Assembly: GCA_020630015.1 (NCBI GenBank)
Contig: JAHDCF010000022.1
Coordinates: forward strand, 1 to 44,506
Direction of reading: 5' to 3'
Source: Planktomarina sp.
GTDB lineage: Bacteria; Pseudomonadota; Alphaproteobacteria; Rhodobacterales; Rhodobacteraceae
Length of the DNA: 44,506 nucleotides
Position 1 is the first letter of the stretch. Every line of letters begins with the position of its first letter. Positions 1 to 44,506 of the stretch are shown piece by piece. The position numbers and the translations under genes were made by a program. The notes beneath the pieces were generated by a model. That model had not been told where the DNA came from and did no database searches. It worked only from the letters and a program-made list of their open reading frames with translations.

Positions 1-158
1 CAACACCCACAGGCTGCCCGGTTTGTTACTGGGGCCGGATCTGTGCTTGCCTTGCTGCTGGGTCGTTCATTCCGGCTTGGGGCTTCTGGTTCTGGTTAAT
101 GGTGGTTTTGGTGGGCGTGTCCGTGGTTGTCGATTGGCTTATGGGGTTGGCGGATTAA
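1..158 (+). CDS. Small membrane protein, 3' part (continues from the gene starting at 44425)
   Basis: Read as the continuation of the frame that starts at 44425: the last base of the window plus bases 1-2 make one codon, and the frame then stays open to TAA at 156-158. The joined protein is 79 residues. Its C-terminal half has a CPVC-type cysteine pair and one strongly hydrophobic, Trp/Val-rich segment of about 25 residues ending in a short polar tail, so it is probably a single-span membrane protein. The stop overlaps the stop of the convergent gene at 155-448. Function unknown. The in-frame junction is the evidence that the window is circular. Confidence 0.6.
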   Translation, partial: TPTGCPVCYWGRICACLAAGSFIPAWGFWFWLMVVLVGVSVVVDWLMGLAD

Positions 159-448
159 GGCAGGGGTTCAACGAATACCCAATATTCCCCGTCGTCCCAT
201 TCGGCCCACATTCGCATATCTTCGCGAACACCATCGTCGGTCCAGATTTCAGCAACGCAATCGACAAGGCTTGTGCTAACGCTTTTCAGGCGTTCTTTTT
301 TCACGCGTAAAATTTCCCATTCTGCACCGTAATCGTTTTTCAGGGTCATGCCTAAAACGTCTTGTCCGATCTGGACGCAAGTTACTCGGGAAATATCCGC
401 CACCGCAAAAGACGGGAGGGCAGCAAGTGCTAAAATCAGTTTACGCAT
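155..448 (-). CDS. Small exported protein of unknown function
   Basis: 97 residues on the minus strand. It starts with Met-Arg-Lys, a hydrophobic Leu/Ala stretch and a plausible signal-peptidase site after residue 17 (SFAVA), so it is predicted to be exported to the periplasm. The mature part has two Cys residues that could form a disulfide and is Trp-rich near the end. An AAAGGA ribosome-binding site precedes the ATG. It lies between the end of the rightward early operon and the terminase genes, pointing the opposite way, the position of a lysogenic-conversion (moron) gene. Only about 21 bp separate its start from the terminase start. I do not recognise the family. Confidence 0.65.
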   Translation of the reverse strand: MRKLILALAALPSFAVADISRVTCVQIGQDVLGMTLKNDYGAEWEILRVKKERLKSVSTSLVDCVAEIWTDDGVREDMRMWAEWDDGEYWVFVEPLP

Positions 449-469
449 TGGGCGTCCTTTCTAAATCGA

Positions 470-1039
470 ATGTCTAATCTTTCACCAAAGCAAGAACGTT
501 TTGTCGAGGAATATCTGGTCGACTTAAACGCCACACAGGCTGCGAAGCGAGCAGGATACAGCGAAAAAACCGTCAACAAGATGGGTGCCAAACTTCTGGC
601 CAACACCAAGGTCTCAGCCGCCATCGCCGTTGCGCGAAACAAGATTTCAGAGCGCACAGAAATCACCCAAGACATGGTAGTGCAGGAATTGGCAAAGATT
701 GGTTTTGCCAACATGGCCGATTACATGCGGGTTGGTGAAGATGGTGATCCGTTCTTAGATTTTTCAGAACTTACACGCGACCAAGCTGCCGCGCTGATTG
801 AAGTCACAGTCGAGGATTTCAAAGAAGGTCGGGGCGAAAATGCTCGCGATGTTCGTCGCGTCAAGTTCAAGCTGGCCGACAAGAAGGGTGCCTTGGTTGA
901 TCTAGGGAAACACCTCGGCATGTTCGTTGAACGCAAAGAGGTTTCGGGCCCGAACGGCGGCGCAATCCCCGTGGAAACAACCGGCACCGTGCCTTTTGTC
1001 CTTGCTGGACACAGTGAAGTGGATGGCGAAGAAAGTTAG
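470..1039 (+). CDS. Terminase small subunit (Terminase_2 type)
   Basis: 189 residues. The N-terminus has the classic Terminase_2 opening: LSPKQERFVEEYL, then an Asn-Ala-Thr-Gln-Ala-Ala-x-Arg-Ala-Gly-Tyr-Ser block, a helix-turn-helix that binds the phage packaging site. The middle (about residues 75-150) would form the oligomerisation domain. It recognises concatemeric phage DNA and hands it to the large subunit, whose start overlaps its 3' end. No obvious Shine-Dalgarno precedes the ATG; the 21-bp gap to the divergent gene must hold whatever start signals exist. First gene of the late operon as I read it. Confidence 0.92.
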   Translation: MSNLSPKQERFVEEYLVDLNATQAAKRAGYSEKTVNKMGAKLLANTKVSAAIAVARNKISERTEITQDMVVQELAKIGFANMADYMRVGEDGDPFLDFSELTRDQAAALIEVTVEDFKEGRGENARDVRRVKFKLADKKGALVDLGKHLGMFVERKEVSGPNGGAIPVETTGTVPFVLAGHSEVDGEES

Positions 1040-2348
1040 AATTCCTGACATTCTGGCTAATGTGCTGGATTTCAGGAAACACCCTTACGGTTCGGTTCGA
1101 TATCGCGGGGCATACGGCGGCAGGGGATCTGGGAAAACCCGGACGTTTGCCACGGCGGTTGCAATATTTGCGGCGGGTCTGGCTGCCAACGGTGTCAGTG
1201 GTTCAATCATCTGCGCGCGCGAGTTTCAGAATTCAATTCAGGATTCGTCCTTTCTGGAATTGAAACAGGCGATACAAGCCGAGCCCGAACTGGCCGCGCA
1301 CTTCGATATCGGTGATCGGTTCATTCGAACCGCTGATCGCCGTATCAACTTCATTTTCATCGGCCTGCGTCACAACCTGGAAAGCATCAAGTCAAAGGCA
1401 AAGGTGCTTTTGGTTTGGGTGGATGAGGCCGAGCCTGTAAGCGAAAAGGCTTGGGAATATCTGATACCGACGGTCCGCGAAGATGGGTCTGAGATTTGGA
1501 TCACTTGGAACCCGCTGGACCCTGAAAGCGCCACCAACGAGCGGTTCAGAAAGAACCCGCCGGCCGACAGCTTGATCGTCGAATGTAATTACACCGACAA
1601 CCCGTGGTTTCCATCGGTTCTGGAAGCGGAACGCCGAAGCCACTTCGAACGTTTTCCCCGGACATATCACCATGTATGGGAGGGCGGATATCGCGAATTC
1701 AGCGACGACGCCCTGTTCCGCGAGGAATGGTTGGGGGAATACATCCACACGCCGGTGACGCTTTCCAGCGGTTATTTACGGATCGATACGGCCCAAAAGG
1801 GCGAAAAAACCAGCGACTTTCACGGCCTTGTGGCCATGGGTTACGATAAGCGCGACCCGCTGCACATGTACGTTCTGGATGCGCAGCGCAAACAGTGCGA
1901 GTTTCCTGACCTTGCCGATTGGGTGGTTGAATACGCGCAACACCTCAAAGAATTCGAAAGCCAGACGTTTAGTTTCAGCCGCATCACGATCGAGGACGCC
2001 AACGTCGGTGCCGCCTTGCAATCGATGTTGCGCACAAAACTGCGCGAGGCTGGGATCAAAGTAAACGTCCAGCTAACGCCGAGATATGGAAGCAAGTTTG
2101 ACCGTGCCTTGGAGGCGGTGAACTGGTTTGAACAGGGCCGCGTTTTGTTCCCCAAGGGTGTGACGGGCTGGCAAAAAGACAAAGGCGAAGGTCTCAAGGC
2201 GCTGCGCAAAGAATATCTGTCCTTCACCGAGACAGACACACACGCATCGGACGACCTTTTGGACCCACTGATTTGGGAAGTAGTTAGCCGTTTCGGAAAT
2301 GGCGACCCCAACGGGTCTGGACGATACTGGCGGGGGTCACTGGGATGA
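1023..2348 (+). CDS. Terminase large subunit (PBSX/Terminase_3 type)
   Basis: 441 residues from the ATG at 1023, which overlaps the small subunit by 17 bp; an upstream start at 927 would overlap it heavily and gives no recognisable sequence. ATPase domain: Walker A GGRGSGKT near residue 35, Walker B with VLLVWVDEAE near residue 130, then an ITWNPLDP coupling motif. The C-terminal half carries the nuclease domain, with Asp residues in YLRIDTA and TIEDANVGA. It drives ATP-dependent packaging of DNA into the prohead and cuts concatemers. The next gene starts inside its stop codon (ATGA). Confidence 0.93.
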   Translation: MAKKVRIPDILANVLDFRKHPYGSVRYRGAYGGRGSGKTRTFATAVAIFAAGLAANGVSGSIICAREFQNSIQDSSFLELKQAIQAEPELAAHFDIGDRFIRTADRRINFIFIGLRHNLESIKSKAKVLLVWVDEAEPVSEKAWEYLIPTVREDGSEIWITWNPLDPESATNERFRKNPPADSLIVECNYTDNPWFPSVLEAERRSHFERFPRTYHHVWEGGYREFSDDALFREEWLGEYIHTPVTLSSGYLRIDTAQKGEKTSDFHGLVAMGYDKRDPLHMYVLDAQRKQCEFPDLADWVVEYAQHLKEFESQTFSFSRITIEDANVGAALQSMLRTKLREAGIKVNVQLTPRYGSKFDRALEAVNWFEQGRVLFPKGVTGWQKDKGEGLKALRKEYLSFTETDTHASDDLLDPLIWEVVSRFGNGDPNGSGRYWRGSLG

Positions 2349-2686
2349 TTTTGTTTTCTGACCCTTCGATCAGCGGCGCTGCTTTGGTCGGTTCTCAGCT
2401 GCAATTCACGCGGGGCGGGGTTCTGGAATCCCACAACCTTGTGGAAATCAACCCACGACAGGGTGGCACCGCATCGGGCGCAAGTCTGAACTGCAACGCA
2501 GTTTCTGTGATCTTCACAATATCTGGGACTGATTACAACGCCGTGATGTGCCTCAAGACGTTCCAAGACATGAAATACTTGGCGGCATACCAGCCGGGCC
2601 AATCCGGGGCCCTGCAACGCATCGCCAGAAAAACCAGAGACATTGTGCACGCCGTGACCAACTGTCAGGGCTGCGGAGGAAAATAA
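2345..2686 (+). CDS. Hypothetical phage protein
   Basis: 113 residues; the start overlaps the terminase stop (ATGA), so it is translationally coupled to it. It is predicted to be mixed alpha/beta, with Cys-Gln-Gly-Cys-Gly-Gly at the C-terminus that could bind metal or form a disulfide. I do not recognise the family. It opens the accessory block between terminase and portal. A small virion-associated or decoration protein is possible but unsupported. Confidence 0.7.
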   Translation: MILFSDPSISGAALVGSQLQFTRGGVLESHNLVEINPRQGGTASGASLNCNAVSVIFTISGTDYNAVMCLKTFQDMKYLAAYQPGQSGALQRIARKTRDIVHAVTNCQGCGGK

Positions 2687-3124
2687 ATGCCAGATCCACG
2701 TTTTGATCCTGACGATCCATTGGCCACGTTCTGCGATGGCGTTTATGCCCAGAACAACGGTCAGGCTAACGCTTATCAGCGCTGCCCAAGCGTGGCGACG
2801 TTTCAAAAAGAGGAAACGCCCCCGCCACCTGTTGAGCCCAAGGAACCAATCAAGACATTCACGCAGGTTTTGAAGGGTCCCGGCACGTTTACAGACGCCG
2901 ATTTCTGCCCGGACACAATCATCGCTTTGTCTTTTCAATCTATCCAAGGCGACACTGCGACGGTTCAGGCTTCAAAAGGCGCTGCTGCACCTCTTCCTTG
3001 CCGGGCGTCCCTCGGCTTTGGTCACGTGGTCGATCCGGTCACTGACACCCTTTGCCCACAGTCGGGCTTCACACTCACGCTTGGTGCCGACGACTGTGCG
3101 GTCGTGTCTGGTCAGGCCATCTAG
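2687..3124 (+). CDS. Hypothetical protein with proline-rich linker
   Basis: 145 residues, preceded by GGAGG and starting directly after the previous stop. Residues 1-45 are polar; a Pro-rich linker (TPPPPVEPKEP) follows; the C-terminal part is beta-rich with five cysteines. This suggests a short tail joined by a linker to a compact, disulfide-stabilised beta domain, an arrangement common in decoration or surface-displayed proteins. No family recognised. It lies between coupled small genes, so it probably acts with them. Confidence 0.7.
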   Translation: MPDPRFDPDDPLATFCDGVYAQNNGQANAYQRCPSVATFQKEETPPPPVEPKEPIKTFTQVLKGPGTFTDADFCPDTIIALSFQSIQGDTATVQASKGAAAPLPCRASLGFGHVVDPVTDTLCPQSGFTLTLGADDCAVVSGQAI

Positions 3125-3136
3125 GAGACACGCAAA

Positions 3137-3565
3137 ATGAGCGTTTTCACATCTGGCGGCGCAAAGCCGGTCGGTCCTGATTTTAACAAATTGCTGGAAG
3201 GCGGCGCTGGCGCTGTTGCTGGTGGTACGCCAGCGAACTTGGCGCCACCTGCACCTATCGATGGATTTTCCATACGTCACTGCGGTGATGACAAGGACAT
3301 CGCTTTGGTGGTCACTGTGACCGTCGATACGGCGGCAGGTTACGTTTTGGCAGGCGACGCCACGCAGGTTGTTCCTGCAGGCGGTTCGGTTTCGATCACC
3401 TTGGACGATATGCCAGCAGATTCCGACGCAATTACTGGAATTTCCATCGCTGCAGTTTCCTTGTCGGCAATCACGCCATCTGCGACAGTGACGCTTGGTT
3501 CTGCCCTGCCTGCGGCGGGTGCAACCGACGTTGTTCCTTACATCATCAACACAATCGAAAGTTAA
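3137..3565 (+). CDS. Hypothetical beta-rich protein
   Basis: 142 residues, with an AGGAG ribosome-binding site 7 bases before the ATG. The N-terminus is Gly/Ala/Pro-rich. From about residue 45 there are alternating Val/Thr/Ala strands and loops typical of an Ig-like or jelly-roll domain, plus one Cys. This is compatible with a capsid decoration or fibre-associated protein, but no family is recognised. A stem-loop follows it (3579-3600). Confidence 0.7.
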   Translation: MSVFTSGGAKPVGPDFNKLLEGGAGAVAGGTPANLAPPAPIDGFSIRHCGDDKDIALVVTVTVDTAAGYVLAGDATQVVPAGGSVSITLDDMPADSDAITGISIAAVSLSAITPSATVTLGSALPAAGATDVVPYIINTIES

Positions 3566-3578
3566 TCCGCTTTGATTG

Positions 3579-3600
3579 TGGGGCCGGTCCGCTGGCCCCA
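3579..3600 (+). terminator. GC-rich stem-loop, possible weak terminator or attenuator
   Basis: GGGGCC (3580-3585) pairs with GGCCCC (3594-3599) around an 8-base loop, extended by a T-A pair, and is followed by TTTCT only. The T run is weak, so it may attenuate rather than stop transcription into the beta-helix gene. Confidence 0.45.
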
Positions 3601-3629
3601 TTTCTAAGCTGATTTTGGGGGTTTCCAAA

Positions 3630-5621
3630 ATGCCAACACGTTTCACAAATCTATTCGTTGCTCTGGTTGCCGTATTCTTGGCGACAGCGCTGCCAGCCAC
3701 TGCCAATACCACCTTTGGCGGTGGTTCATCTGGTGGTTCTATCCCAGACAATCTGACGGTTTCTGGTGATCCTGCTGTCTTCCCAGCAACACCGGAGGAT
3801 AACGACACCCATATTGTCACAGATGATGGGACACCCACAGGCGAAGTTTTAGAGCTTTGGAAGTGGGACGAAGATGCACTTCCTGCTGGCGCTTGGGTTG
3901 GGCCTTTGTTCAACTCTGTACCTTGCGAAGATCCAATGGCGCGCACCGCTTTGTTGGCGCTGCGCAACGGTTCAAGCCTGCAAACTGAATGCCATTATGT
4001 GATCACCGATTACAATCGTGGCACCGTTGGCGCGTCTGAAATCCTTCTGCATGCGATCAATGCAAACACTCTTTCCATGGATGCACATGTCGCCACCGGC
4101 TTTGACGCAGTCGCTTGGGATGGTCGTTACGATATCGACACCAACCGGATAACCGAACTGGACGATAACCTTGGCAACGAGGTTTCAGGGCAGGAACTTG
4201 TCGACACATTCCCATGGGGCAACACATCGTTGCAGGACAACGTGATCGATGAAGGCGCGTCATTCACATACACCGGCGGAACCTTCATTGATAACCGGAT
4301 CGAGACCGCCGCAAATGTGCGCGTCACAGGCGGCAACGTCCAGCGAAACAGCTTCCGAGCCAACTCGAACACAACGGTTTCAGCAGGCGACTTCCTTGAA
4401 AACGAAGTTCAAACTGACGCCACGGTCACAACCAGCACGACCGGCGATGTTGACAACAACGTTTTCGGGCAAAATTCCACAGTCACAATCACCGGCGGCA
4501 ACGTTGATGGCACCACAGTGGGCAGCGTTTCACGCCTGACCGTTTCCGGTGGCACAACCCGCGATAACACAATCGAAAGCCGCAGCGACTTACGTGTCAA
4601 CGGCGGTTCGGTTTATGAAAATCACATTGAAAGCAATTCACTTGTGAACTTGGTGGGCGGTTCCAGCTTTTACCGCAACACGGTTTCGAATGAATCCAGC
4701 CTGACCATTGGGAACCACTTCGCGATTGAAAGCGAGTTTTCACGGGCATCTGTCAACACAACTGGATCCGGCGGCCAAGGCTTCCGTTATTCACGATTGC
4801 AGCGAGCAACGGTCAACGCGACCAACGTTCCAACCTTCCAACTGGTCAGCAGTGATCTAAGCGCAAATTCACAAATCAGTGCGAACAGCGCCACGCGTAT
4901 GGTTGCAAATTATCTAGTTATGAATGGCTATGGCCGTGTTCTGGTTTCGCCATCACGCCAGCTGGACATTCAATACACCGGAATCCGCGACTATGCCTAT
5001 GTTCAGGTCGCCAACGGTCGGATGTATGTCAATTACAGCACCTTGTCCGGTGTAAGCTACATTCAGAACAACAGCACCGGCACAAACCGCGTTGACAGCG
5101 TAACCGTTCTTTCTAGGTCAAATGTCCGCTTCCTTGGCACGTCGACAGGCAACCGTGTCTATTATTCCGAGGTCACATCGGGCAGCACGATTTACACAAC
5201 TGGAAGCGCCAGGAACTGTTATTTCTACTATAACGAGGTTACGTCGTCCTCGCAGATGTACGCGAACAATTCGGTCAACTGCCGGATTTATTACAACACC
5301 GCATCTGGGAATTCCCAGCTATATTCCCAGAACGTCACTGGCACCCATTACATGTATTACAATGCGATGGCCGGTCATGGTTATATTCGCTTTGAAAACG
5401 CACCCGGTGGCCGGATTTATGCAGTCCATGTCGGGGGGCAGGGGCTTTTGAGGTTCCGTCCTGCGAACGGCAACGGGCGCATCTATTACAGTTCTTTTGA
5501 CGCGTATTATTACCTTTATGCGGACGCATGGACGCTAACGCGTTCCGGGCTGCACGGTCATGGGCGACGCACTTACACCGTCACCAACCCGCCCAACGGC
5601 ACATTCGAACAAAACTTCTGA
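3630..5621 (+). CDS. Exported right-handed beta-helix repeat protein
   Basis: 663 residues from the ATG at 3630 (preceded by GGGGG); an upstream TTG at 3576 lies inside the stem-loop and is rejected. Residues 1-25 form a good Sec signal peptide ending in PATA-N. From about residue 190 to the end the protein is a run of roughly 20-residue rungs rich in Asn, Thr, Ser, Gly and Val, with recurring GG-turns and N-x-I/V patterns; the last third becomes very rich in Tyr (YYN, YYS). This is the signature of a beta-solenoid such as adhesins, pectate-lyase folds or tailspikes. No catalytic motif is visible. It sits in the late operon, so it is either a virion fibre or a secreted surface protein. The signal peptide favours the second, but the S74 fibre at 26095 also has one. 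Confidence 0.8.
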   Translation: MPTRFTNLFVALVAVFLATALPATANTTFGGGSSGGSIPDNLTVSGDPAVFPATPEDNDTHIVTDDGTPTGEVLELWKWDEDALPAGAWVGPLFNSVPCEDPMARTALLALRNGSSLQTECHYVITDYNRGTVGASEILLHAINANTLSMDAHVATGFDAVAWDGRYDIDTNRITELDDNLGNEVSGQELVDTFPWGNTSLQDNVIDEGASFTYTGGTFIDNRIETAANVRVTGGNVQRNSFRANSNTTVSAGDFLENEVQTDATVTTSTTGDVDNNVFGQNSTVTITGGNVDGTTVGSVSRLTVSGGTTRDNTIESRSDLRVNGGSVYENHIESNSLVNLVGGSSFYRNTVSNESSLTIGNHFAIESEFSRASVNTTGSGGQGFRYSRLQRATVNATNVPTFQLVSSDLSANSQISANSATRMVANYLVMNGYGRVLVSPSRQLDIQYTGIRDYAYVQVANGRMYVNYSTLSGVSYIQNNSTGTNRVDSVTVLSRSNVRFLGTSTGNRVYYSEVTSGSTIYTTGSARNCYFYYNEVTSSSQMYANNSVNCRIYYNTASGNSQLYSQNVTGTHYMYYNAMAGHGYIRFENAPGGRIYAVHVGGQGLLRFRPANGNGRIYYSSFDAYYYLYADAWTLTRSGLHGHGRRTYTVTNPPNGTFEQNF

Positions 5622-5628
5622 GGCTGAC

Positions 5629-5946
5629 ATGAAACGTATTTTTATCACATCCACAATTCTGGCCGCCTTGGGTGGCTTCGCATTGGCGCAAGCAAAGCCT
5701 GCGACCTTCGGGCAAATCATCGGCAAGATCAACGCCATGGTTGAAAAGAGCGAAGGCATCGACCCAATAGCCAAGGCTGACCTGATCATCGAGTTGGAAG
5801 AGGCATTCATCGTTCGCGTTGATCAGCTTGAAGAGCGCAAGAACAAGGCAATCGATGCGTTGAACGGGCTGGAAGAAACGCCGCCTGAGGGGCAGGAAAA
5901 TCCCCGCGATGCTTTTGTCGATAAGCTGATGGGTGAGGCCAAGTGA
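5629..5946 (+). CDS. Small exported helical protein
   Basis: 105 residues from the ATG at 5629 (GAGG 6 bases upstream, overlapping the previous stop); a longer frame from 5560 would overlap the beta-helix gene. Residues 1-20 are a signal peptide ending ALAQA. The mature part is charged and mostly helical, with Glu/Lys-rich segments. It lies between the exported beta-helix protein and the PAP2-like enzyme, and its stop overlaps the start of that gene (TGATG), suggesting a coupled set. Function unknown. Confidence 0.72.
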   Translation: MKRIFITSTILAALGGFALAQAKPATFGQIIGKINAMVEKSEGIDPIAKADLIIELEEAFIVRVDQLEERKNKAIDALNGLEETPPEGQENPRDAFVDKLMGEAK

Positions 5947-6860
5947 TGCGATACGCCAAAACAACAGGCGTCGACATGGTGGACAGCCATTTCACCGACG
6001 CAGACCCCCGTGTTCTTATCAAGTCACACGAAATCCCGCTGCCCCTGTACCCTGGCGACGACGGGTTTTGGGCCCAGTTCGAATACGTGCTGGACCGGGT
6101 TTCTTTGGCCAAGCGCATGTCCGCCGTGACTGGCGTTGCCAACTGCATCGAAGCCCAAGGCGTCCGCACCTTTGACCAAGCGGCCAAGCTGGTACACAAG
6201 GACTGGCCCGGAGACATCATGCTTTTCGCGGCGAAGGCTGCGGTAGATGATCCCGAAACGATTTGGCGCGAATTTGACGGTATCCAGGGCCCATTCACGG
6301 ATTGGGTGGTTCTGCTTAACCGATTGGTAAACACAGCGCCGCATTGGGTTTCCCCGTCCAGCTTTGCCAACAAGGCGCACTTCCTTATGCCGCGCCCCGA
6401 AGAGGTTGCCGGTGCTATCGCTCGCGGTGAAATTGACTGCCCGTCTTTGATCAAAAGCAAGTTGATGGACACGTTCGGCGGCACGCTTGATGGTATCGCC
6501 GCAGATCAACGCACGTTCACGATGTACCCAGAGGGATCACCCGGCCACGGTTCATATTGGGGCATGCACCCAGCCGCCGCCGGGGCAGCTTTGGCGATCA
6601 TTCTTCTGATGTTGAAAACATCGCAGACGGTAAAATCAGATTGCGAACTCTGTGCGTTCAACGTGGCTGACTTCCGGGCTTATGCTGGTGTTCACTATCC
6701 CATGGACAACCTGACCGGTTTGGCCGGTGGCCACGAGGCTGTCGCTCGCAAGTTGCCAGAATATGCGCAAAGCGAAATCGGCATGGATGCAGATCAGGTG
6801 CGTGAATATTTGGCCGAAACCAAAGTCTATTGGGGCGTCGAATTTGGGGAAGCTGCCTGA
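5946..6860 (+). CDS. PAP2-superfamily / vanadium-dependent haloperoxidase-like enzyme
   Basis: 304 residues from the ATG at 5946 (GAGG upstream; overlaps the previous stop). All three active-site motifs of the PAP2/vanadium haloperoxidase superfamily are visible: K143-x6-R150-P151; EGSPGHGSYWGMH, with H208 at the position of the catalytic His of the EGSPTHPSYPSGH motif; and R244-x5-H250-x3-D254 (FRAYAGVHYPMD). In the family these residues bind phosphate or vanadate. The members either dephosphorylate lipid or other phosphoesters or oxidise halides with peroxide. Oddity: the usual Pro-Ser-Gly before the central His is Trp-Gly-Met. No signal peptide and only one hydrophobic stretch (about 210-225), so it is probably soluble, unlike membrane PAP2 phosphatases. 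Its location in the late operon next to a holin-like gene is unusual. Superfamily call is firm; substrate unknown. Confidence 0.8.
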   Translation: MRYAKTTGVDMVDSHFTDADPRVLIKSHEIPLPLYPGDDGFWAQFEYVLDRVSLAKRMSAVTGVANCIEAQGVRTFDQAAKLVHKDWPGDIMLFAAKAAVDDPETIWREFDGIQGPFTDWVVLLNRLVNTAPHWVSPSSFANKAHFLMPRPEEVAGAIARGEIDCPSLIKSKLMDTFGGTLDGIAADQRTFTMYPEGSPGHGSYWGMHPAAAGAALAIILLMLKTSQTVKSDCELCAFNVADFRAYAGVHYPMDNLTGLAGGHEAVARKLPEYAQSEIGMDADQVREYLAETKVYWGVEFGEAA

Positions 6861-7066
6861 TGGATCACGACCGCATAACTTCTTTGGTGAATCCGTCCAT
6901 GTGGGGCGGTGCGATTTTAGGTGGTGTTGGTGGTATGACTGCAACTGATTGGCTGGCCATTGGTGGTTTCGTTTTGGCCTTTGCTGGCTTTTGTGTGAAT
7001 TGGTGGCACAAACGCCAAATGGTGCAGATTGCAAAAGCACGCCTTGAATTGGATCGCAGGGGTTAA
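6860..7066 (+). CDS. Holin-like small membrane protein
   Basis: 68 residues from the ATG at 6860, which overlaps the previous stop (TGATG). Two hydrophobic segments: a short Gly-rich one (about 14-27) and a strong one (31-49) ending in VNWWHKRQ, then a basic, charged tail. The W-x-x-x-GG...F-x-VNW-x-x-K pattern resembles small phage holins of the HP1/lambda-like groups, which permeabilise the inner membrane. It lies far from the endolysin (28648), where a second two-span protein is found, so which is the real holin is open. Confidence 0.6.
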   Translation: MDHDRITSLVNPSMWGGAILGGVGGMTATDWLAIGGFVLAFAGFCVNWWHKRQMVQIAKARLELDRRG

Positions 7067-8422
7067 ATGCTCTTACAAGCGCTGCGCAACACTGCGCAGA
7101 CAATTTCTGGGCTGATAAATCAGCAGTCTGGAATGGGTGGGGCAGGCGATCACAGCGGGGCGCAAGTTTCGTTTGGCCGTGACTTAAACCCACTTGAGAT
7201 TGCCCAATGGATGGACCGCGAGCGCATTCTGCGCAACGCGATCGAAGCAAAACCCGACGCCATCGCACGGGTCTGGCGTTCATACGGAGAGGACCGCGAC
7301 GATTGGATCGAGGCGGACGAAAAGTTTGACATCAAGGGGAACTGTGAAACTGCACTGAATTACGCCGCTGCATTCGGTGGTGCGTTTATCATGCCGCGCT
7401 TTGACGTATCTGCGGTTGATGATGAACAAATCAGTGAAGAATTCAGACAGCCACGTGCAGGATCGCTTCTGGGGTGGAAAATATTCTGTCCACAGGATCT
7501 TCGAACACCAACCACGATGCGGGGCAAGACTGAAACGCAGCCTGGCACTGACCTTCCTATGCTTTACGAGGTCAAGAATATGGTTGGGGGAAAAAACCTA
7601 AAAATCCATCATTCTTGGACTATTCCTGTTTTTGGTGCGACTTGTTATTCGCGCCGCACAGGTCAGGTGGCGCATGATCTAACTGGTGCTCTTGGCGTTT
7701 CAGAGGTCCAGATGATCAGCGACCATCTGACACGGGCGCTGTCTGGCCTTCAACAGCTGTCCCACATGCTTGCGAAAGCCAATATCGACACGCTTCAAAG
7801 CGCCGGCGTTTCCGCTGCAAAGGAATCTTGCGAGCCGGGCAGCCCTGAAATGCAGCAAATGATCACCCACATGCTGCAAGATGCAGCTGCGGCGGTTCAG
7901 GGCGCATCTGTTTATCAACCAGTTATTTTGGACCTCGAAGAGAAACTTGATCGCTTGGGGCTTTCCTCTGGTGCCACGGCTTCGGTCGGAATGGTTGAAA
8001 CTCTAATCGGGGCCTTTGTGGCCGCCACTGGCGTCCCACGCACTTTGATCCTTGGCGAACAAGGCAAGGGCCTGAACAACGGCGGGGAAGCTGATCTGCG
8101 GAACTTTTACGACAGTGTAAGCGCACTGCGCGAAAGCCGTTTGACGCCGGTTCTAAACCGCATCGATGAAATCGTCGCCGCTGACCAAGGCCTTTCCCAA
8201 GTCGAATGGGAATATAAGCCACTGTTCGAACCGTCCGAAAAAGAGCGTGCCGAAATCGAAGCAAAGAACGCCGAGCGCGACGCGAAATATTTGAGCGCTG
8301 ATATTCCATACATCACCAGCCGCGTCGCCGAACGCCTGCAACGCGAAAAGGTTTACGCCTTCACAGACGAGCAGGTCAAAGACATCGCAGAAACAGAGGA
8401 ACTGACGGGCCGCGATGGCTAA
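7067..8422 (+). CDS. Portal protein (DUF1073 family)
   Basis: 451 residues, AGGGG before the ATG. The family signature is clearest near residues 320-355: GVPRTLILGEQGKGLNNGG followed by a Glu-Ala-Asp-Leu-Arg-Asn-Phe-Tyr-Asp block, typical of DUF1073 portals. The protein forms the dodecameric ring at the capsid vertex through which DNA enters and to which the tail attaches. Length matches the family. It precedes the F-like head protein, the standard order. It overlaps the next gene by 8 bp. Confidence 0.88.
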   Translation: MLLQALRNTAQTISGLINQQSGMGGAGDHSGAQVSFGRDLNPLEIAQWMDRERILRNAIEAKPDAIARVWRSYGEDRDDWIEADEKFDIKGNCETALNYAAAFGGAFIMPRFDVSAVDDEQISEEFRQPRAGSLLGWKIFCPQDLRTPTTMRGKTETQPGTDLPMLYEVKNMVGGKNLKIHHSWTIPVFGATCYSRRTGQVAHDLTGALGVSEVQMISDHLTRALSGLQQLSHMLAKANIDTLQSAGVSAAKESCEPGSPEMQQMITHMLQDAAAAVQGASVYQPVILDLEEKLDRLGLSSGATASVGMVETLIGAFVAATGVPRTLILGEQGKGLNNGGEADLRNFYDSVSALRESRLTPVLNRIDEIVAADQGLSQVEWEYKPLFEPSEKERAEIEAKNAERDAKYLSADIPYITSRVAERLQREKVYAFTDEQVKDIAETEELTGRDG

Positions 8423-9089
8423 GTTCATCAAGGGGCTGGGCATCGTGACCCCCCTTGGCCCGGAGACTTCATATCGCCGCAGCCTGCAAAGGTTCGTCAA
8501 CGATGTCTGGGAACGCCTGACAGGCGACGTCATGGAAATCACAATCGATCTGGAAGAACGGGCCATCGAAAGCGCAGACGCGTTTCTGGGGGCTTCTGAC
8601 CGGGTCCACAGGCGAAGAATTCGCGAAAGTTTTGACCTTTTCTTTGGATCGGAGGCTGAAACCCGCATCGCTGACGCATTGTCCGTTGATGTGGACACCG
8701 AACTTGCGGTCGCTTTGGAGGCCAACACCAACCTGATCCGAAACATTTCAGGGCAACAGAGGCAGTTAATTGGTGCCGAGATTTTGGCAGTTTCAGAAAC
8801 GCCGCTTTCTGATCGTCTTCAACCTATCCTGAAAACAGGAACAAATCGCGCCCGACTGATCGCAAGGGATCAAGCAGGCAAGATCAATTCACGACTTTCA
8901 CAGCTTCGACATATCGGGGCAGGGGCCGAAGAATACAGCTGGTCCACGTCACGCGACGAGCGGGTCCGTGATCTGCATTCAACGCTGAACGGTCGAACAT
9001 ACGCATACGGCGAACCCACCGACGCAGAGGGCGGACAGCCCCCCGGCATCCCAATTCAGTGTCGATGCGTCGCTATCCCTAAATTCTGA
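8415..9089 (+). CDS. Minor head protein (phage Mu gpF-like)
   Basis: 224 residues. The C-terminus carries the Mu F-like signature: a Trp-Ser-Thr-Ser-Arg-Asp-Glu-Arg-Val-Arg-x-x-His block, then GxPPGIPIQCRCVAIP. The Cys-Arg-Cys ending is typical of this head morphogenesis family. The protein normally sits in the capsid interior near the portal and helps head assembly. Length is short for the family and the N-terminus is diverged. The gene overlaps the portal and is followed by the protease-scaffold gene. Confidence 0.8.
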   Translation: MAKFIKGLGIVTPLGPETSYRRSLQRFVNDVWERLTGDVMEITIDLEERAIESADAFLGASDRVHRRRIRESFDLFFGSEAETRIADALSVDVDTELAVALEANTNLIRNISGQQRQLIGAEILAVSETPLSDRLQPILKTGTNRARLIARDQAGKINSRLSQLRHIGAGAEEYSWSTSRDERVRDLHSTLNGRTYAYGEPTDAEGGQPPGIPIQCRCVAIPKF

Positions 9090-9098
9090 GGGCTTTCA

Positions 9099-10232
9099 AT
9101 GAAAACTCAACTTGGCTTTGCCGGGTCGGTCAACATGTCCGACGCGAAGGCAAACGATGATGGTGCGATCGTATTGAATGCGGTCCCCATGCGTTCGGGC
9201 GATTATGAATATCTTGGCCTTGAAGTCTGGGGTTCAGAGGAACGCGGATATCGCTGGGACGATGTTCTGATCGGCCACGTCAAAGACAAAGACGTTCGCA
9301 AGATTTTGGGCCAGTTTGAAGGCTTGGCCATCACCGACGATCACTGGTTTATTCCTGTGGGTGAACGCAACGAATACGGCGTCGGCACGATCCTGCAAAA
9401 TGGAAAGTTTGGCAAAGACGGATACGTCACAACCCGTGCGAGTATCCACGACCCCAAAACCATCCTGAAGATTCAAAACGGTTCCGCAGAGGAACTTTCC
9501 ATCGGCTTCATGTCCAAGATTGTTTGGAACGAAAACAAAGCCGATGGCGAACCCGATTTCTACATCACCGCAATCGAACTCAATCACGTAGCGGTGGTGG
9601 AGGAAGGACGCGCCGGGCCTGACGCTCGGCTGTCGCACCACAAATCCCGAAAACCGGAGAAACCAATGAAAACGATTGTCATCAATGGCAAGTCGTTCGA
9701 GGTCGAGGACGCGGTAGCTGACGATCACGCACAGCTTGCCAATGCGAACAAGACTTTGACCGATACTGTCGAAGCAAAAGACGTCGAAATCACTGACCTG
9801 CAAAATGGCAAAGCCAAGGCAGAGGGTGAACGCGACGTCGCACTGGCACAACTTCAAAACACAAAAGCAAAGCTGGAAAATTCAGCCGCTGATGTGGAAG
9901 CGAAAGCCGCAGAACTTGCAAATGCACACTCTGAATTCCTGACCGACTTGCAGGCCCTTGGCCACAGCACAGACGGTTTGGAATTGGGCAAATACGACCG
10001 CATCGCAAAGATGGTCGAAATCCTAAACAGCATGAAGGTCAAGGTCGCAGACGATGCGTCCGAAGAGGTTGTTCAGCACGTTTGGAACACCGCCAAAACA
10101 CTGGCCCCGAAATCAACCGGCAAATCTGCGCTGGACGACATCAATCCCGATCCGTCCGTCGAAATGTCTCACGCACAACGCGCAGAGGCAAACCGAAACG
10201 CTTTCTTTGCCCCAACTCAAAAGGAGGCCTAA
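9099..10232 (+). CDS. DUF2213-type prohead protease fused to scaffold domain
   Basis: 377 residues, GAGGG before the ATG. Residues 1-185 resemble DUF2213 maturation proteases: a TDDHW segment, EELSIGF (candidate catalytic Ser region) and LNHVAVVEEGRAGPDARL (conserved His and end motif). From about residue 190 the protein is a long Ala/Glu/Lys coiled coil (about 225-285), as in scaffolds. It would assemble inside the prohead, guide capsid formation, then cleave itself and partners. A second start inside the gene at 9666 matches the beginning of the scaffold part. Confidence 0.78.
   Translation: MKTQLGFAGSVNMSDAKANDDGAIVLNAVPMRSGDYEYLGLEVWGSEERGYRWDDVLIGHVKDKDVRKILGQFEGLAITDDHWFIPVGERNEYGVGTILQNGKFGKDGYVTTRASIHDPKTILKIQNGSAEELSIGFMSKIVWNENKADGEPDFYITAIELNHVAVVEEGRAGPDARLSHHKSRKPEKPMKTIVINGKSFEVEDAVADDHAQLANANKTLTDTVEAKDVEITDLQNGKAKAEGERDVALAQLQNTKAKLENSAADVEAKAAELANAHSEFLTDLQALGHSTDGLELGKYDRIAKMVEILNSMKVKVADDASEEVVQHVWNTAKTLAPKSTGKSALDDINPDPSVEMSHAQRAEANRNAFFAPTQKEA
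9666..10232 (+). CDS. Nested scaffold protein from internal start (predicted)
   Basis: An in-frame ATG at 9666 is preceded by GGAGA at the right distance (5 bases), exactly at the boundary between the protease and coiled-coil parts of the longer protein. Initiation here gives a 188-residue scaffold lacking the protease, the arrangement of lambda C/Nu3 and many other phages. Not proven by sequence alone. Confidence 0.55.
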   Translation: MKTIVINGKSFEVEDAVADDHAQLANANKTLTDTVEAKDVEITDLQNGKAKAEGERDVALAQLQNTKAKLENSAADVEAKAAELANAHSEFLTDLQALGHSTDGLELGKYDRIAKMVEILNSMKVKVADDASEEVVQHVWNTAKTLAPKSTGKSALDDINPDPSVEMSHAQRAEANRNAFFAPTQKEA

Positions 10233-10235
10233 GCG

Positions 10236-10907
10236 ATGGGTGTTTTTGAATTTTCAGCATGGCCAAACTTTCAGGATCGCTACGTTGCCCACCCCGGCAA
10301 GATGCACGACCTGACTGACATTGAAGGTCACAGCCACGTACCAGAGGGCGGCCCCGGCGTTTATGGCCGGATGCACGTTCGCGGAGTTTCTGGGCATTCT
10401 GCGACCAACGCAGCCCTGAACATCGGCGAACGGTATTACACGGCAAACGACAGCTGCTCACTGCCTGACCTTAACGGCACGCACCTGATCAACCGCGCGA
10501 CTGGCAACACCTATGCGACCGATGGCATTGCTCTGCCTCTGGACGCTGCGGGTCTGTTGATCCCGGTCGGTGTCGGCATCTGGACCGAATGGAACGCCAA
10601 CATGAACGCAAGCCTAGCGCAGCCGTTCGGCCTTGGCGAACACTGCTATCAACCCGCCCATTGTGGCGAATTGAGCGTGGCGACCGAAGGAAATATCTGG
10701 GCCTATTGCGAAACCGACATGGAAGTCGGCGACGAAGTTTGGTTCCGCACAAATGTTCCGGCTGCAAACCTGACCGATGGCGTTTCGCTGTTGGGTGGCT
10801 TTGCCAACGCCGGTGGCGCTGACTTCCAGCAATTCCTTGGTGGAACAGTGTTCCGTCCGGGTCCTGCTGGCGGTGCCTTTGTTCTCAATCTGAATATGGA
10901 GGCTTAA
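10236..10907 (+). CDS. Structural cement / capsid decoration protein (Gp24-like)
   Basis: 223 residues, AGGAGG upstream. Beta-rich with many Gly, Asn and short hydrophobic strands and no catalytic motif. In DUF1073-DUF2213-DUF2184 head cassettes the gene between the protease and the major capsid protein encodes a cement protein that binds the capsid surface, and the sequence style fits. The call rests largely on this synteny. Eight His and four Cys are notable for a capsid protein. Confidence 0.65.
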   Translation: MGVFEFSAWPNFQDRYVAHPGKMHDLTDIEGHSHVPEGGPGVYGRMHVRGVSGHSATNAALNIGERYYTANDSCSLPDLNGTHLINRATGNTYATDGIALPLDAAGLLIPVGVGIWTEWNANMNASLAQPFGLGEHCYQPAHCGELSVATEGNIWAYCETDMEVGDEVWFRTNVPAANLTDGVSLLGGFANAGGADFQQFLGGTVFRPGPAGGAFVLNLNMEA

Positions 10908-10910
10908 CCA

Positions 10911-12011
10911 ATGCCCCTTGATATCCGCTTCACGCGGTCGGCTGTTGACGTTGTCAACATGGCGAATTCCGCGATCCGCTCAGGTTCAGCAAAAGATCAG
11001 ACAGACTGGTCACGCGAACTGATGCAAAACTCTGGTGCCTTGGAATATCTGGCCCAACGCATGCAAAACGGCATCACCACAGACACGGAACTTATGGGCC
11101 GTATCTTGGCGATCCGCTGTATCGAAATCATCGATGAATGCATCAAAGACCGCAAACCGCTGTTCTTCTTGGATATGTTCCGCGACCGTGGTTTGTTCCG
11201 TCAGATCCAGCCGGGCCGCATGACCTTTATGCAACAGATCATGGATTACGCCGCTGGCGAAGTTCGTGTTCTGGGCGATAAGGTCGACGACCTTCCAACA
11301 ACAGGCGGTCGTTCGAAAGAAACCAAAATCAAAAAAGCCAAATACGTCGGCAAGTCTGTCGAATACGGTTTGTTTGAACAGTGGGAAGCGTCTTGCGAAG
11401 GTCGTGACCTATTGGCAGAGCGCTTGCGCGACGCCATGGTGGACTTCGACGAATTCTTCAACTGGTTCATTGCGAACGGCATGCCTTTGCACGATCTTTA
11501 TGGCTTGCAGGGCAATCCAGATATCCCAACCAAAACGGTTGTTGCATCTGCTGACAATGCACCTGCAACAGATTGGCCAAACAAGACACCAGAAGAAATT
11601 CTGTATGACCTGAACGTCATGGCCGATGTGGCTTATGCTGGTTCGAACTGTAACGTTCGCCCAGACACGATCCTGTTGTCTATGCTGCGTTACCGTTATC
11701 TGTCGACAACGCTGATGGGTACGCAGGCAACACCTGTCCTGAAACAGCACTTGGCCGACGTGGAATGTGCAGGTTTGGGTGGTTTGACCAACTTCATTCC
11801 GTTTGAGCCATATGATCAGGCGGGTCCAGGCGACACCCCAATCGCGATGGTTGGTTCATTCGATCGGGGAACCATTGAACTGCCAATCATGGCCCCGATG
11901 CAGCTGGCACCGATGTATCACGGTCTGCATTGGAAAATTCCTTTGATCGGCGCGGTTGGTTCCGTGTGCGTGAAAAAGGAAGGTCGTTACTACGAATGGC
12001 AGGGGATTTGA
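10911..12011 (+). CDS. Major capsid protein (DUF2184-like, HK97 fold)
   Basis: 366 residues, GGAGG upstream. Features fitting DUF2184 capsid proteins: a helical N-terminal region, a central part with NVRPDTILLSMLRYRYLSTT, and a C-terminal part ending in hydrophobic strands (MAPMQLAPMYHGLHWKIPLI) before a Gly-rich end. It would form the icosahedral shell. Codon use here is more T-rich (CTG/TTG, GGT) than in the neighbours, common for highly expressed capsid genes. Follows the cement gene by 3 bp. Confidence 0.8.
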   Translation: MPLDIRFTRSAVDVVNMANSAIRSGSAKDQTDWSRELMQNSGALEYLAQRMQNGITTDTELMGRILAIRCIEIIDECIKDRKPLFFLDMFRDRGLFRQIQPGRMTFMQQIMDYAAGEVRVLGDKVDDLPTTGGRSKETKIKKAKYVGKSVEYGLFEQWEASCEGRDLLAERLRDAMVDFDEFFNWFIANGMPLHDLYGLQGNPDIPTKTVVASADNAPATDWPNKTPEEILYDLNVMADVAYAGSNCNVRPDTILLSMLRYRYLSTTLMGTQATPVLKQHLADVECAGLGGLTNFIPFEPYDQAGPGDTPIAMVGSFDRGTIELPIMAPMQLAPMYHGLHWKIPLIGAVGSVCVKKEGRYYEWQGI

Positions 12012-12014
12012 TCC

Positions 12015-12455
12015 ATGAAATATCAACTGAAAGCACGAAACACAGTTTCTTTCATGGTGAACACCTCGGAAATCATTGATCGCAAGGTCAATGGCGAAGT
12101 GATCAAAACCTACAAGGACGCTGCATCAATCACCACCGTTACCCTTCAAGTCGGGTCCGGTGAATTGAAAGCCGATGAAAAGGTTCTCAAGGCTTTGGCA
12201 GAGTTGCCGACGTTCTTAGCCATGGTTGCCGAGGGTGATTTGTTCATCGAGGGTGACGAAGGTTTGGCAAAACTTCACAACAGCAAGAATGCTGTGAAGT
12301 CTGCACGACAAGAGCGCCTAATGGCCGAACAGAAACGCCGCAAGGAACTTTCTGACCAGAAAGCCGAGAGCGCTGACGAACTCGCTGCAACAAAAGCCGA
12401 ATTGGCCGAGTTGAAGAAAGAGTTCAAAGCATTCCAAAAGGCGGTCGGTGAATGA
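12015..12455 (+). CDS. Hypothetical head-region protein with C-terminal coiled coil
   Basis: 146 residues. The N-terminal half is beta/alpha mixed; residues about 95-146 are a Lys/Glu/Ala-rich coiled coil. Directly after the capsid gene and coupled to the next gene (ATGA at 12452). Probably a head or head-tail junction component by position; the family is not recognised. Confidence 0.65.
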   Translation: MKYQLKARNTVSFMVNTSEIIDRKVNGEVIKTYKDAASITTVTLQVGSGELKADEKVLKALAELPTFLAMVAEGDLFIEGDEGLAKLHNSKNAVKSARQERLMAEQKRRKELSDQKAESADELAATKAELAELKKEFKAFQKAVGE

Positions 12456-12685
12456 TGCGTGTCACCAACGATTCAAAGCGGGTGGTTAATCTGGGAGGCA
12501 GGGTTTCCCTTGCCCCCGGTAAATCCATTGCCATTGCGGCAGATGCGATGTGGCTGACACGTTCGCCTTTGTTCAAGGCGTATGTGAAAGACAAAACCCT
12601 TTCGGTCTATGATGGTAAGCCTGCAAAACAAAAGCTGGACGCGAAGGCCCCGAAGGCCGACGCTAAGGAAAAGCTGACAGCCTGA
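12452..12685 (+). CDS. Small hypothetical protein
   Basis: 77 residues, start coupled to the previous stop. The first 55 residues look like a small beta domain; the end is a Lys/Ala/Asp-rich disordered tail. Position between capsid and neck genes suggests a minor head or neck part. Not recognised. Confidence 0.62.
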   Translation: MMRVTNDSKRVVNLGGRVSLAPGKSIAIAADAMWLTRSPLFKAYVKDKTLSVYDGKPAKQKLDAKAPKADAKEKLTA

Positions 12686-13173
12686 TGGATTGCGACCTTG
12701 ATTGGTTCTTAGGTACGCCCTTTGGGGCGTGCTATACCGACTGCATATCTGATGATATCTATGACGCGTTTCTGTGTCTGGCAGAAGATAAACTCTGTTC
12801 AGTGAAGAAATGGTGCCCCAAGGTCTACAAGCTGGCCTTGGCAATTCAGATTGCGTTGATGCTGGAAACGTCACCTTATTCCAGCAAGAAATCTCAAGTT
12901 TCTGTGGCGTCCGAAAACCCAACCGGCAAAATCGCCGTGGTCAAAAAAGACAAGGTTTACGACGTCGAGCGCGAATATGTCATGACAGACGTGGATCGCG
13001 AAACAGCTGCGGCATCCCCTGCGGCTATGCTGGCGGACATCATTGACCGATGCAAAGCCCCTGCAATGATTGGCGCGCGTTTGGTTCGCAGTCATCCACC
13101 ATCCTGCGGATGTGGTCGATGCAAGGGCAAAGGCGTGCCGTTCCTTAATATTGGCGACAAGGCTGACACTTGA
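12685..13173 (+). CDS. Cys-rich head-tail adaptor (DUF4054-like, tentative)
   Basis: 162 residues, start overlapping the previous stop (TGATG). The helical segment around residues 45-60 (YKLALAIQIALML) resembles the alanine-rich helix of DUF4054-type connector proteins that bind the portal. Ten cysteines, including a C-terminal CGCGRCKGKG motif that looks able to bind metal, are unusual for an adaptor. The gene lies where the first head-completion protein is expected. Medium confidence in the role, high that it is a gene. Confidence 0.55.
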   Translation: MDCDLDWFLGTPFGACYTDCISDDIYDAFLCLAEDKLCSVKKWCPKVYKLALAIQIALMLETSPYSSKKSQVSVASENPTGKIAVVKKDKVYDVEREYVMTDVDRETAAASPAAMLADIIDRCKAPAMIGARLVRSHPPSCGCGRCKGKGVPFLNIGDKADT

Positions 13174-13616
13174 ACAAGGTCAAACGCCGGGTTGATCGCT
13201 TCAAGGAAATTAAACGCGACATCGCGGCGATGAACGGGGCAAAGGTTGGATACCTTAGAGAGACCACCGGGCCCCAGGCATACGAAAACGGCCTGACCTT
13301 GGCATCAAACGCGTTGATCCAAGAAAAGGGAACACAGCACATTCCGCCGCGCCCGTTCATGAATACGGGCTTCAACAGGTACGTTTCAAAGAAAACCGCG
13401 ATCGCAAAGGCAGTGCGTGCGGTTGTTGAGCAAAAGATCAGCCCAAAGGCTGGTGACACCCGTCTGGGTGTCCTGCTGCAAAGCGAAATTCAAAAGGCGA
13501 TAACCGGCGGCGGATTTGCCCCGAACAAGCCCAGCACGATCAAGCGCAAAGGATCTTCGCGGCCTTTGGTTGATACCGGAAAACTTCGACAAGGCGTTGA
13601 TGTGAGGCCCAAATGA
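13170..13616 (+). CDS. HK97 gp10 / Mu G-like tail-completion protein (tentative)
   Basis: 148 residues from a TTG at 13170 that overlaps the previous stop (TTGA); an ATG at 13230 would give 128 residues. IPPRPFMNTGFNRY near residue 58 and a C-terminal PLVDTGKLRQGVDVR (target-like VDTG...L) are the hallmarks of the HK97 gp10/Mu virion-morphogenesis group, which terminate the head-tail joint. Basic overall. Confidence 0.7.
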   Translation: MNKVKRRVDRFKEIKRDIAAMNGAKVGYLRETTGPQAYENGLTLASNALIQEKGTQHIPPRPFMNTGFNRYVSKKTAIAKAVRAVVEQKISPKAGDTRLGVLLQSEIQKAITGGGFAPNKPSTIKRKGSSRPLVDTGKLRQGVDVRPK

Positions 13617-14269
13617 CCGAACGTTCTGATCGATACTGGTCGCGGCCTCGCGGCTTATACAACCAAGCGCCAGTGATGAACCCGCCAAAGGGTCAGAACG
13701 CAAACAACGCTTGGCATGCGATCGAACATCTTGGGCACGCTTTCGAAATTGAAGTGTACCCAACATCCGGCACATGGAACACAGGCAAGGAATCCGATAA
13801 GTGCGACGGTCGCTTTGACCCGGGCAAGCCTTGTGTGGCCTGTGTTTGGGGATTGATCCAGCCGGATCGCGGAAGTGGGCCCGGCGCAGGTTCAGCAAGA
13901 TTGATCACCGAACCCGGCGGCGAATGGTCAGAGGGCCGGATCATTGTTCACCTTTACAGCCACGCGCCCGAAAACCTGCGCGAAGCCTGCAAAAAACCTG
14001 ACGTGTTTCCAGATGGTATCCGCCTGATCGGACCAGACTTCGACGGGACACACGACAGGCAGAACTTTTCCACGATCATCCGCTGGAAGGGCCGACGCTG
14101 GAAAATTCTGTCGATCATGGACCTTTTTGAAGGCGGCGACGAGGATTTGCACAAAGACTGCCCCGCGGTTTACCGCGCAATCTGTGGTCTGCATGAGGAT
14201 CGCAGCCACGAACGTGAGGCGACGCCAGAAACAGCGCAGGGCGAAACTGTCTGGGTTTCATCCCAATGA
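13613..14269 (+). CDS. Hypothetical neck-region protein
   Basis: 218 residues, coupled start (ATGA). Trp-rich and Cys-containing (CDGRF...CVACVW), with a predicted beta-rich middle (IIVHLYSHAPENL; TIIRWKGRRWKIL). Lies between the gp10-like gene and the neck-terminator candidate, so probably a head-tail connector part. Not recognised as a family. Confidence 0.65.
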   Translation: MTERSDRYWSRPRGLYNQAPVMNPPKGQNANNAWHAIEHLGHAFEIEVYPTSGTWNTGKESDKCDGRFDPGKPCVACVWGLIQPDRGSGPGAGSARLITEPGGEWSEGRIIVHLYSHAPENLREACKKPDVFPDGIRLIGPDFDGTHDRQNFSTIIRWKGRRWKILSIMDLFEGGDEDLHKDCPAVYRAICGLHEDRSHEREATPETAQGETVWVSSQ

Positions 14270-15015
14270 GTTTCGATTTTAACGCCTTCAAGTGCTATCA
14301 AGACCTTCTTGGTGCCACTGATGAACAGCTTTGCCTATTGCTTGCACGAGGCTGCACTGACGCGCCTCTGGTAAGTTATCAGGACGCCTTCACAGCCCTT
14401 TTGGTGCGTGTCTTTGGTTTGGCCACTGGTATCCCTTGGGTCCGCGCTTACGAACAGGGCCACCGGCCGGATGAGGCGGCCACAGGTGTCCATGACGGTC
14501 AGTATGGCACCATCCATATGCTGTCGTTTGAGCAGGCCATGTCCGAGCCACTGCGCACATGGGAACTGCCAGAAAACGAACAAGACATCTGCGAATGTAT
14601 CGCTCTGCATGGGAAATACACTTTCCAGCTTGACGTTTATCGCGATGCGGGTGCGGCGGTTCGCTGCCCACAAGGCGAAGCGGTCCAACGCCCCACAGGA
14701 TCGGCCATTGATGTTTTGATGCGCCTTCTGCTGCGGATGCAATTCAATATTTTTAGGGACGCATTGCAGGAACGCTGCATTCAATACGGATCGCGGCCAA
14801 TCCAAGGCATTCAAAATATCCCCGAACTTGTCAAAGAAACTTGGGAATCACGGGCGACAGCAAATCTGGAATTGTTCGCTAGCCCGTCGACATCGATGCA
14901 GCTGCCTGCTGCGTCGAACTATTGCGAAATCCCTCTCGAATTATGCGCCCCGGACGATGTGCCGGTGCCTGAACCCACGGTGTGCAAAAAGCGCGCCTAT
15001 GACTGCAAGGAGTGA
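14266..15015 (+). CDS. Neck/tail terminator protein (LIC_12616/gp12-like, tentative)
   Basis: 249 residues, coupled to the previous gene (ATGA). The gene just before a DUF3383 sheath usually encodes the neck terminator, and the central alpha/beta part with a Glu-Ser-Arg-x-x-Ala-x-Leu segment (about residue 205) fits loosely. Eleven cysteines, most in the last 60 residues. It would cap the tail tube and sheath at the neck. Confidence 0.5.
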   Translation: MSFDFNAFKCYQDLLGATDEQLCLLLARGCTDAPLVSYQDAFTALLVRVFGLATGIPWVRAYEQGHRPDEAATGVHDGQYGTIHMLSFEQAMSEPLRTWELPENEQDICECIALHGKYTFQLDVYRDAGAAVRCPQGEAVQRPTGSAIDVLMRLLLRMQFNIFRDALQERCIQYGSRPIQGIQNIPELVKETWESRATANLELFASPSTSMQLPAASNYCEIPLELCAPDDVPVPEPTVCKKRAYDCKE

Positions 15016-15020
15016 CCCAA

Positions 15021-16433
15021 ATGGTCGATTGCCCACAGGTGTGTAACGCCGATTTGCGGCAGGACGTCATGTCATCTTACACGGCGCTGGACCTTACCAA
15101 CGTCATTGATCGAACATGTAACGAACTGCTTTTCCTGACCGATGACGCAGGTCTAAACGATGTGACAGACGCCACTTCCGGCGCTTGGTTGGATAACGGC
15201 ACAGGCCGCACCCAACTGCTCACATCCATGGATGAAGTGCGGATGCACTATCTGCCATCCTCTGAAACCTTCAAGGCTGCCGCCCAATACTTCCGCCAAG
15301 TTGGCGAACGTGGTCTTGCGCCTTATTTTATCGTTGGTTTCTGGGACAAGGCAGGTGGCGAAAGCGCCGCAACAGCGCTTGATCTGATCAGCGAATGTCA
15401 GGCTTGTTTCTGTCACGTAACCGCGGTTCATGCTGACACCACAGGCGCAAACCTGATGGATGGCGCAGACTATGCGGCCATTTACAACTGGGCCGATATC
15501 AACGGCAAAATCGCTTACCTCGATTCCATCGATGTGAAAAACGAGGATCCGTCTGATGCAACGTCCTTTAAGGGCCAGATGTATGCCTTGGGTCTCAAAG
15601 ACCATTGGATGCATTACGTTCAGAAGCGCTGCCAAAAGGCGATTGATCCAGTAACCGGTGAGGTTCTTTTGTTTGCCAACGGCGACCCGGTTGTGGACTA
15701 TTTGGGCGCAGCTGTTCTTGACGATAACGGCGACCCGGTGATTTCAGACGGTACAGTCGAAATGACTGAGGCGGTTTGCGATTATCATTCATTCTTGGCA
15801 GCCGGATGGATCGCAAACGTTGACCTGTCACAGCTGAACAGCGGTTATGATATGGCTTACAAGCCACAAGGTGGCGAAGGCTGGATCGGTATTCCTGCTG
15901 GGAACTGGACAAACGCGCAGGTTTCAAACGTCACAGGTACGCAGATCGATGGCACCTTGAACACGTTCAACAACGGCCATGCGAATATGTATATCCGCAC
16001 CGGTGGCGGTGTTGGTATTTTCTCAGGCACAACCATTGGTGGTCGTTCGATCTTCAAGGTTCATCTGGATAAGTGGCTGCGCCAGCAACAGCAAGACGCG
16101 ATGGCGAATATGTTCTTCCGTTACCGTCGCTTGCCGTTCGACAATGCGCGCGGTCGGGCGCTGATCTTAAACGCCTTCACTGCACCAATGCGATTGGCCC
16201 AAGCGAACGGACATTTCACGAATGACCCACAGAATTGGGAAGAGGGTGGATATATCCGCCGTGGGATCGGTTGGGTTGTTCGAAACGTGGACTTTTCTGC
16301 GCCAAGCCCCACCGAAAAACGTGACCGAAAGTTCCCGGTACTTCGCGGGTGCTACGTCTGCGCCGGTTCCGGGATTTTCGTTCCGATTGAACTCTGTGTG
16401 ATTTCTGACCCAACCCAACTGATCGGAGTGTAA
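15021..16433 (+). CDS. Contractile tail sheath protein (DUF3383-like)
   Basis: 470 residues from the ATG at 15021, 8 bases after AAGGAG; a GTG at 15012 is possible but lies inside that site. Domain order fits a sheath: an N-terminal alpha/beta part (about 1-130), a central insertion domain, and a C-terminal part with a long helical stretch (about 340-390: KVHLDKWLRQQQQD) and terminal strands. Followed directly by a tube-like gene, the order of all contractile tails. This gene makes the phage a myovirus. Eleven Cys. Confidence 0.78.
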   Translation: MVDCPQVCNADLRQDVMSSYTALDLTNVIDRTCNELLFLTDDAGLNDVTDATSGAWLDNGTGRTQLLTSMDEVRMHYLPSSETFKAAAQYFRQVGERGLAPYFIVGFWDKAGGESAATALDLISECQACFCHVTAVHADTTGANLMDGADYAAIYNWADINGKIAYLDSIDVKNEDPSDATSFKGQMYALGLKDHWMHYVQKRCQKAIDPVTGEVLLFANGDPVVDYLGAAVLDDNGDPVISDGTVEMTEAVCDYHSFLAAGWIANVDLSQLNSGYDMAYKPQGGEGWIGIPAGNWTNAQVSNVTGTQIDGTLNTFNNGHANMYIRTGGGVGIFSGTTIGGRSIFKVHLDKWLRQQQQDAMANMFFRYRRLPFDNARGRALILNAFTAPMRLAQANGHFTNDPQNWEEGGYIRRGIGWVVRNVDFSAPSPTEKRDRKFPVLRGCYVCAGSGIFVPIELCVISDPTQLIGV

Positions 16434-16437
16434 GGCA

Positions 16438-16905
16438 ATGGCGACTTGTGAACAAATTGAAGTAATCGCCAGCGGCGACCTACTTTTGACATGGGAACCG
16501 GTGGGCGAAATCAAGGGTTTTGCTGATGGGTCTGATGCATTCATGTTTGAGCCCAACGATGAAACACGTGTGACGCTAAATATGGCGTCCGACGGTTCGG
16601 GTGGTTCAATCTCTGGCAATCAGCGAAATGACGGGATTGTCACGGTGAAGTTGAAGCCGGGCGTTCTTTCTGCCGAAACCTTGTGGAACATCTGGTACAA
16701 CGGTGACAAATTCACCAAAGGCACCATGACAGCCACGAGCATTCGCAACGGTCGGACCTTTACATTCGATTGTGCAGGTCTTTCTATCGTGCCGGGTTGG
16801 CAGATGGGAGACGAAGCCCCCGACAGCTATGATTTTGAATTCTGGGTGTCTGATGTGGACTTCACCGGAAGTCAGGGTTTTGTCACTAACTCTGTGAACG
16901 CCTGA
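16438..16905 (+). CDS. Tail tube protein (DUF3277-like)
   Basis: 155 residues. Beta-barrel-like pattern with SDAFMFEPNDE near residue 30, a Gly/Ser-rich loop, and a late PDSYDFEFWVSDVDF strand, as in DUF3277 tube proteins. Follows the sheath gene by 4 bp and overlaps the next start (TGATG). It would form the inner tube through which DNA passes. Confidence 0.75.
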   Translation: MATCEQIEVIASGDLLLTWEPVGEIKGFADGSDAFMFEPNDETRVTLNMASDGSGGSISGNQRNDGIVTVKLKPGVLSAETLWNIWYNGDKFTKGTMTATSIRNGRTFTFDCAGLSIVPGWQMGDEAPDSYDFEFWVSDVDFTGSQGFVTNSVNA

Positions 16906-17483
16906 TGGACATATTCGCAATGATGAACGCTTGGGAGGTTTCGCCTCTCAAGCCGATGGGCGGATCCAAAACCGTCTTTGAACGCGAGATTGAAGGCGGT
17001 CGGTATCGCTTTGACATGACCGATATTCGCGCCCGTCGCCGCATGGCGCAAAAAGCAACAGGTCATTTTAAGCATTTTGCATCCACCGTTTTTGCGGGGA
17101 TGGCTGGTGCTGAACTCGATCTGTTCGTCCAGGACGACAATGAAGGCTTTCGTTTGAACCTGACAGAAGAAAACATGCCACGCGCAATCGAATTGCTGAA
17201 AGGTGCGGCACCAGACATCTTGGATGGAATTGCAGATGACAGCCTGAACGATTTCATTGATGAACTGGTCGGGCATGCGTTCTTTTTCATCAATGGCGAA
17301 TACAAGTCACTGGCGAACGATGAAGTCGCCGAGGCTGCGTTCGGCGATGATCTGACACTGTTTTACCCCGTTGCCCTCTGCGTCTTGGAGGTGAACACGA
17401 AAGCCGGTTTTTTTATGAAACTCTTTCGCGGGTTCGTATCGGAGAAATCCGAGACCGAAAAATCCGAAGTCGTCTCGGACTAG
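16905..17483 (+). CDS. Tail assembly chaperone, zero-frame product (G-like)
   Basis: 192 residues ending at TAG 17481-17483. Acidic and helical, placed between tube and tape measure, the position of tail assembly chaperones that coat the tape measure during assembly. In lambda and most phages this gene has a frameshifted longer form. Here the slippery heptamer T-TTT-TTT lies at 17408-17414 in the right register, about 70 bases before the stop. Confidence 0.82.
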   Translation: MDIFAMMNAWEVSPLKPMGGSKTVFEREIEGGRYRFDMTDIRARRRMAQKATGHFKHFASTVFAGMAGAELDLFVQDDNEGFRLNLTEENMPRAIELLKGAAPDILDGIADDSLNDFIDELVGHAFFFINGEYKSLANDEVAEAAFGDDLTLFYPVALCVLEVNTKAGFFMKLFRGFVSEKSETEKSEVVSD

Positions 17484-17713
17484 ATAAAAAAGACAAATGG
17501 TCGGGCCTGCGCAAACAGGTTGGCCCGGACATAATCGAAAACTGGTTTTATTGGCGGCCGGTTTTGGAAAAGGTTTGCACTTACAAAGAAATGTGGGTCG
17601 ATCAGGCGTTCTGTGATGGGGATATCGAATACATGCACGAAATGCTTGATTTCAAATTGCTGGGCGATGTGACTTCACAGATTGAAGCCGAAGAAGCCAA
17701 GCCTAAAAAATGA
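16905..17713 (+). CDS. Tail assembly chaperone, -1 frameshift product (GT-like)
   Basis: Predicted from a -1 slip at 17408-17414 into a frame open from 17351 to TGA 17711-17713. The fusion would be 269 residues: 170 from the zero frame and 99 from the extension. The extension reads as real protein (WSGLRKQVGPDIIENWFYW, then a C-terminal Lys-rich end) and fills the otherwise empty 227 bases before the tape measure gene, whose ATG overlaps its stop. In lambda, the GT form bridges tape measure and tube subunits. Confidence 0.72.
17408..17414 (+). other. Programmed -1 ribosomal frameshift slippery site
   Basis: Seven T in a row split as GG-T TTT TTT in the zero frame, allowing both tRNAs to re-pair after a -1 shift. 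It fits the X-XXY-YYZ rule and the needed direction. I did not identify a clear stimulatory pseudoknot downstream. Confidence 0.7.
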
Positions 17714-19689
17714 AGCTGTTAGAGCTGTTCATTGACGTCGCCGTTCGCGGCAACAAGGCGATCAATGGACTTAAGCGCGTTGAAGGCCAAGCGGCCAAGA
17801 CAGAACGCCGCATGGATGGCGTGGGGCGCAGTGCGTTGGCAGTGGTTGGCAACTTCGCCGCCATGGCTGGTGGGGCCTATGCCGTGGGCCGTGCAATCGG
17901 CGCAACGGTCCGAGCCGGGGCAAACTTCGAAAAGCAAATGAACAGCGTGAACGCCATCGCCAAGGGGGCAGGGGCAAGCGCTGATCAACTTCAAGGCCTG
18001 AACGATAAAGCCCGACAGCTTGGCCGTGAAACTGCGTTCTCTGCAACACAATCCGCCGGTGCTTTGGAAATCCTGCTTAAAAATGGCGTCAGTGTCGAAA
18101 ACATCCTTGGCGGCATGGCTGACGCGTCCCTGACCTTGGCTGCGGCCATGGGTGAAGAGATTGGCACATCTGCCGACCTTCTAACCGATGTGATGGCGCA
18201 GTTTGGCCTTGAAGCGAAAGAGGCTGGGGACGCCATCGACATCATCGCCGGGGCTTCTGTTGCTTCAAAGTTCGGCATGCGCGACCTCTGGCAATCCTTT
18301 TCCAAAGCTGGCGCGCAGGCGAAAAGCCTTGGAATTGATATGTCGGAATATGCCGCCATCGTTTCCATGGTTTCGTCCAACTTCAAAACGGGTGAAGAGG
18401 CTGGCACCGGGTTTCGTGGCTTCCTGACCAAGCTGACAGGAGTCAGTGGTCCAGCAAAGAAGCGCATGAAGTCGCTGGGTCTGGAATTCTTTAAGGCCAA
18501 CGGCCAGTTAAAAGAATTGCCCGATGTTCTGAAAGAATTAAACGACGGGTTGGGGGATCTGTCCGACGAGGCCAGAACCAAGGCGATCACTGAAATATTC
18601 GGCATCGAAAGCATGTCTTTCGTTAACGCGTTGCTTGGCAAGACCGGCGAAGAGTTGAAGGAAATACAAGCCGCCATCGCCGCCACCTCTGCCGAGGATT
18701 TGAAAAACGAAAAGTGGAAAGGCCTTTCGGCCGCAGTTACCGAGGCAAAGTCTGCGCTTGAATCTCTAATGATCACCCTAAGCGGATCAGGGCTTAATGA
18801 GTGGTTGGAAAAGATTGTTCGCGGCTTCACCGACATCGTTCGATCAATCGAGAAATGGATCAATCAGAACCCTGAAACGGTTCAAAACATCAAAGATATC
18901 ATTGCCGCGATTGCACCATGGGCTGCCGCTCTGGCCGGAGTGATGATCACCGTTGGCGCTTTGCGCTTGGCGTTTTCTTTGTTCTTCAAATCCACGCTGG
19001 CACGCATGACATTCTTTGTCGGCAAGATGATCGCAAAGATTGGTCTTTTGGTCGCTGAATTGACCGGACTTACAGCGTTGATGAACTCAACGACAGGGCG
19101 GAAGAATTCAGGCGGTCGTGGTGGGCGTCGAGGTGCGAAGGGTGGCGGTTTGAAAACTGGCGCAAAGGTTGCCGGAATGGCCGCTTGGCGTGCTGCAACC
19201 AGCCTTGTTTCCATGCCTGCACAGGTCGCAGCCTTGGCAGTCACCCCCACCGCAGCGGCAGATGGTACAATGCAGGCCGTTGAAGAAAAAGCTGCGGCAC
19301 TTGGCAAGAGCTTTGACGATTTCAATAAAATTATGGCGCAACGCATCATGCAGAATGAGGCATTTCGCCATGCGGCAGAGGTCAGGTTGCAAAATGTCAA
19401 AGACATGGATCGATTCTTGGCTGATGAAGATAACATCATGGGATCTGTCTTTTCTGGTAAAGAAGGTGGTGGAAATAGGCCGCACTCAAATGTTGCCCCG
19501 CACATGACATCCGAACAGATGCGTGCGGCTGGGGAAAGAACGGTTGTGACCAACATCACAAAAACGGTCGGCGATACGACGGTGAACGTTCAAGTTGAGA
19601 CCGAAGCCGATCCACATCAAATCGCTGCGGTCGCAAGTGAGGTTGTTGAACGCAAGATACAAGGCGCGATGCTGGACACTACGAACTAA
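17710..19689 (+). CDS. Tail tape measure protein (TP901 family)
   Basis: 659 residues. The N-terminal 45 residues are helical; residues about 70-330 match the TP901 core: GANFEKQMNSVNAIAKGAGA, LGRETAFSATQSAGALEILL and GTGFRGFLTKLTG motifs. A hydrophobic region follows (about 395-460, including PWAAALAGVMITVGALRLAF), as expected for segments that enter the host membrane. The C-terminal part contains a Gly/Arg/Lys-rich stretch (about 460-485) and an Ala-rich, helical end. It sets tail length, which is short for this protein size. The stop overlaps the stop of the antisense gene at 19686. Confidence 0.92.
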   Translation: MKLLELFIDVAVRGNKAINGLKRVEGQAAKTERRMDGVGRSALAVVGNFAAMAGGAYAVGRAIGATVRAGANFEKQMNSVNAIAKGAGASADQLQGLNDKARQLGRETAFSATQSAGALEILLKNGVSVENILGGMADASLTLAAAMGEEIGTSADLLTDVMAQFGLEAKEAGDAIDIIAGASVASKFGMRDLWQSFSKAGAQAKSLGIDMSEYAAIVSMVSSNFKTGEEAGTGFRGFLTKLTGVSGPAKKRMKSLGLEFFKANGQLKELPDVLKELNDGLGDLSDEARTKAITEIFGIESMSFVNALLGKTGEELKEIQAAIAATSAEDLKNEKWKGLSAAVTEAKSALESLMITLSGSGLNEWLEKIVRGFTDIVRSIEKWINQNPETVQNIKDIIAAIAPWAAALAGVMITVGALRLAFSLFFKSTLARMTFFVGKMIAKIGLLVAELTGLTALMNSTTGRKNSGGRGGRRGAKGGGLKTGAKVAGMAAWRAATSLVSMPAQVAALAVTPTAAADGTMQAVEEKAAALGKSFDDFNKIMAQRIMQNEAFRHAAEVRLQNVKDMDRFLADEDNIMGSVFSGKEGGGNRPHSNVAPHMTSEQMRAAGERTVVTNITKTVGDTTVNVQVETEADPHQIAAVASEVVERKIQGAMLDTTN

Positions 19690-19979
19690 CGCCAATGCCC
19701 GCCGCTGACATCTGACTTAAAACGCCGTTCCCACGCTGGATACACCATCAAAACCCCAACAAGGTTTGCGATCCAAAAATACGGTGTGACGAATAAGAAT
19801 AGCAAGAAAAACAGGATCAGGGTTATGAAAAACTCCCTGACCATGACGTGACAGAAAAAATACGCAGGACCAAAGATCAAAGCCCATAGCCAACTCAGCC
19901 GAGTTGAACCGGGCGGCAATCTAACCGGCTGACGTAAAGGCCTTGGGTCTGGAATTGGGTCTTGGTCAAAATCCAACAT
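19686..19979 (-). CDS. Antisense membrane protein in tail operon (DUF2628-like moron)
   Basis: 97 residues from the ATG at 19979; a TTG at 20024 would run into the next gene. A Pro-rich N-terminus (PIPDPRPLRQP) precedes WLWALIFGPAYFF, which resembles the W-A-x-x-F-G-P start of DUF2628 membrane proteins, then two strongly hydrophobic helices (about 50-85). It is the only gene on the minus strand within the 470-29214 block and sits between the tape measure and baseplate genes. This is the classical arrangement of a moron expressed from the prophage. No clear ribosome-binding site. Confidence 0.6.
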   Translation of the reverse strand: MLDFDQDPIPDPRPLRQPVRLPPGSTRLSWLWALIFGPAYFFCHVMVREFFITLILFFLLFLFVTPYFWIANLVGVLMVYPAWERRFKSDVSGGHWR

Positions 19980-20007
19980 TCGCGATTTATAACGGAGGCT
20001 GGGACAA

Positions 20008-20628
20008 ATGGCAAAAACCAACAATGTTTTCGTGCCTCAAATCGCGGTTTTGCTGGTGGGTGTCAGTTATGACATGGCCCTTTCCCAGCAGGTAAGCCAC
20101 AAAAACCAATTCACGCAGCACCCGATCGAGGACCCCACTAGATCCTTTCTGATGGACCACAACCGAGAGCGTCCGATCACAATGCGGCTTGAGGTTCGAG
20201 TGACATCAAACCCTAAGTCTGGCCCCTCTGGCTTCTGGCGTGCACCAGTTTTCCTTGAAGCCCTGAACCGCATCAAGGCATTGCAAGCGGTTTCCCCTGA
20301 TGCGTTCATCCCGATTTTTGACGGTTCACGCATATATCGGAACATGGCCTTCGAAACCATCGACATGAAGCGCGACAACAATGTCGCTGACACGTTTTTA
20401 TTCACCATCGGCCTGCATGAATTCAGGTTTGCACGTCGCCCAAGACAATCCGCAAGGCAATCCAGCTTTGAAGGCAGCGATGGGCCACGTAACACATCTG
20501 GTCGCCGTATCGTTGCTGAAACCGACCGCCCGATTATTGAAAGCACGCAGGTTCGATCCAGCCCAAGAACGGGGCCGGTGCCCGATCTTTACACGACAGA
20601 CCTGCAAAACATTGGGGCCGCAATTTGA
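20008..20628 (+). CDS. Baseplate protein, Dit-like / tail hub-associated
   Basis: 206 residues, GGAGG 9 bases before the ATG. N-terminal beta-barrel pattern, with a block around residues 105-140 (SRIYRNMAFETIDMKRDN, then FLFTIGLHEFRF) that fits Dit/baseplate proteins found just after the tape measure in contractile-tail phages. The C-terminal 60 residues are Arg/Ser/Pro-rich and probably disordered. Confidence 0.62.
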   Translation: MAKTNNVFVPQIAVLLVGVSYDMALSQQVSHKNQFTQHPIEDPTRSFLMDHNRERPITMRLEVRVTSNPKSGPSGFWRAPVFLEALNRIKALQAVSPDAFIPIFDGSRIYRNMAFETIDMKRDNNVADTFLFTIGLHEFRFARRPRQSARQSSFEGSDGPRNTSGRRIVAETDRPIIESTQVRSSPRTGPVPDLYTTDLQNIGAAI

Positions 20629-20990
20629 CCTTGCAAGTTCTTTACCTTGAGCCTGATCCATCGCAGCGGTTTACAATGCAGATTGATGGCGCAAGCTATG
20701 ATCTGCGGTTCGATTATAACCAGTTGCACGACCGCTGGTCCTTTTCCATATGGCCAACGGATCAGCCTTGCCCACTGATGGCTGGCCGTTTCATCGACAC
20801 CAAACAAGATATTCTGCGCGGCCTTGGTTTCCAAACAAAAATCCTGACCACGGACAGATATGGTGCCGGGGTGATTGATCAAAACTGGTTCGACCGAATG
20901 ACGCACGAATGGGGTGACGGTGTGCCGACAACCTTTATGGTTATCGCAGAGCCGGGCGATTTGGAGGCTGCCGCCGCAGTGGTTTGCTGA
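20625..20990 (+). CDS. Baseplate plug-like protein
   Basis: 121 residues from a TTG overlapping the previous stop (TTGA). Compact beta domain: WSFSIWPTDQPCPLMAGRF and GLGFQTKILTTDRYGAGV strands, with a conserved-looking NWFDRMTHEWGDGVP. Small beta proteins of this type in the same position plug the baseplate hub (Pam3-like plug). Coupled to the hub gene by TGATG. Confidence 0.6.
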   Translation: MTLQVLYLEPDPSQRFTMQIDGASYDLRFDYNQLHDRWSFSIWPTDQPCPLMAGRFIDTKQDILRGLGFQTKILTTDRYGAGVIDQNWFDRMTHEWGDGVPTTFMVIAEPGDLEAAAAVVC

Positions 20991-21901
20991 TGGCGATCCT
21001 TTATAATCGATATTTGATGGCCCACTTCATTGATCGAGGTCTGGAAATAGGTGGTCGCCAAGAGATTGTTCGAGGTCGTGTCGAACACCCCGTTACCATG
21101 CGGGTCAACTTCACATATTCCACGGAATCACAGCCCAATGAAGGCACCCTGACCATCATCAACCTGTCACCGCAGTCGCAACGCGATTTGTTGGTCGAAG
21201 GTGAACGGGTCGAGGTCGTCGCTGGATATTGGCCTTGGGGCGGTCCGCGCAACATCGGTCCAATCTTTGCGGGTCAAATTCGCAAGGCACACACAAAGAC
21301 GGTTGGAGGGACCACCACTGAAACCGTGATCGAATTGGGCGACAGCGACGACGCATACGCACATGCACAGCTGCGTGAGGTTTTCCCAGACGCAGACCAT
21401 GAAACGATTGTTCGCCGGTGCTTAGAATCCATGGTTCCCGAAGGTGTTCGCATCGGTCGGGTTGAAATGCCGGGCTTTGTTGAGCGCCGGATCAGGACCG
21501 TGGATCGCTTGGCGCGCGAGGAATTGGACGACATCTGTCGCACACATGACTTACAATGGTACATTCAAGATGGTGTCGCCAACGTTTACCCACGCGACAA
21601 TGCCCTGCAAAACACTGATTATATTTTGGAACCGCAAACAGGCGTGATAGATGCGCCGGAGTTCAGCGACAAGGGCGCAAACTTCCGAACACTGATGCTG
21701 CCTGATCTTCGTCCGGGTTTCACAATCACTTTGCAGAATGATCAAATCGCATCGCGGTTTTCCGAGCGTTTGAAAATTGAAAGCGTGAACTTTCAGGGAT
21801 CAAATGCCGAGGGATTTTTCGGCGCGCAGGTGCGTGCGTTGTATCTGAACGGTGATCAGGTTGTGAGAACGCGGGAACGCCATCTGGGGGCGACGACATG
21901 A
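20990..21901 (+). CDS. Baseplate hub protein (gp27/Mu gp44-like)
   Basis: 303 residues from the ATG at 20990, overlapping the previous stop; the TTG at 20984 is less likely. Beta-barrel start with NFTYSTESQPNEGTLTIINL, VVAGYWPWGG and a FAGQIRKAHT strand, the pattern of phage hub/late-control proteins. A middle helical region (EELDDICRTHDLQWYIQDG) and a second beta part follow. It would form the trimeric or hexameric hub at the tail tip that holds the spike. ATGA overlap with the spike gene. Confidence 0.75.
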   Translation: MAILYNRYLMAHFIDRGLEIGGRQEIVRGRVEHPVTMRVNFTYSTESQPNEGTLTIINLSPQSQRDLLVEGERVEVVAGYWPWGGPRNIGPIFAGQIRKAHTKTVGGTTTETVIELGDSDDAYAHAQLREVFPDADHETIVRRCLESMVPEGVRIGRVEMPGFVERRIRTVDRLAREELDDICRTHDLQWYIQDGVANVYPRDNALQNTDYILEPQTGVIDAPEFSDKGANFRTLMLPDLRPGFTITLQNDQIASRFSERLKIESVNFQGSNAEGFFGAQVRALYLNGDQVVRTRERHLGATT

Positions 21902-22581
21902 ACGGTCTGGCTAAACTGATCAGGGAACAATCCCGCGCCGCGGCAACCGAACGGCAAGTCGCTGTTCCGGTCGAGGTTACGGGTGTCAACTTTGATGGCG
22001 AACCAACTGTCACGGTTCGACCGATGCAGAGACGCCGGATTGTTGAGCGCAACGGAGAGGTGCAAAACCTTGAACCTTTAGAGGTTTTTGAGGTGCCGTA
22101 TAACTTCCCTTCGTCTGGCAGTTTTGCTGTGTTCGTTCCGCCGGAAATTGGCATGCAAGGGTTCCTTGTAAGCACAGACAATGAAATCGGTGAAATACCA
22201 GCCAGACAGGTTGAAGTCGTTCGGACAAACGACAAAGCGGGTGGTTTCTTTATTCCATCCGGCAACCTTTCATCTGGTGGATTTCGCGGAAACCCAGATT
22301 GGGCGGAGTTGCGAAGCGGGAATTCACGCATCGCGATCAGCGATGGCCAAATTCACCTGCAAGCCGGTGAACACAGCCTTGTCCTTGGTGATGGTGCAAA
22401 CATTCTTGGCCCCAACGGCTTTGATCTGGTCGCAGCATTGAAGCAAATCAGCGACCACCTTGGCGCTTTGGAAGATTTGGTTCATCCCGGCGGCTTGACG
22501 CACGGCGGACGCAAAACCCGTGACGTTGACGACATACCAGCGCCATCGGCCCCAGTAAGAACAGAAAGCGGGGTCCGATGA
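21898..22581 (+). CDS. Membrane-puncturing spike / baseplate assembly protein (Gp138 N-like)
   Basis: 227 residues. An N-terminal helix, then an OB-fold-like region (about 20-110: VPVEVTGVNFDGEPTVTVRP, IGMQGFLVSTDNEIGE), then short repeats with a beta-helix look (RIAISDGQIHLQAGEHSLVL), as in spikes of the Gp138/gpV kind. The C-terminus has a PGGLTHGGRKTRD segment with His residues that could bind a metal, although the typical HxH tip motif is not clear. It would pierce the outer membrane when the tail contracts. Confidence 0.72.
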   Translation: MNGLAKLIREQSRAAATERQVAVPVEVTGVNFDGEPTVTVRPMQRRRIVERNGEVQNLEPLEVFEVPYNFPSSGSFAVFVPPEIGMQGFLVSTDNEIGEIPARQVEVVRTNDKAGGFFIPSGNLSSGGFRGNPDWAELRSGNSRIAISDGQIHLQAGEHSLVLGDGANILGPNGFDLVAALKQISDHLGALEDLVHPGGLTHGGRKTRDVDDIPAPSAPVRTESGVR

Positions 22582-22979
22582 TCGGCACACTTCTTTTGGA
22601 CGAAACCGGCGACCTTCTCTGTGGTCAACACGAAGATGGATCTGAAACGATTGTTGCAGGACTTGGTGCAGAGGTTGTTTCGCAGTCTGCGTCTCAGGCC
22701 ATCGGTTTGCACAAGGGCAAGGTCTGGTGGAATTTGGAAGCTGGCATCGATTACGATGAACTATGGCACAACGCCAAATTCCCACATGAGCAAATGGAAC
22801 TGGTTCGCGCTTCCGAAATTCGCGAGGCCATCCTGTCGGTTCCGGGTGTTGATGGTTTCTATGAAGACCAACAAATCAGTTTCGAATATGACGGGCGGCT
22901 GGTGAAAACCAAAGTGCCTTGCATCAAGATAGACTGTGAAAATTCGCGGGTGCGCGGCTATGTCGAGGTGATTACATGA
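22578..22979 (+). CDS. Baseplate wedge protein (gp25/gpW-like)
   Basis: 133 residues, ATGA-coupled on both sides. GKVWWNLEAGIDYDELWHN around residue 47 and REAILSVPGVDGFYE around 83 match the gp25-like lysozyme-fold group, which initiates sheath assembly on the baseplate. Length is typical. Its place between spike and J-like genes is the usual order. Confidence 0.78.
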   Translation: MIGTLLLDETGDLLCGQHEDGSETIVAGLGAEVVSQSASQAIGLHKGKVWWNLEAGIDYDELWHNAKFPHEQMELVRASEIREAILSVPGVDGFYEDQQISFEYDGRLVKTKVPCIKIDCENSRVRGYVEVIT

Positions 22980-24052
22980 GTTCAGGTTTCACAGGGGCAG
23001 GCGTCGTTCGAAAGCGTATGCCTGAAATCTTTGCAGAGTTTCGCGACCGTCTGAAACAGCCCACCGATCCAAACGATCCAAGTTCTGCGGCCTTTGGGCC
23101 TCAAATCACATTAGACAACCCAGACCAACACCCTGGCGACTCTTTGGTCGCTATAGGCACAGCCCATTCAGCAAGCACCCACGAACTATGGGAAGCCCTT
23201 GAAGGACTGCAAAACAATTTGGATGCTTCGACTGCCAACGAACGTTTCCTGCGATTATTTCACGCCCCACGCTCTGGAATCAGTGAAAACTCGACGCTTT
23301 CAAAAGATGATCTGCGTGCATTGATTTTGCAGCGTGAGTGCGAAGGCGTTCCAATGGCGAGCCCGGCGACCGTTGCTCTTTGCGATCCCAATGTTGAGTG
23401 CGCCACCGTTGTTCGTTCCACACTACAAAACCCGGTTGATGGCATGCCTGCTAACACCGCCATGATTGTGGTGAAGGGGACACCTGATTGGTCTGATCTG
23501 GCCAACGAAATGTATAAGCGTGTGGATTTCGGATTGTTCGATTTGGTCGGTGACATCCAGACATCTGCATCACTTTCGGTCAGTGACCTATGTTACAGGT
23601 TCCAACCCGCCTGCCGTGTCTTTGTTGGTCTTGAAATACGTGTTCGCCGCCTTGGCAACTGTGGTGTTCTGGATCAGGCCTTGGTCAGTCAGACTGTCGT
23701 TGAAAGATTGAAGGAACTATATTCAGGCTGTGGTTTTGGTCAGGCCTTCACATCTGCATCTTTAATCGCAGAGATAGGTCCGATCGATGGGTTTGCAATC
23801 GAAAGTATTGGTCTGCGCCGTAGGGCACCAATGTTGGTCGGCAAGGGTTGCACACAAACAGACGCCCCAGATGTCGTGATCAATGACATCTTAACAAATT
23901 GGTCGTCGTCACAGATTTGCGGATACTGCCAGGGCGAATTCTGGTGTCTTGAATTTTTGGACTGCCTGAAACTCAAGCCTTGGGAATTTGCTGATTTTGA
24001 TCTGGCATTCACCCAGACTTCTGAAATCACTGGTCCGACAGCCTGCGCATGA
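22976..24052 (+). CDS. Baseplate J-like protein
   Basis: 358 residues, ATGA-coupled. A central part with NPVDGMPANTAMIVVKGTP (about 145-165) and helical ends fits gpJ-family wedge proteins, which tie the hub to the fibre network. The call rests on position after the gp25-like gene as much as on sequence. Thirteen Cys, with a dense cluster near residues 310-330 (CGYCQGEFWCLEFLDC), far more than normal for this family. Confidence 0.62.
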   Translation: MSSGFTGAGVVRKRMPEIFAEFRDRLKQPTDPNDPSSAAFGPQITLDNPDQHPGDSLVAIGTAHSASTHELWEALEGLQNNLDASTANERFLRLFHAPRSGISENSTLSKDDLRALILQRECEGVPMASPATVALCDPNVECATVVRSTLQNPVDGMPANTAMIVVKGTPDWSDLANEMYKRVDFGLFDLVGDIQTSASLSVSDLCYRFQPACRVFVGLEIRVRRLGNCGVLDQALVSQTVVERLKELYSGCGFGQAFTSASLIAEIGPIDGFAIESIGLRRRAPMLVGKGCTQTDAPDVVINDILTNWSSSQICGYCQGEFWCLEFLDCLKLKPWEFADFDLAFTQTSEITGPTACA

Positions 24053-24777
24053 CGCTTACCATCAAGGGCACCCCGCACGCCAAGGTGGGGGAACGGGACC
24101 TTAACTGCCCGTCAAATGATCTTAGCGTTCCTGATATTTGTGAACCATGCCGACAAAAAACGCGCTGGATTGAAAGAACGATTTCATGGGGGTCAAAAGG
24201 GTCAAAACGGTTCAAAAGTGTTTTGAACGCTATTCTATGCGCCCACGACGACGTCTTGCAGGAAATCTGCAACTTCTGTCTGGCCAGTGAGAATGATTGC
24301 GAGCGCCGCAAGTGCGAATGCTTCATGCGTCTCTATCGCAGCATGGGCCTTCCGATGCGTGTGCCGGTTCTGGTAGGTGGCGATAAGTGCGTGCGGTTCG
24401 GAACCAAGATTGAAATTGAAACCTGTCACGGTCCGAAGTGTTATTTCAAGGAATGTGACCCGCAGATTTGCGAAAGCTGCGACTGGCGTGATCTGGACCC
24501 ATGCAATCGTCATGCTGATCTGGAACTGGCACGCAAGATTTTCCGCGTCGAACAAATCAAACTTTGCCAACGTCCTACAGGCCAAGCCTTAGAGGATGCT
24601 TTGCGTCACGCCTTTCTAGGGCCCCGCGCACGGATTGTTGGCAACAAACCCGGAGAAATCTTTGTCGATATTGGCGGTGAATTCACGCCGGAGGATCGGC
24701 AACTGCGTCGTTTCTGGGCTTCACGACTTCCTGCGCCCGATGGCGTTCAAATCACCTTTGTGCGGCCATGCCGCTAA
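24049..24777 (+). CDS. Cysteine-rich baseplate/tail protein, gpI-like by position
   Basis: 242 residues, ATGA-coupled to the J-like gene. Eighteen cysteines, many in CxxC-type pairs: CEPC (31-34), CNFC, a run with CHGPKC, CDPQICESC and a final RPCR. This could hold zinc, iron-sulfur clusters or several disulfides. The C-terminal 80 residues look like a small alpha/beta domain. The slot after gpJ usually holds gpI, which links baseplate and fibres. I do not recognise the sequence itself. Confidence 0.55.
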   Translation: MTLTIKGTPHAKVGERDLNCPSNDLSVPDICEPCRQKTRWIERTISWGSKGSKRFKSVLNAILCAHDDVLQEICNFCLASENDCERRKCECFMRLYRSMGLPMRVPVLVGGDKCVRFGTKIEIETCHGPKCYFKECDPQICESCDWRDLDPCNRHADLELARKIFRVEQIKLCQRPTGQALEDALRHAFLGPRARIVGNKPGEIFVDIGGEFTPEDRQLRRFWASRLPAPDGVQITFVRPCR

Positions 24778-24792
24778 AACACGGAGAATATA

Positions 24793-25164
24793 ATGGCTGA
24801 CGAAAACACCGGATGCGATTGCAAAAAAATCGTCTTTCTTGGCGATCAAGCGACCATCGATCAATTCACAACAACTAAGACCGATAACTGCGGCAATGAG
24901 GTTTGCATCGTGGACCTGCGCAATATCTCTTCATTCCAGTCTTTGAAAGATGAATTGACCGCTGATCCTGCGAAAGCCTTGGATCTGTTTGCAAACTGCA
25001 TCTTGGCCAATCTCGACAAAACAACACGCGTGGCCCTGATCAAACAAATCTTCGACACGACAACGAACAACAGCATGTATGCCAATACAAACAACGGCTG
25101 TCGCGTTGGTGAACAAGATGGCCTTGTCGGCACCCCCGGCTTTGACCCAATCGCGAACCTTTAA
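24793..25164 (+). CDS. Hypothetical tail protein
   Basis: 123 residues, GGAG upstream. N-terminal CDCKK and four more Cys; the middle is helical. It lies between the baseplate and fibre genes. Function unknown; probably a structural tail-tip component or connector. Confidence 0.6.
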   Translation: MADENTGCDCKKIVFLGDQATIDQFTTTKTDNCGNEVCIVDLRNISSFQSLKDELTADPAKALDLFANCILANLDKTTRVALIKQIFDTTTNNSMYANTNNGCRVGEQDGLVGTPGFDPIANL

Positions 25165-25175
25165 GGGGCTGACAA

Positions 25176-26084
25176 ATGGCTGACACAACACAACAAAATC
25201 CGTTCGCTGGATTGACGCTGGAATATGCCGGCGATTCTGGTTCTGTGACCTTGGCGGATGCGGTAAAAGGTATTCTCTGCGGACAGCTTGACGTTGATCA
25301 ATTCAACGCGCTGTTCAAAGGCTTGTTCGCCAACGATAAGGCGATCACAGATGAACTGCTAAAACTGTGCGAAGCGCTTTGCCTTAAAACGGTAACACCC
25401 CTTCCCACCGACGCACCGGGGAAGTGGGAACTGCCGATTCAATGGCTAGTTGAAGGAACGGATCCAGACATTGTTAAGTCTCTGATTGCGTATGACAGTG
25501 CGAATTCTGAGTGGTGTAAGGTAATTCAAGTTCCGACCGCCACTGATACAGTTTCGGGCACGGTTACCTTACAACAGATTAAAAATTTAATCTGCTATTT
25601 CCTGCCCAATGAAACGCCATTTACCCCGGTTCATGTTGTGCAGCGAGGAAATACGCAAGGCGATGGCCAAATCGATTTCAGCGCGGGTGCGCCGCCAGAT
25701 TTGGTGGATACCATAAACATAGATGTAACTGCTTGGCCCGACATAAAACCAGAACACCTAAATGGTTGCGCCCGTGTGAAAATCAGAGCGACAGCGAGGG
25801 CGACAAAATTATCTGCAAACGCCAATAACATTTCAATGTTCCAGATTTTTGATTCCAGTTTGGGTCAAATTGTTTTGACCGCCCCGACCGGTGGACAGGG
25901 AACGCAAAGCGATGGTGGTTTGAGCGATACCAGTATCCCTAACATTCCAATCAAGCTGGTGGATGGTTTGGCCACTTTCGACATCATCACAAGATTTCCG
26001 TCTGCGACAGCCGTTGGAGTTATTGAGGCTTGGATTTCAGATGCAATAATAACGATCGATGGGATCGATCCACAATCGGTTTAA
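25176..26084 (+). CDS. Hypothetical tail fibre-associated protein
   Basis: 302 residues, AAGGGG upstream. Residues 1-85 are helical with some likeness to the preceding protein (a short Cys-containing helical part). From about 150 on the protein is beta-rich with Gly/Thr/Asn loops (GGQGTQSDGGLSDTSIPNIP), as in receptor-binding domains. Immediately before the S74 fibre gene, so a fibre or adsorption protein is likely by position only. Its second half is AT-richer than most neighbours. Confidence 0.58.
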   Translation: MADTTQQNPFAGLTLEYAGDSGSVTLADAVKGILCGQLDVDQFNALFKGLFANDKAITDELLKLCEALCLKTVTPLPTDAPGKWELPIQWLVEGTDPDIVKSLIAYDSANSEWCKVIQVPTATDTVSGTVTLQQIKNLICYFLPNETPFTPVHVVQRGNTQGDGQIDFSAGAPPDLVDTINIDVTAWPDIKPEHLNGCARVKIRATARATKLSANANNISMFQIFDSSLGQIVLTAPTGGQGTQSDGGLSDTSIPNIPIKLVDGLATFDIITRFPSATAVGVIEAWISDAIITIDGIDPQSV

Positions 26085-26094
26085 GGGGATCAAC

Positions 26095-27834
26095 ATGAAA
26101 AAGATCATCGCACTCTTATCTTTTCTTTTTGCGACACCTGCCTTTGCAGATGTGGCGGATGAATTCGACCATGTGCAAACTGCAAATGAAGGCACTGAAC
26201 AACACACGTCTGTTCAAAAATTTGCAGACGTAATTCAGCTTCTAATGTCGCAGCCTGGCATGTCGTTTATCGATGATGGGACCAACCCGCCAGCGCTTTC
26301 GTTTGACGCGGATGGAGACGGCACGCCAGAGGACGTTTTACCATTCACAATCAACGCAAGCGGGGATCTTCTACTGGATGGCGTTGTAATCTATCCAAAT
26401 CCTGACACTGACACCGTATACGACGACACCGCTGTTCTTGCTGCGATTGCAGCCAACTTGGCGGCGATCAACGGGCATATTGCGTCTGATTTGGATATCG
26501 ACCCAACGAACGAAATTCAAGTTGCAGACGGAACAACAATCACTGGTGTCGGTTCTTCGGCTGACCCGTTTGTTGCCGTGGGTGATGGCACTGGAACTGA
26601 CGACCAACAATTAACCCGCACTGGTGATACGCTGAACCTTGAAGATGGCGGCAGCGTTGACCTTTCGGACCTGCGCAGCCCCGCCAACTTGGACAACGAC
26701 AGCACGAACGAACTTGGAATAATAGACACAACGGCTGGAACATATGATCCAGATGGCCCAGGACCAGAACCATCACAGCCCTTACCATCTGCCGACGATG
26801 CAACCAAACTAGGCGCTCTAAACGTCACTTCCAACCAGACTACAGGGCAGGTCCGATACAACGGAACTTTTGACGACGGCACGACATTTGACGTTTCGCG
26901 AACTGAATTGTCGCCAATCCGAAGCTGGACGAATGACAGTTACCTTGTTTCTGGCAATAAGCCCTTCGCCTATTATGAGAATGGCTTCATCATCGACGCT
27001 GACAAAGACGCACTTCCCTTGGGTGCCGTGGGCGATGCGGTTATATTGCAGCCAAACGGTGCGATCACATCTAAAGCGGAAACCAATCAGCGGGCTTTCG
27101 GCGTCGAACTGGCGGGGGTCGTGACCTATTCTCTGTCAAGCATGGGCGGTTTCAACTCGCAGATTAACGGCGTCACTGGAAACTTGGTTGCCCGAAATTC
27201 TGAAATCGGCGTGTCTATGCGGTCTGATGGATTGATCGAAGTCTCGCAGGACATGACGTCAAACACGGGTCCAGTTTTCGCGGTTAACCGGATGGGCAGC
27301 ACGGGTACTGCTGTTAATTTTTATCAAACACCCGTTGGTGTGACATCCGCACCGGCTGGCTCGATTACCGTGACACCGACGACTGTAAGTTATAACACAA
27401 CGTCCGACCTTGATGAAAAGACGGGGGTTGAAGAAATTGACCCGGCAGACGCAGAGGCTCGCTTGCGTCAAGCTGCACCTATTCAGTATCGCTTCAAACG
27501 TGGTGACGGTTCTGTGCACTATGGCTTTGGGGCCCAAGACGTCGCCTTGGCCTATCCGCTGGCTGTGACCGGAACGCAGCGCACGCCCGAACAGGCTGAA
27601 GTTTTTGATCAACGCACGGATGAACCGTTTGACGTTGCGGCTTTCCGTGATGCGTTTATCGCAGACAATCCAGAAGCGACAGGCGAAGAAGTTCAGGCCG
27701 CTGTTGATGCTGAGATTGCCAAGGAGGGCGAGGGCCTTTCACTGGCGCTTGGCTTTGCTGATGCGGACCAGACAGCCTTGATCCTTCATTTGCTGGATCG
27801 TGTTGCCGCTTTGGAAGCCCAGATTTCAGAATAA
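26095..27834 (+). CDS. Tail fibre with C-terminal S74-type intramolecular chaperone
   Basis: 579 residues from the ATG at 26095 (AAGGGG upstream). The last 140 residues match peptidase S74: TTSDLDEKTGVEEI (Ser near 437, with the Asp and Lys of the S-D-x-x-x-K motif), then AAPIQYRFK and HYGFGAQDV. This domain trimerises fibres and then cuts itself off. The preceding region is beta-rich with Asp/Asn/Gly repeats (VADGTTITGVGS, QLTRTGDTLNLEDGG). Oddity: residues 1-18 form a typical signal peptide ending PAFA-D, unexpected for a virion fibre assembled in the cytoplasm. Confidence 0.82.
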   Translation: MKKIIALLSFLFATPAFADVADEFDHVQTANEGTEQHTSVQKFADVIQLLMSQPGMSFIDDGTNPPALSFDADGDGTPEDVLPFTINASGDLLLDGVVIYPNPDTDTVYDDTAVLAAIAANLAAINGHIASDLDIDPTNEIQVADGTTITGVGSSADPFVAVGDGTGTDDQQLTRTGDTLNLEDGGSVDLSDLRSPANLDNDSTNELGIIDTTAGTYDPDGPGPEPSQPLPSADDATKLGALNVTSNQTTGQVRYNGTFDDGTTFDVSRTELSPIRSWTNDSYLVSGNKPFAYYENGFIIDADKDALPLGAVGDAVILQPNGAITSKAETNQRAFGVELAGVVTYSLSSMGGFNSQINGVTGNLVARNSEIGVSMRSDGLIEVSQDMTSNTGPVFAVNRMGSTGTAVNFYQTPVGVTSAPAGSITVTPTTVSYNTTSDLDEKTGVEEIDPADAEARLRQAAPIQYRFKRGDGSVHYGFGAQDVALAYPLAVTGTQRTPEQAEVFDQRTDEPFDVAAFRDAFIADNPEATGEEVQAAVDAEIAKEGEGLSLALGFADADQTALILHLLDRVAALEAQISE

Positions 27835-27838
27835 AACA

Positions 27839-27860
27839 AGGGGCGGCTTCGGTCGCCCTT
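27839..27860 (+). terminator. GC stem with TTCG tetraloop
   Basis: GGGCGGC (27841-27847) pairs with GTCGCCC (27852-27858) around TTCG, extended by G-T and A-T pairs. The T run after it is poor (TTCACCTTTT), so it may be a weak terminator or an mRNA-end stabiliser between the fibre gene and the lysis cassette. Confidence 0.5.
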
Positions 27861-27882
27861 CACCTTTTCAGGAGATTGAAAG

Positions 27883-28110
27883 ATGGACATGAGTGGAACT
27901 TTTGCACTGGTTTTGCGGGTTTTTGTTTTTTACCCCTTGGCTGGTTTTATTGCGGCTTATCCTTCCGTAAAATGGGATGAAGCTACGGGAATCCTGACAG
28001 TTGATGTAAATGGGTTAAGCGTTGCCTTGGGTGCTGGCCTTTATGCCGTTTTGGCTGGCGGGACTTTCGCTTGGTCACGGTTCATTAAGAGCGACGGTGG
28101 CGTCACATGA
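27883..28110 (+). CDS. Two-span membrane protein, candidate holin
   Basis: 75 residues, AGGAG upstream. Two hydrophobic helices (about 5-25 and 46-66) separated by a charged loop (KWDEATG...), and a short C-terminal tail with Arg/Lys. This is the topology of small class II holins, and it is the first gene of the cassette ending in the endolysin. It overlaps the next start (ATGA). It shares no obvious sequence with the holin-like gene at 6860. Confidence 0.6.
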   Translation: MDMSGTFALVLRVFVFYPLAGFIAAYPSVKWDEATGILTVDVNGLSVALGAGLYAVLAGGTFAWSRFIKSDGGVT

Positions 28111-28523
28111 GACTTGCCCTTGCCGCCATTCTTGCACTTGCGGCCTGCTCAAAGGGCGTGACCACCCCGCAGGTTGATTTCACCGCTGACCCCATTGTTG
28201 TATTCAATGACCGTGGCGGCAACCCGTATGAATACGCGGCTTTGTGGGAACGATTGGAAGCCACAGGCAAGCCAGTACAGGTCGGAGAGTGCAACAGCGC
28301 TTGTACGATGTTTCTGAGCCTCTCACGCGCCTGTATGATGCCCGGTCGCCGCTTTGGCTTTCACGCATCATCCGGCTTGGTGTCTGATGCGTGGATTGCA
28401 GAATATCTGCCCGGACGCATTGGTGAGATGTATCTTTCTACGTGGTCCAAATCCCGCGACTTTACCAAGCTGACATCAGAACAAATCAAAGACATTGAAC
28501 CATCATTGGAGATTTGCAGATGA
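28107..28523 (+). CDS. ClpP/COG3904-like periplasmic lipoprotein
   Basis: 138 residues. A lipobox (ALAACSK, Cys near 12) predicts a lipoprotein. GECNSACTMFL (Ser about 65) and RRFGFHAS (His about 89) match the Ser and His motifs of COG3904-like predicted periplasmic proteins with a ClpP/crotonase fold. The sequence is shorter than usual members and ends in a Cys. It lies between the holin candidate and the endolysin, so it may take part in lysis or envelope attack, or it may be an added moron. Activity is not proven. Confidence 0.65.
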   Translation: MRLALAAILALAACSKGVTTPQVDFTADPIVVFNDRGGNPYEYAALWERLEATGKPVQVGECNSACTMFLSLSRACMMPGRRFGFHASSGLVSDAWIAEYLPGRIGEMYLSTWSKSRDFTKLTSEQIKDIEPSLEICR

Positions 28524-28648
28524 GACACTCAACAATCGTGCTTTTGATCATTGCTGCCCTTGGGGTTGCGGCTTGTAATTACAAGTTATCCGGCAAGGTT
28601 AGTTATGGCGACATCACGTTTGAACCAGTGTTTGAGGGTAAGCTGTAA
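28520..28648 (+). CDS. Tiny lipoprotein in lysis cassette
   Basis: 42 residues, start coupled to the previous gene (ATGA) and stop overlapping the endolysin ATG (TAATG). Residues 1-19 form a lipoprotein signal ending LGVAAC; the mature part is only about 24 residues and is beta/charged. Its position matches that of Rz1-like outer-membrane spanins, but it lacks the proline-rich sequence and no inner-membrane partner gene is visible, so I call it only a small lipoprotein. Confidence 0.62.
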   Translation: MRHSTIVLLIIAALGVAACNYKLSGKVSYGDITFEPVFEGKL

Positions 28649-29214
28649 TGTGCTTTCTGCCACTGTTTAAGCCACAGCCCCGACATCCGCTTGTTGATGG
28701 TCCGGTTCCATCAATTCAGGAACCAACGATTTCAACGCCTGTTTTCAAGTCGGATTTCAAATTCTCAGGCAAGTCAAAGACCAAGCTGGCAACGGTTCAA
28801 AAGGATCTTCAAGACGTTGCAAATCGCGCAATCGAATTAACGGTCCAAGACTTCGGTATCACCGAGGGCATCCGAACAGTCGAACGTCAAAGGTTTCTAG
28901 TCCAGCAAGGCCGATCCCAGACAATGAACAGCCGCCACATTACGGGTCATGCAATCGATGTGCTGGCCTACAACGGGTCAAAGCATAGCTGGGAACTTCC
29001 ATACTATCTTCTGGTCGCTAACGCCTTTGTGTGGGCCGCATATGAAGTGGGTGTTCCAATCCGCTGGGGTGGGTCATGGTCAACGCTAGATATCCGCGCT
29101 TGTAGGGTAAAGGATGATCCCGGTGAAACGATGATGGAATTGTATCGCAGGACAAGGCAGAGGCAAGGCCGCAAGACGTTTATTGACGCCGTTCACTTCG
29201 AAATCCCGCGTTGA
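28648..29214 (+). CDS. Endolysin, M15 (VanY/L-Ala-D-Glu-type) peptidase
   Basis: 188 residues. SRHITGHAID (95-104) contains the zinc-binding His97 and Asp104 of the SxHxxGxAxD motif, and AVHFEIP supplies the second His (183). These match M15 endolysins such as that of T5, which cleave peptidoglycan cross-bridge peptides. The first 40 residues are Pro-rich and unusual. No signal peptide, so release depends on a holin. Last gene of the late operon; a strong terminator follows at 29323. Confidence 0.9.
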   Translation: MCFLPLFKPQPRHPLVDGPVPSIQEPTISTPVFKSDFKFSGKSKTKLATVQKDLQDVANRAIELTVQDFGITEGIRTVERQRFLVQQGRSQTMNSRHITGHAIDVLAYNGSKHSWELPYYLLVANAFVWAAYEVGVPIRWGGSWSTLDIRACRVKDDPGETMMELYRRTRQRQGRKTFIDAVHFEIPR

Positions 29215-29322
29215 TTTTTTCGCCCAAAACTGTTATCAATAATCATCTTATTAGAGTGAGACATGAGTAAACTCTAACCCCGGAGATTGAGATGTAATTG
29301 ATGGTTAACCCCACATACAAAA

Positions 29323-29359
29323 CCCCCGGTGCCTTAGTTGGTGCCGGGGGTCTTTTTTT
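29323..29359. terminator. Intrinsic terminator, likely bidirectional
   Basis: CCCCCGG (29323-29329) pairs with CCGGGGG (29344-29350), extended inward by two G-U and two C-G pairs to an 11-bp stem with a TTAGTT loop, then TCTTTTTTT. A short A-rich stretch before it could serve the leftward genes converging from 29391. It ends the late operon after the endolysin. Confidence 0.9.
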
Positions 29360-29390
29360 GTTTGGGGCAGGGGTCCCTTTCGTTATGGTT

Positions 29391-29531
29391 TTAATCAATA
29401 AGCTCCAAAACTGTTTTCAGTGCAGCAATTTCACCACCGTGAAAGCTGACCTTGCCTTCGAAGTGCATTCGCGCCGCATCTGAGTAGTTCTTTTCAGCCT
29501 CGCGCAAGAGCGCTTCAATCTGTGTTTTCAT
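29391..29531 (-). CDS. Small helical protein
   Basis: 46 residues from the ATG at 29531 (AAGGGAC before it); a longer frame to 29597 would overlap the upstream gene. Amphipathic helices with Glu/Lys; no motif recognised. Third of three leftward small genes that share the same AAGGGRCC-like ribosome-binding site and run from one promoter (30095-30122). Confidence 0.6.
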   Translation of the reverse strand: MKTQIEALLREAEKNYSDAARMHFEGKVSFHGGEIAALKTVLELID

Positions 29532-29542
29532 GTCGGTCCCTT

Positions 29543-29833
29543 TTATGCTTGTTCTTTTGAAGTAGTGAAAAGCCCCAAAAATCTGTTGCGCAACCATTCT
29601 TCTTTTACGGCTGCGATGTCTTTTTGGAGTTCGATTGCGTCTCCGTATTGCATTGCCTTGTCAGCGACCACAGACATGGAAAGCACATCTTGGCGAACTG
29701 TGAACACGTCCCACAAACCGCCAGTATCAGGGCGCTTAAATTCCCAAACAGGCGTTTTGCCGTTCTTTTTTCGCGTGGCGGTCCAACCCATATTCTGGAA
29801 TGCGCTAACTGCCATTTCCCTATCTGGTCGCAT
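29543..29833 (-). CDS. Hypothetical small protein
   Basis: 96 residues, AAGGGGCC before the ATG. N-terminal basic, Trp-containing part (MGWTATRKKNGK, WEFKRPDTGGLWDVF) followed by helices. Could bind nucleic acid or a host protein. Second gene of the leftward accessory set; no family recognised. Confidence 0.65.
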   Translation of the reverse strand: MRPDREMAVSAFQNMGWTATRKKNGKTPVWEFKRPDTGGLWDVFTVRQDVLSMSVVADKAMQYGDAIELQKDIAAVKEEWLRNRFLGLFTTSKEQA

Positions 29834-29845
29834 GATCGGCCCCTT

Positions 29846-30064
29846 TTATTGTTGCTTTAGGTGAGGCGCAAACATTTTCGCCTTTCCGGTATAAAGACAG
29901 GTCGCAATGAGAAACGAACCCATTGATGCGACTTCATCTTCTTGTGCGATCTTTAGTGCGTATTCCTCTGCGTGGTGCATGTACTGAAAAATTGCCAACA
30001 ATTCCCCAGAACCATCGCCATAACTGCGCGTTACGCTTGCTCCGTTCTTAATGTCCACGTCCAT
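29846..30064 (-). CDS. Hypothetical small protein
   Basis: 72 residues from the ATG at 30064 (a GTG at 30067 is alternative; AAGGGAC lies upstream). Mixed alpha/beta with YMHHAEEYALKIAQED, a helical segment. First gene of the leftward accessory set, divergent from the serine recombinase. Not recognised. Confidence 0.65.
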   Translation of the reverse strand: MDVDIKNGASVTRSYGDGSGELLAIFQYMHHAEEYALKIAQEDEVASMGSFLIATCLYTGKAKMFAPHLKQQ

Positions 30065-30085
30065 CACGGGTCCCTTTCAGTAATG

Positions 30086-30112
30086 TTGAGATAGATAATA
30101 ATAGGATATAAT
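30086..30112 (+). promoter_or_regulatory. Rightward promoter for the recombinase operon
   Basis: TTGAGA (30086-30091) and a perfect TATAAT (30107-30112) with a 15-bp spacer, slightly short. The recombinase ATG follows 66 bp later. This 110-bp region is the most AT-rich part of the window and separates divergent genes. Confidence 0.5.
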
Positions 30113-30122
30113 AAAAAGGCAA
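30095..30122 (-). promoter_or_regulatory. Leftward promoter for the accessory gene trio
   Basis: On the minus strand TTGCCT (30117-30122) and TATTAT (30095-30100) are 16 bp apart. The first leftward gene begins 31 bp further on. It overlaps a rightward promoter candidate. Confidence 0.5.
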
Positions 30123-30178
30123 GGGGTAGTCTTGAATTTAATTTACTGATAGACCATAATCATTCTAACGAAAGACTA

Positions 30179-30913
30179 ATGTTGAAAATGCGGTCACTAT
30201 CTAACTTTACTGGCGAATTATGGGGCTATGCGCGTGTGTCCACGGAGGATCAAAACTTAGATATGCAGATTGATGCTCTGACAAACGCAGGTGTTCCCCG
30301 TCGCCATATCTTTTCTGACAAGATGTCTGGTCGCCTAATGGATCGTCCAAACTTAAACCGGGTCATTCGCAACATGCGCTCTGGTGATTGCCTTGTGGTT
30401 ATGAAGCTGGATCGCTTGGGGCGAAGTGCCATCGGTCTTGCTCAAACGGTCAAGGATTTGGAAGCGAAGGGGATGCACTTTCGCGCTCTGGATTATGACA
30501 TTGATACCACGACCTCGATGGGCAAGCTGGTGTTTAATATCATGGCGGCGATTGCTGAACTGGAAAGCGCGATGATTTCAGAACGCACCAAAAGCGGCAT
30601 GAGCGCAGCCAAGGCAAGGGGCAAAGAGTTTGGGAAGAAACACTACATTCTCAGCTATCCCAAGCGCCTGAAACGCTTTCTGGAGTTGTGGGCCGAGGGT
30701 AGGATACCCCAGAAGAACGAAACGCATTTTGAACACCACCTGACGCCCAAAGAGATTGTGGAGGAAATGCACAAGGCAGACCGGAAGGCCCCTAAATACG
30801 GCAGTCCACAGGGCTATGCCAACTGGAAGCAAACAGGCTTCAAGGGGCTGGATGTGGAAGCCGCTAACGCACTGAAACGGAGGATTTGGATTGATGGGTG
30901 TGACCAAGTTTAG
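30179..30913 (+). CDS. Serine recombinase (resolvase/invertase family)
   Basis: 244 residues. N-terminal catalytic domain: WGYARVSTEDQ with nucleophile Ser21, then VMKLDRLGRSA (the conserved Arg pair), and the long E-helix ending ISERTKSGMSAAKARGK. The C-terminal part (about 150-244) is longer than the usual 40-residue helix-turn-helix and contains a Tyr/Trp-rich segment (GSPQGYANWKQTG). It cuts and rejoins DNA at two-base-staggered crossover sites. It stands far from the integrase (33172) and I found no clear invertible segment nearby, so its target is unknown. Confidence 0.88.
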   Translation: MLKMRSLSNFTGELWGYARVSTEDQNLDMQIDALTNAGVPRRHIFSDKMSGRLMDRPNLNRVIRNMRSGDCLVVMKLDRLGRSAIGLAQTVKDLEAKGMHFRALDYDIDTTTSMGKLVFNIMAAIAELESAMISERTKSGMSAAKARGKEFGKKHYILSYPKRLKRFLELWAEGRIPQKNETHFEHHLTPKEIVEEMHKADRKAPKYGSPQGYANWKQTGFKGLDVEAANALKRRIWIDGCDQV

Positions 30914-31394
30914 ATCACTCAAGAGAAAGCCGCTTCCAGTTCCGGAGATTGTAACTAGGATTTGGGCCGATGGTCTATATGAACCGAATGAATTTTCGGA
31001 AGTGCGTTTTTCTTTGAGAACGAAAAAAAAGGGTACATTGATCTATTTGCATCGTGGTAATCAGCAGTGGTCGCTGAATGCTGCGACGGGGTTTTGGCCA
31101 AAGAACTTTCAAGCCGCCCGTAAGTACGTTCATCAAATTGCCGCATCGCATGGATATGAACCTTTCACGGAAATTGTAAAGGAACGCACCAAGAGGCCAA
31201 ACGGACGTGATGCTGCATTGCTAAAATCCGGTGGATGTAGGGAAACGTGGTTATCCTCTGATGTTCCGTCAATTTTTGCAGAGGCCTGTATGCGCTGCCA
31301 ACATCCGGGGGGCTACTGTATGCAAGATGGTTTTTGCCACTATGGGGATTGCGATATGGAAATGGACTATACTGATATGGAGGATTTGGATTGA
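30894..31394 (+). CDS. Hypothetical protein with C-terminal Cys motif
   Basis: 166 residues from the ATG at 30894, preceded by GGAGG; overlaps the recombinase gene by 20 bp. N-terminal basic part, a middle with alternating strands (KKGTLIYLHRGNQQWSLN), and a C-terminal CMRCQHPGGYC...CHYGDC arrangement that could bind zinc, then a very acidic tail. Possibly DNA- or RNA-binding. Not recognised. Confidence 0.62.
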   Translation: MGVTKFRSLKRKPLPVPEIVTRIWADGLYEPNEFSEVRFSLRTKKKGTLIYLHRGNQQWSLNAATGFWPKNFQAARKYVHQIAASHGYEPFTEIVKERTKRPNGRDAALLKSGGCRETWLSSDVPSIFAEACMRCQHPGGYCMQDGFCHYGDCDMEMDYTDMEDLD

Positions 31395-31741
31395 TGGATT
31401 TACCTAGCAACGAACCAAGGCAAATTGTCTGTACTGGAGAAGCTGGATCAGATGAATGGAACCCCGCATTCGGTACTTGGGAATTTGACGATTTCGGTAT
31501 GGAAAGCGACGAACCCATTGGTGATGGAGAGAGGCTTTTCGTCAATCGAAGGCTCTATGACGCTTTAGAGGCTGAAAACAAAAAGCTGCGGTCTGTGTTA
31601 AGTTGGTACGGCGAACAAGCCCGACTTGCAAAACTGGTTCACAGCGAAGGTGATATTGGTCGCCAAAGCCTTGCAGTGGATGGTGGACGCAGGGCAAAGG
31701 CTGCTCTCAATACTGATGGGGAGCAGTCGGATGACAGTTGA
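31394..31741 (+). CDS. Small acidic hypothetical protein
   Basis: 115 residues from the ATG at 31394, which overlaps the previous stop. The start region repeats exactly that of the preceding gene (19 identical bases around GGAGG). The N-terminal half is acidic; a helix (LYDALEAENKKLRSVLSWYG) follows. Function unknown. Confidence 0.6.
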   Translation: MDLPSNEPRQIVCTGEAGSDEWNPAFGTWEFDDFGMESDEPIGDGERLFVNRRLYDALEAENKKLRSVLSWYGEQARLAKLVHSEGDIGRQSLAVDGGRRAKAALNTDGEQSDDS

Positions 31742-32021
31742 TATCGTAGACAGGTTGCGTGAGCCAACAGGTGACGTAGTTTCCGACCAGCAAGTTTTTA
31801 GTGCGGCACTTAAGGCCGCCGACGAGATCGAACGGTTGCGGGACGCGCTTAAGCCATTCGCATTCCTTGAAGACGATACAGCACAAGAGGCTTGGGAACT
31901 TAGATTTCGGGACAGGTTCAAGGATTGGATTGATTTCGGCGATATAGAAAATGCCCGAAAGGTATTAAAAGAAGCACCGGCTGAACACGACAATACTGAT
32001 AAGGAGCAGTCGGATGGATAG
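31731..32021 (+). CDS. Small helical hypothetical protein
   Basis: 96 residues from the ATG at 31731 (GGGGAG 8 bases upstream); a longer frame from 31626 would overlap the previous gene by more than 100 bp. Resembles the short Glu/Arg-rich proteins (AADEIERLRDALKPF) common in phage accessory gene strings. Overlaps both neighbours. Confidence 0.6.
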   Translation: MTVDIVDRLREPTGDVVSDQQVFSAALKAADEIERLRDALKPFAFLEDDTAQEAWELRFRDRFKDWIDFGDIENARKVLKEAPAEHDNTDKEQSDG

Positions 32022-32175
32022 GATCGAGGGTTTGTTTTGGGTTTTGATGGGGTCTGGGGCAGCCCACATTGTTCTTGGCATAAATACTCCAGGGGCCATC
32101 ATGTGGGCAGGTGCGGGAATTATGATCGCCGTTGCGAAATCCAACACCAATTCTAGGGAGGCGTCCGGTGAGTGA
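32014..32175 (+). CDS. Very small membrane protein
   Basis: 53 residues, AAGGAG upstream. Two short hydrophobic segments (about 7-22 and 26-41) with Gly/Ala. Its start region repeats 24 of 26 bases of the start at 31731. Overlaps the next gene (GTG at 32168). Function unknown. Confidence 0.5.
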   Translation: MDRIEGLFWVLMGSGAAHIVLGINTPGAIMWAGAGIMIAVAKSNTNSREASGE

Positions 32176-32416
32176 ATGGCAACATATTTCTTCGTTTCCG
32201 AAGCCTGAAGAATCCGGTTTTGGCGATCCGTTTCTTGTTGAGTTTGGAAAACGTTCTGGCGAAAAGGTGGTTGCAGTCTGCCGTGCGGTTCGCAGTCTTT
32301 TCGAATACGGCACATGGATTGAAAGCATCCAGAAGGGTGTGACTTTTGACGGTTCACGAGATGACAATGTTTTGGAACCACTTCACTGGCGACCTATGCC
32401 AGCGGGTGCAATGTGA
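32168..32416 (+). CDS. DUF551-like small protein
   Basis: 82 residues from a GTG at 32168, with GGGAGG 7 bases upstream; the frame continues to 32132 but without a better start. It begins with SEWQHISSFPKP and ends EPLHWRPMPAG, the W-x-x-I...P opening and HW-x-P-x-P ending of DUF551 proteins, common small phage proteins of unknown function. Confidence 0.6.
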   Translation: MSEWQHISSFPKPEESGFGDPFLVEFGKRSGEKVVAVCRAVRSLFEYGTWIESIQKGVTFDGSRDDNVLEPLHWRPMPAGAM

Positions 32417-32417
32417 G

Positions 32418-32601
32418 GGAGGCTGGGTATGGATGATTTGGCCATTAAGGCTTCGCGCCTTGCGCACAACCTAGAAAGGCTTCTTGCAATGCGAGATTGC
32501 GCATCCCGGCTATTCGCTGGCGATATACTCGGATCGGAAAGGTTTAAGAGAGGCGAATGCCTGCTCATTCCAGACTTTTCAAACGTCTACAATAAGGAGG
32601 C
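32418..32601 (+). repeat. 184-bp perfect direct repeat, copy A
   Basis: Identical base for base to 32987-33170, 569 bp to the right. It spans the ribosome-binding site and nearly the whole small gene at 32429 plus the GGAGG of the next gene. Confidence 0.97.
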
Positions 32602-32617
32602 GAAGGATGAAAGGTAA
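32429..32617 (+). CDS. Small hypothetical protein, copy A
   Basis: 62 residues, GGAGG upstream. Begins MDDLAIKASRLAHNLERLL, helical, with two Cys. The first 57 residues are identical to those of the gene at 32998. Ends KDER after the repeat boundary, overlapping the next start at 32607. This copy looks like the intact original because its downstream neighbour is coupled to it. Confidence 0.6.
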   Translation: MDDLAIKASRLAHNLERLLAMRDCASRLFAGDILGSERFKRGECLLIPDFSNVYNKEAKDER

Positions 32618-32795
32618 AGGCGTAACAATCGCATTGGAAGTGTCACCGCCTCTTAGGTGGGTTCCAAGCGTTGACCGCACTGCTTTGCAGGTTTCATTCA
32701 TCTGGCTTTGGTTTGCGTTTCACCTTGTGAATTACGGGCACAACCACCTTTTGAATGATTTGACAAAGCGCCGACCACAAACGGAGGCCGATTGA
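32607..32795 (+). CDS. Small hypothetical protein with hydrophobic segment
   Basis: 62 residues, GGAGG 6 bases upstream (inside the repeat). One hydrophobic segment (VSFIWLWFAFHLVNYG) about residues 29-44, then a His/Asn/Arg-rich tail. May be membrane-bound. It lies between the two repeat copies. Confidence 0.52.
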   Translation: MKGKGVTIALEVSPPLRWVPSVDRTALQVSFIWLWFAFHLVNYGHNHLLNDLTKRRPQTEAD

Positions 32796-32980
32796 TGAAT
32801 TGGGATATGGTGGAACTTGGTATGCAGGCCGCACGGTCTGTGCCCGACGTTGGAAAGCAAGCAACATCGCAAGAGGCTGCTGAATGTGGTGGTCCTGATT
32901 TTTTGGCAACCTTATCATCAAAGCAATTTGATTATCACGCTGGGTACGATCATGCGATCCTGCTGGCGCGTGGTGTATAA
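32795..32980 (+). CDS. Small hypothetical protein
   Basis: 61 residues from the ATG at 32795, overlapping the previous stop; CGGAGG upstream. No motif recognised; acidic, with AAECGGPDFLATL. Between the repeat copies, so it would be lost if they recombined. Confidence 0.52.
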   Translation: MNWDMVELGMQAARSVPDVGKQATSQEAAECGGPDFLATLSSKQFDYHAGYDHAILLARGV

Positions 32981-32986
32981 TGTAAA

Positions 32987-33170
32987 GGAGGCTGGGTATG
33001 GATGATTTGGCCATTAAGGCTTCGCGCCTTGCGCACAACCTAGAAAGGCTTCTTGCAATGCGAGATTGCGCATCCCGGCTATTCGCTGGCGATATACTCG
33101 GATCGGAAAGGTTTAAGAGAGGCGAATGCCTGCTCATTCCAGACTTTTCAAACGTCTACAATAAGGAGGC
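32987..33170 (+). repeat. 184-bp perfect direct repeat, copy B
   Basis: Identical to 32418-32601. Its right end is one base before the stop codon of the leftward integrase (33172), so the duplication edge abuts the integrase gene. Confidence 0.97.
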
Positions 33171-33195
33171 CTCACCCCCTCAGCCTGACAACTGA
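32998..33195 (+). CDS. Small hypothetical protein, copy B with altered end
   Basis: 65 residues. The same first 57 residues as the gene at 32429, then a different tail (SPPQPDN) read through antisense of the integrase 3' end. The tail is probably an accident of the duplication. Convergent with, and overlapping, the integrase by 24 bp. Confidence 0.45.
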   Translation: MDDLAIKASRLAHNLERLLAMRDCASRLFAGDILGSERFKRGECLLIPDFSNVYNKEASPPQPDN

Positions 33196-34353
33196 TCCGG
33201 CTTCACCTGCGACAAACTCACCCCACGACTGCATGACCACGGCGCGGCGTTCCAATATATCAGACCGTGCATAGGCCCTTTCCACCTTGTCACCTATGGT
33301 ATGGGCCAGAATTGTCTCTGAAACTTCCCAGCTTATTGCGTTATCTTGGGCCCATGTCTTGAACGATGTGCGGAACCCGTGAACGGTGGCGGTTTCGGCT
33401 CGCTTCCTAAGTTCCTTTGTTAAAGCAACGTCGCTGACAAACTGGTAAGATCGGTTCGACGGGAAAAGATATTCGGAACCGAAAGCCTCACATTGGGCGA
33501 TAATTTTCATTGCCTCAGTTGAGAGAGGAACCCGAAACGGTTCCGCCTTGCCTTCTTTGCCCTTCATTCGATCGGCTGGAACGGTCCAGACGTTGCCTTC
33601 TATTTCATCAAAGCGCGCGCCACGGGCAGCGAACCCGCGAACTGCGGTTAATATTACCCACTTGATGCAGAGGTGTGAAACCGCCGAACCAAGGCTTTCG
33701 AAAAGCGCCGGCACTTCCTGCCAGGGCAAAGCGGGAAGGTTCTGTGGCTTGTGCAATACTTCCCCCAGCATGTGCCGGGCTGCGTCCACGGTGTCTGGAT
33801 CACACTCGATCCCGGTCAGCTTGGCGTGTTGAAACACCATTCTGGTTCGTTCAATCGCTTTTTTTGCTGTTGGATGTTTTGTTATCCAGATCCTTTTCAG
33901 CGCATCCCTGATATCGGCTTGATGAATTTGGGACATTCGACGGGTGCCAATGGCTGGGAATATGTGAATGGTCAGGGGGCTTAACCATCGGCCACGCATT
34001 CCACCACCTCGCAACCCCGCCTTTTTGGCCTCTAAGGTCATCAACGCCATTTCTTGAAAGGTTGGGTCCAACTTGTCCAGCTGGGCCTTGGCGTCCACAA
34101 GAGCGGCCTCACGCTGGCTTATGGGGTCTTGTCCAGCACGTATGGCAGCTGCCCACTTGTCGCGTTCCTTCCGGGCCTCTGCAAGCCCAACGGCAGGCCA
34201 CGTTCCCAGACCCATTTCCCGGCGACGTCCTGCGAAGGAATATCGGAACACCCATTTCCCGGCAGTTTCTTTTCTGACAAATATCAATCCTTGCCCGTCT
34301 TGATACTTACCCGGGGCGGCGTTTTTAATCTGTATATTGGTTAGTTTTCCCAC
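33172..34353 (-). CDS. int: Tyrosine-recombinase integrase (DUF4102/P4-like)
   Basis: 393 residues from a GTG at 34353 with GGGGGA just upstream. The N-terminal DUF4102-type arm-binding part (GKYQDGQGLIFVRKETAGKW, MGLGTWPAVGLAEAR) is followed by the core-binding domain and the catalytic domain: R239 (ILTAVRGFAARG), H325-x-x-R328 (VHGFRTSFKTW), H351 and the nucleophile Y361 (AYARSD). All catalytic residues are present, so it should be active. It integrates the phage into the host chromosome, typically at a tRNA gene in this group. Last gene of the leftward operon, just downstream of the excisionase-like gene. Tandem repeats lie before its start. Confidence 0.93.
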   Translation of the reverse strand: MGKLTNIQIKNAAPGKYQDGQGLIFVRKETAGKWVFRYSFAGRRREMGLGTWPAVGLAEARKERDKWAAAIRAGQDPISQREAALVDAKAQLDKLDPTFQEMALMTLEAKKAGLRGGGMRGRWLSPLTIHIFPAIGTRRMSQIHQADIRDALKRIWITKHPTAKKAIERTRMVFQHAKLTGIECDPDTVDAARHMLGEVLHKPQNLPALPWQEVPALFESLGSAVSHLCIKWVILTAVRGFAARGARFDEIEGNVWTVPADRMKGKEGKAEPFRVPLSTEAMKIIAQCEAFGSEYLFPSNRSYQFVSDVALTKELRKRAETATVHGFRTSFKTWAQDNAISWEVSETILAHTIGDKVERAYARSDILERRAVVMQSWGEFVAGEAGSVVRLRG

Positions 34354-34588
34354 TCAGTCCCCCAGCTGGTCCCCCAATTTGGGGTGCGGTGCCACGCTGC
34401 GCCATGCTGCATGTAGCTGCGCGGTGTGCTTTAACTGACTAAAACATAGGGAATAAGTGCGGCGTGGTGCAAGCCCTTGCTGCACGGGTTAGGTGTTCAC
34501 CGCCCGCACCAAACGTCACTGTTTTTATTGGGTAAATTACCGTCAAGGGATTCTGGTCCCCCATCTGGTCCCCCAAGCTGGTTTGAAT
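34354..34588. other. Probable attP/integrase-binding region
   Basis: 235 bp without a gene between the integrase and excisionase-like genes. GTCCCCCA occurs four times in the same direction: at 34357 and 34369, and at 34556 and 34568, each pair 12 bp apart, bracketing the region. The middle holds several GTGCGGYG-type elements and an imperfect inverted repeat (34458 to 34509). This fits arm-type binding sites around a crossover core. The core itself cannot be named without the host sequence. The left pair overlaps the integrase start, so it could also autoregulate it. Confidence 0.5.
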
Positions 34589-34771
34589 TCACGCCGCCAC
34601 CTTTTCAAGAATAACAGCCTCTAATTCATCCACGCGCACGAGAGATATTGACGTGGTCGGCCTGTGAACAGAAATAAAACCCCGGCGTTCCCAACGGCGC
34701 ACGGTGTCCACCGACAGGCCGTAGGTGTCGGGTATCTTGTGCATGCGTATGAAGGCGGGGCGGGTGGTCAT
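34589..34771 (-). CDS. Excisionase-like / MerR-type helix-turn-helix protein
   Basis: 60 residues, ATGA-coupled to the upstream gene. IPDTYGLSVDTVRRWERRGF is a clear winged helix-turn-helix of the AlpA/excisionase (HTH_17) kind, followed by a short strand and helix. Its place beside the integrase and the repeat region suggests it directs excision and represses or bends DNA at attP. A purely regulatory role is the alternative. Confidence 0.75.
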   Translation of the reverse strand: MTTRPAFIRMHKIPDTYGLSVDTVRRWERRGFISVHRPTTSISLVRVDELEAVILEKVAA

Positions 34772-34968
34772 GTGCTGGGCAATTTTTTGGCGTAATAATG
34801 CGTCGTGAAATCAACGTGAAAAGAAAATGTGTTGTCGCATTCGGTGCATTCGACTTCACCTTCGCCTTGTTCCTCTGCCCAATAGTCACTCCCAGCGGAC
34901 ACGTTTTCCCAACCGCAGTGGGGGCATATAGGGCCTAAGTCTGTGCTGTATGTATCGTGTGAAGGCAT
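34768..34968 (-). CDS. Zinc-ribbon protein
   Basis: 66 residues from the ATG at 34968 (GTG at 34971 possible; GGGGGAAG upstream). CPHCGWEN (about 15) and CTECDNTFSF (about 41) give two CxxC pairs of a zinc ribbon. Small proteins of this type often bind DNA or RNA polymerase. Coupled to genes on both sides. Confidence 0.68.
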   Translation of the reverse strand: MPSHDTYSTDLGPICPHCGWENVSAGSDYWAEEQGEGEVECTECDNTFSFHVDFTTHYYAKKLPST

Positions 34969-35114
34969 CACTCTTCCCCCTCTATTTCCGGCAAATCATC
35001 CCAAGTTGCGACATCATGCGAAAAGCATTCTTCACAGACCAATTCGTCGGGTTCATATCCTTGATTGTCGATCACGCGAACCGGGACTAGTTCGCCACAA
35101 GTGTCACAAGCCAT
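34968..35114 (-). CDS. Second small CxxC protein
   Basis: 48 residues, GAGGGGG before the ATG at 35114; the stop overlaps the next start (TGATG). CDTCGEL near the start and CEEC near residue 29 form a zinc-ribbon-like pair, with an acidic end (EIEGEE). Probably binds metal; function unknown. Too short to be picked up by ordinary size cut-offs. Confidence 0.6.
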   Translation of the reverse strand: MACDTCGELVPVRVIDNQGYEPDELVCEECFSHDVATWDDLPEIEGEE

Positions 35115-35483
35115 CTATTCCGCCCCCTCTGTTTGGGGTGGGATGGGGAGGTTTTCGAAAGTCCTGATCAATCCAACCAAAACGCCCTTAATTTCAAATC
35201 CGTCAACAGAGTGCCAAATTTCGCGCTTCAGTGCCCCGTCGTGCTTTGTTATAAACGTTTGCCCCTCAATGCTTTCTAGCTTGCAGAATGTGGATTGTTC
35301 ACCGTCTGAAATAACAGAGAATGAACCTTCTATAAATTCGCTGGTTTCCATAACGATAACAACATCATCATCGTGGAAGCCGAAACCAGACATGGATTCA
35401 CCTTTTACCGCGAGCGCATAGTGTTCACCTTTGGTTTTTTGCATTCGATCGATTATATCGCCTATATTTTCAGCTTCAGTCAT
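35115..35483 (-). CDS. Stand-alone S24 (LexA/UmuD-like) peptidase domain
   Basis: 122 residues from the ATG at 35483, which overlaps the upstream stop (ATGA); a longer frame lacks such support. ALAVKGESMSGFGF contains the catalytic Ser30 of S24 peptidases, and TFCKLE gives a candidate general-base Lys68. There is no DNA-binding domain, unlike CI or LexA. It may be a UmuD-like protein or the separated cleavage/dimerisation half of the phage repressor. It would act in the RecA-dependent SOS response. No UmuC gene is nearby. Confidence 0.75.
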   Translation of the reverse strand: MTEAENIGDIIDRMQKTKGEHYALAVKGESMSGFGFHDDDVVIVMETSEFIEGSFSVISDGEQSTFCKLESIEGQTFITKHDGALKREIWHSVDGFEIKGVLVGLIRTFENLPIPPQTEGAE

Positions 35484-35689
35484 ATTCCCAATTCCTCTTT
35501 CGCTTTCTGCAAGCTGTCTGCGGTTTTGCCGTATCCCTTGCCGGGATATTGGGCTTCCATCTTTCGGTAAAACGCCAAGCGCTTTGGTAGGACGAACGGC
35601 CCGAATTCCTCGGACCATCCGTTTCCCCCAAGGATTACGCGACGGTCTGGTGTGATCGTCGCAGTGAAGCTGGGCGGCGGTTTAAGCAT
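35480..35689 (-). CDS. Small hypothetical protein
   Basis: 69 residues, start overlapping the stop of the RecT-like gene. N-terminal beta part (FTATITPDRRVILGGNGWSEEF) and a helical Lys-rich end. Typical small phage protein of unknown function, coupled to both neighbours. Confidence 0.6.
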   Translation of the reverse strand: MLKPPPSFTATITPDRRVILGGNGWSEEFGPFVLPKRLAFYRKMEAQYPGKGYGKTADSLQKAKEELGI

Positions 35690-36629
35690 TGGCCTTGAGA
35701 CCAGCCTTGAAGGTTTCGATTTGCGCCATCAAGTCGTCATAAGCTGCGGGGGCTTCGGATTTCAGGCGTTCAATATCTTTTTCACGGAACCCCATAACCG
35801 CGTCCACATCGCCAGCGTCCAGCATATCGTTCATGATGGCATTCACCAGATCAGTGGCCCATTTCGGGGCTTGGTCTTGAGATTGTTCCGGTTCATCCGA
35901 TTTCGTGATTTCGTTGTCGCCTTGTGGTTCTTCGGTGGTTTCCGCCTCGGTCACTTCGCCGGTTTCTTGGTCGACGGTTTCGGGCTCATCTTCTTTGACA
36001 ATCTCTGCGTCGGCCACATGCTCAACGGTTTCGGTGTCATTCTCAAAAAGGTCGTTGTTTTCGGGGGTGACGTCTTTCATCCCGCCTTCAAGTTCGGGGC
36101 CTGATGGCAACCCGACCATGACTTCGGGGCATGTGGTGCGGATCAGGAACGTGGCTGAACGATAGCGTAGCATTTGTTCGGGCATGGATTTATATTTGGC
36201 ATTTCGCGTCCAGCCTTCTGCCTTGGCCATTTCCATGTCGCAGGTCGCTGTCACCTCTTCACCGGTTTCAGCCAATGTGGCGAACGCGGTCAAAGAAAGT
36301 GTGTCGCCCTGGCCTGATTTGCGCCATTTGATCCGGCCTTTGAAAACCCCGTTCTGGTTTGCCTTGCCGATCATATACGACGCAGACCACCCCGGCTTGC
36401 CCGATACAAAGTAAATGTTCTGCGCCACGGTCAACGGATCTTCGTTCAGACGCATCGCCATGTTCACGACCAAAACACCGTTCGCGGTGGCCTCTTCTTT
36501 TGTGCCTTTGCGAAGGTGATCTGGAAACAATGGAGATGATGCCAACATCATCCCAACACGTTGCAGGTGTTCAAACCCTTTGGGGTCCAGCAACATCGAT
36601 GCGGGTTTTTGTGGGACAAGTGCGTTCAT
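35682..36629 (-). CDS. RecT-like single-strand annealing protein
   Basis: 315 residues. Residues 1-175 follow the RecT pattern: a helical start (FEHLQRVGMMLASSPLFPDHL), then NEDPLTVAQNIYFVSGKPGW, and YKSMPEQMLRYRSATFLIRT followed by CPEVMVGLPSG. Residues about 185-255 are a very acidic, disordered linker, and the C-terminal 60 residues form a small helical domain. It would anneal complementary strands during phage recombination. No matching exonuclease gene is recognised, although the neighbour at 36629 may be the partner. Confidence 0.65.
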   Translation of the reverse strand: MNALVPQKPASMLLDPKGFEHLQRVGMMLASSPLFPDHLRKGTKEEATANGVLVVNMAMRLNEDPLTVAQNIYFVSGKPGWSASYMIGKANQNGVFKGRIKWRKSGQGDTLSLTAFATLAETGEEVTATCDMEMAKAEGWTRNAKYKSMPEQMLRYRSATFLIRTTCPEVMVGLPSGPELEGGMKDVTPENNDLFENDTETVEHVADAEIVKEDEPETVDQETGEVTEAETTEEPQGDNEITKSDEPEQSQDQAPKWATDLVNAIMNDMLDAGDVDAVMGFREKDIERLKSEAPAAYDDLMAQIETFKAGLKANA

Positions 36630-37393
36630 TATAAAACTTCCTTTTCAGTAACTTCGAAACCTTTGGGGTCCACGCCATCCCAATCAACGGCTCGGATTTT
36701 CCGATTGGCCAGCATGACCAGCACTTCGGCAACCTCTGGCGCATCTGAGAACTGCATGAACGCCACGTTGATATTTAGGATCGATGCGGTCTTGACCTTA
36801 CGGCGGCTGATTGTGCGACCACCACCGGACGCGGAACCCACACGGGCCTTTGTTGGCTTTTCAGCTTCGGCCTTCGCTTTTTCGGCTTCCTCTTGCGCCT
36901 TTGCGGCTTCGTCCTGTGCAACAAGGTCGTTTGTTTGTTCGGCTTCCAGGGCGGCAAGACGCGCGGCCTCGGCCTTGCGTTCGGCCTCTTCCTGTTCGGC
37001 CCTTTGTTTGGCTTCAAGTTCCGCCTGTTTCTTGGTCAGGAAGCGGTCAAGGATAGCTTTTACGCCGGGGATTTTGCCAGAACCAACCAACAACGCCGAC
37101 AACTTTGACTTTCGGCTGTTGTATTCGGCGTCGATTTCCCGACCTGCGTCGAGGTGTGGTTTCTTGTCCGCGCTGCGCTGGTTGTCGACCTTTTTGATCA
37201 GTTTACTTGTGCCGGTGATAAAGTCGCCCAGCTTTTCGGCCTGTTCTTCAGTTTCAATGTCGCCCAGATCCAGCCATTCTTTTGCGGCGCTGTTGAAATC
37301 CGAAATCTTGTTGTCGAATTCAGCCAATGCGGCCACGTCATACGGCGGCGGGTTGTTGTGTCCAGCGGTTGCGGTTGTGTTATCCAGTGCCAT
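36629..37393 (-). CDS. Coiled-coil protein next to RecT-like gene
   Basis: 254 residues; its stop overlaps the RecT-like start (TAATG). The N-terminal region has a KPHLDAGREIDAEYNSRK segment; residues about 115-180 are an Ala/Glu/Lys coiled coil; the last 55 residues form a small domain. Proteins of this form are often found beside RecT-like genes in alphaproteobacterial phages, probably as recombination accessories. No nuclease motif is seen. Confidence 0.6.
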   Translation of the reverse strand: MALDNTTATAGHNNPPPYDVAALAEFDNKISDFNSAAKEWLDLGDIETEEQAEKLGDFITGTSKLIKKVDNQRSADKKPHLDAGREIDAEYNSRKSKLSALLVGSGKIPGVKAILDRFLTKKQAELEAKQRAEQEEAERKAEAARLAALEAEQTNDLVAQDEAAKAQEEAEKAKAEAEKPTKARVGSASGGGRTISRRKVKTASILNINVAFMQFSDAPEVAEVLVMLANRKIRAVDWDGVDPKGFEVTEKEVL

Positions 37394-37396
37394 ATC

Positions 37397-37774
37397 TTAG
37401 GGCCTCGCTACGTTTTCAATTAAGTCATATGGCGCATGATCGTTGCGCCGGTGTGATGTTGCTTCCCGCGCCTCTGTCAGCGCGTCGAAAGCCTTTTTTG
37501 TGATCGGTCGAAGATAGGTCCACATCGGGCCGGGGTCTTTTTCTTCGCCGTTAACAATGGCAACCAAGCGTTCATCTTCGGTCAATTCGCCGGTGTCTGG
37601 GTCAACGTTACGCCAGCACTTGATTTCGACCGGGACCCAAGGGCCATCGCGCCAGAACCTTGTTTTGTACCAGCCGCATCGCGCGTCTGCGTCGTGGTCC
37701 GATACCTTCCAACGCCCTGCGATTGCGCCTTGCCACCAGCCATACAGCTGAGAAAATGATGAAGGCTGCCTCAT
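37397..37774 (-). CDS. Trp-rich hypothetical protein
   Basis: 125 residues from the ATG at 37774, which overlaps the upstream stop (ATGA); a start at 37822 would overlap more. Many Trp (YGWWQGAIAGRW, CGWYKTRFWRDGPWVPVEIKCW). Likely a compact beta domain, possibly binding nucleic acid or phage-related host protein. Not recognised. Confidence 0.62.
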   Translation of the reverse strand: MRQPSSFSQLYGWWQGAIAGRWKVSDHDADARCGWYKTRFWRDGPWVPVEIKCWRNVDPDTGELTEDERLVAIVNGEEKDPGPMWTYLRPITKKAFDALTEAREATSHRRNDHAPYDLIENVARP

Positions 37775-37950
37775 TTCGGTTCCGCCGGATGCGATGTGAA
37801 AACAGCGGCCCCAGCTTCGCATTCGTCGCGGTCATTAACCGGGCACCACGGGCCATCCTTGAAGGCATAGACGAAGGCAGCCAGTGCGATTGCAGCGACT
37901 GCAACACTTCCCCACATGATAAGTCGGTCGGCATTTCTAGGCAGCGTCAT
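37771..37950 (-). CDS. Very small single-span membrane protein
   Basis: 59 residues, GAGGAA before the ATG at 37950; coupled to the next gene. A hydrophobic helix (about 10-29) is followed by a short periplasmic-like part with two Cys (WCPVNDRDEC). Function unknown. Confidence 0.58.
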   Translation of the reverse strand: MTLPRNADRLIMWGSVAVAAIALAAFVYAFKDGPWCPVNDRDECEAGAAVFTSHPAEPK

Positions 37951-38140
37951 TGATTGGTTCCTCTAATCTTGTCACGAGGTGTTCATCAATGTTCCGGTGC
38001 ATTTTGCCATTGACCAGAACGTCATATTTTTTCCCAAACTTGCTGGGATCATGCCTTTGTCTGGCGGCGAACATTCTGCCCTTTACAGTCCCGTGGACCA
38101 CAGCGCCGCTTTTAAGGGTCACGGCCACATCGTCGTTCAT
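37937..38140 (-). CDS. Small hypothetical protein
   Basis: 67 residues from the ATG at 38140; a GTG at 38152 overlapping the upstream stop (GTGA) is an equally likely start and would give 71. SH3-like beta pattern (VTLKSGAVVHGTVKGRMFA, YDVLVNGKMHRNI). The upstream part of the longer frame to 38410 is not supported. Confidence 0.6.
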   Translation of the reverse strand: MNDDVAVTLKSGAVVHGTVKGRMFAARQRHDPSKFGKKYDVLVNGKMHRNIDEHLVTRLEEPINDAA

Positions 38141-38148
38141 ACGGGCGC

Positions 38149-38250
38149 TCACGACGCCACCAGAGTGATCAGGCCCCAATGCGCGATAAGCGTAAGCACA
38201 GCGGCAAGACTGATGCGCAGAAGCGCTATCCGTAGGTTTTGCAGGTTCAT
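38149..38250 (-). CDS. Tiny membrane peptide
   Basis: 33 residues; start overlaps the previous stop (ATGA). Almost entirely one hydrophobic helix (about 8-32). One of three very small membrane proteins in this operon. Support is from the coupled starts and hydrophobic character only. Confidence 0.42.
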   Translation of the reverse strand: MNLQNLRIALLRISLAAVLTLIAHWGLITLVAS

Positions 38251-38363
38251 AACGTTTCCTTCTGTGAAAGAATTGAACAGGTCGTTGCGCACCATCCGAA
38301 GATTGCCCCAAGGAAAATGCACAGCGCAAAAGCGGTGATGATAACGAGAGGTGAGGCGGCCAT
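38247..38363 (-). CDS. Tiny membrane peptide
   Basis: 38 residues; the ATG at 38363 is next to the stop of the upstream gene (TAA at 38366-38364). One hydrophobic helix (about 4-24) containing Cys, then CATTCSILSQKE. Function unknown. Confidence 0.42.
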   Translation of the reverse strand: MAASPLVIITAFALCIFLGAIFGWCATTCSILSQKETL

Positions 38364-38693
38364 TTATTCAGCCGCCAATCCTGCAAATTCCCGCATTTCG
38401 GAAATTGCATCCAAATTAAATTGATTAAGTGGGGAGTTGGTCATTGCATCCGACCTTTGAGGAAAGCCCAAATCAACAAACTGCATGAACTCTTTGCGGC
38501 TCATAAATTCGTATGGGCTGTAATCAAGGACGTGTCCAAATGCTGGATTTTGAAATGCGTAATGCGTTTTTTTCACGCAATCGCCGCAATCATCATCAAC
38601 AACCAGATATTTGTAACCCTTATATTCTGTCACATACTGACCAAGCATAAGATCACTGTGCGAAATTTGCCGGGTTCTGTTTTTGCGAAACAT
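38364..38693 (-). CDS. First gene of the leftward early operon
   Basis: 109 residues from the ATG at 38693, with GGGAG upstream; a longer frame to 38888 would cover the operators. N-terminal basic stretch (MFRKNRTRQ), then a small beta region with CGDC, and an acidic end. As the first gene after the leftward promoter it holds the place of lambda N, but I see no arginine-rich motif beyond the N-terminus, so an antiterminator role is only a thought. Confidence 0.6.
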   Translation of the reverse strand: MFRKNRTRQISHSDLMLGQYVTEYKGYKYLVVDDDCGDCVKKTHYAFQNPAFGHVLDYSPYEFMSRKEFMQFVDLGFPQRSDAMTNSPLNQFNLDAISEMREFAGLAAE

Positions 38694-38729
38694 CTTGTTC
38701 ACTCCCTTGGCTGTGTTGCCGTTGGGAGT

Positions 38730-38782
38730 TTTGTATTTGCTAAATAGCAAAAGGTCAACAAAAATATTTGCCAAATAGCAAA
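38730..38782 (-). promoter_or_regulatory. Leftward early promoter (PL-like) with two operators
   Basis: On the minus strand TTGACC (38753-38758) and TACAAA (38730-38735) are 17 bp apart. The spacer contains a perfect-arm operator TTTGCTAAATAGCAAA (38736-38751, plus strand). A second operator, TTTGCCAAATAGCAAA, lies at 38767-38782. Repressor binding to the first would block the promoter directly. Confidence 0.75.
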
Positions 38783-38865
38783 TAATCTTTTGGGTACATT
38801 CCTTATGCCAATTTGATGTTGGGCTGTCCGTCATTGGTATATGGGAATCATTCTCGGCAAAATAT

Positions 38866-39051
38866 GTGTGCGATATGAAAAGACACACATCTATAAATTG
38901 GCAGCATCTCGCCGATCTTGCTCAAAGCTATGGTTCTTTGAACAAGGCAATGGTTGTGTTGTTTTTTGAGGAACACCCAAATTCTAGTATTTCATGTGCA
39001 TCAAGGATGCTCGGTCTCAGTCGTGATACCATTAAAAGGCTTAAAGACTAG
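38866..39051 (+). CDS. Small helix-turn-helix protein
   Basis: 61 residues from a GTG at 38866, or 58 from an ATG at 38875; no clear ribosome-binding site. The C-terminal SISCASRMLGLSRDTIKRL is a good helix-turn-helix (Fis-like look). It sits alone between the two operator clusters, pointing right, and could be an extra regulator, the slot of rex-like genes in lambda. Moderate support. Confidence 0.45.
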   Translation: MCDMKRHTSINWQHLADLAQSYGSLNKAMVVLFFEEHPNSSISCASRMLGLSRDTIKRLKD

Positions 39052-39199
39052 GGTGTCGAAAATCGCCACTTGAACAACGTTTGCGACACGTGCATTGTGT
39101 TGGGATTGTTAAAGAGTGGGGGGTAACCGGTGAGGTTGAAGTTGCAGCGCGATATCGAACGACTGCCTTATAAAGACCTATTGAGGCTAAAGAATTTTC

Positions 39200-39547
39200 T
39201 TATCCAGCAGGGCTTTTCGCTTCCGCCTTCATTCCATCCACAAAGGCTTGCACCTTCTCTAAGTCGGGATCACCGGCACTCTTCACAAAATCCAGCAAAG
39301 AATTCCTAAGCCCCTCAGATTTAGGGGCGTCACGCGGACCCTCTCCCCTGACGAGATAGTCTTTCGTTGTTTCTAATGCATCGCAAAGCGCATCTAAATC
39401 AGATGCTTTTGGCTCGCCGACGACGCGTCGTTCCCAAGAATAAATCTTGTGCTCTTTTGCGCCTATTACCTCACCCAATTCGGATGCACTAAATCCTCTG
39501 AGCAGTCTAAGCTCCTTTAAGCGTGTAGAAAAACTTTCCCTATTCAT
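39200..39547 (-). CDS. CI-type repressor with Cro/C1 helix-turn-helix
   Basis: 115 residues from the ATG at 39547; an ATG at 39562 would add five residues. Residues about 5-60 are an XRE/HTH_3 domain: FSTRLKELRLLRGFSASELGEVIG, shortened here, then KIYSWERRVVGEPKASDLD. The C-terminal 50 residues are helical, without an S24 domain. A TATAGT box lies 6 bases before the ATG at 39547, so the transcript may be leaderless, as lambda cI is from PRM. It is flanked by operator-like palindromes and so probably represses both early operons. Confidence 0.78.
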   Translation of the reverse strand: MNRESFSTRLKELRLLRGFSASELGEVIGAKEHKIYSWERRVVGEPKASDLDALCDALETTKDYLVRGEGPRDAPKSEGLRNSLLDFVKSAGDPDLEKVQAFVDGMKAEAKSPAG

Positions 39548-39561
39548 GCGTAAACTATACA

Positions 39562-39626
39562 TTTGTCGAATGGCAAAGGGAATTTGCTAAATAGCCATTG
39601 ACAAATTTGCTAAATAGCAAATAAAT
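39562..39626 (+). promoter_or_regulatory. Rightward early promoter (PR-like) with three operators
   Basis: TTGACA at 39598-39603, then ATAAAT at 39621-39626 (17-bp spacer). Operator TTTGCTAAATAGCAAA lies in the spacer (39606-39621). Two weaker ones precede it: TTTGCTAAATAGCCAT (39583-39598) and TTTGTCGAATGGCAAA (39562-39577). Spacings are 21 and 23 bp, as in a three-site lambda operator. The leftmost overlaps the repressor promoter. Confidence 0.78.
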
Positions 39627-39632
39627 GGCGGC

Positions 39633-39833
39633 ATGAGAGATGCAAAACATACAGAATTTGATGACCTTGTGCTTAAATATTGCAAGGAAAACGGCTTGGC
39701 CCTGTCGAGTCTTGGACTGAAGGCGCTGAACGATGGTCGTTTCTTTGAGCGACGAAGCAGGAAAATCGGAGACCTTGCCGAAAAAGAAGCCAAGGTGTTG
39801 GCGTTTATCAATTCCAAGGGTCAGGCCGCCTAA
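39633..39833 (+). CDS. Cro-like small regulator
   Basis: 66 residues. The first gene to the right of the operators, divergent from the repressor. The segment GLALSSLGLKALNDGRFFERR looks like the helix-turn-helix of short phage regulators. There is no ribosome-binding site and the ATG is about 7 bases after the -10 box, so a leaderless message is possible. Role by position; sequence support moderate. Confidence 0.62.
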   Translation: MRDAKHTEFDDLVLKYCKENGLALSSLGLKALNDGRFFERRSRKIGDLAEKEAKVLAFINSKGQAA

Positions 39834-40246
39834 TGCGTGGTGTTCATTCATCATACGGGCAGCATAAGCCGGATCGTGACGCAATATCCTGCACACATCG
39901 CCGTATGGTTCGCAAAAACGGCCATGTTTCGCAGAATAATTCTGCACAGGTAAACCGCGTTTCGCTTCAAGACGTCTCACGACAGCGTGTCGCCAACCTT
40001 TTTCGCATGGCGTGGCCATCGGACAGCGACCGCGACACCGCCCGTCAGGCGGCGGCCTTCCTTGGGTATTCTGAACGCGCCGTTTCAAACTGGATCGATG
40101 GGACCAACTCAGCCCCATTTGATGTGGTTTTTGCCATCGGCTGCAAAGTCGGTGTGTTCGCGGTGATGGAAGTTATGACCGAGGGTCAGTCTCGCACTTC
40201 TGTTCTGAACCTCATTGCCAAGGGGGTTCGTCGTGTCACTGGTTAA
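39833..40246 (+). CDS. Hypothetical regulator with helix-turn-helix (CII-like position)
   Basis: 137 residues, start overlapping the previous stop (TAATG). N-terminal 45 residues polar and His/Arg-rich; the middle RQAAAFLGYSERAVSNWIDG is a good helix-turn-helix. It holds the position of lambda cII. Could be an activator of lysogeny or a second repressor. Confidence 0.58.
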   Translation: MRGVHSSYGQHKPDRDAISCTHRRMVRKNGHVSQNNSAQVNRVSLQDVSRQRVANLFRMAWPSDSDRDTARQAAAFLGYSERAVSNWIDGTNSAPFDVVFAIGCKVGVFAVMEVMTEGQSRTSVLNLIAKGVRRVTG

Positions 40247-40571
40247 TGAAATTCAGATGCTTTTTGTGTCGGATGTTTCAGGCGCTGATGTTTCCGATCT
40301 TACGTCAAATTTTGGCTTATTCGTCCGCAATACATTGGTGCACTTTGCGATTGGCTTTGTTGGGTACGTATTTTGGTCAACCCATGGTGAGTGGGTTCGC
40401 CGGTTCTTCACTATCGGCTTTTGGTCCTACATCGGGGCGCAATATTTACAGTGGTTAAATTCAAGGTCATGGCCTGTATTTTTCGACGGGTTCTTTGATG
40501 TCTTTGTTTTGTTTTTCGGGGCTTTGGTCGCCCTTTACGTCACCGCAAAAGATGCAAAGGGGGCAGCGTGA
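40233..40571 (+). CDS. Membrane protein
   Basis: 112 residues from a GTG at 40233, with AAGGGGG 6 bases upstream (inside the previous gene). Three hydrophobic segments: about 30-48, 60-78 and 85-105. Not recognised. Possibly an early membrane protein for exclusion or host takeover. Confidence 0.62.
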   Translation: MSLVNEIQMLFVSDVSGADVSDLTSNFGLFVRNTLVHFAIGFVGYVFWSTHGEWVRRFFTIGFWSYIGAQYLQWLNSRSWPVFFDGFFDVFVLFFGALVALYVTAKDAKGAA

Positions 40572-40939
40572 TGAACGTTGACCGCATGCTGGACGACATC
40601 TTTGATCGCAGGCTTCCAGCTTGGCGTCATGCTGAGAAATCAATCAGCACGCCTAAAACGACGGAACAGCGGCTTCTAAAGTTTGTATCTGAAAACAAAA
40701 GCGTGACAAAATACGATGTTGCGAATGAACTTGGTATTCATCCTGAATATGTCAGTCAGCTTGCACGAAAGAACAATGTTCTTTTGAAGCGAAAGCCCCG
40801 CGAAGGCACCAAAAAATCAAAGATCATCGCAATGTTGCGCAGCAGCCAAAGGGTTCAGCTATCGGACATCATGTCGGCTACTGGCGCATCTGAATCATAC
40901 ATTCTGAACGTCATTAACGAAATGGCGAAGCAATCATGA
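40571..40939 (+). CDS. Tandem winged-helix DNA-binding protein
   Basis: 122 residues from the ATG at 40571 (coupled to the previous stop). Two similar helix-turn-helix units: SVTKYDVANELGIHPEYVSQL (first 20 residues SVTKYDVANELGIHPEYVSQ) and VQLSDIMSATGASESYILNV, each preceded by a helix. Probably binds DNA in the early operon. Followed by terminator-like hairpins. Confidence 0.62.
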   Translation: MNVDRMLDDIFDRRLPAWRHAEKSISTPKTTEQRLLKFVSENKSVTKYDVANELGIHPEYVSQLARKNNVLLKRKPREGTKKSKIIAMLRSSQRVQLSDIMSATGASESYILNVINEMAKQS

Positions 40940-41277
40940 GTTTCACCCCCGCACATATACCCACAATGGGCGCGGGTGGCCCGGTTCCTACTGCATTTGG
41001 GCCGGGTTTTTTCGGGGCGGTTTTAGAAAGCGGTCAGCGCGACCCGTTTTCCTCCCAAAAAAATTACAGATGCAAGGCGGTCCGCCCCGATTTGGAGGAG
41101 TCCAAGGATAGGTTGCTGTCAATCTGTGAACGCGGGGACGGGGCACCAGACGCCCCAACTTATTCACGAGTTTCTCGCACAGGCTGCGAAAATCTGCGCC
41201 GTTTGAGCCATCACGCTCAACGGGTCTGCCTCAACTGGCCGGGGTTCCCCATGCCCCGGCCGATTTTTTTGAGGTGA
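40936..41277 (+). CDS. Doubtful ORF across terminator region
   Basis: 113 residues, starting inside the previous stop (ATGAG), but the frame passes through one weak and one strong terminator hairpin and ends seven bases after the T run. Composition is odd (Pro, Gly, Arg, Cys) and no domain is seen. The 343 bases here may be untranslated leader/terminator sequence or encode a small RNA. Listed with low confidence. Confidence 0.25.
   Translation: MSFTPAHIPTMGAGGPVPTAFGPGFFGAVLESGQRDPFSSQKNYRCKAVRPDLEESKDRLLSICERGDGAPDAPTYSRVSRTGCENLRRLSHHAQRVCLNWPGFPMPRPIFLR
40980..41012 (+). terminator. Weak terminator-like hairpin
   Basis: CCCGG (40980-40984) pairs with CCGGG (41002-41006), directly followed by TTTTTT (41007-41012). 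The stem is only 5 bp with a 17-base loop. Comparable in place to lambda tR1. Confidence 0.4.
41237..41270 (+). terminator. Strong intrinsic terminator inside the early operon
   Basis: GGCCGGGG (41237-41244) and CCCCGGCC (41254-41261) form a perfect 8-bp stem with a 9-base loop, then GA and seven T. The next gene begins 12 bp after it, leaving no room for a promoter between. Replication genes therefore need read-through, antitermination or an upstream promoter. Confidence 0.88.
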
Positions 41278-41281
41278 CAAC

Positions 41282-41479
41282 ATGGTTCACGAAACCGAAT
41301 TGACGCGACCGCGCCCCAAGCTGGAACGCTGGGAAAAGCTGGCGGCCTGTCAAACCGAAGCTGAGTTGCAAGAAATGGTCGATGGGATCCGCATTTTCAC
41401 GCGCTGGAACCCACTTACCCCACACGAATTGAACATCGTGGCCACGCGCCGCGCTGAATTGCAGAAGGAGAATGCCTGA
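41282..41479 (+). CDS. Small hypothetical protein
   Basis: 65 residues, GAGG upstream. Charged and helical (WEKLAACQTEAELQEMVDGI), with a final Glu/Lys end. First gene after the strong terminator. Unknown function; coupled to the next gene (ATG at 41479 overlaps its stop). Confidence 0.6.
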   Translation: MVHETELTRPRPKLERWEKLAACQTEAELQEMVDGIRIFTRWNPLTPHELNIVATRRAELQKENA

Positions 41480-42153
41480 TGTTGGATGGAGCAAAGATGA
41501 CCGATGACCTTTGGGCTTGGTTTCGTTCGGGAACAACGGGGGCCTCAGCTGAGGCGATCGCAGACTTTTTGACGGAAAACAAAGTCGGTGAATTCAAATC
41601 ATACCCATTGGATGGCAGTGATTTCGATCGATGTGAGAGACTTTTAACCATGGTTCCTGACTTACGCCCTCTCTTTGAAAAGGAGATGGGTAAGGCAAAC
41701 GATTATTGGGCGGTATTGGTCCCGGCGTGGGACAAGATAAAAGGTTCGGTTGATCGTCGGGCTGTTATTAAAACGCTAGTTGGGCAAATTCAGGATAATG
41801 ATCCTGCGCACTTTGATTTCGGAAAAAATGCCCACATTCGTGTCGACAATTATGTGGGTGAAAAGCCCAAATCCCCCCCCATGAAAGAGACAGCCGCCGA
41901 CAAAGAGGTGCGCGACAGCACCTTGCGGGTCGCCGCCGGCGAACTTCGCCAATTCATTGAACGTTTAGAGCGCCTGGACGCCGAAAAGAGAGACATTGCG
42001 GACCAGCAAAAGGAAGTCATGGCAGAGGCCAAAGGCCGGGGCTATGACGTCCGCGCCATTCGCAAGATCATCGCAGAGCGCAAGCGCGACGTGAACGATT
42101 TGGCAGAAGAACAGGCGGTGCTTGATCTGTACCGCGACGCGTTGGGGATGTGA
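41479..42153 (+). CDS. GapR (DUF2312) DNA-binding domain fused to a phage domain
   Basis: 224 residues from 41479; an ATG at 41497 with GGAG 5 bases upstream is a strong alternative. Residues about 150-224 match DUF2312/GapR closely: GELRQFIERLERLDAEKRDI, then a KGRGYDVRAIRKII segment, and a DLYRDALGM end. GapR in Caulobacter encircles overtwisted DNA ahead of replication forks and aids topoisomerases. Residues 1-140 form a separate domain (CERLLTMVPDLRPLFEKEMG, a W-rich part) seen in phage proteins. The fusion in a phage replication operon suggests a role in phage DNA topology, either helping its own forks or competing with host GapR. Confidence 0.8.
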   Translation: MLDGAKMTDDLWAWFRSGTTGASAEAIADFLTENKVGEFKSYPLDGSDFDRCERLLTMVPDLRPLFEKEMGKANDYWAVLVPAWDKIKGSVDRRAVIKTLVGQIQDNDPAHFDFGKNAHIRVDNYVGEKPKSPPMKETAADKEVRDSTLRVAAGELRQFIERLERLDAEKRDIADQQKEVMAEAKGRGYDVRAIRKIIAERKRDVNDLAEEQAVLDLYRDALGM

Positions 42154-42156
42154 TCG

Positions 42157-42612
42157 ATGTCTGTAACCCTGATCATACCCGGGCAACCGTTTGCAAAACA
42201 GCGGCCACGCTTTTCAAGGGAAACCGGTCGTGCTTATACGCCGGGAAAAACCCTTAAATTTGAAGCGCTGATCAGGGATTATGGGCTGCGTAAGTTTGCG
42301 CGGCCCATGACGGGACCGGTCAAGGTCAGTATTTTTGCCCAATTTCAGATGGCAAAATCTTGGTCCAAGAAAAAGAAGGCGGCCCATGCTGGTTGCCTTC
42401 ATTCCCAGAAGCCAGATCAGGACAACATTCAAAAGGCAATATTGGACGGTTTGAACCGCGTTGCCTTTGTTGACGACAGCCAAGTGGGCTGGGGGGAAGT
42501 GGTCAAGGTCTGGTCTTTTGACGATCCATTTACCGCCATCAATGTTGCGCCGTGTTCTGGTGTTGTTTCCCGGCCTCTGTGGCTTCAACGTTTTGAGGAG
42601 GCGCAACCATGA
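42157..42612 (+). CDS. rusA: RusA-type Holliday junction resolvase
   Basis: 151 residues. The N-terminus IPGQPFAKQRPRFS and the core KPDQDNIQKAILDGLN-x-x-x-FVDDSQV contain the conserved Asp residues (DNxxKxxLD and DDSQV) of RusA family metal-dependent endonucleases. It cuts four-way DNA junctions formed in phage replication and recombination. Length a little over the family norm. Follows the GapR fusion by 3 bp. Confidence 0.88.
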   Translation: MSVTLIIPGQPFAKQRPRFSRETGRAYTPGKTLKFEALIRDYGLRKFARPMTGPVKVSIFAQFQMAKSWSKKKKAAHAGCLHSQKPDQDNIQKAILDGLNRVAFVDDSQVGWGEVVKVWSFDDPFTAINVAPCSGVVSRPLWLQRFEEAQP

Positions 42613-42821
42613 ACGCGATCCCGATGTTCAAATCAGTCAGAGCACCCGTCGCGGTGCGCAAAACCCTTGCGCAGCTTGAGTTAGAAGAGGAACGCGCCCG
42701 GCTTGAATACAAGCGTCAGGCCGCCCGGCACAACTCACAAGCCGCAGCAAGGGCCCACAGGGTCTGGGTGGTGGCTAAGGCGGCCTTGTGTGCGCGAGGT
42801 GGTTATCATGCCAAAGATTAA
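42609..42821 (+). CDS. Small helical hypothetical protein
   Basis: 70 residues, ATGA-like overlap with the previous stop. Very Arg/Ala/Glu-rich helix (LAQLELEEERARLEYKRQ). Probably binds nucleic acid or another protein; family unknown. Confidence 0.58.
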   Translation: MNAIPMFKSVRAPVAVRKTLAQLELEEERARLEYKRQAARHNSQAAARAHRVWVVAKAALCARGGYHAKD

Positions 42822-42981
42822 AGACAACGCGTTGTTGACCGCCATGCAGCGCCTTTGTGTTCAAGATGGTTACGGTTGGGAAGACGTGGCGGTGATGATG
42901 CGCAAGCGCGGGATCCAAATGTCCAATGGGTACGTGAAGTCTGTGTGGCTTCAGGTCGTGGTTAGGCAGGCCGCCGCATGA
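42808..42981 (+). CDS. Small DNA-binding-like protein
   Basis: 57 residues from the ATG at 42808 (GAGGTGG upstream, inside the previous gene). YGWEDVAVMMRKRGIQMSNG looks like a helix-turn-helix. Compact and basic. A longer frame from 42703 is not supported. Confidence 0.52.
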   Translation: MPKIKDNALLTAMQRLCVQDGYGWEDVAVMMRKRGIQMSNGYVKSVWLQVVVRQAAA

Positions 42982-43229
42982 CCGTACAAAACGACATAAA
43001 CGGATCCGCCGCCCGCGGCCTGATCCATTATCAGCGCCGCCTGTATGACGCGGAAACCAAGCAATACGTCCACCAGAGCGGCGAGGGTATGACCAGCGAC
43101 CGCAATTATTCGTGGGTCGGCACAAAGGCACAGGCGCACAATCTCGCGCGCAAGGCGAAGGCAGAGGGCCAAGGCTGGCCCGGTCGCGTCAAGTTGGTGC
43201 GCGTAAATCATGGGGAGGTTAAGCGGTGA
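42978..43229 (+). CDS. Small hypothetical protein
   Basis: 83 residues, ATGA-coupled to both sides. Beta/alpha pattern with YSWVGTKAQAHNLARKAKAE, basic, possibly binding nucleic acid. Not recognised. Confidence 0.58.
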   Translation: MTVQNDINGSAARGLIHYQRRLYDAETKQYVHQSGEGMTSDRNYSWVGTKAQAHNLARKAKAEGQGWPGRVKLVRVNHGEVKR

Positions 43230-43921
43230 GTTTAGACGTTCTGACAGCTATATGGAGAGCGCCGCCATGCAAGGCAGGTGATCTTCTTTGCCTCTTGGCA
43301 ATCGCGGATAATGCCGACGATTTTGGCTATGCGTGGCCCAGTGTTTCACTGATCGCAAAGAAGGCTGCAATGAGTGAAAGGGGCGCTCAAAAGTGCATCA
43401 AAAAGCTGGTCGAAATGGGGTTGATAACAGTTGAATCAGGGGGTGGACGCAACAAAACCAATGCCTACCAGATCACAACAAATGGTATAGGCCCGAACGC
43501 CGAACACCAGAACCCCGAACAGAATTCACCGAACACAGTTCACCCTTTAAGGGCCATAAACCCCGAACAGAGCGACATAAACCCCGAACAGAGCGACACT
43601 AAACCCCGAACCCCGGTTCACCCGAACCGTAAAGAACCATCAAAAGAACCGTCAGTTAATAAGAAAACGGCCAAAACAATTCTAAGCGAAGTTGTTGGGG
43701 AAGAAACGGCTGATGCCTTTCTTGAAATGCGAACAAAAATAAAAAAGCCGATGACCGAATACGCGGCCCAGCTCATGGCAAAAAAATTGGTGCAAATGAG
43801 TGATCCCAAAGTCGCGATGGAAAGATCCATCTTGAATTCTTGGCAGGATGTTTACCCACCGAACAAACAAACAAACAATGCCGTTGACGCGGCCATGCAG
43901 GAGGTTTTTGGAAATGCTTAA
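43226..43921 (+). CDS. Replication initiator, lambda O-like (winged helix, iterons in gene)
   Basis: 231 residues, GTGA/ATGA-coupled start. Residues about 1-85 form a winged helix typical of phage and plasmid initiators (FGYAWPSVSLIAKKAAMSER, GGGRNKTNAYQITTN). Residues about 90-145 are a low-complexity linker with NPEQSD repeats encoded by tandem DNA iterons. The C-terminal 85 residues form a small helical domain, perhaps binding the host or phage helicase loader. The layout of DNA-binding domain, iteron-encoding linker and C-terminal domain is that of lambda O. It would melt the origin and recruit the helicase. Confidence 0.72.
   Translation: MSLDVLTAIWRAPPCKAGDLLCLLAIADNADDFGYAWPSVSLIAKKAAMSERGAQKCIKKLVEMGLITVESGGGRNKTNAYQITTNGIGPNAEHQNPEQNSPNTVHPLRAINPEQSDINPEQSDTKPRTPVHPNRKEPSKEPSVNKKTAKTILSEVVGEETADAFLEMRTKIKKPMTEYAAQLMAKKLVQMSDPKVAMERSILNSWQDVYPPNKQTNNAVDAAMQEVFGNA
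43512..43620 (+). other. Putative replication origin with iterons
   Basis: The core ACCCCGAACAGA occurs at 43512, 43560 and 43581; the last two belong to a 21-bp exact tandem repeat (43556-43576, 43577-43597). A partial ACCCCGAAC follows at 43603 and related CCGAAC elements lie around. An A-rich stretch (about 43628-43690) follows, suitable for melting. Located within the initiator gene. Confidence 0.6.
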
Positions 43922-44339
43922 CCCAGACGCAGCATCGGAATTTCAAAGCTGGATCAGAACGCTTTCGCCACCGCAGTCAATGAGAAACGACAGCGAGTCC
44001 ATGAAGCGGGAATTAAATCTTTTACGCTCAACGCTTCACCGTGCCGGGGTCACAACTTCCGACCAAGTGTCCAGTGTCTTTGAGGAGATTAAGCGAACCG
44101 CACAGACGCGATCATGGCCAACGTCCAAAGAGTTGATCGAAGCTTGTTCAAAGGTTCGCGGTAAGGTCCAGCAACAATTTGGGAAGGGTGATCGCTCAAA
44201 GCTGACTTTTGACGAGTTGGAAAAGTTGGAAAACGAGATTTTGCCAAAGGCAAGATCATGGCTGGAATATCCATCGCTTAGAGAACATGGGGAAGCAACG
44301 CTTGAGTTCTGGGGCGAAGCTATCCCAGCGGCTGCGTAA
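43914..44339 (+). CDS. Replication-associated protein, lambda P-like by position
   Basis: 141 residues from the ATG at 43914, with AGGAGG upstream; an earlier start overlaps the initiator further. Mostly helical, with WPTSKELIEACSKVRGKVQQ and a charged middle. Its place directly after the O-like initiator suggests a helicase loader or accessory factor. No ATPase motif is seen. Confidence 0.58.
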   Translation: MLNPDAASEFQSWIRTLSPPQSMRNDSESMKRELNLLRSTLHRAGVTTSDQVSSVFEEIKRTAQTRSWPTSKELIEACSKVRGKVQQQFGKGDRSKLTFDELEKLENEILPKARSWLEYPSLREHGEATLEFWGEAIPAAA

Positions 44340-44415
44340 GGTGGCCGGGATGGATAATCACCCAGCCTTCAAGGGCATCGTTGGCGTCGGGGTGAACCCT
44401 AAGCGGATTTCGTAG
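44287..44415 (+). CDS. Possible small overlapping ORF
   Basis: 42 residues from an ATG at 44287, or 21 from an ATG at 44350. It overlaps the end of the previous gene in another frame and ends just before the membrane-protein start. Basic and Gly/Val-rich at the end (GIVGVGVNPKRIS). Weak support; only position and lack of other content in 44340-44415. Confidence 0.32.
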   Translation: MGKQRLSSGAKLSQRLRKVAGMDNHPAFKGIVGVGVNPKRIS

Positions 44416-44424
44416 GGGCAGGGG

Positions 44425-44506
44425 ATGATCGGACACGCGCCAATCTCAAGCATTTACCGACAGGGCCAACCATCGGAACGGCAGGACCAATCCGCAGAGG
44501 TCAAGA
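44425..44506 (+). CDS. Small membrane protein, 5' part (continues at base 1)
   Basis: Starts at ATG 44425 with AGGGG just upstream. Reads 27 codons (MIGHAPISSIYRQGQ...) and one base to the window end, with no stop. Joined to base 1 the frame continues to TAA 156-158, giving a 79-residue protein with a C-terminal membrane helix. Last gene of the rightward early operon. Confidence 0.6.
   Translation, partial: MIGHAPISSIYRQGQPSERQDQSAEVK

Follow-up and report, generated by a model that had tools for sequence, protein, structure and literature searches.

Organization of the locus

The DNA analyzed here, which we refer to as the window, is a whole contig (C23) of 44,506 bases from a 2.88 Mb bacterial genome. 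Its genes, among them those for a tail sheath, a tape measure, RecT, an integrase, an invertase and an endolysin, read as those of a temperate tailed phage, and a search for terminal repeats of at least 12 bases in the window found none. Between the genes for the large terminase subunit (TerL) and the portal protein lies a cassette (Table 1) that encodes the subject of this study, a short protein resembling the vanadium bromoperoxidases (VBPOs). Its gene is joined to both neighbors by TGATG overlaps of stop and start codons, and its GC content (0.567) is, by a small margin, the highest of 13 window genes compared. The setting described in an earlier, sequence-only reading of this DNA, with the small and large terminase subunits upstream and a holin-like gene and the portal gene downstream, was borne out.

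Table 1. Features of the window relevant to the short VBPO-like gene
Feature	Coordinates	Strand	Basis or remark
Terminase large subunit (TerL)	1020..2348	+	Pfam/PHROG family match
Cassette between terminase and portal, 4.7 kb	2345..7066	+	
663-aa repeat protein, signal-peptide-like start	3630..5621	+	Probably surface- or fibre-like; no meaningful family match
105-aa protein, signal-peptide-like start	5629..5946	+	Start judged by eye and hydropathy; stop overlaps start of VBPO-like gene
Short VBPO-like protein, 304 aa	5946..6860	+	Open ORF
Holin-like small protein, 68 aa	6860..7066	+	phrog_20, 1.6e-11; start overlaps stop of VBPO-like gene
Portal protein	7067..8422	+	Phage_portal_3, 3.4e-40
Tail fibre with S74 chaperone domain	26095..27834		Signal-peptide-like start (by eye and hydropathy)
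Endolysin	28648..29214	+	Peptidase_M15_4; phrog_465, 1.8e-51; ~22 kb from VBPO-like gene
DNA-invertase-type recombinase	30179..30913		phrog_125, 7.6e-56; tail fibre and endolysin genes lie upstream
192-nt direct repeat, two copies	32410..32601; 32979..33170		99% identity; starts 569 nt apart; beside integrase

With respect to the neighbors, the repeat protein is composed of Asn, Ser and Thr to 30.2%, and Tyr makes up 12.5% of its last 200 residues. The best Pfam holin match of the holin-like protein (26.8 bits) falls just below the cut-off of 28.8. Signal-peptide-like starts occur on both the repeat protein and the S74 tail fibre, which seems unusual for virion fibres.

Using TerL as bait, we retrieved three contigs with a related TerL (L004–L006), and the VBPO-like gene is absent from the stretches compared. 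In two of them (L004 and L006), TerL is directly followed by an ORF of portal size, and L005 has other ORFs at this place. The cassette of the window may thus have been inserted. The portal used as bait gave no match.

Motifs of the window protein and tests against chance

The window protein contains K143-x6-R150-P151, E196-G-S-P-G-H201-G-S-Y204-W-G206-M207-H208 and R244-x5-H250-x3-D254. These are the three active-site motifs claimed earlier, and every residue is present as described, including the Gly-Met that replaces Ser-Gly ahead of H208. Further motifs are VHxD (83-86), RPEE (150-153) and EGSPxH (196-201). A combined motif, composed after the window protein had been seen, was found in none of 100,000 residue shuffles of this protein and, among the 220 stop-to-stop window frames of at least 80 aa, in this frame only. 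A profile of 13 VBPO domains, from which the window protein was left out, scored it at 47.3 bits; of 2,000 shuffled versions, hmmsearch reported 1,174, none above 7.4 bits, and the next-best window frame reached 3.5 bits. The motif and profile match is not due to chance. A phmmer comparison with PDB sequences ranked vanadium bromoperoxidases first (E 0.00076). In PHROG, a single family was listed for the protein, at E 0.15.

Short relatives on viral contigs

Three further short members were found in IMG/VR contigs, namely L007 (313 aa), L045 (279 aa) and L068 (344 aa). L007 was obtained with a degenerate DNA pattern for the E-G-x-P-x-H region. A wider version of this pattern returned 19 stretches, 18 of which encode VBPO-type proteins (16 of full-length class, L031 and L035 being cut by the end of the stretch examined, and the two short proteins L007 and L045); the remaining one (L029) was a chance match. 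L068 came from a pattern for AGVHYxxDN, whose 18 stretches comprised six chance matches, ten members of a separate PAP2 family (some near copies), L007 and L068.

The three proteins are 26–35% identical to the window protein, with L068 at 35% (alignment A5). We ran phmmer at E 1e-3 on 173 open frames of at least 65 aa, chosen as the longest without overlap, from the window and seven loci, two of which, L009 and L047, are from the same contigs as L007 and L045, respectively. All six pairs of short proteins matched: window–L068 at 2.2e-38, L009–L047 at 4e-23, L009–L068 at 2.2e-22, window–L009 at 9.1e-19, L047–L068 at 3.7e-13 and window–L047 at 6.8e-11. Every short protein also matched the full-length VBPO of L033 (3.7e-5 to 1.1e-11). 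The sole other match among the four contigs was between fibre-like proteins of L009 and L047 (3.8e-21), and the VBPO-like gene is the only gene common to the window and its three relatives in the stretches compared, which for the relatives cover 16.9 of 21.4 kb, 16.4 of 43.5 kb and 12.0 of 132.0 kb of their contigs; because this coverage is partial, further common genes may lie beyond it, and the choice of longest non-overlapping frames may have lost small genes.

Searches with the window protein as bait found no match in 50,697 phage records, 72,556 plasmids (searched with this protein only), viral contigs or genome contigs, and other searches with it alone gave only weak bacterial PAP2-like matches. 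It was its own genome's sole match at E up to 1. A profile of the window protein and L007 (A1) matched 29 of 295 genomes of the host family at E 1e-4, the window's own included; the frames were mostly PAP2-like and of 350–460 aa, with a few of 590–674 aa, two of which (L024 and L026) are full-length bacterial VBPOs. A second scan of genome contigs gave no match. At the order level, profile A2 added six genomes at E 1e-8, with frames of 364–436 aa plus one of 5,874, and at E 1e-10 it returned only the window's own gene at the class (1 of 385) and phylum (1 of 398) levels. No other short member was found in the bacterial genomes sampled. In phage records, tblastn of L007, L045 and the full-length L033 found no match; that of L068 gave E 0.2 for a single mycobacteriophage, present in two records, which we regard as chance.

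The vanadium haloperoxidases (VHPOs) on record come from algae, fungi, cyanobacteria and other bacteria. Among the matches listed in an open-access literature search, the titles and abstract openings describe no phage haloperoxidase, and priority is unproven. In a viral survey, PAP2 is named once, among host-recognition and binding functions (PMC9469726).

Placement on the VBPO side

The earlier assignment to the PAP2/vanadium-haloperoxidase family was right, and profiles and a tree narrow it to the VBPO side. Pfam PAP2 (PF01569) gave the window protein 18.1 bits, under the gathering cut-off of 27.2; this cut-off was also missed by L007 (25.3), L068 (23.6) and the full-length VBPOs L032 (24.2) and L033 (24.8), and was passed by L045 (41.6 bits). 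Against PDB sequences, profile A1 matched the VBPO 1qi9 at E 1.9e-8, and 10 of its 11 matches at E up to 1 were vanadium haloperoxidases, the other being the lipid phosphatase 5jki (E 0.22). The window protein, L007, L068 and A1 find their best PDB matches by sequence in the VBPOs 1qi9, 1qhb, 1up8 and 5lpc, and the alignments show an EGSPxHPSY-like motif and R-x5-H in common. These VBPOs are 556–666 aa long, whereas the window protein has ~300 aa and a Gly-Met-His vanadate loop and is phage-borne, near portal genes.

For direct comparison, we assembled 13 VBPO domains (11 viral plus the bacterial L024 and L026), leaving out L031 and L035 (cut), L033 (82% identical to L038), and L039 and L044 (100% and 97% identical to L030). 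The PAP2-like set comprises 17 of 24 bacterial loci, L024 and L026 having been moved to the VBPO set and L002, L003, L027, L028 and L050 dropped as no clear motif was picked; the repeat fetches L012, L051 and L052, as well as L054, stood outside the 24 loci tried. By hhalign, the four short proteins aligned with the VBPO set over 204 columns (Prob 99.7, E 1e-25) and with the PAP2-like set over 77 columns (Prob 98.0, E 2.2e-13), which shows homology of the short proteins to VBPOs over ~200 residues. Among bacterial proteins of the host family, the PAP2/haloperoxidase-like ones (L008, L010, L049 and others) resemble the window protein in K-x6-RP, a PxHxxYPSGH-like loop and R-x5-H but lack EGSP, VHxD and RPE.

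In HMM scores, all four short proteins were higher with the VBPO than with the PAP2-like profile: 60.3 versus 40.5 bits for L007, 56.1 versus 22.2 for L068, 47.3 versus 34.5 for the window protein and 43.8 versus 41.3 for L045, in which the difference is only 2.5 bits. Left-out VBPOs scored 168–412 bits with their own profile and 27–58 with the PAP2-like one, and left-out PAP2-like rows scored 196–329 and, with the VBPO profile, 20–45; one of the latter, L049, reached 45.4 bits with the VBPO profile, near the window protein and above L045. The short proteins are thus a distant branch, at 44–60 bits against 168–412 for left-out VBPOs. Taken alone, the score gap leaves L045 unsettled and settles the window protein only narrowly; it is the longer hhalign alignment and the tree that carry the placement.

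Specifically, in a tree of 36 rows and 187 columns (14 of the 17 PAP2-like rows, without L017, L019 and L025, and five of the ten members of the separate viral PAP2 family), VBPO and short sequences were joined at 100/99 and VBPOs alone at 98/91. The short proteins alone were grouped weakly (84/45), the window protein with L068 at 95/88 and L007 with L045 at 99/95; the program warns of long branches. Of the distinguishing motifs, RPE was part of no search pattern used to find sequences, and it is present in all four short and 12 of 13 VBPO rows and absent from the 14 PAP2-like and five phage-PAP2 rows. VHxD occurs in three of four short rows (VQMD in the fourth), in 12 of 13 VBPO rows (AHVD in the thirteenth) and in none of the 19 others, counts that are qualified by the trimming of VBPO rows at this motif and by the use of the EGxPxH pattern to find most of them. 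The E-G-x-P-x-H column itself is circular for L007, L045 and the 11 viral VBPO rows, which were found by it; L068, L024 and L026 were reached by other routes. The PxH histidine, at first taken for a bromoperoxidase marker, was ruled out as such, being present in all 14 PAP2-like rows. Taken together, these comparisons give good support for grouping the window protein with the algal/cyanobacterial-type VBPOs, as a distant relative.

Full-length VBPOs are also found on viral contigs (L033, L040, L042 and others). They carry the same motifs as the short members but have open frames of ~510–590 aa and form a clade separate from the short proteins (98/91). Phage-gene families were checked on three of these contigs. 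On L033, a contig that we take to be T4-like from its gene order, the gene for the 525-aa VBPO (3271-4848) has that for a major head protein (phrog_138, 1.5e-99) one gene away and that for a head maturation protease (phrog_207, 7.2e-60) close by. The VBPO of L040 is 1.2 kb from an amidase endolysin, and in L042 a terminase gene lies 7 kb away on the contig.

The vanadate pocket

K143, R150, R244, H208 and H250 are invariant in 14 aligned sequences; among the 36 rows of the tree alignment, the Lys is missing from one, the VBPO L026. The pocket of the Curvularia enzyme consists of Lys353, Arg360, Ser402, Gly403, Arg490, the axial His496 and His404 (PMC9144378), whose counterparts by alignment order are K143, R150, G206, M207, R244, H250 and H208. 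Of the published motif PxYxSGHA (PMC9144378), the window sequence GSYWGMHP keeps the Tyr and His and lacks the Pro, Ser, Gly and Ala. This motif is itself strict, as most VBPO rows carry AGH (11 of 13; SGH in one), and the loop of L007 and L045 reads P-S/A-YPAGHG. Loss of the Ser is not disqualifying, since Ala stands at that place in 12 of 13 VBPO rows. Met at the Gly place is confined to the window protein and L068 (2 of 36 rows) and may mean that the pocket is changed and activity altered or lost. Of a second motif, LxxxxAxxRxxxGxHxxxD (PMC9144378), A241, R244, G248, H250 and D254 are present, with C236 at the first Leu and L235 adjoining. F140 lies three residues ahead of K143, at a position reported to tune halide choice; in the C. 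pilulifera enzyme, chlorination was raised by Phe or Trp there (PMC11871015).

Gene settings of the short relatives

In L007, the gene order is a tail-fibre-like ORF (phrog_3484, 6.6e-4), a 185-aa ORF, a 116-aa ORF that has no family and a single hydrophobic peak (1.61), the VBPO-like gene and a head-tail connector (Pfam 5e-35), the last apparently split into two overlapping ORFs in different frames (3253-4485 and 4242-4748). In L045, the end of a collagen-type tail fibre gene (phrog_6320, 3.3e-63) overlaps the VBPO-like start; a 77-aa hydrophobic, coiled-coil-like ORF (holin phrog_1296, 7.4e-4) follows, and a holin (phrog_443, 6.9e-10), an amidase, a terminase and a portal-like protein lie farther on. 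L068 has a 449-aa ORF without Pfam or PHROG match, a Rho_N-domain ORF, the VBPO-like gene, an M43-peptidase ORF and an endolysin-like ORF (phrog_21433, 4.3e-16; no Pfam match). The M43 metallopeptidase ORF (3103-4011; 8.1e-7) has a lipoprotein-like start by eye and overlaps the end of the VBPO-like gene. Elsewhere in L068, three of four scanned frames lack a PHROG family, and its viral nature is taken mainly from the IMG/VR label.

All four contigs thus have a fibre- or surface-like gene at a distance of one to three genes upstream of the VBPO-like gene. In L007 and L045 it is called from family matches, and in the window and L068 it is inferred. A small hydrophobic protein adjoins the VBPO-like gene in three of the four.

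Proposed role and alternatives

K, R, PxH, H, R and H are conserved in all four short members, and the pocket residues K, R, H, R and H are held in divergent proteins, in a viral setting, on contigs that are otherwise little alike. With somewhat better than even confidence, we read the window protein as a phage-specific minimal branch of the VBPO clade, a vanadate enzyme that would work with the fibre/surface cassette. Seaweed vanadium enzymes turn bromide and peroxide into bleach-like oxidants. In the window protein, K143, R150, R244 and H250, the last as axial ligand, would hold vanadate, H208 would serve as acid-base, and H2O2 would be used to oxidize bromide or iodide to hypohalite. The ~300 residues would match the catalytic part at the C-terminus of a VBPO, and on that ground the enzyme probably acts as a dimer; in the A. 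nodosum dimer, the core receives one helical bundle from each monomer (PMC9144378), and a chain of 300 aa could thus be complete in dimeric form.

No signal peptide was seen by eye in the window protein. Made late from the fibre/surface cassette without one, the enzyme would most likely travel in the virion to its target or meet it at lysis. The step after that is the least certain: our best guess, offered tentatively and considered less than probable, is that the enzyme would oxidize material at the surface of the particle or cell once the phage has been assembled or released. Oxidative cross-linking was considered because of the Tyr-rich end of the 663-aa neighbor; this feature is not general, Tyr accounting for 2.5%, 3.5% and 6.5% of the last 200 residues in the fibre-like proteins of L045, L007's contig and L068, respectively. 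Virion carriage and halide chemistry are compatible with the neighborhood in the four contigs. The wider proposal, that tailed phages carry VHPOs both in full length and in a phage-specific minimal form accompanying fibre/surface cassettes, and use hypohalite generated at the particle or cell surface to oxidize or cross-link fibre proteins or host surface material, is likewise speculative, and we think it doubtful as it stands.

The strongest alternative, though rather unlikely in our estimation, is a PAP2-type phosphatase that would act through a phospho-histidine mechanism on lipid-linked or surface phosphates, at lysis or entry. The two enzyme types belong to one superfamily with common pocket residues (PMC9144378), a holin-like gene adjoins, and L045 scores nearly as high with the bacterial PAP2-like profile; the tree and profiles nonetheless favor the VBPO side. 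Other viral contigs bear the distinct PAP2 family seen in ten of the 18 AGVHYxxDN stretches (L055, L057, L059–L061, L064–L066, L070 and L071; frames of 193–257 aa, mostly 228). These proteins have K-x6-RP, PSGH and RxxAGVHYxxDN; unlike the short members, they have RPY, lack EGSP and lie on a far branch of the tree. In terms of membrane association, the window protein and L068 each have one hydropathy peak above 1.6 (1.70 at 205-223, covering the active-site stretch, and 1.75, respectively), and L007 and L045 have none, so that the several transmembrane helices of membrane PAP2 lipid phosphatases are seen by hydropathy in none of the four. The window protein's peak equals that of its holin-like neighbor (1.70) but is near that of the VBPO domain of L042 (1.65), and we therefore read the protein as soluble, with some doubt.

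The lysis or phospholipid role suggested in the sequence-only reading is weakened by the VBPO-side signatures, by the presence of at most one hydrophobic peak and by the endolysin, which with another small hydrophobic protein occupies 27.9–29.2 kb of the window. This separate pair disfavors lysis as the main role of the VBPO-like protein, and the endolysin is the likelier lysis enzyme.

We consider it unlikely that the protein has a haloperoxidase fold, has lost catalysis and is a virion component with a structural or decorating function. The change from Ser-Gly to Gly-Met in the vanadate loop and the position between terminase and portal genes would suit such a part, but the conservation of K, R, PxH, H, R and H in all four members despite 26–35% identity to the window protein argues against it. 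A peroxide-consuming enzyme that shields the infected cell or particle from H2O2, with hypohalite as a by-product, is very improbable: VHPO chemistry does use up H2O2 (PMC9144378) and a protein with no signal peptide seen by eye would first be made in the cytoplasm, but the gene sits with late genes and hypohalite within the cell would be harmful.

If the preferred reading of a minimal phage VBPO is true, minimal and full-length viral forms would bring halide chemistry into phage biology, and some viruses may use halogen chemistry. It would also raise the question of whether viruses move VHPO genes between organisms. For an enzyme class whose soluble expression is said to be poor (PMC13059055), it would provide a natural scaffold of 300 aa. 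Papers on quorum quenching (PMC8407465) concern abilities of other VHPOs and are no evidence on the window protein.

Apart from the cassette, the invertase-type recombinase of the window (Table 1) could possibly mediate fibre phase variation.
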